NCBI RefSeq assembly: GCF_032854445.1
Contig: NC_088295.1
Coordinates: 63,781,249-63,845,248 of the forward strand
DNA length: 64,000 bases
Direction: 5' to 3'
Source of the DNA: Liolophura sinensis
Taxonomy: Eukaryota; Mollusca; Polyplacophora; Chitonida; Chitonidae
Position 1 is the stretch's first letter; each line of letters begins with the position of its first letter. Shown here in pieces: positions 1-64,000 of this stretch. Below the pieces are notes generated by a model. That model was not told the DNA's origin. It saw nothing but the letters and a program-made list of their open reading frames with translations, and ran no database searches. The translations under genes and the position numbers were made by a program.

Positions 1-605
1 CGGGGTCTGAGGCATGCATAATTTCAAAACTACTTTGCATTTTGAAGAGACTAACGATGTCAGGCTCCATTTGTGCATTCATGGTACTTAAATAATCATT
101 GTTCTTATTTTACAATTAATCATTATAATAACAATAATTTTAGGTCACTGTATAATGTATCAGATTTTGTGTGACAAATGACCATCTGATTTTATATAAT
201 ATGCAAAAAGGTATATATTATTCAATTCTGCCAATTTTACCTGGAAATATTGATTATGTGTCTTCATGATATGAGTGAAAACTGATAACTATTAACTGTT
301 TTGTACTTTCTGTACGTAACAGGACATATTTTATAGGTAACAGTCATTGGTAGTTATAGGTTTGTCGGAAATGAACCAGCCTAACACATCAACTTAATTT
401 TTCGGAAACGTGGTATTATCGACTTTTGGTTTGTCGTTTTTCTGACTTAAAGAGTGATACGAGAAAACAAGATTCAAGCAGCAAATTTTTTATGCATACT
501 AAGACGGTGATTTGTAGAAACACTGCGTACATAAACATTAAATTTGTTAAAGCGTTAAAGTGAATCAAACTAATAAAGTCGCCACGGTGTTAAACTGGGG
601 CTCGT
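1..605. other. Intergenic, no feature seen
   Basis: AT-rich sequence without a supported gene or repeat. Confidence 0.7.
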
Positions 606-935
606 AACCGATGAATGGTGATAATGGTGAAAGTGATAAAACAGAGGGAAATCATTATAACGATGCTGATAATCACACAATAGTGATAACTACGATTAAG
701 AAGAGTACAATGATGATGACGTCGAAGATGACGTATATGACGACTAAGATGAAGACGGTGATGATGATGATGATGGTGATGGTGAAAATAATGGCAACGA
801 CGAAGATAATGAAGTCGACCATGATTGCGAAGATGAAGACTACGACAAACAGGATGACGACGATTGTGATGATGATGGGGATGATGATGACGACGACGAA
901 GATGACGACGACGATGATGACAGCGACGACGACCA
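606..935. repeat. Imperfect GAT/GAC trinucleotide repeat
   Basis: A long purine-rich tract of GATGAT/GACGAC-type triplets, densest at 690-930. All long open frames here, on both strands, are consequences of the triplet repeat (Met/Thr-rich one way, Val/Ile-rich the other) and not credible genes. Confidence 0.85.
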
Positions 936-1910
936 TGATGCCAACGAATCGTCTCGTTATTATACCCATCAGATCATCATTATCGTCATGTTGAACTCTG
1001 TGGACTCATGCGAGTATAATATTCAGTGATGATTGAAATGCCATAGAGCACAGAGAAAGAAAGTGCAAACTATACATCTTTTCATATGCGTTTTACATAC
1101 ATGTATATGTATTAGGTACGTAAGATTGCGTATATGCTCGGAACGCTGTAAATGAGACTGACAAATTTTATTCCGATATCAATTTGTCAACTATAAGCAT
1201 ATAAACGTTATGTAGAAGACATGAGTTGCATTCAATAATGTCAAAACACAAAAGCAATGTTTTCAGAAACGTATTCATTTTTCACCTCTATAGGCTGCAG
1301 AGAATGACTAAGGCTAACACGCTGCTTATATATGACCTTGACCTTACATCTGCCCTAAATGCATGTACTAGGGTTGAAGTTGACTTTTCACAGTAGATTG
1401 TGTGAATATGAAATTCCATATTAATGTACATCACACCTGAAATACAAAACTTTGTTCCAAGAAATTTACAGCTACTTCCAGCTTGCATCCACGTTATCAG
1501 TCTTATAGACTGTAATTCTTTTAATATTTTTACATGGTCTGCTCTCTGTAGCCTATATACATGTAGTTGTATGTAATTTTGAGTTTTTTCTTGTTTTTCA
1601 CATCGTTAATCCATCTAATGAAGAACATATTCATATCTTTAATGGGAAAGAAATGTAATTCTTTGCTTTCAGTTCTACTAATATCTATCCTGAAATTAGA
1701 ACAATTACGGTATATATTCACATGAGTTATTATATATTCTTTATGAGTAAACATAAAGTTTGGGAAGGCTGCTAGCAAAATATGAGTTGCAGTTATAGAC
1801 TTAGAGTGACTGAAATGCCTATATTTTTGTTTGACCTGAACTACGGACTTCGAGTTTGATATTTGATATTGGGATGTCATGAAAAGAATATCTTCCTTAA
1901 TTCACTGACT

Positions 1911-1940
1911 GTTATTTGATTGATGTTTTACGCAATACCC
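1911..1940 (-). repeat. SINE tail fragment
   Basis: TTATTTGATTGATGTTTTACGC resembles the 3' tail of the tRNA-derived SINE seen throughout the window, in minus orientation. Confidence 0.45.
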
Positions 1941-2139
1941 AATTGATCATTGATGAATGTATGCTTCTGCATGTTCCAACATTCTGTTTTTGGAATCGTG
2001 CTTTAAGATTGTTTTTGAAATGGATTTTGAGGTACTATGTGCATTTCTTTTTAATAAAAAACATCGACATGTTGGATAAAGGAGTCAAAGCCCATTTGAA
2101 ATATATATATTTTAATAACGACAGCTCATAAGATGCACG

Positions 2140-2500
2140 GTACACGATTTGAGTACTGATTAAATATATGCACCGAAATACTCACTGAAAATGGTTACCT
2201 GCTTCTCTTTAGTGTATGAATATGTCTTAATTCATAGTTCATTGGTCTTTTTGTTGAATGTTGTTCTGGAAACTGGTCTTTAGATTATTAACCTGGAAGG
2301 TCTGTTATGGTTGACTGTTGGTGTACAGGAATGTCATTTTCCACACCTAGATTGCGATTAGCAACACGTACAATGTCAAGAAACGAATTACGACTGCTGG
2401 GCTTAGCGCTTGGATTTAAAAGGTATCTGTGGTTGACTAATGATATAAAATGACAACAAAGACGTTCGATAAAATTTCCAAATGACATTTTACATGTCCG
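2140..2500 (+). repeat. Dispersed repeat B1, copy 1
   Basis: Similar in the same orientation to 27,725-27,955, sharing GGTACACGATTTGA.TACTGATT and, further on, the GATTATTxAxCTGGAA...GGTTGAC block. Between these blocks the copies are diverged. Confidence 0.6.
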
Positions 2501-2654
2501 TTTACTTGGTCAATCTATTTTAACGCCGCTTTCGACAAAACAAGCGAAATATCCAAATCATAGATTCGTTGGCAAGTAAAACATTATCCAGTCTGAAATG
2601 CAATTTCATAAAAAAAATCAATTTCCCGGTTAACTCGTTAGGACTATTCTGTCG

Positions 2655-2880
2655 TACACTAAGACCAGAGCAGACTGTGATAATTGGCAAATGATCACGC
2701 GTAACCAGTGAAATACGGCCTCTTGTCAATTTACCCCAGTCAGGGTTTTATCCCAACTGTTCATGTAAATGCATAAATAGTAGAACATTACACACCTCCT
2801 AGCACCATGGCTTTAGCAGAATTACGTATAAAAATTATGCATTGATGTTAATTACAATTTATTAGACGTCAAGACCAACA
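2655..2880 (-). repeat. Dispersed repeat B2, copy 1
   Basis: Shares GTGAAATACGGCCT.TTGTC, the AGGGTTT..TCC.ACTGTT block and CCATGGCTTTAGCAGAA with 26,756-26,985. The copies near 28.0, 30.4 and 37.2 kb match its reverse complement. Confidence 0.75.
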
Positions 2881-3805
2881 TGAGAGATCAGCGCCCGAAG
2901 TACTTTTCTATTAATTGATAGCTCTCTCCGCCAAATCACTTAGGAATTTTGTCGGTAATGATGACAATAACTGCGGTGATCCACCATCAGATTCGTTACA
3001 CATTATGGTCTAACCACGAATGTATACAGCAAAAGCCCTCCACTGGCTCGGGTTTCTTAACGCAGCCTAATGCCATTTGGCATATCTCAACCATTCAACC
3101 GACTGGTCTTTGTATCATTTGTACATGGATCGTTTTATTTGTTTCTTAAATGTTCAAAATTTCAAATCTGTTAGGAATACAATATTATAAAGAAATTATT
3201 AAACATGTGCTGTAAATGTTCATTCTGACAAATGGTATTACAAAGAGATCAGTACGTCGTTCGATTTTTTTCAGAAGTGAATTCATAAATTTATGAAATT
3301 AGTTTCAGGAAGTTATTAACCTGATATGCAGGAGAAATCCTTTGGCTATAAAGAAAAGGTTAGATAAGCAAGTACGTTAATGTTTCTAAACAACAGAATA
3401 TACATTTCTGATTTAATAGTTTTTGTTGAAATTGTGCATATATAATTACTCACAACAGGCATAACGGAAAAACAAAGACCATTCGTTGAATTTATAGCCC
3501 CTGTATACATGGTCCTTTTCTTTGGAGGCTTCACCAAGCATTCAGCTTTCTTCCCTTGTCTTATTTTAATTATTTAAATTTTTTAACAAATGTGCTCAGT
3601 CTCACAAAATACTTTTTCAGATTCCTGATATTCGAATCTAAGAATAAAAGTGTACGTCTGCATGGGTATAATCAACAGGCAAATTGACCTGAGATTCTCA
3701 TAATATCATGAAGGATGTTGAATTTTAGAATTTTGGATTCAAATTAAATGGTCTACTTGTATATAGTCATTCATTAAACCGCACTGTAACATCGTGTTTG
3801 AGCAG

Positions 3806-3927
3806 ATGGATTCTAGCTTTCGCTATCAATCAGTTCCATTTAATAAACGTTGATGCTTAGATATATATATATATATCTAAGCATCAACGTTTATTAAATG
3901 GAACTGATTGATAGCGAAAGCTAGAAT

Positions 3928-3931
<4 letters not shown>
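3806..3931. repeat. Perfect 126-bp palindrome
   Basis: Two 63-bp arms with no spacer. The left arm starts ATGGATTCTAGCTTTCGC and runs to the alternating TA centre at 3868/3869. The right arm is its exact reverse complement ending GCGAAAGCTAGAATCCAT. It is followed directly by a (TA)n tract. Confidence 0.95.
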
Positions 3932-3995
<64 letters not shown>

Positions 3996-4001
3996 TATAT
4001 C
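3930..4001. repeat. (TA)n microsatellite
   Basis: About 70 bp of alternating TA with one AA interruption, abutting the right arm of the palindrome. Confidence 0.95.
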
Positions 4002-7000
4002 TTGGATAAGCACAAGTTACTAATGCATGTGTCGGTATCTGGCGTTTAGTACTAGTATATAGTTTCAGCTGAGCGTCAGTTACATATAATAAACACTGAT
4101 GCTTACAAAGCCCATATATCATTTCAATATGCAGGAGTTATTATACATATGTGTATGTCTTTCACGTAGGCCTGTATACTTCTCGTTATAGTTCTCGCTT
4201 TCTGAGCTTCTCGTTTTGACTTCAGCTGCACGGTTTATGAAGTCAGTAAAATACACACTGATGCTTATATACCTCATATAACCCTTGAAAATGAAAGATA
4301 TAACTGAAGACTCGTATGCTGCTGGTGAATGAAGCTCAAGGCATTGTTTATGTATGTAGACAACCGAAAAACATTTATCCTACACTTTTGGCTTGAGTTG
4401 ATGCCATTTTTCCCCAAAAGTAAATCCCTTAAATATGGCATTTGGTTATGTTTTGCAGTACTCTAGTATGAAAACAATGTCTGCAATTGTATAGATTAAC
4501 TAAGCCTGAACCCCATAATAATTTTCTGAGTTACATTGTACTCCCACTTGAAGACAGATATCATTGTAAAGAAATTATGAACCGCATGCACAGTATAGGT
4601 GTGCATGTGATGGCACAATATAAGGCAACACTGAATCCCTGTTTTTGGTTCGATAGATACAGGTCCTAGGCATTTAATGTTGGAATATTATAATTCATAT
4701 ATACGGATTGTCTAAGCTTACATTGGACATGTGGGATTTCATTTCTCATGTGATAATGACGTCTTTTTCTCACACAGCATTCAACATTTTCCTCGTATAT
4801 ACGATGTATAATGGGCTGATATTTTGTGTCAACTGTATGTAATGAGTGGATATAGAATCCGTTTTTTACGCGTTATGCTACTTACTGATATTTTAATGGA
4901 TACCTTTTTTGGGGTGATAGAATGCGATTCTTACGGTTTATTGTCTGTCACAAATCATGTTGTTATTGTTGCTGATTAAAAGCCCTTAACCGACTTGTTT
5001 GCATATTTATATGTGCACCCTAGCTTGTGCTATCATATTCATTTCAAATACATATACAAGGTGTTAATTGTTAATAATTCAAATTATATTGTCAGTTGCT
5101 AATAATACACATTATAATTCGATGAAAATGGACAGGACATTTCCTTTGTAGTGAGAAATGTTCAAAGTTAACATGAAATAACAGCCAAATTCTCCAGAAG
5201 GGCTTTAAAAATAACAGTTTGCCTGCAATTTTCCAGGCGTTTTTCAGCAGTGATTTTTCTATGTGTATATAGCGGGTGGTATAGCCTCGGGCTGCATACA
5301 CGTGCGTGCCGGATAAATTATGTGTGCGGACCTGATAGAAAGCAGGTCTGTTGCAACCAAACCAAGAGAAAAACGGGCACCCCTGTGGAAACCGACCCAA
5401 GTTTCTTTCTATATTGTATATAATTGTATTGTGGTGCAATTGAATGGAGTACTAGATAGATAAACGATCTGCGTTACGTTTGTGATCATATGAATCACGG
5501 CGCTTACAGATTAAGCTTATCAGCCAACAGCTGTCACAAGGTCGTTAAGTAGAATAAACGCTTGGGTTATTTTAATAAAAACAAATTTTATTTTGTAAAC
5601 ACGGTGCCATCTCTACCCCGTCCCAGTTCCATTTCCAGTAGAATCCCGCCACAACAAGACGTGAAGGAATACAAGGACCCGGACCAGGGTCTATAACCGG
5701 GGTTATCACTCCTTACTCACTGGTAGTGATTACCTTATTTGGGATTAACCATCTTGCTCAGTTATATAACAGCGTGTATAAAATACCCTTTAAAAAAAAA
5801 AAACAAGGAGCGAGAATAACCTGAGAAGAGTAATTTACGCCCCATGCTTCAGAGTATAATACTAATGCATGAAGAAGTGGTGCTTTATATATTTGCTCTT
5901 TTCTTTTCCAGAATTTCTTGTGTAACTATAAATGTCATTTATATCAGAGATACTGAAGTTCATATGATGATTTTAGTTATAAGGAATTATGTCTTATCTA
6001 TTCATCTTTTTGAAAGTCTAGGTATTTAATTAAGAGGATGGCGAAATTGTCACATATATCCTAAGTGTTTTCTGACAGACATTTCCCCACTATAGTAAAG
6101 TATATAAAATTAAATTGAGCTATTTTCTCTTTATTTTTGTCCTTTCATAATGTAATGTTTTGTACACAGTAATTAAGCAGATGATGCAGTTTTTAAGTAT
6201 ACTTGGGTGAGGTTCTTGAGCTAAGATGGCTATTCCCTTATTAGTCACTCACTGATTACTCATAAAGTATAAGCCCATCACTGTGTTGTATTCTAATGGT
6301 ATATGGATGGCAGTTATTCTTCCATTTCCGAAAGAAAAAAAAATCAGATGTTCCTTTGTAGATTACTTGATTATTTCCAAAGACCGTGTATCACGGATTC
6401 AGCTAACTGTCGTGAGCTGAAAGCAGTAAATTGTCAGTTAACGCTTGTGTAGGTATTGAGAAGGGGGGTAAAGGCTTGGCTTTCTGCCACAACACACAGG
6501 AAGAGTGCACGGTACAACGGGGCTCACCCTGTGTACTGTCACCCCTAGCCTGAATGCGCAACAATTAAAAGTGGGTGAGTGCTCAGCAAGGTGGCACTTA
6601 GGTGCGGCATGAAATGGACATCCTGTAGATACCCATGGGAGCATACAGGTAAAGAATCGACCATAGTATCCGTATATACACTTTTTTGTGTTCAACTTAT
6701 ATTTGTCTGCTTCCCCCGAGTTTACCTTATGTTTATTTAATAGAACAGGAACACAGAAAGGTAATCCGTTATGCAATTTATTACATCAATACCACAATGT
6801 TGTCTGCTACACAGAACATTACTTTCTTTCTTACTGTAGAATGAATTGTAAACGCATACATTTACCTTCCGTGATTTCTCCAAGTTGTTTAAAATAAAGT
6901 ATAAAACAAAGTTACATTTTAAACATTCGATAATTATGATACACTTTCAACATAACACTGACGCATATCACCTTTTATCGTATCATACTTATATGAGACC

Positions 7001-10000
7001 CTTGCTTGGGTAACTTACAGATAATAAAAGCCGCGATTTTTGGTTTAATATTTTATCCGACCTAAATCAAAATTAGGCTTGTGAGATTTACATAGAACAA
7101 CAAAATTCTTGAAGAATTCTATTTATCGTATGGTATAATCCCTGAATGCTTGTGATTGCACAGAGTTTATGTTATTCAGACCGCCTTGTACTGTTTCACT
7201 CATGCACTCATATACAGCCTTTGTTCTTAACCCAGTTTACCAAACAACAGAACTCAGTGGACCAAAACACCAACGCGCGGTTGTCGATTTGTTAGGGCTG
7301 ATCTGGAAACAATGTGGCTCTAAGGTGCATTCCAACGGTTTCAATAATTAACGGCATTATACCACACATGGGGTAATTAGCGGTGATAGCGTCATTTTAA
7401 TGAGCTACTCACTATAAATCTTTTAATTGAATTAGGGAATTTGAGACCGTCAGAGCTAACACTTACGATAAAGAGAGCATTTCTTTCTTCGTTCCGCATT
7501 TTAATGATTAATCTGTAACTTCACCCATGATAAAATCTTCACCCATGATTTGAAAAAACAGATGATGGAGTAAATGTGCACGTGTTAGACGATTTATAAT
7601 TGATCTTTGAGACAATTTGTGAAATGTCGTTTTCATAATCAAGAGTATATTGAATTATAGAAAATTAAAATATTCTTCATTGTTAAGCAACTAGATTACG
7701 TTACAAGAAACTGAGTCGTATTATTTATTTATTTAAGTTGCAGAAATTATGTGTGATAAGCAATTATAATTCTTTGGTAAAGGTAAACATATACCGTTTA
7801 ATAACGGTTTGTTTTATAAGAATTGTTCATGGTAGGTTTATGCAGTCTTTGTGCGTTATTGGTATTAATATATACCAAGCACGATATTGATAGAGGTAAA
7901 ACATTGTCAACTTTTATAACAAAGTTTGGGAAATCTTACTTTCTCGCTAATAAAAGTTGGAAACAATTCTGTAAAATGCATTAAATTAGTATCGATATCA
8001 TTATCGTTTATCCTCACAGAAAAAGCCGCTACAAATAATTTCCAGGCTTAATTTCACACTTTTCTGAATTACCAATTAATGAAAATAATTGTGGGAACAC
8101 TCAAGCTATATACTACTGTACAAAGTTTCATGTGTGACGTTTTCGGGAAACCAAAAAAAGTTAGTTTTCGAGATGATGATACTTGTCTTTTTTATGAATC
8201 ATTAGAATATGTTAATTTTTCTTTTCTTGTTTACACGCGGTGCAGAATAAAGCTCAGGTCACCGGTTTACTAATCTCGGCTCATACGTCACATGTACTGT
8301 CGAGTTACCGTCAGCAAACAGTTAGACAACTTAATGGCAACTCGTCAGCGAGCATGCAGAGATAGTGTCAGGAGTGATATGGGTCAGGGCAGCCTGCATG
8401 GTTCTATGGAAAACGATACATAACCGCGCTGAGAATTCTTTATCATTCATGGCAAAACTTTCGTAATTTTACATTTAGTTGCATATCTTAAAAAAGGTAG
8501 TTTACTGTTCACTGTTCAATTTCACGGATGCTGTTCACGTCAATTATTTGTAATGAAATCACCCATGTTGTAATAAACAGTTAAGGAATACACCAGCACA
8601 TGTGGAGTCCATGCAATGCGTATCGTCAGTGTGGAGGTTTTGGTGTATTAGTTCACAGCTATACATTATTATCTGTAAACGGATGTAAATTAAATTCGTT
8701 TAAAAATATCAATTTGTATTATACTATAGTATAGGTTTGCGTGTTATATATATTGGGTATGTTCAAATTTAGCATACAAACCTTTAGATGAACATGCACT
8801 TCTATTCTATCCTGTCGTCTCTGAATCCCTTGTGAAGTGAGTGTGCGGTGAAGTGGTTCAAATCCAGTCTAAGTAAGTGCTCTGCCCAATTACACAGCAA
8901 TCTTTTCGGGGAAATACCTGGGAGCATATACCCCAGGTACAAGACATAGCTTTATGCTCTATATGCCCTTTGATCTCCACGCAAACCCCTAAGTGCACAC
9001 CGTATACCACGGGCTGTTTTATTTTTGATTGCCTTAGAGACGTAGCCATAAAGGGCACCACGGGCTATTAAATTCTGAAAATTTCGTTTTTCGCATTGTT
9101 GTCGTATTGAAACATTTATGTCTGTTTATTTTGTCGTGCATTATAGCGATCCCCTAGCTACATCTCCCCGGCTTATATTATAATGGCTAGATCAAGGGGG
9201 AAGCAGTGATAATTGTCGGTCGTAAAGCGGGTGACAAACCGTTTTGTTCCCTATTTCTGAATCAGATCGAATTACCCTTGTTATTGGTCTGTAATACAAG
9301 CACAGCGTTCTCTTCTTTGCACTTTTTTTTATTTCACTATATAGATACACTGCCGCCATAAAGAGCACTTTAAATAAATGTGTTTTGTGTATTAAACCTA
9401 ATTCCGCACGCTTTGAACAAGTACCTGAGAATCTACATAGTGAAAGAAATCAAGCCAAAGATTATGTAGTTTAACAATCTCCAGGTGTAAAGACAAAGAC
9501 CCTTTATGAGTCAAGGTGCTGTTGATAAAATCTTAAGTGAAGATAAGTGGGTCATTCAAAATTAAAAGTCAGTTAGATAAGTGGCATTTCTTTAACACAA
9601 AAACCAATCTAATGTATACACTATGTCTCACCTCTGTGATAAAATGAAATGCGTAGGGTGGACACCATGGGCTGGTTGCCGAATACTGAGGGCAGAGGCC
9701 CGTTGCCCAGGTACTTTTTCCACTTAGAACCTACCTGGTAATTATTGGATACACAACAGCTTTGATCACCTCTCTATTGTCATTTACTTTTTGTCTTGTA
9801 TACACCAACTCGTGTCTCTTTGTAGTCTCGAAAGTTCAGAAATTATTGATATTTTTTTTTCGGAGGCAAACAACTCATCATTTCACATCGACTAAACCTT
9901 CACCTTCCCTGTCAGCATGCTGATTTTAGATGTTCTTCATTCTACAATATCCCGTGCACAGTACATATAACCTTTCTTGTTTTCTGTGCTTCTTAAGTCA

Positions 10001-10476
10001 TAAAATAACAAGATCAAAATGGATCGGTGGTGTTACCTTTTTTTTAACTGCCTGACAAAGAAACTCTAGGCCTCTTGGTGGGGACAAGTGTGGCTTCAAC
10101 CACCCCCAAGAGCTGGTTCATTGTCCAGTTCAAACACTCCAGGGCCTACCGAGTGTTGTTAAAGCACTCAGGGTGGATAGATAGTTTCTTTCTTCCTAGA
10201 CAGAGGCAAAGCTGAACTACAAATTGGCTACATGTACCAAGCGAATATAGACTATAAATAAACAGAAGAGAATTAGCTACGCACAAAACCTACGGTTATT
10301 CCTAAGTTTGAATTATAGGTATGTAAATTGTATATTGCATCGCGTACATCGTTGGAGCTGTCGCTTACGTTAACATACGTTGCAGTTTTGTGTTAAATTA
10401 TTTGTTGCTCTGTCTGTTCGAATGGAATAATGTTTTGTTTTTTTTTTTTGTCTTTTTAACAGCAGTATGGGTTTTT
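4002..10476. other. Intergenic upstream of Brachyury
   Basis: No gene seen. The motif ACTGATGCTTA/GTTGATGCTTA recurs near 3,847, 4,095 and 4,257, suggesting a degenerate tandem. Two segments (about 6,440-6,670 and 8,840-9,070) share a GGGAGCATA string and look like old repeats. An isolated B-box-like GGTTCAAATCC lies at 8,855. Confidence 0.6.
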
Positions 10477-10497
10477 TCTCTCTCTCTCTCTCTCTCT
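10477..10497. repeat. (CT)n microsatellite
   Basis: About ten CT repeats after a T-rich stretch, 100 bp upstream of the Brachyury promoter motifs. Confidence 0.9.
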
Positions 10498-10589
10498 GAT
10501 TTAGACACCTTGGTCTGAACATTTAGAGGCTGTCACAGCAGTAACGTAACCCCGCTGTAATATTTGCTGCAGACGTTAACAACTTAACG

Positions 10590-11021
10590 CCCTTTCCAAC
10601 CAATCAGCGACCACCTCTCAGCCGCCCCCTAAAGCTCGCAGCGTTCCGATTGGCCGGTCGACCTGCCACACGTCGGCGAGATCAAAGGGATCACATGATT
10701 TGTGTACTTGAATTACAAGTTTGTAAACAAATGTAGCCTCATTCACATGGACATTTAACAGCTAGCTGTCGAGGCCGAGCCACGAAAACGAGAGACGGAC
10801 GTAGTGAGGGCGAGAGAGAGAAAGAGCTAGAGAGCGTGAGTTTAGCCCTGCAGCCGTGAGCTGAAGTTGTGAAGAGCCTTACCGGTGTGACAGGCCGCGT
10901 GCATTCCCCCTAGTGGAAATATCAGAGAGGCCTGTTATTTAAGACTTGTCATAGTGTTGAATTTCTCCTTCCAGCCTTCACAACGGATACCTCCGAGGAT
11001 TTACTGCTGCAGGCTGCGGAC
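10590..11021 (+). promoter_or_regulatory. Brachyury proximal promoter and 5' leader
   Basis: A TATA-less, relatively GC-rich block directly upstream of the start codon. Visible motifs are a forward CCAAT box (CCAATCAG, 10600-10607), a GC box (CCGCCCC, 10622-10628), a reverse CCAAT box (ATTGG, 10649-10653), an exact TCF/LEF site (GATCAAAGG, 10680-10688), an M-box (TCACATGA, 10691-10698) and a forkhead site (TGTAAACA, 10722-10729). From about 10780 the sequence turns into a GA-rich leader that probably belongs to the 5' UTR. The transcription start cannot be placed exactly. Motif binding is inferred, not shown. Confidence 0.6.
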
Positions 11022-11200
11022 ATGAAGTCGAATCAGTTAAACATTAACCACTTACTCTCTGCGGTCGACAGTGAAATGACTGTGGGCAGTGAAAAAGGTG
11101 ATCCCACCGAAAGACAGCTCTCCGTCAAACTGGAAGATAAGGAGTTATGGGGGAAATTTAAGGAATTTACCAATGAAATGATCGTTACAAAAAATGGCCG
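11022..11200 (+). CDS. T (brachyury): Brachyury coding exon 1 (aa 1-60)
   Basis: Encodes the N-terminus with the HLLSAV motif, the [10 protein letters not shown] linker and the first part of the T-box ([19 protein letters not shown]). The donor is GTGAGT at 11201. The exon ends in phase 2, so Arg60 is split with exon 2. Confidence 0.97.
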
Positions 11201-11807
11201 GTGAGTATAACAAGTTGTGATGAATCTTTTTCTATACTCGATTTTATTGGAAATGGTATCTTATATTGGATGTCATATTACAACTGGATGTAAATAATTT
11301 TGAAGCATGTTCTTCAAGTTTCATTGTGTATGTGGAATATCATTGTTTGTACTTAACTTTGGTGTTAATGGAAGTAGATTAGCTTTAAATTTATAAATAA
11401 AATTTACAAATTTTTCTTTCTATGCTGGTCCTTACAATAATGCTACGTTCGGTATAACTCCTCTACCATGTGTGGTAGTTGTGACCAACAAAATATGACG
11501 TAGCCACAGGTAGCCTATTTTTCAACAAGCTGGTTTATGATGTAGACTGTAGAGGAAGGAGACCATATCTGTGCATGTTATCGGTGTCTCGTCTCCTCAG
11601 GAGAAGGACCCAGACGCCTTACCTGAGGCGGCCCCTTTGATATCTGATGAGCTTACCTGTAACTCACACAGTACAGAAAGCCTCTTAGTGCAACATTCAC
11701 TCTTACTACATGCCAAGTGCAGTAGACAGGCATACAGTAGCAATAACGCTGCATGTTGTATACAGCTTGACACTACCATGCAATATTACCATTGTAAACG
11801 AAACAAT

Positions 11808-11868
<61 letters not shown>

Positions 11869-14800
11869 CATACGACTCAAGCCTTTAGTTCAGTATAGGT
11901 CATTCATATACATTATAGCAAGAAAATGATATTAAATTCAAACTTAATGTAAGAGATTGCAGGTTGGATTTTTTTTTGTTTGTTTCGTTTTTGTTTTGCG
12001 CATCAAACTACAAATAGATGGACATATACGTAACTTCAAAGCAAAACAGAAAGACATCATTCACGAAGTGCAGCTGATTCAATTTAACCCTTTTGCATCA
12101 GTCACATAAACAAGGGGTGGAGGGGGAAGTGCTTTGTAAACAGACTAATTGTACTAAGCTGAAGCTGCAGTTATTTTTTGTGTTTTGTTTCTTTTTACGG
12201 AGTTTCGGAAAGCCAGTCTGACCTGCGAGCAACAGCACGTCCGTCTGCAAGATCCCTATTTTCTGCGCAAATGGCAAAAAGCACTTAATTTTGAGTAGTT
12301 TATGAAGAGCTAACCGCGTAACCTCTCTCACGATACATTAGTGAAGCCCTTGCTCACCAAGAGACAGATAAATGAACACATTAAATTTAGTATTCAGTAA
12401 AAAGCTTTAACAAAATTGATTCCGGAAATGTTCCAGAGTCTTCATCATCAGTGAAATGTCTTATATATTACTACATGGTTTGAAAGAGAGATAAAAATAC
12501 CAAATACGCGCATGTCTTGTTGTGGGGGGGGGGTGTTTGTTTGTTTGTTTTATTTTTTTCCTTAATTATGTAGCGACGCTTTGAATTTACTAATTAGGGA
12601 TTGAGACAATGAGATAATAAGGTACATGAAAGTCGTGTATGATTTAACGGAAGTTGTGGACAGTTAACCAAGCGGTACACATTTTGTGTGCATGAGTTCT
12701 GTATAGGTTACGTATACGTACACATCAGCTATGTCCTAATCTAATAGCACGTTCACCTCTCCCTTCGGTTACGTTATGGTCTCCCACTATTACCATGACA
12801 CCGTGAAATTATCAGCTACACCCAGAATTAAATTTACGGTTTTTCAAAACCACATACATGTCAGTGTATCGGTCTGATACTGAAGTTTGGAACTGCTTTT
12901 TTCAGGCGAATGTTCCCGGTATTCCGTGTGAGTATAAGTGGTCTGGACCCTAACGCTATGTACACGTTGCTGCTAGACTTCGTCCAGGTGGACAACCACC
13001 GGTGGAAGTACGTGAACGGTGACTGGGTGGCCGGGGGAAAGGCCGAGCCAGCCGCCCCAAACTGTGTCTACATTCACCCGGACTCTCCCAACTTCGGTGC
13101 CCACTGGATGAAAGAGCCTATCTCGTTCAGCAAAGTGAAACTAACCAACAAACTCAACGGAGGTGGACAGGTACGGTTATAAAAATAAAATAATGTCTAA
13201 GAGCGTATCCCAGCAAATGACATTGTCCACCTTTCATTATACATACATAATCAAATTTAGCCAACTGACTTAATCAAAAATAAAGAGCGTCCCACAGATA
13301 AGAATCTCTTGCAATCAACATGTAGATACGTTTTGTGCTGGAAATATAGAAAAAGTAGGTCCTTCAATCTCTTCAGAAGTATATTTCTAACAAGATACCA
13401 GTCAATATCGGCGACGTTGATAGGCGCAAGCTTTCATTACGTAGGCCTACAGACATATCTCGATATAAATCTATATAAATCAGTATAAATCTATATTTTA
13501 GATCAGGCACAAATCTCTGCTAAAATATTTGCATAGGGCAAAAAAGTAGACTTTTACGGAGAAGTTATCATTTTAACAGCATTACTTAATCGGGTTAAAT
13601 AATGTTAAATGTGTTTGAAGAAAGAAAATAAATATCCTAAGTTTGCATTTTAGTAAGTTTTGTTCGCTTGAGACTTCAACCAAGTTGTGTTAATTATTGT
13701 GCCTAAGTAGGTGTGTAAATCGATGAGCTGTCTGTCTGTCCCGGGTCCTGGCGTGTTTGCCCCAGTGTTTGCTAAGCTGATATTCCCCGCATCAGATCAT
13801 GTTGTCCCCCCGTGTTCAGAGGGATACTTAAACGGTCGCTGTCTTATGGCGATACATCTGGGGACAAGTCCATATCTAGAAATGTTCCCGATTTGATTAT
13901 AAAAGATAATGTGTCGTGTTTCATTTTTAAAAGATTACGAGAAATTGCACCATATAATTGCGAGCTTCAGTGCAATTTTGATGGTGGGAAACAAAACATG
14001 CAGAGAAAGAGGGCATCCCGCAAAATTAAATCTGCACATTTTGCTGATAAAAAAAAAACATTCACTTCACATCCGTACTACATGTATGGAAATGTGTATA
14101 AAGAGCCACCGACATGCGCATTTCAAGCAGAAAGTAGTTCACGGAACATTTTATGTAAATCATCGTGTTCATTGTTAACACTTGTTATTGTAAGATTGCG
14201 TGTTTCGTTACAGTTGTCAGCAGATTGTATTATACACTCAAATATACAGTAGCCAAACTGTGTGCATAATTCTTGTTTATTTTTTAACACAAATTTACCC
14301 TAGTAAATGTTAAGCCCATCTGTATTACCAGGTAGATATAGGGAGAAATTAAACCATATCCACTATCGCGTATATATTTGACTTCATAGCACAGCTGTTA
14401 TGCATTCATATATTTCTCCGCCTGGAATACGCGCGTGTATCTTACATATAGTAAACTAAGTGCATTCCACATGCACGTGCCTTTCCCACCTCGCTAAAAA
14501 TAGATATAGGAAGCTTCCTAAAATGAATGAAATACCATTAAAAGAACAAAGAAGAAAGCATAAAAGTGAATGTCTATAAAGTGATTATCTGTTTGTGAGT
14601 GTGGGGTTGTCTCAGTTTCGCTGAGGGTACGGTCGCTCTGAAACAGGACTTCTCTCTGTGTGACCTCGTAGTCTATACGAAGTTCACGTATATCAGATGG
14701 CTTAATGGATAAGTGACCGTATAAATTAGACCACATACCTAGGCGAGCTTACCTTACTGCAATCACCACACGGAGAAAGTTGTAGATTACCAAAGTTTTA

Positions 14801-17800
14801 TTTGGGTGAGGGTTGTTTTGTAAACATTAATTTGTATACTGAGTGTTGACCGCAACAATAAACAGATAAATATAGGGGCATGCAGAAAACCGCATTTATG
14901 AGTTTGTTAATTAAATTAACAACAATAAACTCGATATTTAAGAAAATTCTAAATATATTACACTAATGGCTAATCCTTATGCAGTAATAATGCGATTGGG
15001 AGATTATTTCCCGAAAACTGGTTTGTGCGTATGCACGGTAAATCATAACGACGGTAACAGTTGTCTAATTTATCATATTACTACGATGCAAAATTATTAA
15101 TAATATGTATGTCGATTGGGTAAAATTTATTTATTTTTTGATTCGTTTCTTATGCCGTATGCAAGAATATTTATACAACGGCGGTCAGCATTATTGGGGA
15201 GTGGAAACGGTAAAATTTATATGTGCAGTGTATGCTTAATTATCATCCATAGCAACAATATTTGTTTCCAGAGCAAACGACATATTTTGAAGCCCCATAA
15301 TTAACTCTTTCAAGAGAGCGTATACAAAAATTACAAAAATGTTATTTTGGTAGAAGGCGGGGAACAAATAGCAGGGTCCTTCCGAAATTCTGTCAATGAA
15401 TTCTTGCGGTGAAAAAAAAATATTCGTCAGTTGAGAGCGTTTCCTGTGTGGAATAGAAAACGTATAGAGCTCACAAAACACACATGCATTACACTCGGCT
15501 ATTGTCTGAGTTAAAATGCAGTCCATCATATCTTATACGCAGCTATATTACCCTGTAGGTGTAGTTGAACGTCGATAATAGAAACCATAAACTTTAACAG
15601 TTTATAGTTGAATTTATTTATATTTTTAACATAAAGTTGTACGTAGGCATACGTTGCTCACAAAAGCCTGGAATGCATTCTTGATATCAATTACCGGTAA
15701 TACAGACTTTACAACGACATAGATAATCCTTAAATCATAATCTAGCTGCATGACAAATCATATGTTGAAGCTATATCTACATGAATATGCCTTCATTTGA
15801 GACCTCGCTAAAATGTCTTCGCGAGATATATACATGTTTATAGCAGCAGACTGAGGTGGGTTTTATATGCCTTGCATGTGGCCATTAACGTGCATTTGAC
15901 CCAAACCAGAAAGGTGTTCTCCTATCCAGGCGCTGACAGCGTTAAGACTTACGGTAAATCAACCTCTGTAATTTAATGTGTATAATTCGAGGGATAAGGA
16001 CGTCCGCCCATGGGTCTCAAATCCCGCTCACATCACGGGCCGAGTGGGGATTTTTTTAACCCCTCGTGTTGTTTGTCCCTAACAAAGCCATGGCACCTAG
16101 AGTAAAGTTTTCTTGCCCTTTTTACTCACTGTCCGAATCTTCCACACACCACTTTCCAGCACCTATCAAATTTACATTCAGCTTCTACCTATTGGAACTT
16201 GCATTATGTGATATTTGGTTTTATGCGGCCAAAGTCCAAGAAGGCTTATTTTCCATGAGACCGTAAACATAGGCCATCTGTGTCATCTGTTGTCTTTCAT
16301 TTACAGATCTATGGAACAATTTCTTGTTTCCGTTTTTGCGCTTTTTTAACTCTGGTGTTTTACACATAATACACTCGACTTCAAGCTTTTTTAAAAATCA
16401 TTTAGACACCTGAAGCAAGGCTATTTCATACTTTCGTTCTGCGGAAAATGTTTTAAAGTTGAAAGCAAAATGAAGTGCTGTTAATTTCATTATTTATGAG
16501 GAAAATAAAAGTAAACCACGTCCACATAACTATACCTTTATTCCTTCTTACTCCTCACTGTGTTATCGTACATTTTCTATTTCATCAAACACTTATTTTG
16601 TTATGGTTACTGCACACTGTTTAACAATGGCGCCAAGCAGTTATCTGTTTTTTTTTTCCCATTAATATCGAAATATTTCTTGTTCCTTTACGGTCCTGGA
16701 GAGAATTTTGAAGTAGCTTGTATATGTTTAAAGGTCTATTATTATCTTGTCATTTCAGATCATGCTGAACTCCTTACATAAATACGAGCCCAGGCTTCAC
16801 ATTGTCAAAGTTAACTCCCGGACACAGAAGAAAAATATCATGACATTCAGCTTCCCAGAAACTCAGTTTATTGCTGTGACAGCGTACCAAAACGAGGAGG
16901 TGTGTATTCTGAACAGTCAGCATCCAAAACTCCTTTTCGTCGGATGTCTAATTTTGTGTGTTGAAATGTTACAACCACTGAATTACAGTTGTTTGTATAT
17001 TAACACCTTTGAAGCATGTGTGACCACCAGTGCTTTCATTTGATCTCTTGAACCTCTGTTCTAAATTTGGAATACTCCACAGCGATCGTGTAAATCTCTG
17101 TTCTTTGTAAAGAAAATAGACATTTTCTTAATTTACTCGGCTGCTGGGTGACCTACCTTAAGCAGTGGTGACAGTAACTTTCACTTCATTGCCCCGGGGG
17201 GCGGGGGTACAAATTTATGGCTAGGAACGCCCCCAAGTTCCGACCATTTCCCACCCCCGCTGATACCTTGTTAGACCGCATGGTGGGCCTTTTGGGAGTT
17301 CTTTAGTTAACACCTAAATAGACTGAAATCTATCGGCCGGATCTGTTGACAAAGTGGTGGGATGGATGTCCAGGGTCCGGTACAATCGTGGTCTGATCGG
17401 TGTATTCAGACAGGAGGTGTGTAAGTGGGTGTCCTGTACCGTCACCGAGGTGTGCAGACCAGCCATTACATTCTGCTCAATTATGCACGAACTTTATGCT
17501 GCCATCTTTGTTATGTAATCAGCGGTCCTGGCAAGACTGCCCTTTGTAAAACAAAGGCCAGGCAGCTAAGACCTGCCCCACCCAGCCCAAATCCCACATA
17601 AGTCACTTATCCAGTCTGCGCTTTTGTTTTCTCTTCCAGATTACAGCACTGAAAATCAAACACAACCCATTTGCCAAAGCATTTCTAGACGCCAAAGAAA
17701 GGTAAGTTAGCTGATTAGATCTGCAGTATGTTTAAGTGGAAAGAGTTAATAAAGAAACAATAGATTTCTCAGTAGGGTCTTATTCAAACCGAAATGTATA

Positions 17801-20800
17801 AAATATAACTAACGTAAACAAAAATAGCTTTGCAAATCAAGTAGTTACTTAATCTCTGTAAATCGCTCTGTATACACTTCTCAGCCCTAACTTACTTATA
17901 TACTCTGACTGTGAAAATAGTTTAAAACGCCGCTTTTCTTTAGACATTACAGTACTGACTGCTGTATGTTTGTTTCAAAAAATGGCATTCCTGGTCGTTA
18001 AATTAATTTTGAGATTATTCTGAATATGCGCAATTTTTACCAATGATTAGCGTCTGAAATTACCAAATGTGCACTGAATTATTTATTATTCCAAGCTTAT
18101 TTGTCTGAGTGCTGTAAAATAAACGTAAAAGGTAGCTTTCCAGGCTTGAGAATAGAGATGGGACGATGATATCCCGGATTGAATAGCTAGTTTAACTGAA
18201 CAAAAGCTTAATTATCTCCCCAAGTGTCCACTCTCGTTTTCCTAAATTGGATTTTCACCTGTCCCAAAGTAGACGGGTGTCTTGAGTTGGTTCCTTTTAG
18301 TTGAAGTTACTACCTGTGCACGCAGTTTACCTTTGACAAAAAATAGAGTCGTGAGTTTATTTGAATTCAGGCAATGGAAATGTGACCAAATTGGCAATGA
18401 AGGTGGGTTTAGCGTCCTCAATGCGGCAGATTGATGATATGTGTGTGGTTTAAACATTCTTTCTACCACCAGACCTGACGGGCGAGATTTCGTGGAAGAC
18501 GGCGAATCTCAGAGAGGCCTGCCTCATCGTAAGTACACGGGGATTTCTTCATTTATTGCCAGAGACGCGTATGGCATACCTGATGGATTTGTGTTACATA
18601 AATTACTAGAAGAATTTAGAGTTAGATGCCAAACTGTCCGGAGTCCGGAGTCTCACTGCATGAGAGATTATTTACTTTACACGCGCATGGCTTGTTCTGG
18701 ACACACAGGCTGTGGATGGTGACGGTAAAAAGTGATTAAAAAGCGCCTGACACATGGACACAGCTTACCTTGAGCACATTGAGGCGGATATATTCATGGT
18801 TTGTCTTTATGAGAGAAAACATAATTTAACACAAAATCTATAATAAACGGAAATAAAATAATAAGAATAATGTATAGCAATTTCGCGCTATATTGGTATT
18901 GCTAAATTGTTTTTTTTTTCTTTTTACCACTGGACAATTTTTAATTCATGCACTCTTTAACCAATCCATACTTAACATGTCACATATGGTAAATCCTAGC
19001 GCCTAGATTTTGCTGCCTTGCTTAATAAGATTATTCACGATATTGTATCAGCGCACATAGAATTAGCTCAAATGGAAATTAAGTGATTTCTTTATTTGTT
19101 TGAATGGTGTTTTACGCAATGCTCAAGAATATTTTCACTTATACGACGACGGTCAGCATTATGGTGGGAGAAAACTGGGCAGAGTCTGAGGGAAACCATC
19201 GACCATCCGCAGGTTGCTGAAAGCCCTTCCCGCTTCAAATTAAATAAATGTATATGAAAAGAACACTTCAGATGTATCATATCTGAGCCAAAAAAAATGG
19301 TTAAATATATTCCATGTTAAAATAAATATTACAGGCACATTTAAAGTGGACCCAACATGTAAAGCAATGCGATGGGTTTATATCTTTTATTTTAAAACAT
19401 AACATGTACAACTAAAAGTAGTGATAGCTGCATCATATGCCATATGACATGTAAGATGCCAAAACATCTTAGGAAAACAAAATTCCTGGAAGAAAAATTC
19501 CCACGACTGGGACAGTGTATATAGAGTTCTTCGACGTGATATAACTATAGATGGGCTCTCTGGAACTATCTTGGCAGCATAGCCTAAAATAGCTGGCCCT
19601 TCTCATAACAAATATACACAGCAAACTAGCAGTTGACACCTCCATTTGCTCAAGTAGTAGTAACTTTGGCAGAACGTCTTTTACGGGAAACAAAACTTTT
19701 CAGTGTATATTTGAAGGCCTTGCTCCTCAGAGAGCAGCTGAACTGTGGGGTAGGAGGAGGTCGGTATTCAGTCCGGTTTTTGACACGCAATTGTTAAGTA
19801 CTTAACTCCACGCTCGTCACTCCTTCCTCACTGACAATATCATACTGGTCACGTGAAGCGAGAAGCTACAACAAGTTATGCCGACAAATAAATATCTGAG
19901 TTAGAGTTAAAATATCATTAATGACGGAAAACTCAGTTGTTAAGAACTATAATTAAATTATGAGAAAATATGTTTTTATCTTTCGTGAATTTGCTATTTC
20001 GCCTCAGCCAAATGACGTTTCAAATTATAACCTTAAATTTATAATTATAATTAATCTAATAATAATAGATCGTGTTATGATATTGGTTTAAATAGCCGTT
20101 TATTATATAGGTTACATATACAGTGGAGGAATTCATGTTGTGATGATTTTTTTTTTACATACTTTTGTATCGTTGAAGCGTATTATTTCTCACAACTTGT
20201 CATTATTTGGGATTTAGACTCTTACATATTATGGTCCTAAAAATTTAGCAAAACCACTGCGGGTTTCGAACCAGCGATCCCGGGGTCAGACACCCTAGTT
20301 TCAGTACAAGAATTTGTTCTGTACCCAGGAGGTGTAAATCCCAAATAACGTTAACACTGTTACTTAAGCCACATTCTAAGTGACATCTACCAATTTGATA
20401 TCGTGGTCTAACTCTTTTCTTATCTTCATGCCTTTTGTCTGCTGCAGTAACGGGTACATGGTTCATCCCTCCGGGCAGTCACAGTTTTGTCCCTCCTCCG
20501 GCACACCATCAGTTTGCCAACCCCCTTAACTTGTCCAACTGTGATAGACTAAGTCTCCGGAACCACCGACCGTCCCCATACCACAATCCCTACCACCAAA
20601 GGCGGTCACCCCCTCATGGTTAGTATATACAAGTGTATTAGCTAAACTTTGTTTATTTGATTGGATCGCATTTTTTACACCATAGTCAAAAATATTTCTT
20701 TTGAATGTGTGAATGGAGGCCAGAAATACCAGTGGAGGAGACCGACCAAACCGGCACACCGCGCCAGGTACCCGAAAATGCCATAAGGGGATTGGTGTTT

Positions 20801-23063
20801 TACAACGTACTCAGTATTTTACTATTAAGGGCGGCATTAAGATTTACAAGACAAGACCACCACACCTCTCTAAAGGGTATAAGGCTTTTACACAGTACTC
20901 AAAATATTTGACTTGTAAGACAGCTGCCAAAATGGGTGAAGGAAACCAGTGAAATAATAGCACCCCGAATTGCGCCTTGCCAGCTATCTGAAAAGGTGTA
21001 AGGGCTTTAAGTTTATAGATTTAATGCAACAACTTTAAACAAAAATTAAGTAGAATGGGTAATTTTTTTGGCCTGATTTTAGAGGCCTTCTGAAACGAAA
21101 TCAAACCTGAAACGATTTGAATAAATTTAAAGTAGATCCTGAAAAACTTCTGTTAGTTTGTATGATTTATGAATTATTATCACAGTGTTTCCTTCCAAAG
21201 AGGGCTTTTTTTGCTTAGAAATGTTCCTACATGTAATTAATGAGTTTAGACTTTTTGATACGAACAGTGGATGCCCCACCCACCTCTCCTTCAAAATCCC
21301 GTTCTGAGATTGAAAACTAATGGTTTTCAGTGATACCCAAAATTCAAATGAAATCCAAAAAGTAAATCTTAAAATTACAAAATATTCTCCTGTCTTAAAA
21401 TGTTTGGCTTAAGATTTAAGGCGGATTGACAAGACTTCTGGATGTAGTGTAAAATGTTGTCTGTAGCGACTCCTGTGTTCGAGAGCTCGAAACCGTAGAT
21501 AGCTTTTCTGCCTGCTTTAAATTTGAACATGCGTATCTGTTCTTGTGGTTCAAGTGAAGTGTCCTCTGCCACTTCATGATTGCTGGTGTAAAGGTCTTGT
21601 GTAAAACACATAAGCATATAAGCCTTATGCAGCGGGTCGCTCTCGCTTTGAAATGTCCAGAGCGGCCAAATCGCTATCTATAGTTCTATCTGTCTGTTTT
21701 AAATGGGTCTCTAATATCAAGCGTAGTGATTCGTTTCCCATAATATAACTCACATGCATCTAATAAACCTGCCTGGTTGATCAGGTTTAAACTCACCCCA
21801 CCCCACTCCACCCCACCTGAAGGCGTTATTAACCTTAGCAGAGACCATATAGACTTCAAACGGCTCCCTAACTGTTGTTCGCCCACTCAAAAGCGTGTCC
21901 CATTTAAGCCTAGTAAAGACATTTGTAATATTGACTTTGTCAGGACCATTATAATCTAAGAAGTCTGTCTCATCTTCCGCGTTTGATATTTCTTCAAAGG
22001 CAGGTGTATTGTTGAATTCCGCACCCACGAATCGCAATCAAAAATTAAGTGTCTTCCCTGTCGTTTATGGCCAGATCTAGCGTAGACAACCAGTCTGGGA
22101 CATGGTTCATTGCTCACGTCAGCTTCTTTCTGTGACTTTTAATTCCTTTGTCGTCCATCTAGAATCAATCCACGCGTCTATTCGTGAAAATAATCTAAGC
22201 AAAATCTTTACTTTTCTTCAGCTGAGTCCATACAAAATCAGTTTGATGGTAACTAATCGTTGATATTATGTTGCAAGCATATGAACAGATTGAAACGCTT
22301 GTTGGAGTTTCGTCACTACATAACTCCAATCTAGCACAAAGTCCTAACGACGACAACTGACCATTGTAATCGTCATAGTGAAAAAGAGATATAAGCTTGT
22401 GATAAGTTTTAGTAAGACCTATCAATAATAGCTAGGCCATTTGCGAGAGAAGATATTGTTATGGCAGCTGTAGACAGGAAATACTCTGAAATTTGTTCTC
22501 TTTTGGCGGCGCAAAACCAGCGATAAAGTTATTTGGTATACAATCAAAGTGATTCACCAGGGCCATGACTAAGTTTTAACCCAGTCATAATAATGAAAGA
22601 TTTTGAAATGCGTCTTCTACTTTATTTCTGACGTGCTGTTTTTTTTCCTTGGAAATTGCTTAATTCTACTTATATTTGTGTAATTTCAGGAAGTTTTCCT
22701 CGAGAAGTTGGTCCAAATATTCCAGTTTTGAATATACCGGTTTCAGATAACTGGCCACACATGTCTGCCGGCAGTCATAGCATGTTATCGAGTAACACAT
22801 CGTCTCCTCAAGGACAGTATGGTGTATGGATGAGTGGGCCTGTGGGCAATCTCTCACCCAATCAGAGTTGTGCAATGCCTTATCTGCGGACCTCAGCACC
22901 TTACACTCTACCAACCACGTCGGCTGTTACAACAGTGTCGGGTCCGACGTTATCGGGATCTCAGCCATCTTTCGATCATCCTTGTGACCTCGGTTCGTTT
23001 GCCGCTCCATCCAGGGAGTCCGGACGATCGAACTGGAGTCCATTGACCCCACCTCCGATATGA
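11022..23063 (+). CDS. T (brachyury): Brachyury T-box transcription factor, complete, 7 coding exons
   Basis: Spliced CDS: 11022-11200, 12906-13170, 16759-16899, 17640-17701, 18473-18528, 20448-20618, 22690-23063 (1248 nt, 415 aa). All introns are GT-AG and all phases close. The product is a nuclear DNA-binding factor of the T-box family. Residues 10-15 (HLLSAV) match the conserved Brachyury N-terminal motif. The T-box spans about residues 36-217 and includes [72 protein letters not shown] and [13 protein letters not shown]. The C-terminal half has an [11 protein letters not shown] segment and ends in WSPLTPPP, both typical of Brachyury rather than Tbx2/Tbr/Eomes. Length is close to the usual 420-440 aa. 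Splice points at NGR/R, GGGQ/I and NEE/I coincide with T-box gene structure as I remember it. By family knowledge it binds TCACACCT-type half-sites and acts in posterior mesoderm, gut or blastopore patterning. The start ATG is the first in frame after a GA-rich leader and gives the family N-terminus. Confidence 0.97.
11201..12905 (+). other. Brachyury intron 1
   Basis: A 1705-bp intron with a perfect (TA)n microsatellite at 11810-11865 and short T-rich and G-rich runs (a G run near 12,525 next to GTTT repeats). I see no other gene or known repeat. Confidence 0.85.
11810..11865. repeat. (TA)n microsatellite in Brachyury intron 1
   Basis: About 56 bp of uninterrupted TA. Confidence 0.95.
12906..13170 (+). 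CDS. T (brachyury): Brachyury coding exon 2 (aa 60-148)
   Basis: The acceptor TTTTTTCAG ends at 12905. The exon reads on from the split Arg into [19 protein letters not shown] and ends at [11 protein letters not shown], phase 0, followed by GTACGG. It holds the core of the T-box, including the DNA-contacting [16 protein letters not shown] stretch. Confidence 0.97.
13171..16758 (+). other. Brachyury intron 2
   Basis: The largest Brachyury intron, 3588 bp. It holds a decayed SINE at about 15,126-15,210. The rest is AT-rich with open frames that resemble no known protein. Confidence 0.85.
15126..15210 (-). repeat. tRNA-derived SINE, decayed
   Basis: Keeps the TTTATTTATTTTTTGATTCG tail and GCAAGAATATTTATACAACG, then GGCGGTCAGCATTAT of the common element, in Brachyury intron 2. 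Confidence 0.65.
16759..16899 (+). CDS. T (brachyury): Brachyury coding exon 3 (aa 149-195)
   Basis: Begins [18 protein letters not shown] after ATTTCAG and ends TAYQNEE before GTGTGT. It is 141 nt, exactly 47 codons, phase 0 on both sides. The [10 protein letters not shown] loop is the variable part of the T-box. Confidence 0.97.
16900..17639 (+). other. Brachyury intron 3 with GC-richer block
   Basis: A 740-bp intron. About 17,140-17,610 is clearly richer in G and C than the other introns and carries two AGGTGTG T-box-like half-sites (17415-17421 and 17448-17454). The first 140 bp stay open in the exon 3 frame by chance. Confidence 0.85.
17640..17701 (+). CDS. T (brachyury): Brachyury coding exon 4 (aa 196-216)
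   Basis: A 62-nt exon encoding [20 protein letters not shown] plus two bases of Arg. It closes the T-box with the NPFAKAF helix that enters the DNA groove in family structures. The acceptor is CTCTTCCAG and the donor GTAAGT. It is too short for an ordinary ORF scan and was recognised from the conserved peptide. Confidence 0.96.
17702..18472 (+). other. Brachyury intron 4
   Basis: A 771-bp AT-rich intron in which I see no repeat or conserved element. Confidence 0.85.
18473..18528 (+). CDS. T (brachyury): Brachyury coding exon 5 (aa 216-235)
   Basis: A 56-nt exon encoding [19 protein letters not shown], the linker right after the T-box. The acceptor ends ACCACCAG and the donor is GTAAGT. It was chosen because phase 2 in and phase 1 out join exons 4 and 6 without a stop. 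The sequence is weakly conserved, so the exact 3' edge is slightly less certain than for the T-box exons. Confidence 0.88.
18529..20447 (+). other. Brachyury intron 5
   Basis: A 1919-bp intron with a SINE copy at 19,088-19,233. Near 20,262-20,290 a minus-strand sequence contains GGTTCGAAACCC, which resembles a tRNA B box but lacks a convincing tRNA around it. Otherwise nothing is seen. Confidence 0.85.
19088..19233 (-). repeat. tRNA-derived SINE, 3' half
   Basis: Contains GGTGTTTTACGCAATGCTCA, ACTTATACGACGACGGTCAG and CCATCCGCAGGTTGCTGAAA in the usual order. It lies in Brachyury intron 5. Confidence 0.85.
20448..20618 (+). CDS. T (brachyury): Brachyury coding exon 6 (aa 235-292)
   Basis: Encodes [20 protein letters not shown] and then a [19 protein letters not shown] segment. 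This lines up with the CDRYxxLRxHRxSPYxxPY block of other Brachyury C-termini. The acceptor is CTGCTGCAG and the donor GTTAGT, in phase 1. Confidence 0.93.
20619..22689 (+). other. Brachyury intron 6
   Basis: A 2071-bp intron. A short decayed SINE tail lies at about 20,790-20,840. On the minus strand 21,375-22,425 holds several adjacent open frames of 66-95 codons, which I do not recognise; they may be remnants of a mobile element. Confidence 0.8.
20788..20840 (-). repeat. SINE tail fragment, decayed
   Basis: GATTGGTGTTTTACAACGTA then CTCAGTATTTTACTA resembles the SINE 3' end. The rest is unrecognisable. Confidence 0.45.
22690..23063 (+). CDS. T (brachyury): Brachyury coding exon 7 and stop (aa 292-415)
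   Basis: The last coding exon encodes a Ser/Pro/Thr-rich transactivation-type tail (for example [14 protein letters not shown] and [13 protein letters not shown]). It ends with the conserved terminal motif WSPLTPPP then I and a TGA at 23061-23063. The acceptor TGTAATTTCAG ends at 22689. Confidence 0.96.
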
Positions 23064-24720
23064 TTAGCATGTATGGCTAATTAACATACAGGTACTCTTC
23101 ACCGTCCACGCACAGGCCCAGAGCAAGCTATGCAATCTGCCAGACCGGAAGTGCATCAAAAAAACTACATGCATCGGATTCGGAAACGACCCGGATCGAT
23201 GGCGGGTGTCTCGAGCAAAGCTGTTCCGTGGATCTTCAAGAAGAAAAAAAACTGTCTGAAAACTTATAAAGTGATATATGTGCCAAGTTGAGCAGAAGAT
23301 TTCAGTGTATTGAGAACACTGCCTTGGTAGATACATGTATGGATGTGACTGTGGTAGATATCACTAAACATTGCTCCACCTCAGCCGAACTCTCAGTCTG
23401 TATATGTACCATGCATGAACAAATGCCGGAGACGATGTCGTCTAGGGTATTTCGTGAACTAGGATTGTTATACTTTGTTTGTGAGGATATAAGTTTTCAT
23501 TTGCATATTTTGATCTGAAGTTCTTTTTCGTGTATAAATGTAAGCTGATGATTGTTCAGAAGATCTTTCCTCTATAATTGTTGATTTATTTTTAGAAGCT
23601 CACCTGAAGTCCGCTATGATTTCGGCCAGGTGTGAAGGAAGGTTAGGTGAGAGAGACCCGGGTTTAATTGTTTAGACACCTCGGAGTTTAAAGGATGCGA
23701 GAGCGAGTTTGTTACATTCTTACCCTGAAAAGGTGTGCTGCTTGACGTATAATACAGACCTCGTAGGCTAGCTGAGCAAACTAAGAGCATAGCGAACGGA
23801 CCACAGGTGAAATTTGTTCAGGTGTTCAATGTAAACAGAAAGCTGGCTGTGGTTAACAGGTCTGGTTTTGGCCCTTGATGAGGAGAGGCCGTGGTGTGAT
23901 GGCTACACTACCGGGCCAAAGCCCACTATCTCTCGTCTGGCAACCTGATTGGCCACTCTCAGCAGACAACAGACCACGTGGTACTGTATATAAGTAGTGA
24001 TCTCACGACATATCCCCCCTTACCCCTCGTGTTTACGCGCAGCTGGCCTCATTAACAAACCATGACGAATTCCTGCCATTTACATTTCCAACTCTGAGCT
24101 CAATTTTCGATCCGAGTTTTCGTTATCCTAACATTTAAATCACTTCCGTGCTCTCGCAACCTTTGCATGTTATCAGGGAATGAAATTAAGCCAAGTCTAC
24201 AATTATTCCTCGTGGTAATTAATTTACTTGTACTACAGGAATTTTCACCGACCTCGTCTTGGATTGGGCGTTATATATGTTGTAGGACTGCGGAACGACC
24301 TATTTCATTATGCTACTGAAACTGTGACGTCACATTTCACGTGGTTGTATCTTCCTCATGTCATGTTAATAATTGTTATATAATGTTATATGAATAGATA
24401 GGATTCATAGTTTGGCTTTCCCCTGTACATAAACTCACTGTGTGCTACGTACCTGATCCACTACCCACCTTTTCACATCCATCCTCTGCCTACCACCCCA
24501 CCTGCATCCTCCCAGTATCCAGTGATCCCTACCACAAGTTCGCCGTCCTTCATCCCCTCCCCCTATCCCCACCTCCTCCTCGCCTGGCCTTGACAGACCC
24601 GCCAGTCCTGAGTGTGCCGTTCTATTGAAGATGTTTAAGTTATTTTTCTCTCTTATAGCCGTTGTATATTTTGCCACTGTTCATGATATGTTACAAATAT
24701 AGAGTATTTTGTATGTACAA
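23064..24720 (+). other. Probable Brachyury 3' UTR and 3' flank
   Basis: There is no canonical AATAAA for 1.7 kb after the stop. The best 3'-end candidate is AATATA near 24,696, followed by T/GT-rich sequence (a strong GT-rich tract at about 24,757-24,785). The stretch includes an exact T-box half-site AGGTGTGA (23628-23635), a CCAAT/E-box/TATA cluster (23,948-23,994) and a C-rich pyrimidine tract (about 24,455-24,600). Where the transcript really ends is uncertain. Confidence 0.4.
23948..23994 (+). promoter_or_regulatory. Promoter-like CCAAT / E-box / TATA cluster
   Basis: In 47 bp there is an inverted CCAAT box (ATTGG at 23948-23952), a palindromic E-box CACGTG (23975-23980) and a TATA element TATATAAG (23987-23994). 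The order and spacing look like a core promoter. It sits about 0.9 kb past the Brachyury stop. The longest open frame just downstream is tiny, so any product would be non-coding, or the block could be an enhancer. Confidence 0.35.
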
Positions 24721-26157
24721 ATCTGTGTAAATAGTAAAAGATCCGCCATCCGAAACGGTCTTGTGTGCTTGTTTTGTGTTCGGCTTTTCTATCGATTCAT
24801 CACCTTCTCACCGAATCCTTTAGTTGCGGTCAGGATGGTTTAGGGGCACTGTTTGTAACCCTTATAGACACCGTTCCTTTACTGTTTGTAGCGGATTCAC
24901 TCCCTTTATTCGCCTTTGATAAATTACATATTTACCGACAGTGGGTCAAAGAAAACTAACCAGGCCTTTTCTACGTGCGTCCTCAATGAGATACTCGAGG
25001 GTGTAGCCGGATTTTGCCCAAGCCCCGGATAATTACCTGACTGGTGTCAAACGCTGCCTGTATACGTCGCCGGGCCTGCAGCGCTGGGCCCTCCAAATAC
25101 AGCTCAGACTGGCTCTCGTCTTACCTTCCACTCGCTCTGTGTTGTGAAGTTTATCTTGGAAACCTATTCACTAAATTGCTATTTGTAACAGGTGAGGGAA
25201 GGCTGGAGTAAAAGCCCATAAATATAAGTGTGACAAGTCGGGACAGTTTCCCCCCTCTGACCCGGAGGACTTAAAGATACCCAACACCCTAAACGCTCGT
25301 CCGTTTGATGTGTGTGGTCCTAGACGAATGGACCCGAGCACCGACAAACCAGCATCGCACCATATAGGCCTACCTGGTCAACGCCGGGAAAGCTTTTTTC
25401 TTTGAAGAGCTTCCGAATTCATGTTTTTTTCACTAAAAATACAAAGTGCTTATTCACTTTTTGCAGACTCATGCGTGCTGTGCATTTGTTTTGCTAGATG
25501 AGATCTCCAAAAATAAAATAAAAACCGCTTTGATCTATACACCTTAAGAGAACCCTTCTCTCCTCCCATTTCGGGATAATTCTGGTATAGCTTACTGGTA
25601 TTTTTCTAGAGTAAATTATTTCAACTGGAATTTTAGTGAAAGTAGCCGTATGCATCGAGAGATCACAAGAGTTCTCGCCTGTTTGTCTATGGTTCAAATC
25701 TAGATATTGCCACTTTGTGTTTTACATGACAATACATAAAATTCGCTTTAGCACATCGTTAGGACGCATTTACTCATTGGAGTAACTGGTTAGTCAATTG
25801 ATTCTGAAAAGCCCAAGACAAGTGAATGAAGAGAAAAATTGTACAAGGGACAAAATTACAACTTGGAAGAAGATCCGTTTATCAGAATGAGCCGTCAGTT
25901 TACAAATAGACTGCTTTGTGCAGCAGAAAACTTAGACTTCCCGAATTCTGTGAGTAGCCCTTTTAATTTTACACTCCTAAAATCTTTCATGTCAGAACCT
26001 AATAACAATTATACCAGTTTTAGTTTATACATTGGGATAAAGCGTATTAATTCACGAAAGCGGAATACATTTCTTTTTCAGCAAAATAAAAGACAACACA
26101 AAACAAAAGAAAGTTTCGTCCAATATTCGGAAAAAATACATGGTACTCTATTAACTT

Positions 26158-26331
26158 TTTATTTATTTGTTTATTTATTTATTTATTTATTTGATTGGTG
26201 TTTTACGCCATGCTCAAGAATATTCCACTTATATGACGGCGGCCAGCATGATATTGGGATTAAATCGAGCAAAACCCGGGGGAAACCCACAACCATCCGC
26301 AGGTTGCTGCAAGACCTTCCCACGTACTTCT
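26158..26331 (-). repeat. tRNA-derived SINE, 3' two thirds
   Basis: A long (TTTA)n tail, then GATTGGTGTTTTACGCCATG, GACGGCGGCCAGCATGATAT and CCATCCGCAGGTTGCTGCAA. It lacks the tRNA-like head. Confidence 0.88.
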
Positions 26332-26755
26332 GTTGACTAAATGCATGGGGAATTAATGTGAACCATTCATGTTCTACGTTATAGTTCCAAAAACAAAGAA
26401 GATATATAAATTCTGTTCCCACGAGATTATCTTTTTATACAGATAACGTAGTATGTATACTCCCGCTGTATTGTCTGTTACATTGATTTTGGTCACTGTA
26501 TATGATCTAGAGGTGCATTGGACAGGTGTAGTAGATAGGTAGTGAGTAGTTTCATCTTTCATTTATTCACCTTTCCTTCATCGTGTTCTTCGGCTGATTC
26601 ATGTATTCATCTAATAAACGAAAATCTCTACCACTTTAATTTAGTTCACTTATGTATGTTTTGCTTTGTATATCTTTCTAATAAATTTGCACCACCGTAC
26701 TGCTGGCCGCCGTGAGTTGTATATGTGAAATATGCTTGATACAGAATGTAATTAA

Positions 26756-26985
26756 GATGTACAGCATAGAGAGTAAAACCAGAGTAGTGACGACAGTGTG
26801 ACTGCTGGCAAATGGTCGCACGTAACCGGTGAAATACGGCCTATTGTCGATTTACCTTAAATAGGGTTTATTCTGACTGTTGATGTAATTGCTTAAACAT
26901 TAGCAAATTACACGCACTCTAGAATCATGGCTTTAGCAGAAAATACAGTGATGCTTGATGCAATTTATTTGCCGTTATCGATTTG
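26756..26985 (-). repeat. Dispersed repeat B2, copy 2
   Basis: The best preserved minus copy. It starts TACAGCATAGAGAGTAAAAC and runs through CACGTAACCGGTGAAATACG to TGGCTTTAGCAGAAAATAC. Confidence 0.75.
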
Positions 26986-27724
26986 GAATTACTCTAAAAA
27001 TAAGACTTCGTAGAAAAGTAAAAATCATATGAATAAATATATAAATATTTAACACTCAGAACACAGTTTTCCAAAGAACGACGTAACACAGTAAGATCCA
27101 TGTCTATATATTCACCGGTTGAACACGTGGCAGAAGAGGATTAATACAACTACCAATGACTTTCACGAATGTTCTGACATGGTAACCTGTACAGGACATA
27201 CGTGTACAAAGCAGGATAATTTTATCGATGATGCTTAAACATTCACAAAATACTGATTCTCGATGTGAATGGTTCTTCAAAGAACCTTTGTGCAAGGACC
27301 ACAACGGTTACCTGTCTCGCTGACCTTATACAACAAGAGTGATAGTTTCAATTTTGAAACTGTAAATTATCCGTACTTAGATAGGCATATATACTGAGGG
27401 GTCTTGCATATAGCGTGTACATATCTCGGGCTTGTAACATTTTTTGGATCCTTTGTGGTCTAACTGCATGTCCCTATGGCACAATTTCAATAAATGTCAC
27501 ATGCTATTCCTGCAAAAACTAGTGTGTCAAGGTTATTCCATCAAATCCCTTCACTCTAAGTTTTACAATAATTAGTGTTCAGAATCTGTGTCATTCTGCT
27601 TCATAATTGTGTCTAATTCCGCCTAACCGAGGCTAGGGGACTGCATATTCATCGGGTTGAACTGATCACCATGTTGAATATGAACAGCTGTAGTTAAAGC
27701 AGAACTGAGACACCTTTCGTTACC

Positions 27725-27955
27725 AGCATGGTACACGATTTGAATACTGATTTTACTTATTCGGCTAGAACATTCCTTGTGCCTTTCCAACATCATTGAA
27801 AAGAGTTGACCACTTCTTTTTGCATGATTCCGCCTTAATTTTATATACTTTCTTAGTTCCTTGGTGATTTGCGTTTGGGAACTGACCTTGCGATTATTGA
27901 TCTGGAACGTCCATTTTGGTTGACAGCTGGCATAAGAATGACAACACTCCATTAC
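27725..27955 (+). repeat. Dispersed repeat B1, copy 2
   Basis: Matches 2,140-2,500 and runs without a gap into a B2 copy, so B1 and B2 may be parts of one longer element. Confidence 0.6.
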
Positions 27956-27959
27956 GAAG

Positions 27960-28198
27960 TAATTCGAGACCACTGACGAGTAATAAATTGCATTTAACAT
28001 CACTGCATTTTTTAAATTAATAGTGATCAAGCCATGGTATTAGGAGGCGCGTAAATTGCTACTATTTATGCATTTACACGAACAGTTAGAATAAAACCCT
28101 GACAAGAGGCCGTATTTCACCGGTTACGTGTGACCATTTGCCAGCTATCACACTGTCGTCGCTGCTCTGTTTTTACTCTCTACGCTGTACGTCTTTAA
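27960..28198 (+). repeat. Dispersed repeat B2, copy 3
   Basis: Runs from TTCGAGACCACTGACGAGTA, through a CCATGGT block and GTATTTCACCGGTTACGTGT, to TTTTACTCTCTACGCTGTAC. Confidence 0.75.
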
Positions 28199-28202
28199 CT
28201 AT

Positions 28203-28360
28203 TTTTATTTCTTTATTTGATTGGTACTCAAGAATATTTCACCTATACTTCGACGGCCAGCATTACGGTGGAAGGGAACCGGGCAGAGCCCGGGGGAAAC
28301 CCACGACCATCTTCAGGTTGTTGGAAGACCTTCACAAGTACGGCCAGCATGAGCTGCACT
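28203..28360 (-). repeat. tRNA-derived SINE with internal deletion
   Basis: Has lost GTGTTTTACGCCG after the tail but keeps TACTCAAGAATATTTCACCT and CGGGCAGAGCCCGGGGGAAA through to CGGCCAGCATGAGCTG. Confidence 0.85.
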
Positions 28361-28683
28361 AAGAAATAACAGCCCGCCAGACCTACTCATGAATTCTTCC
28401 ATTAATGAAGAACGTGTAGATGTGAAGTTTGTTTCCCTTTTTCAAAGCAGGCAAACAACGTATGAAATACTGATGGGTACAATAAGGCATGGCGAGTAAT
28501 GGTGAAGCTATTCTGAGGGGAATTAAACTGCGACTTAAAAATCGTCGTTGTATATATATGGTAATTGTGACGGCGTCCTACAATAAAACGCGCACGTTTA
28601 TTGGACAATTTATATCATGACAACAAACGTCAAACAAAGCTATTGTGGCTCAGTGATTCATCAATAGTTATGATAAAACTGTA

Positions 28684-28773
28684 ACTGAGCTAAATTGATA
28701 AGAGGCCCTTTTCCAGCTTGCCAGCTATAACGCTGTGTTCGTTGATCTGGTTTTACTCTCTGTGCTGTACTCG
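28684..28773 (+). repeat. Dispersed repeat B2, truncated copy 4
   Basis: Only the right end is kept: GATAAGAGGCCCTTTTCCAG to TTTTACTCTCTGTGCTGTAC. Confidence 0.6.
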
Positions 28774-30310
28774 GTGATGGTCCTGTTGCTTAACCCAGTT
28801 AAATGATTCGAGAAACAAATGTTGTGGACCAAGAAGATTAAGTATTGACATTTGACTGATTGACTGATTGATTTAGTGATTGCATGATTGTTGTTTAGCG
28901 CCATCTTAAAATGTTTTTGTTTATATGGTAATCATTTTTATGGGTCGCTTAAACCTCCGTGCCAGGCTTAACCTCTGTAATTTGAGGTTGCAGTGAAAGT
29001 GGAGACAAGTGGTCTTCAACAATGAATGTAAGACTAGCGCCGTCAACCACTTACTGTTACATAGATCCGTACGAACAGAATTTGTAGAGAGCATTAATCT
29101 ACAAATTCTATCCGTCTATTGGTTAATTATATCTTCATTAATATCACCGATAAAGAATGAGGTAAAATTTGTTTGGAAATCCATGTGAGCTAAAGTTTCA
29201 CACATGAAGACCATGATTGATTTTTCTGGGTTAAAGACGGAAGCATAAAAAGTCAACATTGTTTGAAAAATCTCCAGGGACGTCTGCATGGCGTTCCCTA
29301 GCAATGCGTTATACCCATATTACATTTCCTTTTACTGGTATCAGGCGATGCCGAGTACGACTGACTCGAATCGAAAATGGCGGTTAGCGAAGTTTGTGTT
29401 GAATGTTGCGTTATTGCTTATTGATTAAATGTAACATGCATGTTTTGCAGCGCACAGTTTGGAGAACAGCACATTCGGAAAACTCGAGTTCCAGGTTAGT
29501 GAATGGAAGAGTACATAGCCGACAGCACATCGTGGAATTTTCGCCGCATAACATGAGTTTACAAGATACTTTCAGCTTTCCACTCATTATATATATCAAC
29601 AATTTCCATCAAATTTCATTTTGTCTTTATATTAAAACCGGTTATTTTCAATCAAATGCGAATTGGTATCCTTCTTTTTTTACACTTTTATTTAACTGGC
29701 ATGTACATATTCGTTTGCGAGTATAACCTCTTACGCTTGTGACAATATACCGAGGTTTAGGAGGTGGTATGTATTTACTCTATAATTTATCCTGCGAATA
29801 ATTTCGCGGTTAAGACATTTTTTTTCTGGAAATTAGCTATTAGATAAGAATATAGAATTTCTTTGGGATGAAAAAAATTATAAATTGCAATTTTTAACAG
29901 GTGTAAATGAATGAAGGTGTGAAAGTAAGGTTTCAATATAATCAGACAACACCTGTATAGATAGGAGGTTAGGTATATACAAGACGAACGCTTTTCTACA
30001 AACGTTGATATCAAAATAGCCAGCCTTAATCATGTGGTTGTGATTTCCGGCTAATAACAACATGGTCCGTTTCCATAGCAATCGTTGAAACAATTCGTGT
30101 AATAACTTCATGACAAAACTAAATTCAGTAAGTGTTGAGATTGGGGTTATCTCCGTTTGTTAATTTCGAAAAGACATTCTAGGCGTATTCTCCATACTTC
30201 TGTTTCCAGATCATTTACATAATTATTTTAATATAATGCACAATCCACCTTGTGCGTGTGGTCTAGAAAGCACCTTATTAAATGTGACATACTATTTTGA
30301 ATATTTCTAT

Positions 30311-30527
30311 AGACCAATGACGTCTAATAAATGGCAATTAACATGACTGCAATCTTTACGCAATTCTGCGTCTATATGTTGCTACTTTTAGAACATTTAT
30401 ATGAATAGTTAGAATAAAACCCTAGCTGAAATCAACTGGCAAGATGTCAGATTTCACGGATTACGTGTGGCCATCTACTAACGACCAAAATGTTGTCGCT
30501 ATTCTGGTTTTACTCTCTATGCTATAA
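30311..30527 (+). repeat. Dispersed repeat B2, copy 5
   Basis: Starts GACCAATGACGTCTAATAAA and ends TTTTACTCTCTATGCTATAA. It has the conserved TTAGAATAAAACCCT centre. Confidence 0.75.
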
Positions 30528-31825
30528 TCATTAATATTCATATAAGACTAAGATATAGAAACTTTCCCGAAAAAAGAAATTCGGGTCCAAGCTGTACAGT
30601 CTACTTTTCATTGTTATGACGATTTGTGGGCAGACTGGTAAAGGTTTCTCATATGCACTGCATGACAACAGTGATAATTTCAGCTTTTACCTGTCGCCGT
30701 TGTACGCGGGAAAATTCCTTTTGTCGTAACTTTTTGGTAGGAAATAATATTGCCAAGAAATGCTGTCAAAAACTAATTTTGGTGGTTTGTGGAATCCAGT
30801 GCTGCATATGTACAAAAACACAAATTACAATGGCCATAGGGACATGCAGTTTACATCTACCACGCACTCTACTGGGTTGTTTGTCTCGGATGAAGGATAT
30901 AAAAAGACCAGTTATTTGGACAGCGACTTGAACAGCCTAACTAATTCGCTTATATTTCATTTGTTCAGGTGAATCCACCCCAGTCAACTAGTCAACTCTC
31001 AGAGGGACTTTAAGCAGCTTCAAACGGATAGATGTTCAATGGCGGCGCCTTTCATGTTTTCACCGTGTATTTGGTTTTAATTTCGTATTTAAATCTAAAC
31101 AAACCTATGAAACTGTATTGACTGTACGAATATACAGTAAGCCTTTTCATGAAAGTTGTCATTTGGGATAAAGTACTCTGACATAAGCTTTTGTTTTGCC
31201 TCGTTTTCGTCGAAAAACTGAGTTTCACTTCAAATGATGTTCAGAAATTCTGGCCAAAGGTAATGGCAGTATTCGAAACCACCTGTCTCTAAATGAAGTA
31301 AGTCCACTTCCGAATAATTCTGCGCTATAGACAGTTAACGATGTAAATACTAATTAGTTTTGCCGTATTTCAGACAAACTCCTAATTATTCCCAAAATGT
31401 CCAAGACAGAATACCTGTGCAACATGCACAGTTCTTTGTCAGAGCTTTATTTGTTCGCACTTTGGCGTGAAATATCACATTCAGCATATCCATAATTTTA
31501 GGAAATAATTGCTTTATAGATTCTTCTGTTTGCCATATCCGGAACGTTGTATGGGCCTAAATCTGGATCTTTCCGTATTTGCAGACAGGTAATGTATGTC
31601 GATCTGTTAAATAATGACTTCGCATTTGCATTATGCTTTTTTGCTATACGGCTAATGTTCACAAAGCTGGATAACCATGTGTACTCATACACTTAAAACA
31701 AAAGGTTACAATCCCAGTGGTGGACATTCTCAGTGTACGCTCGTATACGGTAAAGCACTGCGATGGATTGACCCTTTCCTCCTAAGCTCTGAGCAAAACA
31801 CCAAATAATCAAAATGGCAAGGAAA

Positions 31826-32155
31826 TATAGTGTTTCATTGGGAATTCATTGGAACTGTAAAAGGTTCAGTGAAGGTATACGGAAGGTTGAATATAGACCT
31901 CTTGAGCAGTTTAATGCATTTGAATTGAGTAAAGACTGGTAAACGTGATTATACATATACAGTATATACAAATATACGATACATGTACAATAAATACGTA
32001 TGTACGAGATGAATGTACGGATCCGGAAAATTCTCAACCTGAACAAATTGCTATCAAATCCAGTTTTACGTATATTTACTGTGGTGACTAGGTTTAGCCA
32101 CGCTTGTTCTCAGCAAAATTTTATCAGACCAAATAATCCTTTGAATGGAACATTG
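31826..32155 (+). repeat. Direct duplication, copy 1 (about 330 bp)
   Basis: Matches 33,243-33,559 along its length. Shared landmarks are AGACTGGTAAACGTGATTAT, GTACAATAAATA/GAACAATAAATA, GGATCCGGAAA, GATCCAG/AATCCAG and CAGACCAAATAATC. Divergence is roughly 20 percent with small indels. Confidence 0.85.
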
Positions 32156-33193
32156 CATTCCTTTTATTTTGTCCTTTTTGAAACTATAGTGAGACAATCG
32201 TCAGATATTAGCTTTGGCACATGTATTATACTAGATTGTCTTCCCGTACCTGGATGCTATTACACTTGATAGAGCGTGTGCATGTATATGACATAACGAA
32301 ATGAAAGACTCTGCATGCTTTGCGACATGTCGTTGTGTCAGGCCACCAGACTGTGTCCCATCGCGGAGGAACTTCCGGAATCTGGAGGAGGTTCGAGAAA
32401 TTAAAAGATATACTCTGAAGGATTAATATTGTCTGCCGAAATGTGACCCTTGAACTTGCGTAAGGGTTTCTGGTGAAGAGGGTCTCTATGTAAAACTTAA
32501 AACTTCTGTAAGAGAAAAGACGAGCTCAAACAAAAATGTCACGAAAACGCATCCGAGTGCGAGACGGATTCTATGCTTCCATTTCCTCTCGAAACAGCAG
32601 ATGTTCACGCAAGCAGGCCGCAAATTGTCTTCACGAAAACAGTTCTGCTTCTCTGCTTAAAATTTTGTACAGAATCTTTCGGAGACGTATATATCGTATG
32701 CACACACACATTTGCTCTTACTTAACTTTTTGGAGTTTTAATTGGATAGTACGGAGTCGGGTGCACGTCTCTACAATTAAGGTAGGTATGGTCATTGACG
32801 TTTGGTACCCAAAAAACCCGTGACAAATAAGATTTGTCACGCCGTAGGGTAAGCAAAGGGCAGAGAATCATTGGGTATGTCGACCACTTAAAGCCAGGCT
32901 CAAATATACACATAAACGCCACTGGGTTTTGGTTGACAATATATGAGCTAAACCGAGCATTGGTGCTAGATATAGTCATTATTGTGGAAATAGTTAATAC
33001 GCTTGTATATTTATCTATTTACCTGGACAATAGCTTACACATTTAGCCTCGTAAGATTGACTTTGTTGTAAACATAATAAATTTTTTCAGGTAAATAATC
33101 TGCGGATATACTCTTGCTAAGATTAGCACATCGTTATGTTAGTCTGGCCCAAGTTCTTCCATATGACTCTGCATGGCCAATACGCCTCCGTCT

Positions 33194-33595
33194 AATAAAT
33201 CGATGAGCAAATAATATCCAAAAAGGCATATTATTCAAAACGTCGTTTCATTGGGTATTCAGTGAAACTGTAAAATGATCGTTCGGGATGTTGACTACAG
33301 GCCTGTTGAGCAATCCAATACATGCGAATTGATAGAAGACTGGTAAACGTGATTATACACATACAGTATATGCATATATATGATACATGAACAATAAATA
33401 TGTATGTATGAGATGAATGTAGGGATCCGGAAAGTTCTAAACCTTTGCAGATTGCTCTCAGATCCAGTTTTACATATATCCACCGTGGTGACTCGGTTTA
33501 GCCATGCGTGTTTCAGCTAAATTTCATCAGACCAAATAATCTTTTCGACGGAACATTGCAATAAATCGATGAGCAAATAATATTCAAAAAGGCAT
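33194..33595 (+). repeat. Direct duplication, copy 2, flanked by a 36-bp direct repeat
   Basis: The second copy (33,243-33,559) lies between two 36-bp direct repeats at 33194-33229 and 33560-33595. They begin AATAAATCGATGAGCAAATA and differ at one base. Confidence 0.85.
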
Positions 33596-36500
33596 TGTTT
33601 AGTATTTCTCGTTAAGCATAGCAACGAAATCTATTATTGATTACATGTTTAAAATATAATATGAGCAAAACTTTAAGTATGTGATTTTAGGTTTAAAAAA
33701 TTTGAAAAGAGCACCCACATTCCAAAAGATCCCTCAGCCTTTTTTTCATAATGTATGTGGCTGACTTTGGATACTTTTACTCCGACAACATCAGTTACCA
33801 AATATGTTTCGAAATCAAGCCATTCAGAAACGAAATCAAACGCTATGAACAGATTCGCTCGCTTTATGCGACATATTTTTAAAAATGAATTAAACCATCA
33901 TATATTCATGCAACATCTCCATGTTAAACTAAATGATTATGTCAATTGTCTCTGCAGCCATACAGTCTGTTAATTTTGCTGTTTTTATTTTTAATTGCAG
34001 TTAGAGGTTTATCAAAACGTTCAATAGAAGTCGTATAGTTGGAATAATGATCACCTAGCGCAAAATATTAAATGATTTTATTCACGTAAATATAAAAATA
34101 TTGTATTATCGCTTGAACCTTTGGCTGTAAGTAAAATAAAAATTGTTCTCATCCAGCATGAAGTTTTTGGACATTTCAACTTTGAACAGTGTGTGAGTAT
34201 TTTTTTTTCAAGAAACTACCATAAATAGCATGGGATTTTGATCCCATCTGCTGGTAAAGTGGACATTTCTGCCAATGGTTACATGCTATTATATTCAACC
34301 ACAACTTTCCACAAACAATGGAGTTAACGAATTATGTGTGGGGCACTAGGAAAAGAGTTATTTCCACCGTTACCTGAAGGTGTCTGACACAAGTTCCTCC
34401 AAACTACAACCCTTATGGCAACAAAAGAAAGGGTCATTCTAGATGGTTCTCTTTCGATAATGTATATAAATGCTTCAGGTTTTTGTATAGTCCGAAGTCG
34501 TTATTGCAAACAGTGCGTCAGGCGACGTCTCCACGATTCACATAACTAATGTCTTAAGCCCCGTTCAATACTATTAAGGATTCCTTCGCATCTCCTCTGG
34601 TGTCAGAGCACACGAATAACTTTCCAGTGACTGCATCACTCGGGAATTTAAGCCAGTGTTAAGAAGAAACCACGATAATAACGCAGTTAAGGTCAAGCAG
34701 GTTTGGTTTTTATGGTCCATGGGGGATTGTAAGTCTTTGTACCAATTCACAACTTCCTTTACACCTGACAATGGCTCTGGTGTTGAGGACCCTTTATAAC
34801 ACAAAGGTCATTAAGTTACCTGGACGAGTAAACTTCAAACGGTGCTTCGAAAAGCCGAACTCGGTTTGTCGCAAAGGGTTTGCCCAGGAATTAACCTCCA
34901 CATAATCATTTTTATACCAACAATGACATAAACCGCGGATTAGCTGGCTAGAGTGGGTCGTATTTGTATACCTTTGTCCCTTTACTTTGGCGCCCATGAT
35001 CCCGACCCCGCCAAGTACCACTCTCCTATGTCCTGCGTTTTATGACTCTCGGGGAAGGGCCGAGGCTTTTAAAGAGCACAGATGTCCAGATGTTCCGGAC
35101 ACTAAACAACCGGTGACTAATTAGAAAATCTCCCTTGATAATTTGACAATAAACAACTTGTAAAATCATGCGCTCAGCGACTTGCACAATTGAACACTTT
35201 TCACAAATGCTAAAACCATTTGAGGCGTTTTATAAGACTACGGATCTGAATCGCCCTTCTATCAGATCAATTTGTTTAATTAAAAGATTAAAGCAATTCT
35301 GCTGACTTTTCAAGGAAATCAATCGAGGAAAAGCAGCACAATGGAAATATCTAATTCCCCAAACAGAAGAGACTCTGTAGAACCTGCAACACTTTTGTAT
35401 GTGTGTGTGAATTACATGTAATTTTTTCAGAAGTGGTTTATTTTCAAACAACTTTCGGTCTGTTCGTGCATTAGAAATAAATAAGATTCCAGCCAGGGAA
35501 AATTTGTGCAACATCAAAAACTGAGGTATATATTATGTAACGTGAATATCTAGTTTAATTTGCCACGTATATTTTTCTTTAGAAATAATATCGTAACGAA
35601 AAGCTTGATAAGTAATGTTTCATTTACTAAATAAAATAAGACTAAATACTGGTCAGATTGAGTTTCATCCTGGTCATTATTTAATGTAGGCCAATCAAAA
35701 TCAACGCTGCTTTCTGAAGCCGGTTTTTAATTTTGAAGGTATATTTATCAGCCTACATCTATGATGTTACAAAAATTTATACAACTATTAATTGTTTAAA
35801 AGCAATAATAATGATATATAGGCTTGTCCTGTTTTTGAAAACAGCAGTAGTGAAATGGAGGCTATATATTTTCGAAAATGTGTGGTTAGCCAAGATTTTG
35901 ACAAGACAGATGCAGTGTGCAGAGTTGAAGAGAATGTACGTGAACCCACCACATGAATCTAGACAATCTCGACACTTAAAACATTACATATATTGCCATC
36001 AGTACAACGCACCGGTATCATTGGTTCAACGAATTTGCGGTGAATTTACAACAAAGTAATACCTGGAATCGTGTTTCAGCTTTTTACCACACATGTTCAG
36101 CTAACAATCCCATAAGTGCCTCTTCACAATACATCTGACAGTTTACTCTTCAAATGTCTTGAAACAATAGTCTGGTTTTGTTCATTTAAGTTTGATCCAT
36201 TTAAGCCTTGTGAAGATATTGCGTGAAAACGCAGATATACTTTGCACATAAAATTTTCTAAATATTAGGATGTTATTCCGACACCTTGAAAAGCTTACCA
36301 GATACCCATATCATACACCAGTTTTGATTTGACATATATATTTTAAAAATAACGAACTATGATAAAATTTTGAAATTAGAAAAACTCCTTAAAACTCTTG
36401 AAATTAGGAACATAACTGTTCAAAGGGCCTCTTTCAACAGCTGACTGATAAATTAATATTACGGATTATATGATTCCAGCATTCAGTATTAAGAGTGAAG

Positions 36501-37131
36501 CTATACGCTATATGAGCATTCAGTGGGAGGTAAACAAAAACACCCCAAACAACACAAAATAAATGAGTAGATTAGGGAACAGATTCGATACATGAAAATA
36601 TATGTCAGGAAGGATTTAAACGTGTTTCAAAAGACAGCGGAATTCGTGTTTTCTCGATGATACCAAATGGCTGATGTCTGTAGTCTGTATATATTTTGAT
36701 GAAATAATTTGTTTGACTAGAAGAAAGTGTTGATATACATTGCATCACAGGACGCACATGATGCAGATGCATGCAGAAGTTCTGCATTAACTCATTTCCT
36801 TATCGTCATATATAATACCCGTAAATGTGAATGTGTAGTGTATTTAAACAGCATGATGTCTGAAAACATTCAAGTCTGTATCTGCAGATTATACGTAGAT
36901 GTTACACTAGTTTTGACGATAGTAATGTACGCAGCGTTGAAATTAAGACCGTTTTGTGAGGGTTTTCGCGTCAAGCAATTTAAAATCAACCGTTTAGTAT
37001 CGAGAGCAGCAGCCATACTTTTGTGGCTAAATGATGAGATATGGGCATTGCTAGACTAAATATAAAGAACTGTAATTATTTATACAGCTGAATATTCGTT
37101 TCTAAGCTCGGGATACATGTAAACATTTTGG

Positions 37132-37322
37132 GTAATTCGAGACCAGTGACGTCTAATAAACGGCAATTAACATCACTGCATCATTTTATTTATTTTCTTT
37201 TGCCCTAATTCTCATCCTTTTACTTTAGCCATGGTGCTCAGAATAAAACCCTGACAGAGGTAAATTGACAAGAGACCTTATTTCACCGGCTGTGTGTCAT
37301 TGCCAGTTATCACACGTCTTTA
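37132..37322 (+). repeat. Dispersed repeat B2, copy 6
   Basis: Starts TTCGAGACCAGTGACGTCTA and contains CAGAATAAAACCCTGACAGA and TTATTTCACCGGCTGTGTGT. The right end is lost. Confidence 0.7.
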
Positions 37323-38149
37323 ACTTTTTTCGTGCCACAGTACTGGTTATCACGTCAAACTTTTCGGAATTAAATAATAACCATTGCTATATGGTTTCAA
37401 TTATTTTCATTAGCATGACGCACAGACGACTTTACAAAGAAGCTAAAGTAACGGTTATTTTTCCGCAGTTGCAAAGCTATAGACATTTTGCACTTCAGTA
37501 ATTATATGTAGATACGTATAACAGCGTATGTGTAATTGAAATCAAACGAGTAGATCAAACGTTCAAGGACCTATAATTGCTAAAGCGCACAACACAACGC
37601 TATATTCTGGTGGTTTTTGTTAGAAATCTTAAATACAGAGGATTACAGAAAAGCGTTTAGAAAGCAAATGTTATATTTTCTGAAACCTATATTCACCACT
37701 TATTGCTCCAGCATCAGAAACTACCAAGACAATCAGTTTAGAGTATAATTTGACAGCTTCGTTCAGATAAAATACTTTTGAACTTGGTTTATCATGTTGC
37801 AACTCCGTTCACACATTGTACATAAAGCCGTGTTAAGAACCGTAGTCTGTTGTTGATAAAATATAGTTTCATTTTTACTGGACAGCTTCTACATATACCC
37901 CTTTGCACTTACTAGCTTCATGCTGATGTTGAACCTTCAATATGTGGTACGTTTAAATGAGCAAATATGCAAGCTGTTTAAGAGCGCAGCTAATTAAATG
38001 TAGGTATATCGCTATATGAACCAGAGAAAATATCAGCACTGTCATCCAGGCAAAGTAGTGGTCAATAACCCGCCAGAGGATAAATCTATATGTCAGCCTC
38101 CACTTAAAACACTGAATAACTGTAAACACAATCATTATAGAAGTTTATA

Positions 38150-38800
38150 TGTTACTCACAGGTTAAAGGTCAAAATCTCTTATGAGCCATTGTAAATCTT
38201 CATACACCTTATGGACCATTCATAAATAAATGTCGGTATCACCGTCAATGAGTCAGCCCAAATGTCGGTCATACCTCTGAGTCAGCATAAATGACAGCGT
38301 CGTATTTGATTTGACCTAAATGTCCTCTATCACCTTCAATGAGTCAGTGTAAATACGGACATTACTCTCAATGAGTCGATGAAAATGAAAATCACCATCA
38401 TAGTCTTTGTAATATCAGCGCTATCTTTATGATAGTTTAAATGTCGACATCCTCTTTGAGTCAACCCATATGTCGGTATCACTTTTGAGTCAATTTAAGC
38501 TACACCATCGGCTGAATCTAAATACCAGTGCTATTTTTCAAATAGTTATGCAAATGTCGAAATCACTTTTGAATCTATTTAAAGCACGGCATGGACAGTC
38601 TTATTTTTCAATTAATCATGCCAAATGGCGGCATCACATTTGCAATAAGGTTTTTAAAATGTCAGTAACACATTTTGAGTCTTTCACAATGTCAGTGTCA
38701 AATCAGAGCTTTTTAAAATGCCAGAACCATATTTAATGTAATTATAGATGAAATTTTTTAAATGTCATACAGCATCTTATGCAAGTCATTCTAAAACATG
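38150..38800. repeat. Degenerate tandem array with repeated TGAGTCA
   Basis: Repeats of about 30-36 bp with a loose consensus TGAGTCAGCCTAAATGTCGG then TATCACCTT. TGAGTCA occurs exactly at 38249, 38278, 38340, 38457 and 38486. Beyond 38,500 only the AATGTC and ATCAC parts remain visible. No coding frame is preserved. Confidence 0.75.
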
Positions 38801-41094
38801 GATGCCACGTCAGCCTAAGTAGATATAAACCTTTTTGACACTGTGATCTATAGGCCTGTTTATATGAGTGGAATTGAGCTGTATGTTTATAGTGATATAA
38901 TATCGGCCTATATCAGTCAAACGGAGATGCACGGAGATCGTGGGCCTGAACTTGAATAATCCGTAACGGTATGACAAATGGCATTTTATTCTGCATTGAA
39001 AATGTTAGTGTTAAGTTAATTGGACCAGCATATTTAATGAAGAGCTAAACTCTAATCTAAAGAAGAGGTTTAGAAGACCAGCGTTTTACAGATGTGCCTC
39101 TTTAACTCAGTCCATGAAGGACACAATGGATACCAAACTGAGTATCTGTTTCTATTTTTATCTGTGTTCCGAACGTGGCCTGCCTTTAAGGCGGAAATAT
39201 TAGGGACTTTGGGCGTTTGAGGATGGGACCACCCCTTAGCCACCTTCACGGCGAAAGGTTTCATCAGGGTTCCTCCCTTTGATCCTAAGCGCACCCCGGA
39301 GTCGGGATATGGATCCTGGAAGACGTAGGAGAGATGAGGCCACTAATTATGCAAGGCTGGCCAATTAACCGATGACCAGTCCAGGGTGGCATCAGTCAGG
39401 GTGGAAAACTATACCTTGGCCTGTTGTTACAAAAAAATAAGGAAATGCCCGTGAATAAATCCTTTTGGGTGAACACCTGACCAAATAAGACACGAGCAGA
39501 GAAAAAGAAAAAAAGGGGACAAAAATGTAAAGTCTTTTCTTCTTATTGTCAGCGAGAACGTGCTGTTTGGTGAAGTCAACAGTCGATGATCACTTCAATT
39601 GCTGCCCTAATCCTCGCCTTTAATAGTGGAGCGAGGGTCAGGGTAGACGCGCGTGGCACGCCGGGCATGGGGTAGCACACGGAGTACTGTCTGACACCCT
39701 ATAAAGGGGAATGGTCATCAGACTCGCATACTTAATGTCTTAGTTAATTTAAAGATGGTAATTTTAGATACTATATTTCTAATGAAAAATTATGAAAGTT
39801 TAGAAGTTGGTAATTGCAGAATAAACTAACAGACAATGATAAGGAAAATAAGAAAAAAAAGCCTGACCATGACAAAAATAATGATTTAATTCTTACATAT
39901 TTTTTACATTCATACATGTATTTGATAATGAAAGGCACACAATCAATACCTGGGTCAGGTATAAGTTCCATGCATTTGTCCCAGTTCTGGCATAAACGAG
40001 AGTTTATGCTTCTACATGGAATTCCAGCATGTCTTGGATTCAGTTAACTTTAAGAAAAGTGACTTCTATCTACAAATTCTGGACGCCCATTTGTCAAAAG
40101 TTTGAATCTTAATACATTTAATCTCATATTATTATATTATCTCTATTTGAAAACAATCCCTTCGCACTATAAGTGTCGAAGACATTTGTTACGAATAAAC
40201 AAAGAAACAAGGTTTATTTTTAAGATCAACCTGTAATATTTATTCATAAATCAAGAAAAAGTTACTACCTATTTTTTCCTTTTAACTGATGGTGTTTCTT
40301 CAGTCCGTGTTTTTTTGGGACGATTTCACGAAGCACTCTAAGCGCTACGTTCACTTAACTACCACAGCAACCAGTACTGTAGGCGTTACATCGTCATGGT
40401 ACCTGCGAGTTCGTAACGTTAAGAGAGCTTTGTGAAACTGGGCCTTCTTTTCTAGTAAGTATCTTGGAAAAATTCACACAAGCATTCTCTGCAAAGAGAT
40501 CTACACATTAGAAATTGGTTTCAATGTAATTCATACAGCTTCCTGCTAAAATAATTTAAATCCAGGATACTTCACAGCACTTGATTTAACAAGGTCGTGA
40601 AATCGAGTACATAACAAAGCTTTACGTGGCAGTAAAAATCGTCATGCTGGTATTTCGGGACTTGCAGTTCGTTCATTTCTCCACCAATACATCAGGTTTT
40701 AAGTTCGATATTTCACCACGTTTATTATACTCAAAAACCATATTTTCACGAAAATACCTGTACATGTATATCATTCAATCTGTGAAACTAACTGAATGCC
40801 ACCGATTTACTGTCCCCACCGTGGAAAGTAATATTTTTGACGATGCATAAATGGAAGAATCAATGAATGAATATAACCGTATGCTTACTGGTAAAACTGC
40901 ATCAACTCTGTAAGTGTCAGTGGCTGATTATGACTAAGACTCTACAAGAATTGCGTTTCAAACAGAAGTGAATAACCAATCGTTAAATCTCACTAATAAA
41001 AGGTATCATTTTTAATTTTTCTCCCCGACAACAACTGCCGTCACCATCAGCGAATACATCAATATATATTTTTCTACATACTGACACATTAAGT

Positions 41095-41345
41095 CGTGAG
41101 TTCGAGTCTCACTCGAGCCATATTTTCACTTGTCTCGAGATACTTATTTTACTGTGGGAAATTCATTATATATTAATGTATTCCCAGATGACAATGTCAC
41201 TTGCTTCCCATCTGGCTTGGTACCTCAGCTGGTAGAACACGGAGGCTTTGCGCCTTAAGGTGTGAGTTTCACTGGTCTTGAGATACTTATTTCAGTGTCG
41301 GAAATTGAACATGTATTAATGTATTTACTGATGAGGATGACAGTT
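41095..41345 (+). repeat. Tandem tRNA-like repeat, two copies
   Basis: Copy 1 (41,095-41,195) starts at a B-box-like GAGTTCGAGTCTC. Copy 2 (41,218-41,345) has an A-box-like TACCTCAGCTGGTAGAACAC, a GGCTTTGCGCC arm as in tRNA-Ala(TGC), then GAGTTTCACTGGTC. Both continue into the same tail (GAGATACTTATTT, GGAAATT, ATTAATGTATT). It lies just past the predicted UFL1 3' end. Confidence 0.6.
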
Positions 41346-41414
41346 GTGTTCATGACCAATTTACTATGAAATAAACAATACCCCATACATTTACCAGCAA
41401 GAAAACAACACCCT

Positions 41415-42598
41415 GGATAGACAACGAATATACATTTATTCTCAGAAATGATATACCGGTAATAATCTGACTGCTAAATATTTCACATTTGAGTGAAACA
41501 TGATACATGCATTTTAAGGCAACAACTTAAGAATACTGAATCATGCTCCTTAATAATTCAATTCTGTACAAATCAAAGTTGAAAACAGAAAGTGATTATC
41601 AATATTTTACAATGATGCTCAACATCACTCATTTTGACACCCACAGAGAATAACTATGTTCAATATGGTACTTCAATACAATCACATTGAAATTATTCAA
41701 ATTACTTCTTGAATGCCAGTATGATTCTGATAGGTACACTATTGTTACAAAGTGTTAAAAATCATGTGTAACAGATGAAATTATAATAACTCTATTTTTC
41801 CTCTGCAGGAAAGCTACGCTGAAAAAATGAAAGTACATGATTGAGCTTCTACAAAGCAAAGCTTTCCAAAAAAAACATAGAAAAGACAGGATTCTCAGTC
41901 CCTGCTTAGTTTGAGGAAAGTGACATCATGATCAAATTCCACTACACAGTACCCAAAGGAGATATTGGTCTCCAAAAATACTTTTCATTACATTTTCAAA
42001 CAAGTTACTGTCAGATTCTTAACCTGGAAACATGTGTTCCACCTTCGGTGATGCCTAAAGATCTTGAATCGTCTTGGTGTTTAGTGCTTGCTAGGCCAAG
42101 CGTTGGTCTGCATGGTTTCAGTATAATTTGACTGGGTGCGATACATGTACATGTATCATACCCTTCTGCATGGTGTTCCATTGAGGCAGCACTACAAATA
42201 AATCCCTGTTAAGGCATGCTTGTTACAAGATGATGTAGTCACGATATCACTGAGATTACTGTGATAGCAACATTAAATCATGATTAATTCAGTAATCAGA
42301 CAATGGCATGAAAAAAAATATTTTTCTAAATAGAACGTTTTTGTAAAAAAGAAAAGATTTCCTCCAAAACAGGAAACTTCTCATGCCTACTGATTAGCAG
42401 AAGAAAAATCATGTGGTTCTAAAAAGAAACCAGTAGTAAAATTTGTAAATGCTGCACATTTTGAGACAAAACAAAAATGAAAGCTTGATGTGGCTTTCAT
42501 AGCCCTGTGAGTAAATGTGTATTTAGATTAACCTTAGCTTGTACCCTAACTGCTTTACACCTGCAGATTTATAGTGATATTGATGCAACACACATGGA
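41415..42598 (-). other. Probable UFL1 3' UTR
   Basis: On the minus strand the first AATAAA after the stop lies at 41440-41435. It is followed by GT-rich sequence (GGTGTTGTTTTCTTG near 41,412-41,398), a normal cleavage signal arrangement. That gives a UTR of about 1.2 kb. Confidence 0.6.
41435..41440 (-). terminator. UFL1 polyadenylation signal AATAAA
   Basis: The only canonical AATAAA I find on the minus strand between the UFL1 stop and 41,400, with a GT-rich downstream element. Confidence 0.6.
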
Positions 42599-42744
42599 CT
42601 AATCATTTTCTGTGGTCTGTGTTGACCTTTTGGTTGTCAAGGCAATGACCCTGACTTGTGGTATCATCTCTGACATGGTGGCGCATAATCTGGCTTTGGC
42701 CTCTTTCTCCTCCTCACCCATCTTCATGTGACTCACCACCAGGT
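42599..42744 (-). CDS. UFL1: UFL1 coding exon 17 and stop (aa 732-779)
   Basis: Reads [20 protein letters not shown], then a helical stretch and the C-terminus [12 protein letters not shown] before TAG at 42601-42599. The acceptor is TTTACCCAG. The tail is poorly conserved, as is usual in this family. Confidence 0.93.
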
Positions 42745-45700
42745 CTGGGTAAAGAACAAAAGTGACCAGGACACGCTCCAAGCAGCACAGCGGTTTAGGT
42801 TAATAACTTACATGTAATCTCAGGCAATTCCAATTGAAATCAAAATATAAATGTCAGACCGAATACATATGACAACATGCATTATATATGTTCATGGAAA
42901 TAAAAATTCCAATAGATGTATCTATCAGCTTTATAATTTCATTTATCTTTATTCAAAGGCACTATGAAATTTTCACCCAAAGTGGTATACTTAAAAATAC
43001 ATGAAACCTGGCTTTTTTTCCCAACTTTAATAAATATGTCGGCGGTGAGAAAATGGTTAACCAATCGAGAGGAGGTGGCTTATTAAAACAAACAAACTAT
43101 ATGTAGAGTAAAAACAACATTACACTCACCTTGAAACTGAGTGAGAACTTCATGAGTTGGCTTCTCCATCTTGTCCTCTAAGAACTGCATAATCTGAGGA
43201 ACGACTCTGCCCGGTGCGTGGACCATGGTCTGTGTGAAGGTCTGGAATAGGATCGTCACGGTCAGATGAAGGGTCATGGCAGGGTCGTCTTCCCGTTGTA
43301 ACTGTTCAGCTAGTCCCTGACGGTGAGTGAACACCAACTGTCTGCCAAAACCAAACAACATTTATTTGTGACATTAACATGAAGGTATCATAATGGCTTT
43401 CACATATATTAGTGTTATTTCATTTTGTAATAATATGAAAACATTCATATCAATTATTGTACTCAAGAATTTTTCACTTACACAAAAGCAGTCAGGTGAA
43501 AAGGTTAGGGAAATTACAGACATTTTTGCTGGACTTGTTTACCATTTAATAAGCACCCGTGAGAATTACCTTTCTTTTTTTTTATCTGGCTTCTTGAGCA
43601 TAATTCCCAAATATTCACTGCAAAGTGCATCAAATTGAGTGAAAAACTCTTCCAAACTCTGAAATATAGAAAATCAAACATATCAGCAGTTGTCACTTGC
43701 AAAAGAGTAAATATGGATACATGGCTGTACATATTTTATTTATTTATTTGATTGGTGTTTTACGCCGTACTCAAGAATATTTCACATATGTGACGGAGGC
43801 TAGCATTATGGTGGAAGGAATCCAGGTGGCTGTACATAAACAGAAACTCATTGTCATCATAAGCACATACTTGATGCAAGTGTTAGGTGCTCCTAAATCA
43901 GTTACCGTTGATATCTGTGATCAGTGAGGTAAATGACATCTAGTCAACTGAGGACAGCTGACGTCTGTCAGTTAACAAGGTACATGTATATACACTGCAA
44001 TCTTCACCAGTAGGCATTAGAGTTGTTGTAATTGTACCATATTTCAACTCTCTCTATCCTGTTTGCATTCATAAAAATACACTAACTCTTTCAGACTGAA
44101 CAATGAATTTCTGTATCATCTAGGCCCTTATGGGACAGTTATAGTCAACATTGTCGGATCCATACACATTTTAGAATGATCAAAATAATAGAAATTAATA
44201 CTTAGTACTTTCTGCAAATGAAAGCAACTCTTCATCTCTTTAAAGAATAACAATGCCTCAAAACACACACAGAAGGTTTAAGACAGAGTTAAAAAGGCGT
44301 CAAATTCTGTGGTATCCATCTGAATTTATTGCAACCAATAAAGCAATAGTTTGTGTCCACTTCAGGTATCAGTCAAGTGAATAATAGAAATAGAAACTAT
44401 CTGAGATAAAATTCACCAGATTTCTCTTCATTCACACAAGATAATTTTTTCCTTTTTTTTTTTTTGGAAGTAAAAATTCATCCTTCCCAGAAAAACTTTT
44501 GCATGTTTCAAATGGATTTATGGCTGTCACATGCACCTTTTTCGTCTTTTTTTTATTTCACTGTTTGTTTGTAAATGCTGTACTCAAAAATTTTTCACTC
44601 AGGCCTTTACCATGGCTGTGACATTTATGAGTAGTAAGAGTGCTCAGAGGTAAACCACTGACATCTGTCAGGTACCAGACAAACCCTGGGACTTAAATCC
44701 ACAGCTGAACCAGTGAGACATATAGATGAGCGTATTTTCATAAATACTATCCTTAGTTTCATTATACATAAAGAATTGACATTTTTACCAGATACCCAAA
44801 CAGACAGTCATCATGTACATGTAATTCTAATTATTATTTTTTTTAAATTACAACATCCTATTGTTGACTAACTGTTTTGTAAAAAAAACTCAGGCTTGAC
44901 ATACATTGTTACATGTATGTAAAATTGTCGACACACACATATTTTCTATCAAACTCCAAACTAGTATGGATTTACCTGACAGGAGGAAAAAACCATTGCA
45001 TCTATAGTCATTCCTTCAGTACTTCATGTGTCAGCTTGAAAAAAAATACTCTGGCATAGCCACATCAGAGGACCTTCACACAATGATCTACTTTGCTGTT
45101 ACAAAACACTCGGAAATTCACAAAAGAATGTAATTAATGATTCCTTTAGTACCATGTAAACATCTTCCCCCTACAGGAAATTAACACGTGATCTTTTTGT
45201 CGCAAATAAGTCATACCAATTTACGATACAATACCATAATCTCAAGAACTACCAATTTTGGAAGCAAATCAATGGGTACCCTCAGCTGTTTTCTGAGAAA
45301 AGATTACAATGTTCTGTGGTGAATATGATAATATTTGATATCATGAAGAACATGGCAAGAAATTCCTTTAAGTGTTAGCAGGGGCCTTACCATGTGGAGG
45401 AAATCATGCTTAGTACTGTAAATGTAGGGTTGGTTTAATTCTACATGTGATGCTAAACTAACTAACGCTGAACAGGTAACAAAATTCATAGAGATTTTTT
45501 TATGGCCTGACTGATGTACACTGTTGCTATCACAAGTTATATTTACTTCCATGTCCTATATAATCACCAGACTCACCTTTCCTCCCAGTGTGTTATTTAG
45601 TTTGCTCATCATTGCCTGCGGCTTCTCTGGTAATTTACCAATCAGCTTTGAACGAGCCTGAAAAAGAACAAAAGTGATACAATGTCCTGATAAATCAATT

Positions 45701-48700
45701 CTCGATTTCAAATATAAGATTTTAAATTTTATTTAAGGTAATGCTCTTTGAGGATAAATCTAATGGCGTGTGGAGAATAAAAGTCACTGCAGAAATTTAC
45801 AGCACATCAGAATTATTTGCATCAGTTGTAATTCTTCAGCTGGTAAGACTGGCGTATGTGTATTTAGGTACCTCTGTGGTAACATTGGCACATCAATTTC
45901 CTCTTGGATTGGTGTATGTGTGTACTTACCTCTGGGGTAAGAGTGGGGTATGTGTGTACTTACCTCTGGGGTAAGAATGGGGGAATATGTGTGTTTATCT
46001 CAGAGGTAAGATTGGGGTATTTGTGCTTTTACCTCTGCAGGTAAGAATGGGATATTTGTGTATACCTCTGAGGTTAGACTGGTGTATTTACCTCTGCGGT
46101 AAGACTGGTGTATTTACCTCTAGTGTAAGACTCATGTATTTACCTCTGAGGAAAGAGTGGGGTATGGGTGTATTTACCTTTGGGGTAAGATTGGAGTATT
46201 TGTGAATTTGCCTCTGAGGTAAGAATGGGGGAATTTGTGTATTTACCTCTGAGGTAGGATTGGTGTATTTACATCTGGAGTAAGACTGGGGTATTTTGTG
46301 TATTTACCTCTAGGATAAGACTGGTGTATTTACCTCTAGGATAAGACTGGTGTATTTACCTCTAGGATAAGACTGGTGTATTTACCTCTAGGATAAGACT
46401 GGTGTATTTACCTTTGAGGAAAGAGTGGGGTATGTGTGTATTTACCCCTGGGGTAAGATTGGAGAACTTTGTATTTACCTCTGCAAGTAAGAATGGGGTA
46501 TTTGTGTATTTACCTCTGAGGTAAGACTGTTGTATTTACCTCTGGGGTAAGACTGGTGTATTTACCTCTGGGGTAAGATTGGGGTATTTGTGTATTTCCT
46601 CTGAGGTAGGACTGTGTATTTATTTTTTTTTAAAGATTGGGGTAAATGTGTAATTACATGTACGTCTGGCGTATGATTGGGGTATCTGCCTATTTACCTC
46701 CTGAACAAAATTGGCACATTTGTGTATTAACCTCTGGGTTAAGATACGGTATTTGTGTAATTGCCAATAGAATTGTGTATTTTGTAATTGCCTTAGTGGT
46801 AGGATTGTGTATTTGTGTATTTATCTTGAGATAACAAAGTGTGTTACCTCTGGATAAAATTGTGTAATTACCTTTGAGTAAAGAGTTTGTGTGCAATTAC
46901 CTCATGATTGATGGTTTGTTTGTGTCATTACCTCTTTGCCATGACTTATGTATGCATGTAATTACCTCTGGAGTAAGGCTATTCTCATCTGTAACAGACA
47001 GCATGTTGTCTGTGGCCAGGGCACTAAGACCCAGGTTAGTGATGTCAGAGCAAACTGTCCTGAGCAGGTGCTTGATCAGCTGTGACTGTGTATCTTCTGA
47101 AAACAAAGAACTACTAATGAGAGTCTACAGTGTGTGACACACCTTCGTTGGGAAAAAACAAAACAATACAGGAATATGAAATGTGGTATTACAGAAATGT
47201 TGGTGTTTGAAGAATGCACACCATTCCTACCACTCCTCTGCTTTTCAAAGGATGAAATTCCAAAATTTTCTGAGCACATTTTTTTTATTTAATTGGTACC
47301 TAATGCTTCCTCAACTCTATGATTATTTCACTGATATAACAGCAGTCAGTAGGTCCATATCTAGTGCCATTTTAGTTCCAGAAAACATTTGGGTTACACA
47401 AACTAATCAAGGCAAACTAATTAAGACTAAGTAAATTAATAAAAAATATGATGGTTTACCATTAAAAAATTTAGTTTACACACAAATTCCTTTTTTCAGC
47501 ATCATTTTAAGTTGCATTTTATAAAATTTCTTTATCCACAGTCACAAAGTCACCTTTAAATACCTTTGGTATCTGGACCTTCAATTTCACTCCAGATTTG
47601 GCTGTAATCAATTTCATAGATAGAGGAAATCACAGTGCTCGAAGCCTTTGGGAACAACAAACTTTACCTAACAAACTTTCTCACTTCTCACCTATTAATC
47701 AGTTCTTGTAATACAAAGAACTGAGCTTCAGCAAGAAACTGTCATCCTTTTTACCTTGGTAACCCCGAATAATGTATGTTGATTTTAATATCATAGTGTA
47801 CAACACACCGTCTGGATAAATTTTTCTTAAACTACACAATGAAGCCTAAACAGAATTGCAATTCAGCTGTAAATAGATAATAAAACTTTTACCATGAGTC
47901 ACTTTCAGTTTTTGTCAGAAATTCTATTGTTTTCGGGTCTTTTCATCAAAGTGAGATTTAATGGCCAAACGTGTCAGAGGAGCTTATGGCAATGCTGACT
48001 TCTTGGTATAAGTGTACACAGCACTGAAGTATCATACAGCCAGCACTTCAAACATTTAGCATTTAATACCAAACTAAGATGATGGGAAAACAAATGTCAT
48101 CACAATACTTGAAACAATATCTATCACTTATTTTTTCATATCTACTTCAAGTGATGCACCACCTGTTTCAACAAATGCTCGTTTTTTAGTCACAGTTCTT
48201 TCTTCAGAGAAAACAGTGAACCGGCAAAACAACACAACGGATGCTTACCTAAATAAATGCAATGTACAGTTAGGCAACTGACAGAGTGCAATGGATACTG
48301 TAGAGTTGCCTGAGGTCAAGAATTTGATGTATGCAGTGGCTGTTACAATCAAGTGCTATCAATAAGACGCAGCCAAAGTAAGGTTTGTTCGGCAGTCTCT
48401 GAGTAAACTAGATTACGCAACAATGTTGAGGACACTGTTGAGGTGTGTGGATATATCCCATTGAGTAGGCCATCAGCAGATTCAACCAATCACAGAGCTG
48501 GATGGACATCAAGAATTGACCTCGTAAGGGGGTGGAGCCCAAAGGGTTCTCTCCTGAACTCAGTAAAGACATAAAGCCTTTCTAACAAGAATGGACAACT
48601 TTTCGAGTCACAAGTCTGAAAGTATCCCCGTTTTGAGAGGTGTGATGGAGAATTCTTGCGAGACAACTGTCAAATTTGCCAAGGTTGTGGAGGCTTGTCA

Positions 48701-51700
48701 AAATGTGACCTCACATACATGTTCCATAACCCTCGGATGAGAATGAGCTCTGCTCAGATAAAGTATATAAAAACAAAGGACTCACCTGAAAAAAATTTAA
48801 TTCCTTTCTCGAAAAGCCTGGCATTGGTCCACAATCCTGATATTTTCTCCTGAAGCTCCCCATGTGTTTTCTTGCGAGAGGATGTTGTGGCCGCACCTGC
48901 AGACTGGAGGAATATGGACTTGGCCGTTTCCTGATACTGTTTAGAAAGTGGTCTGAAAAGACAAAGCAGGGCAGAAAGCACACATTACATCAATTGTTTC
49001 CCAGAGCCATGTCAGTACCATAGTTGTTCCACACATTGCTACTTTAAGCTTAGCAGGTACAGATGTAAATTGGGTGCGAACGAGATCTGGGCACATGTGA
49101 GGAACCCAATGAGAGCCTTTCATTTCTCTGCTAAGATCATCCCCGTTTCTACAAACAACAGAGCGTGAATGAGGTAACAACCATACATGGCCAGATACTT
49201 AGCAAATACACTGGGTATTTCCCAGTGTCTTGGTGAACACAGAAATATACATATAGCAGATCTTCATCGTAAACATAGGAGTGACTTTCTGTGTTGTTAC
49301 AACTTTCTAAGGAAAATCACATCAAAATAATCCTGCAACATTCCTGAATCAGTTCCCCAAATCTACATTATTTCACTTAAAAGAAACTGACAAAGTGTAA
49401 ATTTTTACGCACATTTTCAAGGGAAGAATGTGCAGTAATCATTTCAGAGTCTGTAAGCTATAATGCTCAAAGTGACCTATGGCAGAAGCAGAGACTAGCA
49501 GACTACAGTACACCAAGGCAAGATTTATTTATCTGATTTGTTATGGATAACAAAATTAGAGTTTTGGGACATTTGTGAAGCACTTTCAGGTGATTTATGA
49601 ATTTGTTAATTTATTTATTTCCATGACTGTTGTTTGCTCCAGAATGAATGAACACAGACAAATGATCTATTTATTTATTTATCTGATTGTTGTTAACTTC
49701 ATACTTGATAAGAATTTTTCACCTGCATGACAGCAGTCTAGTTCATGGGTTCGAGAATCCAGAGAGCTCAACATTTAACTGTTTTCCATAAAACAGTTTA
49801 AAAACTCAAATGTTTATTTATTTATTTATTTGATTGTTGTTCAAACCCATATTCAAGATGGTGTTGTGTACTAGTGCAGCACAATGGCCACGGAACCTCC
49901 CACCAATGTGGTCGCCTTAGTCCAGCTTTTGCTGGTCGTACATGGTACATGGCAAGGTCTGTCAACAACCCACAGATGGTCGCGAGTGTCCACCTGGGAC
50001 CTGCCCAGTTTCCTCCAACCATAATGCTGGCTGCTATCATATAGATGAGCTATTCATGAGTACACCAATGAAATAAATAAATATTCAAGGTTGGGGGGTT
50101 TTCTGCTTGGAGGAAACTGTACTACCCACTGCATGCCACCATTTACTAAATTTCTTTCCTGCTGGTAACGTACAATTAAACTAAAAAAAAATATTGGTGA
50201 AAGGCATGTGATCTACAACAAACTTAGGACTGTACACACTCACACAAGAGCGCCGTCAACTGCTTTTAATCACCAAGGCCCCACAAGCTGAGACTGTAGG
50301 GGAATACATAAGTTTTGGGCTGAGATTTAAACCGCACCTGGCGACTGAAATACAAGCATCTCAACACCCAGGCTTCAATCTGGACCTGTTACAAAGATTT
50401 TCTACAGACATATTATAAGCCTACCTATATAGCTGTCTGGCTATTTCTGTCATGAAGTCTTCTGGACACTCACTGGTGAAGGGCTGCTTCTTCAGCTCCT
50501 CTTCTATCTCCTCCACACGCAGGAACTCCAGTTCTACCCTGGGGAGTCTGTCTGACACAGCGGACGACCCCTCCTCATCACTATCCTCCCGTTCCTGTCT
50601 CTTCCCTCCCTTCTTCTTGGTAGACTTGGTTTTGATCTCCCTCCCCTGGGCTCCACCTCCACTCTTGGTACTCCCACTCCCTGCTGCAGACAAATACAGA
50701 TAGCTCAAGCTCTGAATGATTTAGTCACACAGTCCCAAAAGATCTGTCATAACAGGCCACTCAAATTTAACTTATTATCTCACTGTAATGAAAAAAAGCT
50801 TATCACGTCCACTATTTCAGAAATGTCAATGTTACACGTACATGTACTTAGCAGCCAGAGGAACAACTTAATTTTCAATTACAGCTCAGTATTACGCTGC
50901 ATAGAATCCACCTAATAATGATTTGGAAATCTTTAATTTCGCGTTAAACAAGAATGATTCACTTTAAATATATGACGCTGGTTTAATGCTTTATGGGTGG
51001 GGTACCCAGACAGCCGGACATAAAACCACCAGCATTCACAAGGTACCTGTAAAATCTCTACACATAAACGTAGAGAGGAAACAGAAAGAGCAGATTTGGG
51101 TCACCTGTGACGTCATCATTCAGGGAATGACTGGCTCTAGTGGGAAAAACATCTTAACTAACTGAGCCAGCGAGGCCCCCCAAGATCACCATGACTGGCA
51201 AATATTTATTTATCTATTATTTATCCCACTGAAGAATATTTCACTTATACCACGGCAGTCAGCATTAAGATGGGAGGAAACTGGGCTGGGTAAGCTACAA
51301 CCATCCAAAGATTGCTGGCATACCTTCCACATAAGGCCGGAGAGGAACACAGCATGAGCTAGATTTGATCTCACATCAGTCCCTTTTGTGAGAGGCTCCT
51401 GCGTCATTGTGCTGCCCTGGCACACTAACCACCTCAGCCATGGAGGTTTGAACTTTGGTTTCCAAATTCACGGTCTACTGATAAGGTTGTTTTTGTTGTT
51501 TTGGTTTTTTTTTTATTACAACAAAATGGAGATTAATTTCAAATAAGCAAAGGAACTACTCACATACTATTTATTAACCATAAACATTACTAGCCCATCA
51601 AAGCTAGTATTTGCAACTTTGGGGATGTAATCCTAAATCACACACCTGAACGTCAACTGATTGTGGAACAGTCCTAAACTCCAAACAAAACATCCTCCCA

Positions 51701-54700
51701 TGAAAGTAAGGATGTTATTACTTGCTTCACTTTGTGACGTGAACGCCAGCAATGCATGCTGATGATGAACGGTAATTAACTGAGAAACATGCATTTTTCA
51801 CACCTTGTCGATGTTAGAATTAACGATTAGTCCACATGAAGTATAGAGATTAATCACAAGAATGTCCAACAGAACAGGTGAGGTGTTGGTAGTGAGGGGA
51901 TTACCATACCTATGTGATCTACATCAGCTCGGTAAAGCTCAAGGCTTATGTACCACAGTGGATGATTAAATCTATGTCATCTACATCAGTTCAACACATG
52001 ACCAAAAAAGTACAGATTTGTCCCTTACAGCACAAAATGTGTTGTGCATTTCCTATCTCAGGATTAATTAGCACAATGTGTGAACATGACCATTTCTTTT
52101 ATGCAGGTATTTGATTTATCCCTAATAAAAACATACAATCTACAACACACAGACCAGCCGGGTTTAGGAAGTACACAACACTACAATTTGAAGTTATATT
52201 TTAAGTTTGTGAAATATGATACAGTACACAGGGGCAATCGACAAAAGCACGCATTTCAGCTGGAACATGAAAAAGATCCGATGGACAGGTGTCATACTGT
52301 CAGCTGATCTTTGCACAAAAATATCTTTTTTCTTTCTCAGATTCAATCAAAATGTTTAATAGGTTCTTCTGATTTCAAGTCTTCAGCCAGCAAGGGACGA
52401 TGGGTTTTAGCAGGAAGCAGGTGCTATGTATGGTAGTGTGTAGGTGACAAAACTAGAGCCCTCCTCTTAAGACAGGCTAATTGTCTGTGACTTATACACA
52501 CTGTCAGCCACCACAGGGCAAGCGGGTGGGGCAGGGAATTAACAGCTAGATCAGATGTCCTCGAAGTCAGCCTCAGCACCAAACTGAAGACTACAACACC
52601 GACAGCCAAGAAAAATATCCACCCAAACAAGGAACGCCAAATCCATGCTCCCCCCAGCATGCCACCGGACAAAGATAACAAAATACAACATTCACTGTAG
52701 TATCTATCAGAAAACACGAGGCTTTCACCATATGCATGATGATAAACTCTGGATCAAACATTATTGTTCTGTATTCCCTCCACATGAATCAAACAAATTT
52801 AGCCCTTTTTTCAGCTAGGGAATAACAAAGAATCCTTTCCGATCCCATGCTAATGAGGAGAAACAGTCAACGTGACACTCTTCTACTGCATACAATATAT
52901 ACACATGTCCACTTATTTATTGAGATGGCCACAACGTACAATAAAGAAGATCTTACACTTCATAATTCACATAAATGTAACACATTAAATATAAATTTTA
53001 AGAAAATTGCATAAAACAACATGTAGAGTGCAAACGACCTGAATATGGTCTAATTTCTGTAAGTTAACTTTAATTAATCAAAAAAGTTAACCACACAGAC
53101 AGGCTCTCCACTTTCTTCTAAACTTGTCTAGATCAGCATATGCAAAAGCATAAATTAACACCCAGTTAAAGCGCTACCACCAATGATGGTTTTAAGTCAG
53201 GGGCTTTGTTAAGTACCTGGCAAAGTGTGGCAGTTTACTATGGGCACTCCTCCACCGTGAAGCTAAGCGTCAAAACCTAAGTGAAAAATTCTTGAGTATG
53301 GCATTAACACCAATTAAATAAAGACAAAAAGTAATCAATATTTCAGAACATGTAAGGATGAAAAAAAAAACTTTAAAATAGGTATGCTGAAATATTTTTA
53401 AAAAATCAAAACTGAGGCTATATTAAGCGACTGTGTTTTGCAGTTTTTCTATGCTTATTTAATAGTAGATTGACGCACTCTGGTAAAGTTTTCCTTATAT
53501 GCCATACAGCATAGGGTAGACAAAAGTATGGTATATTAGCACTCTTAATGGTGTCATATTTAGAGTAAAAGCATACACTTTTGGTGCTGTCATCATGGAT
53601 CTAAGTATGGAACAGTAGCACTTTAATAGTGTCAGAATTATTTTTTAGTCAACGTTGGAGGAGGGTACAAAAATAAAAATTAAACCTGAAAATGATATAA
53701 TTTGTGGAAAATGTCGACTATCTCTGCAGTTTTTCCTACTGTAGACACACTAACATGATAAGAAAGCCTTGAAAAACAAGAAAATCATAAAAATATCAAG
53801 ATCATACAAAATAAAAAGATTGTTTTGTTTTTATCTTTATTCCATTTTGAAATTTTTTAAAATAAAACTGCTGCTGCCTCTAGGACCAAAGTATGAAATA
53901 TTACTGCTTTTAATTGACTATTGTGTTATTACAAATCCTAGATTACAGTTCACTGTATGGAACAGAAGAACTTAATACAACATTATTACTGACAGAAGAT
54001 ACAATACCTGTAGATGTAAGATCATGTTTCTGGTCAACAGAAGATATATGCAATGTGATCAGGGACTGTGTGTGGTGTGGTGTGACAACCGAGTGTATAC
54101 CAGGCCCAATAACAACACTGTCCCACAAGGGGGATAGGATAGTGCTTTCATCGCCCTGCTAATGACCCACAGTAGCCACTCCTACTTAAGCACACAGACT
54201 TTTCAACTTTCACAATCGTCTCAGCAAAACTGTGTGCTTGCTTTTGTTCACTTTTCAGGCCCTCTCCTCAATACGTCCATCCAGCATGTTCCTTAAGCTT
54301 CAATAAAAACCTCAAATCACATCATTTTAACCAGCAAATGAGCAAATTTGACAGCATAAACTGGCTACAGGGTGTCTAGACTATTGTAGCTGACAGCAAT
54401 AGTTAAGAAAACATCGGTATTGACTGACACTCTCTCCCATTCACCTCCCAGGCCACTTTGGATACAAGTTACCGTTGCCCACACATAGTTTCTGGCTCCG
54501 GTTTCCATTGTATAAATATTTTCAAACTGTCTCAACTATACACATCAATAGCTAAATGGTAGCATATGAAAATATCTTGTTCTTTAATGAGAAACACTAT
54601 CACACCGAATAATTGTACTCGTTACAACAGTGCTAGCCTGGGTGAAGTACGAGAGCATACAATCTGACTGAAGAGGGCCTATTGGATGTCAACCTCTGAC

Positions 54701-57700
54701 ACACTATCACTCGTGGTATACCACTGATTAGCCAGACAGTTAACCACAACCCTGAAATCCTTATGGAAAACCCTTTACAAGTAGATCCTCTTACACACGA
54801 CCATCACATTAACACAGAGCAAATATTCCAAAAGTAGGATTTAATTTTTCTTTTTTTTTCATCCAAAAAGAGAATTTGCTCATTCTGATATTTTACAGGT
54901 GCATTTATATGCAAATTCATATATCAAATTTGTACATAAACACAAAATCAGGTTTGTTTCTTGTTCTCAATTCATTTTTTTTCTGTTTTTTCTTCTTCTA
55001 TTTTTTTTGTGATTACCAAGTAATTATACTAATTGCTATGTTAATTAGTTGAGAAAACATTCTCAGTGGAGTGGAGAACACACAGTTAACGGTCTCAAAC
55101 AATGTGACAAAATGTCGCAAAATATACACAAATAAAATTATTGACCAAAACAAGAAAATACTTGCAGAAAATAAAATATAAGCTGAGAGGGCATTCATTT
55201 GCCAGCCAGGCATTCCATGAACTAAAGCAAATTCAAAACTAAAATTGCCTGCAAGGCTTTGAATAGCTTGTTTTGTGTCCCCTGACAGTGGCCCTACAAG
55301 ATGTAAGTAGTGGAGTAATGTACGTTCCTGTATCCCCTGACAGTAGCACTTCCAGACCCAACCAGTGAAGTGCTGCCCATTCTGTATCCCCTAACAGTGA
55401 CCTTACAAGACTTAAGCAGTAAAGTAATGCCCATCCCTGTATCCCCTGACAGTGGCCCTACAAGACATAAGCAGTGAAGTAATGCCCATCCCTGTATCCC
55501 CTGACAGTGGCCCTACAAGATGTAAGCAGTGAAGTAATGCCCATCCCTGTATCCCCTGACAGTGACCCTACAAGACGTAAGCAGTGAAGTAATGCCCATC
55601 CCTGTATCCCCTGACAGTGGCCCTACAAGATGTAAGCAGTGAAGTAATGCCCATCCCTGTATCCCCTGACAGTGGCACTTCCAGACCCACACAGTGAAGT
55701 GTTGCCCGTTCCCATATCTCCTGAAAGTGGAACAACAAGATGTAAATAGTGAAGTACTGCCCATTCCTGTATCCCTTGACAGTGGAACTACAATATGTAA
55801 ATAGTGAAGTAATGCCCACACATACATCCTGACAGTGGCACTTCCAGACGCAAGCAGTGAAGTACTGCCTGTTCCCCTATCCCCTGACAGTGGCCCTACC
55901 TGCTGCCCTCTTCCTCCTCTGCTCCTTCTTATCCTCCCTCCCATCCTCAACCTTAGCACCACCGGCCTGACTGGTCGAGGTGAACAGAGACGGGTTATTC
56001 TTAGCCTCCTGAAGGTATAAAATGATCCTACATGAACACTACATCTTAAAAAATATGATTTGGTTTGATCTTGACTGTTGCTTTATGGCAGAATTAAGAA
56101 ATTTCACCTACCCCATGGCATGAAAGCACAAACCTGTGGATAAACCAATGATCACTGGCAATATAGAGATGAGCTTTTCCATATATGACATACAGATATA
56201 AACTGTCACATGAGCATCATAAACTGTTTATTAGTACAAAGTCTACACAAATGGAGAGAGTTGGAGGGATTCACAAATTCCCTGTGCCAGACTGGAACTG
56301 AAGCACGTCCTGTGTTCTAGTGATTTGAAGACAAGATTTAACCACTTCGCTCAACATTCCGCTTGGAATAATAAGACCAATGCTCAAAATTACATGATAT
56401 GAAAAATCTTGAATTAAAAATTCCTTATAGCTGTAAATCTTTCCAATCTGATATGTAACAAATTATAAATTATGTTGAAACAACACCAAACCAAACGTAT
56501 ATCAGCATCGATCAAGTATTCCACATGAACTTCAAAAAGCACACCTTTTATTTTGCTGCAGTTGCATACCCAAGACATCGTAGTTCAAAGTAAGCAAAAT
56601 CACACACATTGAGAAAATCAAAAGTGCTGCAATACCATTGATTTTGATCAATAACTTACATCCCCAGTTTGCCTTTTAACCATGATATTGAAGTAAGAGT
56701 GATCCGACATCCTGTTTCTGCTTGATCTAACATGGCACATTGCCTGGCATTGTAAAATTCCAGATTAAAACTTTATTTCTAGAGTTACATGTACACAGCC
56801 CATCATAAAAAGATCTTATTTAAATATTATTTCTCACCTTGTCAGCTTTCTTGTTGATGAGATGGGTAAATGACTTGCTACACTCCGTGATGAATTTGTT
56901 ACTAGCAGCTATGGTATCACAGAATAACACAGCATCTGGGTGTTTCTTGAGGCAGCCAGTCAGCAGTATCGAGGCATCTTCTGTTGAAAACACCGACGGT
57001 AACAGGGGCTGAAAATGCAAGGGGTCAATTTGTATACACTGACTAATTGACTGATGATACACTACACTATATTATGAAATCATCACAATTATTAGTATTA
57101 AATTATTTATCAGATTGTTGTTTATTGTCACATTCAAGATGTTTCATTGGTGGCTAAACTGAAGTACTCAGCCGCATGATTTCTTCTATCCATAAATCTA
57201 ATTAAATATGTGAAAGTTTCTTGAGTGCAGCTTTAACACCTGATCAAATAAATAAATCATTTCTATTGACAAATTTCTCAAAACTAAGTCCTATCAAATG
57301 AATCACAAAACATGTCATACACATTTAAACATGAACTCAACCTAAAATTTCTACTCTGGGTCTGAGTGGCCAAATGATTAGCATTCTAGCACAGCAAAAT
57401 GGTCCAGAAGCCTCTTGCCAATTTGACTGCGTTGAGTCCAGCACATTCCTATCCAGCCACATGTGGGAAGGTCTGTCAGTAATCTGCAGACTGTCATGGG
57501 TTTCCTCTGCACTCTGCTTGGTTTCCTCCCACCATGATGCTGGCCACCCTTGTATAAGTAAAATACTGTTGAGTGCAGGGTAAAACTCCTATCAAATCAA
57601 ATAAATTGATCAGCTTTACACTCAGTACTAAGTTTTCTAGGATAACGTGGCCATGCTCTTACCATGATATCAATCCATAATCCCTGCGACAGTGACTCCT

Positions 57701-60700
57701 CCACACTGGCTTCTACCTGCTCCTGTAGCGACTTGCCAGCACAGCACGAACTCAGATACAGTATAGGTTCACCCTTGAACCTCTTCTGGATAAAACTCTT
57801 GGCATCACCAATTCCAAGTCGACGAACACTGTCATACTCTGAATAAGAAACAAATTGGATAGAATATCATACACCAAAAAAACAAATAATGAATCAGTAT
57901 CTCAGATATCAGATATTTAAGTCAAATGAAAGTATTTTATAAAACCACATGGACATACTTATACCCATCCTGGTTGCATAATAAAGCTATACATATTGAT
58001 TTAGTATAACAGCCTGCAGACGTCAATGAACAAACGTCTTCAGTCAACCCTCATAATGCACTGCCATATATGTATATCGATGACCACATGGTGATTAGTA
58101 CAGAACTGTAAGTTCTCACTGAACACCACATCTGAGATATACATTATCACAAAAGAAAAGCTTTTCCAAATAATAAACAAAAAAAAAAAAGCTTGCATGG
58201 GCAAACAAAATCACTAAATGGACAGGTAGACAGACGCCCAAGAGTGATTAATCCCCTAAATACTTTCAGACTGGGCGGGCACAAAAATATAACCAAAAGC
58301 TGGATTGTCCTATCATAGCTGTGAGACTTTGATGAACTCACCTAGATACCCATTCTGCTTATAGAAAGAGTCGATCCAGTTGTTTTGTGATTTAGTGTAA
58401 ATATCAGGGATATATGTGGCCTTCTCCTGTCTGCCACCAGAAACTGAACCTGCCAACCTCTTTGAACTCACCAACTCCTCAAGCACGGCTGGGGAGGGAA
58501 ACAAGCACATGGACACATGAGCAAAATTATCTACATTTTTACAGTTACCATACAACAGTACAAATGCAGCAGCCTGTCACATCAGTATTAGTATTTCACT
58601 AATCAGTAATTTCAATTCAACTGAAGTGTCTGTACAACCAAAAAAAAGCCATAAGGCTGTGCATCATTCACAACTCATTTTATCCATTTCGCCGATTGGT
58701 GTTTAATATTGTGCCTGCAAATATGTGCCCGAGTAAACTACCAGCTCCTGGCAAATAACTAATAAACTTTTCCCATTTTGCAATAAGGGAATTCAATATG
58801 TACACCAACAGGACAATATTGATCTTCAACACACTTCATGCTAGAGCAGATAAATGGCCCTAAAAGCTATCCTCCAACCACAGCTGCATCAGCTTGGGCT
58901 ACTTTCACAAATTTCATAAGTTATATTTCTCGTAACTTTCTAAAACCACTGTCTAGGTTATTGTACATTCAGGCAGCTTCATTTATAAGAAAAGTTATGA
59001 AAAATTTATTGACGAAGTTTTATGAAGGTGGGAGACACGGAAGACGAAATTTTATAAACCCCATGTCTGACACTGGGATTAAATCGTATGTGTCTGATCA
59101 TTCGAAATAAAACCATGTTAACTGCATGTCCAAACTGTATGCTCAACACGTGAAACATTTAGCTGGTAGGCAGCAGCCAATACCCAGGTTCCTTTAATCT
59201 CACAATCACACTGCGTAAAGATACAAATCAGCAGCAAGTTCAGCTTCACTTGCATTTACATTTTTTTAACAATCAACTATATACCATAAAATACTTACAT
59301 CTTCGCATATCCAGCACAATATTCTTATAGAAGAATAGAATAAATATTCTGATCTTTTAAACTCACTTTACCGAAGAGTTGTTAAGGATTCTGAATAATG
59401 AATAATTTAGTACTTACAATGGAAAAGACGTTCCTGTAGGCCATACCGATGCATTACACTGTGCACAGATGTGGGTCTGATAACACATACAAAAAACAGA
59501 TACTGAAATTTAACTCAAATTTATGTTGAAATTAATACTGCTTTATCATATAAACTGATATAAAACAACAAAATGTACATGTATATGGCTTTAAACATGA
59601 AAGAAGCCACAAGAACTAACATTAAAAAACCTTACAGAAGATTTACTTTAAAGTAAGGAACATTGTACTTCTTCTTTAAAATTTAAAATCTTTAAAAATA
59701 ATAAGCATTTTTATTATACCTGGTAACAGCGCTGAATGCTCCTTGAATTTTAGACTTATGTCTTGCTACTAACGCATCGGTATAAAGCACATCACGGTTG
59801 TAATTGTCCACATGTCCATGAATCGTATTGCCCACTTGCTCTAAAATCACCTGCAACAAACAGATTTTAATAGCTTTCAATCTGATGTGGAAAGTTATAA
59901 ATTGTGGTAGCATCAAGAATCTTGCTTACATCAGAGTCCTAAAAAAAGTACATGTTGTGATACCAAGGGAGCTTACTCCTGTCAGTACATGATCTGTCTT
60001 GTTTAAAAAAAAATGTCATGTTCAGATGTATTTCAAAAAGTAGGGTATTTGACAATTTTCAATGTAAGGAACAGAAGCCGTAACACCTTAGCGAATAATT
60101 AAGATCCCGTACACACTCATGCTGTCTTTACTGTGATGTTGAACACTGTGGCTGATAATGGCTTTGAACATTTCTTTCACAAAAGACGGTGAAGAAGGCA
60201 GGGCTCTTAAAAGGCAACTATTGGCATTTTTCACAGAATTAATCAAATAATGTCTCATTCAATATTTCTGTCAATTTGATTTAAAAACATATGTTTGTCA
60301 TCATTGTTTGTCTGACTCAAAACATACACATCTCAAGTCCTCTTAATCTGCCATTTTATTAAAATGTTCCGAATTCAACAGTCATAGTTTATTTTGCCCC
60401 TTTGAATTTGAATGTCACCAAAATCCATCTGATCATGCTAGAAAGATGGCTTAGTGTTAATGGAACATGTGGATATTTTTCACTTTATTTTTTAATGACA
60501 GAGGCACAGCCTATCATTTGTGGTAGGGGAAATAAACTGCTGCTAGGAACCAAATAATCTGAAGGGATACACCACTTCTAAAACGATGTCAAAAAGTTTC
60601 ATTATTATCGCATTAACACATAATTCTATTGCCAAGTTCTGCCTAATTGCTTGTGTAAAAGTGTTGTGCAATCTTTAAAAGCTACAAGGATATGTAATGT

Positions 60701-63700
60701 ATTATGCAAACAAGTTATTTCACTATTTCAGACAAATATACATACTACATTTAGAAATATAACAAGATTTTTTTTGTTCCCTTTTTAACACAACAAGCCA
60801 GACCATAATTCTTCACATTGTTTACCTCTGAGAGAAACTGTCCAGGAAGGTCATACAGTTTGGCCAGCTCAGCAATAGTGACCTGACCTTGCTCCTGAAG
60901 ACGGTCATTCACTTCATCAGCCAAACGCTCCAGATAAGTCCTTTATATCAAAGCAAATGTACAAAAGAAAATTAATCAAAGTTTGAAACAAACTTTCACA
61001 CATGTGATATCACTTTTTTCCACACAAAAAAATTCAATATTGTGGCATTTTACTTTTTCCACACATCTAGTACATTCTTAAAGTAATTATGTTGATAATA
61101 AATTATTTCCTTATTTGTTGATAAAAAATAAGGATGAATGAATTTGGTATTTTCAATATGTGATTGCAAAAAAAACAATGGCAGCAAAGGCCATTTGAAA
61201 CTATAATATTAGTAGTGGCATTTGATGTCCACACATTAAAGTTCATTCTCTAAGTTTCTGATACTCCTAAAAGCAATGAATGACTTCTTACATGTCAATA
61301 AGCTGACCAAGAATGAGTGTCAGGTTTTTATCATGTCTGACGATCTCACTGACTTTACTCTCCACATGACTGAAATCCACATTCAGGATTTGTTGTAGCT
61401 CAACCAGATTGATGCGTCCTGAAAGTTAAACAACAGTTAAAAATGTTTGGGACAGTTTTCATGAAACAGCTCCAGTAAGTTTTCCGATAAATACATATTT
61501 AGACAATGTCTAAAAATGATGAATCTGACGACGAAAAAATCTAAAAAGCTACCTGATGTCACTCAATACAATGAGTAAATGCACTGGGTAATATATGATA
61601 TAGTTATTCCAGAACCTACTCCAACATCGTTCATGATAAATAAAAAATCTAAAATATGGTGCAAAAGTTATTAAATGCTGCCGATTGCTTTGTGACATTT
61701 AACAGGACTATATCTGAACACTTACCACCATGAACAAATAGCTCATCTCTGATTTCCTTTGACAGATTCTGAGGTGTAATGTATTCCTTTCCATCTTGGG
61801 TGTGTAAAACATCTATGAGTTTCAACTCCACAAGTTTGTTGACTATTTCCACACAGTTTCTCTCAGATAATCTACAAATAAATGTATGTACTTATTTTTT
61901 CATTTGTTTTGAGTTCAACACCTTACTGAAGATGATTCACTACTACGGTGGTGCAATTTATGAGTTCAGAAAAGACACATTTTTCAACATTTAAGTTTAC
62001 AGATGTAAATGTAAGTCATATTGGTGGAAAGCAAGTGATCCTCTATATATTTCATGGAAAACCATTTTAATGCTGTTCAAGCCAGGCTGGAAACACTGGC
62101 GTTTCCACATAATTATAAATGCACTTAGGTTAGATGTATCAAGCCAAGTGTCACTCCAATACGTCACATTTGCATTTCAGGCAGTCGCCATTATTTTTAA
62201 AGACATGTTGTGAGATCTCGCAATTCACAGGAGGTGGGTGCTAATCTTCACTTGACAGAAAATGCTTTATCCTAGAGGCTGCATGTTTACTACATCAAAT
62301 ATCTGTTTCATTGAAATTCTGCATCGTGCCCTGATACCCATTAATGTAACAGTGGGAAAATTGACAATGCCAAGCAGAATGTGTTGCTGTTTTATTGGTT
62401 GTGAAAAGTGGCTACAACCTTAAACTTCAAAGGCCACTGCTAATTTGACAATGGCTGAAATGCAAAAAATGGCTAATTTCCAAGAAATTTGGCCACATCC
62501 AGTTTTCTATGCTAACCTGGATTCTGGCATTTCTGAGAGATTTACACAGTTTACTTGCAATATAATCACACAAATGAAAATTACAATTAGTTTACTTAAA
62601 TTAAACATTGAGGCCTATTTTCAACATCTTTGGATATTTATCTACTTCAACATTTAATCCTTAAAATTCAAAAACCCGGTAGGTTCTATCTGCTAGGCAC
62701 TCTGCGGAACAAAGTTGGCCGTTAAATCAATTCCAAATTAAACAGTGCCACACACCGATTCCTGGCTGGACTGAGAAGAGATAGGTTTTTTTGATCGCTC
62801 CTGCAAGTTTAAATCAACTTTAGACTAGCTATATGCAGAAAACCTGATAAAATGTAATTGTCTCTTCAAAATCGCGGGTGTGCACTCAAGATGCATTGGG
62901 AGCATCCAAAATCCGTTTTGTATGTGAGGCCACAGAAAACATGGATAACGAAGCAGATGTGCACACGACAGTCACAGGCCTTTAGAATTCAGTTTTCTCA
63001 TTTGTCTGACAGGGCGAATTGTTCTTTCTATTCTACATACATGATGGCTGATGAAATCATTGCTAAAGTTGTCTTTTAAGTCTGGTTGCACGGTCTTGTC
63101 TTGCTAGGTTGACTTATTTATTTATTTGATTGGTGTTTTAGGCCCTACTCAAGAATATTTCACTTATACGACAGCTGCGAGTATTCTGGTGGGAGGAAAC
63201 TGGGCAGAGTCCGGGCGAAACCCACGGCCCATCCGCAGGTTGCTGCAAGACCTTCCCACCTATGGCCGGAGATGTTAGGTTGATTTCAGCATCTTTCAGC
63301 ACGTGGTTACGAGATTTGGTAAACCCTACACACAGTGACAGCACAAAGTTATTTCAACGAGCAAGATGGAAATATTCCTGTGGAGTTCAACAACATTTCC
63401 TCTCAGGAATGGATTTAACTTGCAGGAGTGATAAAAAAGACCCATCTTTTTTCAGTCCACACGAAAAATCGGCACGTTCTGCCATTTTGGAGTCGATTTA
63501 ACGATTGTGTGACATAAAATCACACAAACCAAAATTACATGTGTACCCTAAATGAGATCCTAAAAACACAGGTGACAGGCTACAACAATTTTAAGACATA
63601 GTTAGGGTAGTTGTGCAACATATGGATCTTGTAGAAAGCAAGTGACAGCACACATATCAGCCACAACAACAACGACATCAGTTAGAAATACACATGAGGT

Positions 63701-63849
63701 TATCTAAATCTCTGTTATTTATGTATAAAATCAGTATCAAAGGTTAAATGAAAGCAAGGAATGTCTTATACACACCTTTGAACAGTGGAGCTCAGCTGTG
63801 CTCTTTGAAAATCAGCAGCCAGACGTCGAATTTCCTCCCAATCTGCCAT
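42599..63849 (-). CDS. UFL1: UFL1, UFM1-protein E3 ligase 1, complete, 17 coding exons
   Basis: Spliced CDS on the minus strand (high to low): 63776-63849, 61726-61871, 61292-61418, 60826-60940, 59720-59850, 59418-59476, 58342-58488, 57663-57838, 56838-57008, 55900-56008, 50425-50683, 48786-48952, 46966-47096, 45577-45657, 43570-43658, 43130-43341, 42599-42744. The total is 2340 nt, 779 aa (human about 794). All introns are GT-AG and all phases close. The start [18 protein letters not shown] matches the family N-terminus. Further landmarks are [80 protein letters not shown]-like [21 protein letters not shown] and [10 protein letters not shown]. By family knowledge UFL1 is a scaffold-type E3 without a catalytic cysteine. 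It pairs with DDRGK1 at the ER membrane and directs UFM1 from UFC1 to targets such as ribosomal uL24. A basic/acidic low-complexity linker lies at about residues 383-480. Confidence 0.97.
43130..43341 (-). CDS. UFL1: UFL1 coding exon 16 (aa 661-732)
   Basis: Reads [40 protein letters not shown] and [15 protein letters not shown]. This is strongly conserved in the C-terminal helical region. The acceptor is TTTTGGCAG and the donor GTGAGT. Confidence 0.96.
43570..43658 (-). CDS. UFL1: UFL1 coding exon 15 (aa 632-661)
   Basis: Reads [20 protein letters not shown] and then LKKPDKKKE. It corresponds to the SIEDFISCLDSAAEACDIM region of the vertebrate protein. The acceptor is ATATTTCAG and the donor GTAATT, phase 2. 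Confidence 0.93.
43733..43826 (-). repeat. tRNA-derived SINE, 3' part
   Basis: TTTATTTATTTATTTGATTG then GTGTTTTACGCCGTACTCAA, ending at AGCATTATGGTGGAAGG. It lies in UFL1 intron 14, 75 bp from exon 15. A smaller scrap of the same tail is at 43,455-43,500. Confidence 0.85.
44550..44705 (-). repeat. Second SINE type sharing the same tail
   Basis: The tail (GCTGTACTCAAAAATTTTTC) matches the common SINE, but the body (GCTCAGAGGTAAACCACTGA, CAGGTACCAGACAAACCCTG) differs and resembles the copy at 53.2 kb. Confidence 0.55.
45577..45657 (-). CDS. UFL1: UFL1 coding exon 14 (aa 605-631)
   Basis: An 81-nt exon encoding [19 protein letters not shown] and LNNTLGGK, phase 0 on both sides. The acceptor is CTTTTTCAG and the donor GTGAGT. 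It was recovered from peptide similarity and phase. Confidence 0.92.
45860..46985. repeat. 26-bp minisatellite at the UFL1 exon 13 donor
   Basis: More than 20 clear tandem units, plus diverged ones, of roughly GTATTTACCTCTGGGGTAAG then ACTGGT. Units are 26 bp, with longer variants of 34-37 bp. Four units at 46,299-46,402 are virtually identical. On the minus strand each unit reads CTTACCCCAGAG/GTAAATAC, the same as the exon 13 end and donor (CTTACTCCAGAG/GTAATTAC). Units nearest the exon (46,620-46,985) are the most diverged. Each unit is partly palindromic (TTACC...GGTAA). Confidence 0.92.
46966..47096 (-). CDS. UFL1: UFL1 coding exon 13 (aa 561-604)
   Basis: Reads [20 protein letters not shown] and later [14 protein letters not shown]. 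The last codons (SLTPE) and the GTAATT donor form the exon-side end of a 26-bp minisatellite that fills the next 1.1 kb of intron. Confidence 0.95.
47280..47365 (-). repeat. SINE tail, strongly decayed
   Basis: TTTTTTTATTTAATTGGTACC, then TATTTCACTGATATAACAGC and AGTCAG follow the SINE order with many changes. Confidence 0.4.
48786..48952 (-). CDS. UFL1: UFL1 coding exon 12 (aa 505-561)
   Basis: Reads [17 protein letters not shown], then [20 protein letters not shown] and GIKFF. The RLFEKGxKFF block is characteristic of UFL1. The acceptor is TCTTTTCAG and the donor GTGAGT. Confidence 0.95.
49608..49770 (-). repeat. SINE 3' fragments, two in tandem
   Basis: Tails at 49,608-49,640 and 49,666-49,735 (TTTATTTATTTATCTGATTG, then AAGAATTTTTCACCTGCATG). 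A GGTTCGAGAATCC string follows. Confidence 0.5.
49813..49859 (-). repeat. SINE tail fragment, left half of an inverted pair
   Basis: TTTATTTATTTATTTATTTG then ATTGTTG, then an ATTCAAGATG remnant. It faces the plus copy that begins 11 bp later. Confidence 0.65.
49870..50083 (+). repeat. tRNA-derived SINE, plus orientation
   Basis: Runs from a head-like CTAGTGCAGCACAATGGCCA through GGCAAGGTCTGTCAACAACC and CAGTTTCCTCCAACCATAAT to the tail ACACCAATGAAATAAATAAA. Confidence 0.82.
50425..50683 (-). CDS. UFL1: UFL1 coding exon 11 (aa 419-505)
   Basis: Begins with a Gly/Ser/Lys-rich linker including [17 protein letters not shown], then [20 protein letters not shown] and [14 protein letters not shown]. 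The acceptor is GTCTGCAG and the donor GTAGGC, phase 2. It is separated from exon 10 by the longest intron (5216 bp). Confidence 0.95.
51068..51181 (-). repeat. SINE tRNA-like head portion
   Basis: Ends AACTAACTGAGCCAGCGAGG then CCCCC, matching the head of the element in minus orientation. It sits directly in front of a full copy. Confidence 0.6.
51203..51450 (-). repeat. tRNA-derived SINE, near full length
   Basis: On minus it starts with a tRNA-like head (CCTCCATGGCTGAGGTGGTT then AGTGTGCCAGGG), a decayed B-box region, the body CTTTGGATGGTTGTAGC and the tail ending AATAAATA. About 248 bp, the best minus copy with both ends. Confidence 0.87.
53178..53324 (+). repeat. Second SINE type, plus orientation
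   Basis: The body (GTTAAGTACCTGGCAAAGTG, ACCGTGAAGC) differs from the common element. The tail (AAAAATTCTTGAGTATGGCA, TTAACACCAATTAAATAAA) is the same. Confidence 0.55.
55268..55899. repeat. 55-bp minisatellite at the UFL1 exon 10 donor
   Basis: About 11 tandem units with a strict 55-bp step (ATCCCC at 55441, 55496, 55551, 55606). A unit runs from TGTATCCCCTGACAGTGGCC through CTACAAGATGTAAGCAGTGA to AGTAATGCCCATCCC. Two variant types alternate (GGCCCTACAAG or GGCACTTCCAG). The shared GACAGTGGCCCTAC in the last unit ends at 55899, the first intronic base. Confidence 0.93.
55900..56008 (-). CDS. UFL1: UFL1 coding exon 10 (aa 383-419), low complexity
   Basis: Reads [20 protein letters not shown] and a charged run containing KKEQRRKR. 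The NNP at its start and the basic run match the family linker. The donor (GTAGGG at 55899) is the first base of a 55-bp minisatellite. Confidence 0.92.
56838..57008 (-). CDS. UFL1: UFL1 coding exon 9 (aa 326-382)
   Basis: Reads [18 protein letters not shown] and then [20 protein letters not shown]. It is 171 nt, phase 0 on both sides. The acceptor is GCATTTTCAG and the donor GTGAGA. Confidence 0.95.
57103..57150 (-). repeat. SINE tail fragment, minus
   Basis: TTATTTATCAGATTGTTGTT and then CACATTCAAGATGTTTCA. It is opposed to the plus tail at 57,205. Confidence 0.55.
57205..57258 (+). repeat. SINE tail fragment, plus
   Basis: GTGAAAGTTTCTTGAGTGCA, then TTTAACACCTGATCAAATAA and ATAAATC. Confidence 0.6.
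57356..57606 (+). repeat. tRNA-derived SINE, full length, plus
   Basis: The clearest full copy. It has a tRNA-like head (GTGGCCAAATGATTAGCATT as A-box area, GCGTTGAGTCCAG as B-box area), a body with GTGGGAAGGTCTGTCAGTAA and TTTCCTCCCACCATGATGCT, and a tail TATCAAATCAAATAAA. Confidence 0.88.
57663..57838 (-). CDS. UFL1: UFL1 coding exon 8 (aa 267-325)
   Basis: Reads [20 protein letters not shown] and later [20 protein letters not shown]. The acceptor is TTATTCAG and the donor GTAAGA, phase 0. Confidence 0.95.
58342..58488 (-). CDS. UFL1: UFL1 coding exon 7 (aa 218-267)
   Basis: Reads [20 protein letters not shown], then [20 protein letters not shown] and KQNGYL, one of the most conserved UFL1 blocks. 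The acceptor is CCTCCCCAG and the donor GTGAGT. Confidence 0.96.
59418..59476 (-). CDS. UFL1: UFL1 coding exon 6 (aa 198-218)
   Basis: A 59-nt micro-size exon encoding [19 protein letters not shown], matching the SLISKYGFQEQLLY region of vertebrate UFL1. The acceptor is TTATCAG and the donor GTAAGT. Confidence 0.93.
59720..59850 (-). CDS. UFL1: UFL1 coding exon 5 (aa 155-198)
   Basis: Reads [18 protein letters not shown] and then [20 protein letters not shown]. The acceptor is TTTGTTGCAG and the donor GTATAA. Confidence 0.95.
60826..60940 (-). CDS. UFL1: UFL1 coding exon 4 (aa 116-154)
   Basis: Reads [18 protein letters not shown] and then [19 protein letters not shown]. The phase closes with Met from exon 3. 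The donor is GTAAAC. Confidence 0.95.
61292..61418 (-). CDS. UFL1: UFL1 coding exon 3 (aa 74-116)
   Basis: Reads [20 protein letters not shown] to LGQLIDM. No ORF of useful size marks it; it was found from the peptide and the ACTTTCAG acceptor. The donor is GTAAGA, phase 2. Confidence 0.95.
61726..61871 (-). CDS. UFL1: UFL1 coding exon 2 (aa 25-74)
   Basis: Reads [18 protein letters not shown] and then [23 protein letters not shown], the first winged-helix part. The acceptor is TTTGTAG and the donor GTAAGT. Confidence 0.96.
61872..63775 (-). other. UFL1 intron 1
   Basis: A 1904-bp intron with one well-preserved SINE (63,114-63,272, minus orientation). No other element is recognised. Confidence 0.85.
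63114..63272 (-). repeat. tRNA-derived SINE, 3' two thirds
   Basis: TTATTTATTTATTTGATTGG, TTTTAGGCCCTACTCAAGAA, GTGGGAGGAAACTGGGCAGA and CATCCGCAGGTTGCTGCAAG in order, ending at TATGGCCGGAGA. The head is missing. Confidence 0.88.
63776..63849 (-). CDS. UFL1: UFL1 coding exon 1 (aa 1-25)
   Basis: Encodes [20 protein letters not shown] and a few more residues, the helix that in the family contacts DDRGK1. The donor is GTGTGT at 63775. Although the frame is open upstream, this ATG matches the family start and has a good context (ACAACATGGC). Confidence 0.95.
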
Positions 63850-64000
63850 GTTGTCGTTTTGTCGTCTGCAGGCAAGAGAGTGATCAAAGGGAGCTAACTT
63901 CCGACAGCCTGCTCTGTAAGAAAGGGATGGGGATACTTTAATGAACACTGTTCCCTGATAAATGTTAAAATGTATCAAAACGTGACAGTCCATTTATATT
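63850..64000 (-). promoter_or_regulatory. UFL1 5' leader and upstream flank
   Basis: Upstream of the ATG there is an exact TCF/LEF-type site (GATCAAAGG on plus, 63882-63890) and a CGGAAG ETS-type core further out. TTTCTTACAG and TTGCCTGCAG look like splice acceptors, so a 5' UTR intron is possible. The promoter itself may lie beyond the window. Confidence 0.4.

Follow-up and report, generated by a model that had tools for sequence, protein, structure and literature searches.

A minisatellite that begins at a 5' splice site of UFL1 in the chiton Liolophura sinensis, with comparable arrays at other genes

It has long been asked how the spliceosome distinguishes a true donor from good decoys, and one intron of the UFL1 gene in the chiton Liolophura sinensis puts this question in a concrete form. 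Within the window, i.e. the 64,000-nucleotide stretch of DNA analysed here, this intron opens on a minisatellite whose units resemble the exon end and 5' splice site immediately before it. It is probable, for reasons set out below, that the minisatellite was seeded by a tandem duplication over the 5' exon-intron junction and that the first donor is the one used; repeats of this kind have been named mirages (PMC3087553, available text). The gene is recognizable from a 576-residue partial protein, made up of 12 exon translations, that matches human UFL1 with an E-value of 1e-176. The main features, in window coordinates and with a slash for the exon-intron junction, are as follows.

46966 to 47096, minus strand: UFL1 source exon, ending ...DENSLTPE (human UFL1 alignment, 8ohd and 8qfc, E 2e-14)
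46956 to 46977, minus strand: exon-side unit, comprising the last 12 exon nucleotides and the true donor GAG/GTAATTAC, +1 at 46965
45862 to 46955, minus strand: UFL1 minisatellite, 36 further units, 26 of them with G/GT, spacing mostly 26 or 33-35 bp
46897 to 46899, minus strand: TAA, the first stop met on continuing the frame of the exon into the intron
46298 to 46397, minus strand: four units whose 22-nt cores are identical, probably the youngest of the array (TRF, 95 % matches)
45956 to 45966, minus strand: near-consensus decoy GAG/GTAAGTAC, +1 at 45963, predicted U1 pairing -12.1 kcal/mol
45922 to 45932, minus strand: second near-consensus decoy GAG/GTAAGTAC, +1 at 45929, predicted U1 pairing -12.1 kcal/mol
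45577 to 45657, minus strand: next UFL1 exon, ...GGK, following the acceptor of the array intron

Including the junction, the array has about 37 units, running on the minus strand from 46977 to about 45862, and its first unit is the exon end and donor themselves, CTTACTCCAGAG/GTAATTAC, the 3' end of the SLTPE exon lying at 46966. The count is a generous one, with up to 10 mismatches in 22 accepted; 23 of the 37 units have at most four mismatches to the consensus, and some of the other 14 may be chance assignments. A candidate at 46502 was left out of the list and two others were moved by 1 nt. A 26-bp unit, as given in the preliminary description, is present, but unit lengths are mixed, with spacings of 26 and 33-35 bp and a few others. 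The same description held that the exon-side units are old and those at about 46.3 kb young. Identical cores are indeed found mid-array, in units starting from 46397 to 46319, but the diverged units include the last two at the far edge (45912, 45883) as well as those adjoining the exon. Divergence at both edges together with identity in the centre fits homogenization in mid-array and not a one-way gradient, and the youngest part, judged by these cores, is probably the middle; the further suggestion that the array is still expanding comes down to the four adjacent identical cores.

The likeness between junction and array is well above chance. The junction differs from CTTACCYCAGAG/GTAAATACAC at three positions, and the best site outside the array at seven. 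Among 125,724 22-mers outside the array, just six reach 19/22 with some array site; four of them correspond to the junction at offsets of 0-3 nt, and the remaining two lie at window position 36300 on the plus strand, where the best match is 19/22, yet 6-8 copies are found at 15/22 or better. At that same threshold of at least 15/22, the junction has 26 copies, or 27 with a shift of one base; 15 is the most for any unrelated 22-mer, and a 22-mer just past the far end has 17. When the comparison is confined to 117 register-matched, donor-like 22-mers, the junction comes first with a score of 19 and 26 copies, followed by one with a score of 15 and three copies. With query and target kept from overlapping, the junction reaches 21, whereas 100 shuffles reach 14 at most. 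A looser alignment test gives 18, without separation from the shuffles (maximum 19.5, median 10); here query and target may overlap between +12 and +30, so that 18 is a floor score, and the matches of two other loci (L028 and L041) in this test are self matches. Two of the 12 UFL1 donors beat 100 of 100 shuffles, namely the SLTPE donor and that at 55900, and none of the 11 acceptors did so, one of these (59834) being set at the wrong AG. A search of the 609-Mb genome with the UFL1 unit, at up to two mismatches, gave 19 forward matches, all inside the array, and none on the reverse strand, and the reversed control motif gave no match; because the search skips very common words, this falls short of proving that dispersed copies are absent. 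The earlier claim that the exon-side unit is the genuine exon end and donor is borne out, and the register-matched and non-overlapping comparisons place the junction above chance.

The direction of copying can be read from the protein. Human UFL1 aligns with the chiton sequence without a gap across the join of the exon with the next exon (SLTPE/ARSKL with AITSE/IRKKI), and the T and E of SLTPE are identical in the human protein. Because this alignment passes through the junction unbroken, the exon end is the older element and the array its copy; the direction in UFL1 is from exon to array.

G/GT is kept in 26 of the 36 further units and lost in 10, in agreement with the more than 20 decoy donors first proposed. 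Predicted U1 pairing is -6.7 kcal/mol at the true donor and -6.5 to -6.9 kcal/mol at 21 of the 26 decoys (14 at -6.9), with weaker pairing than the true donor in three. The two strongest (45963, 45929) lie closer than the true donor to the 3' splice site, and a simple proximity rule would favour strong decoys in such a position. A row of competing donors is therefore plausible on these predictions. Given the TAA at 46899, and additions of 34 and 65 nt by the two decoys upstream of it, none of the 26 is predicted to keep the frame. The donor-like GGGTAAGA noted on the plus strand is present, but is antisense to UFL1.

A second array of a different make-up lies in another UFL1 intron.

55900 to 56008, minus strand: UFL1 exon EAKNNPS...RRKRAA(G)
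55274 to 55899, minus strand: second UFL1 array, 55-bp unit (TRF), starting from +1 (55899) of the donor CAG/GTAGGG

Here positions +0 to +27 are copied at 26/27, above 100 of 100 shuffles, and intron sequence alone is copied, with no exon at all. In its 11 further units, U1 pairing is no better than -5.3, compared with -11.2 at the true donor, and the genome search found no other copy. Other repeats in the window are of separate kinds: a GAT/GAC-rich tandem repeat at 880-947, possibly an aspartate-rich coding stretch; similar open frames (..HHGGRKPS..) at about 49825-50050 and 57340-57600, suggesting a dispersed repeat; and long, nearly perfect AT microsatellites at 3930-4000 and 11811-11865.

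To account for the main array, a tandem duplication across the 5' exon-intron junction would have given the first copies. The exon-side copy would remain the working donor, being fixed by protein-level selection, while the downstream copies, as intron, would be free to multiply, mutate and be homogenized by slippage or unequal exchange. Exon definition, which links a donor to the exon body and its acceptor, would favour the first, exon-side donor; the decoys would at most bind U1 transiently, and any products of their use, frame-shifted or stop-bearing, would be expected to enter nonsense-mediated decay (NMD). In the preliminary description the array arose by slippage across the junction. The duplication is well supported by the register, the failure to find another copy, the ancient exon end and the other genes described next, whereas slippage is a presumed means.

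Arrays of the same construction recur at other genes. The survey, aimed mainly at donors, covered arrays on C1 with three close copies of AGGTAAGT (15 arrays) or CAGGTGAGT (14 arrays), in each case among the matches listed (100 places each) and grouped by eye. Some gene names are our own equations: we take SPT3 to be SUPT3H, RNA polymerase III RPC1 to be POLR3A and the 'helicase-like protein' (Mot1) to be BTAF1, and the Fe-hydrogenase C domain, Branch, deoC and YjeF_N presumably denote CIAO3, GCNT, DERA and NAXE. In the AGGTAAGT set, 13 of the 15 arrays listed could be followed to their 5' end; three of these ends are homology-confirmed exons (GH31, L003, 3.5e-13; GCNT-like, L012, 1.4e-6; POLR3A, L014, 3e-9), one has weak homology (DERA-like, L005, 0.0023, other scans giving no match), two have an open frame alone (L006, with no significant match in PDB or Pfam, and L007) and seven have none. 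The 14 listed CAGGTGAGT arrays comprise three confirmed exons (CIAO3-like, L033, 3e-13; BTAF1, L039, 1.8e-18; SUPT3H, L037, 3e-7), a weak one (fucosidase, L032, 5.5e-4, below the Pfam cut-off), four open frames alone (L031, L034 and the duplicated pair L038 and L044) and six without. In about half of the surveyed arrays no exon is seen. The members of the pair, at C1:49.74 and 49.78 Mb, are near-identical and share their exon-like end and array; about 38 kb separates them, and their orientations are opposite.

In seven of the eight homology-backed cases, 21 to 42 exon nucleotides lie within the repeat, the fucosidase-like case having just 3; across UFL1, POLR3A, BTAF1, SUPT3H, the CIAO3-like gene and GH31, the exon nucleotides copied number 12 to 42. 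In POLR3A (..DKYMRAKIEPG), BTAF1 (..CDLSPLQ), SUPT3H (..YETVAQ), the CIAO3-like gene (..EVMACPSG) and GH31 (..YYSIPG), the protein match extends as far as the final residue of the exon, which indicates that these exon ends are ancient; the match reaches the last residue but one in the POLR3A exon ..DLPNVMIK and stops 13 residues short in the GCNT-like exon. Decoy strength varies by locus. The first donor of POLR3A pairs with U1 at -8.3, and 12 of its 36 decoys are stronger by more than 0.5; at GH31, six of eight decoys pair better than the true donor by more than 0.5, and all eight are a multiple of three downstream; in five other exons tested, no decoy exceeds the first donor by that amount. 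The GH31 array (+1 at 1663, 0-based) has 39-nt units and keeps its frame over seven further units, so it is a possible candidate, on sequence, for IFI6-like isoforms of differing protein length.

Controls set limits on how general the pattern may be. Three copies of AGGTAAGT gave 550 matches genome-wide against 389 for the reversed control, and the single motif 26,582 against 29,090; with 15 arrays each for motif and control, among the matches listed, there is no excess in array number. For CAGGTGAGT in three copies the figures are 628 and 15, the single motif also being commoner (10,097 versus 2,731). Given the equal AGGTAAGT array numbers and the greater abundance of single CAGGTGAGT, enrichment of donor motifs in arrays was rejected as proof of a hot spot. 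The acceptor motif TTTTGCAG in three copies gave 154 matches against 85 for the control. Among 11 acceptor arrays examined, one (L053) ends in a unit that includes the acceptor together with the opening bases of the exon, another (L054) is ambiguous, and in L050 a frame resembling an exon lies about 90 nt off, with no Pfam match. The first of these (C2:25315800-25317500), a 45-bp array at a NAXE-like YjeF_N gene (E 3.5e-5), is a mirage located at a 3' splice site. The 15 control-motif arrays showed no significant exon at their edges in open reading frame (ORF) lists and Pfam scans of 10 ORFs, a weak result because Pfam misses short exons, that of POLR3A included. The L017 control array fills its locus, placing its edges outside view, and near the L028 control array there is an exon-like frame that matches ECH_2 weakly (E 0.039; 0.14) and whose junction is not copied.

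Two 50-kb stretches, around BTAF1 and POLR3A, give a denser picture. The BTAF1 stretch (C1:4155001-4205000, L061-L065) has 20 TRF arrays, tandem repeats making up 54.6 % of it, and several of its introns are apparently array-filled almost from donor to acceptor. Six arrays, including the one that led to the locus, have an exon end as first unit. None of 100 shuffles reaches the score of any of these six junctions; with the 30 exon nucleotides alone, none of 200 reaches five of them, and four of 200 reach ..DLQ. Support from the Mot1 structure 6g7e is strong for ..MPLE and ..SPLQ, moderate to weak for ..CERA and ..DLQ and almost nil for ..TQIQTK, and the ..TALR exon was assigned by eye. No repeat signal was seen at three other BTAF1 donors. 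The POLR3A stretch has eight TRF arrays and, besides the array already known, another that starts from the exon ..DLPNVMIK and is followed by a second piece. None of 13 exon starts in these two stretches beats all shuffles in its exon part (one ties the maximum), and at one BTAF1 acceptor the intron side is repeated and the exon is not; as the donors were partly chosen for having arrays, the contrast between donors and acceptors is no clean test. In three stretches, seven of 27 arrays start at a donor, with three lead arrays left out and split pieces counted once, and uniform placement would be expected to give roughly one to three of 27, according to the intron length assumed. Donors as hot spots for array birth are only suggested by these figures. 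The broader proposal, that minisatellites in chitons arise by preference at 5' splice sites and that introns grow by serial copies of exon ends, with the first donor still picked among dozens of equal or greater strength, is put forward tentatively and is rather doubtful as it stands; if the hot-spot reading is true, it would provide both a route of intron growth and a genome-scale natural assay of donor choice.

Other explanations of the UFL1 array have to be weighed against the duplication proposed above, which has points against it also: the exon part is just 12 nt, the looser test gives no separation, and the second UFL1 array has no exon copy. A random intronic minisatellite, resembling the junction by chance or through the general donor consensus, gains something from that looser test, from the abundance of tandem arrays (2.3, 7.4 and 54.6 % of three stretches) and from the equal numbers of AGGTAAGT and reversed-control arrays among the matches listed. 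It is nevertheless highly improbable, as the rank of the junction against all 22-mers and the 117 donor-like ones contradicts chance, no shuffle reached its score in the non-overlapping test, and exon bases themselves are copied, likewise at other genes. The near-palindrome and the donor in many units would suit a transposon or introner that carried splice signals at its ends, inserted and was then amplified, an origin that is very improbable when no other genomic copy has been found for either UFL1 array and, at other genes, the units of an array match the exon beside it; it was rejected because the matches found in the genome search are confined to their own locus.

Two further possibilities grant the copies a function. 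The array could be kept because its copies titrate U1 or shift splicing, yielding regulated low-output transcripts, or because they are used in frame as in IFI6. The 26 units with G/GT, 21 of them within 0.2 kcal/mol of the true donor, and the eight counted GH31 decoys in an open frame speak for this, as does human IFI6, in which two downstream repeat units are used as donors (PMC4526556, available text). Such a function is unlikely for UFL1, where every decoy would break the frame, G/GT has gone from 10 of 36 units and the copies of the second array are far weaker; in the available text of PMC3087553, moreover, no splicing interference is reported for amphioxus mirages. Alternatively, TTACC..GGTAA hairpins might hide the decoys or loop out the intron. 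All seven core pairs can form in two of 37 units and six in 14 more, the junction included, whereas a 351-nt stretch folds with a z-score of -1.75, five of 100 shuffles being at least as stable, and the youngest units have two wobbles and a mismatch. With a fold barely better than shuffles and the youngest units poorly paired, a hairpin function was rejected and is very improbable, and the folding first suggested for these motifs receives little support. Seeding by tandem duplication over the junction, with use of the first donor, is thus the reading carried forward.

The kind of structure has been described before, if seldom; what is new, as far as seen, is the animal group and the frequency of recurrence. 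A literature search, covering top-ranked titles and few of the subscription journals, found no report of mirages in a mollusc or chiton, and the main text of a study of chiton genomes (PMC12005716) lacks the words 'introns' and 'satellite'. With these loci, mirages are extended from amphioxus to a mollusc, in several genes, and bear on the growth of introns. At each of them a true donor is accompanied by 7 to 36 counted near-copies of its exon end and splice site (26 in UFL1) that differ from it mainly in position and are sometimes, as for a third of those in POLR3A, predicted to be stronger. In the annotation of such genomes, exon ends may be misplaced.

The closest known systems are the amphioxus mirages (Adh3, the globins BflGb6 and BflGb9, TnC and PGBD5). 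According to the available text of PMC3087553, their units range from 10 to 160 bp, AG/GT is kept in many but not all units, edge units escape homogenization, 5' and 3' boundaries are both affected, and there is apparently no interference with regular splicing; PMC3902484, in the part available, adds the PGBD5 duplication and cites troponin C. The UFL1 array is alike in that its unit spans the boundary with 12 exon nucleotides and the donor, its units of mostly 26 and 33-35 bp fall in the same range, G/GT persists in 26 of 36 units, and the edges are diverged around four identical central cores. The two differ in that amphioxus is a cephalochordate with length polymorphism and RT-PCR on record, whereas the chiton arrays are those of a mollusc and are known here from sequence, and in that chiton cases are mostly at 5' splice sites, donors having mainly been searched.

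A repeat with a 12-bp unit is present in human IFI6 (6-16, G1P3). It is reportedly a minisatellite with multiple splice donor sites, described by Turri et al. in 1995. IFI6 is like UFL1 in having an array at an exon end with units that are donors; its downstream units are used and give isoforms (PMC4526556, available text), whereas all UFL1 decoys would break the frame. In Caenorhabditis elegans, CeRep25B is likewise a near-palindromic intronic minisatellite with a possible link to splicing, but forms a family at many loci that, unlike the UFL1 array, is not derived from the local exon (PMC4039745, available text). In human segmental duplications, tandem repeats at exon-intron boundaries also change gene structure; there, new introns are said to come from exonic repeats (PMC2812944, as far as its available text goes), whereas in UFL1 an existing intron has been enlarged.
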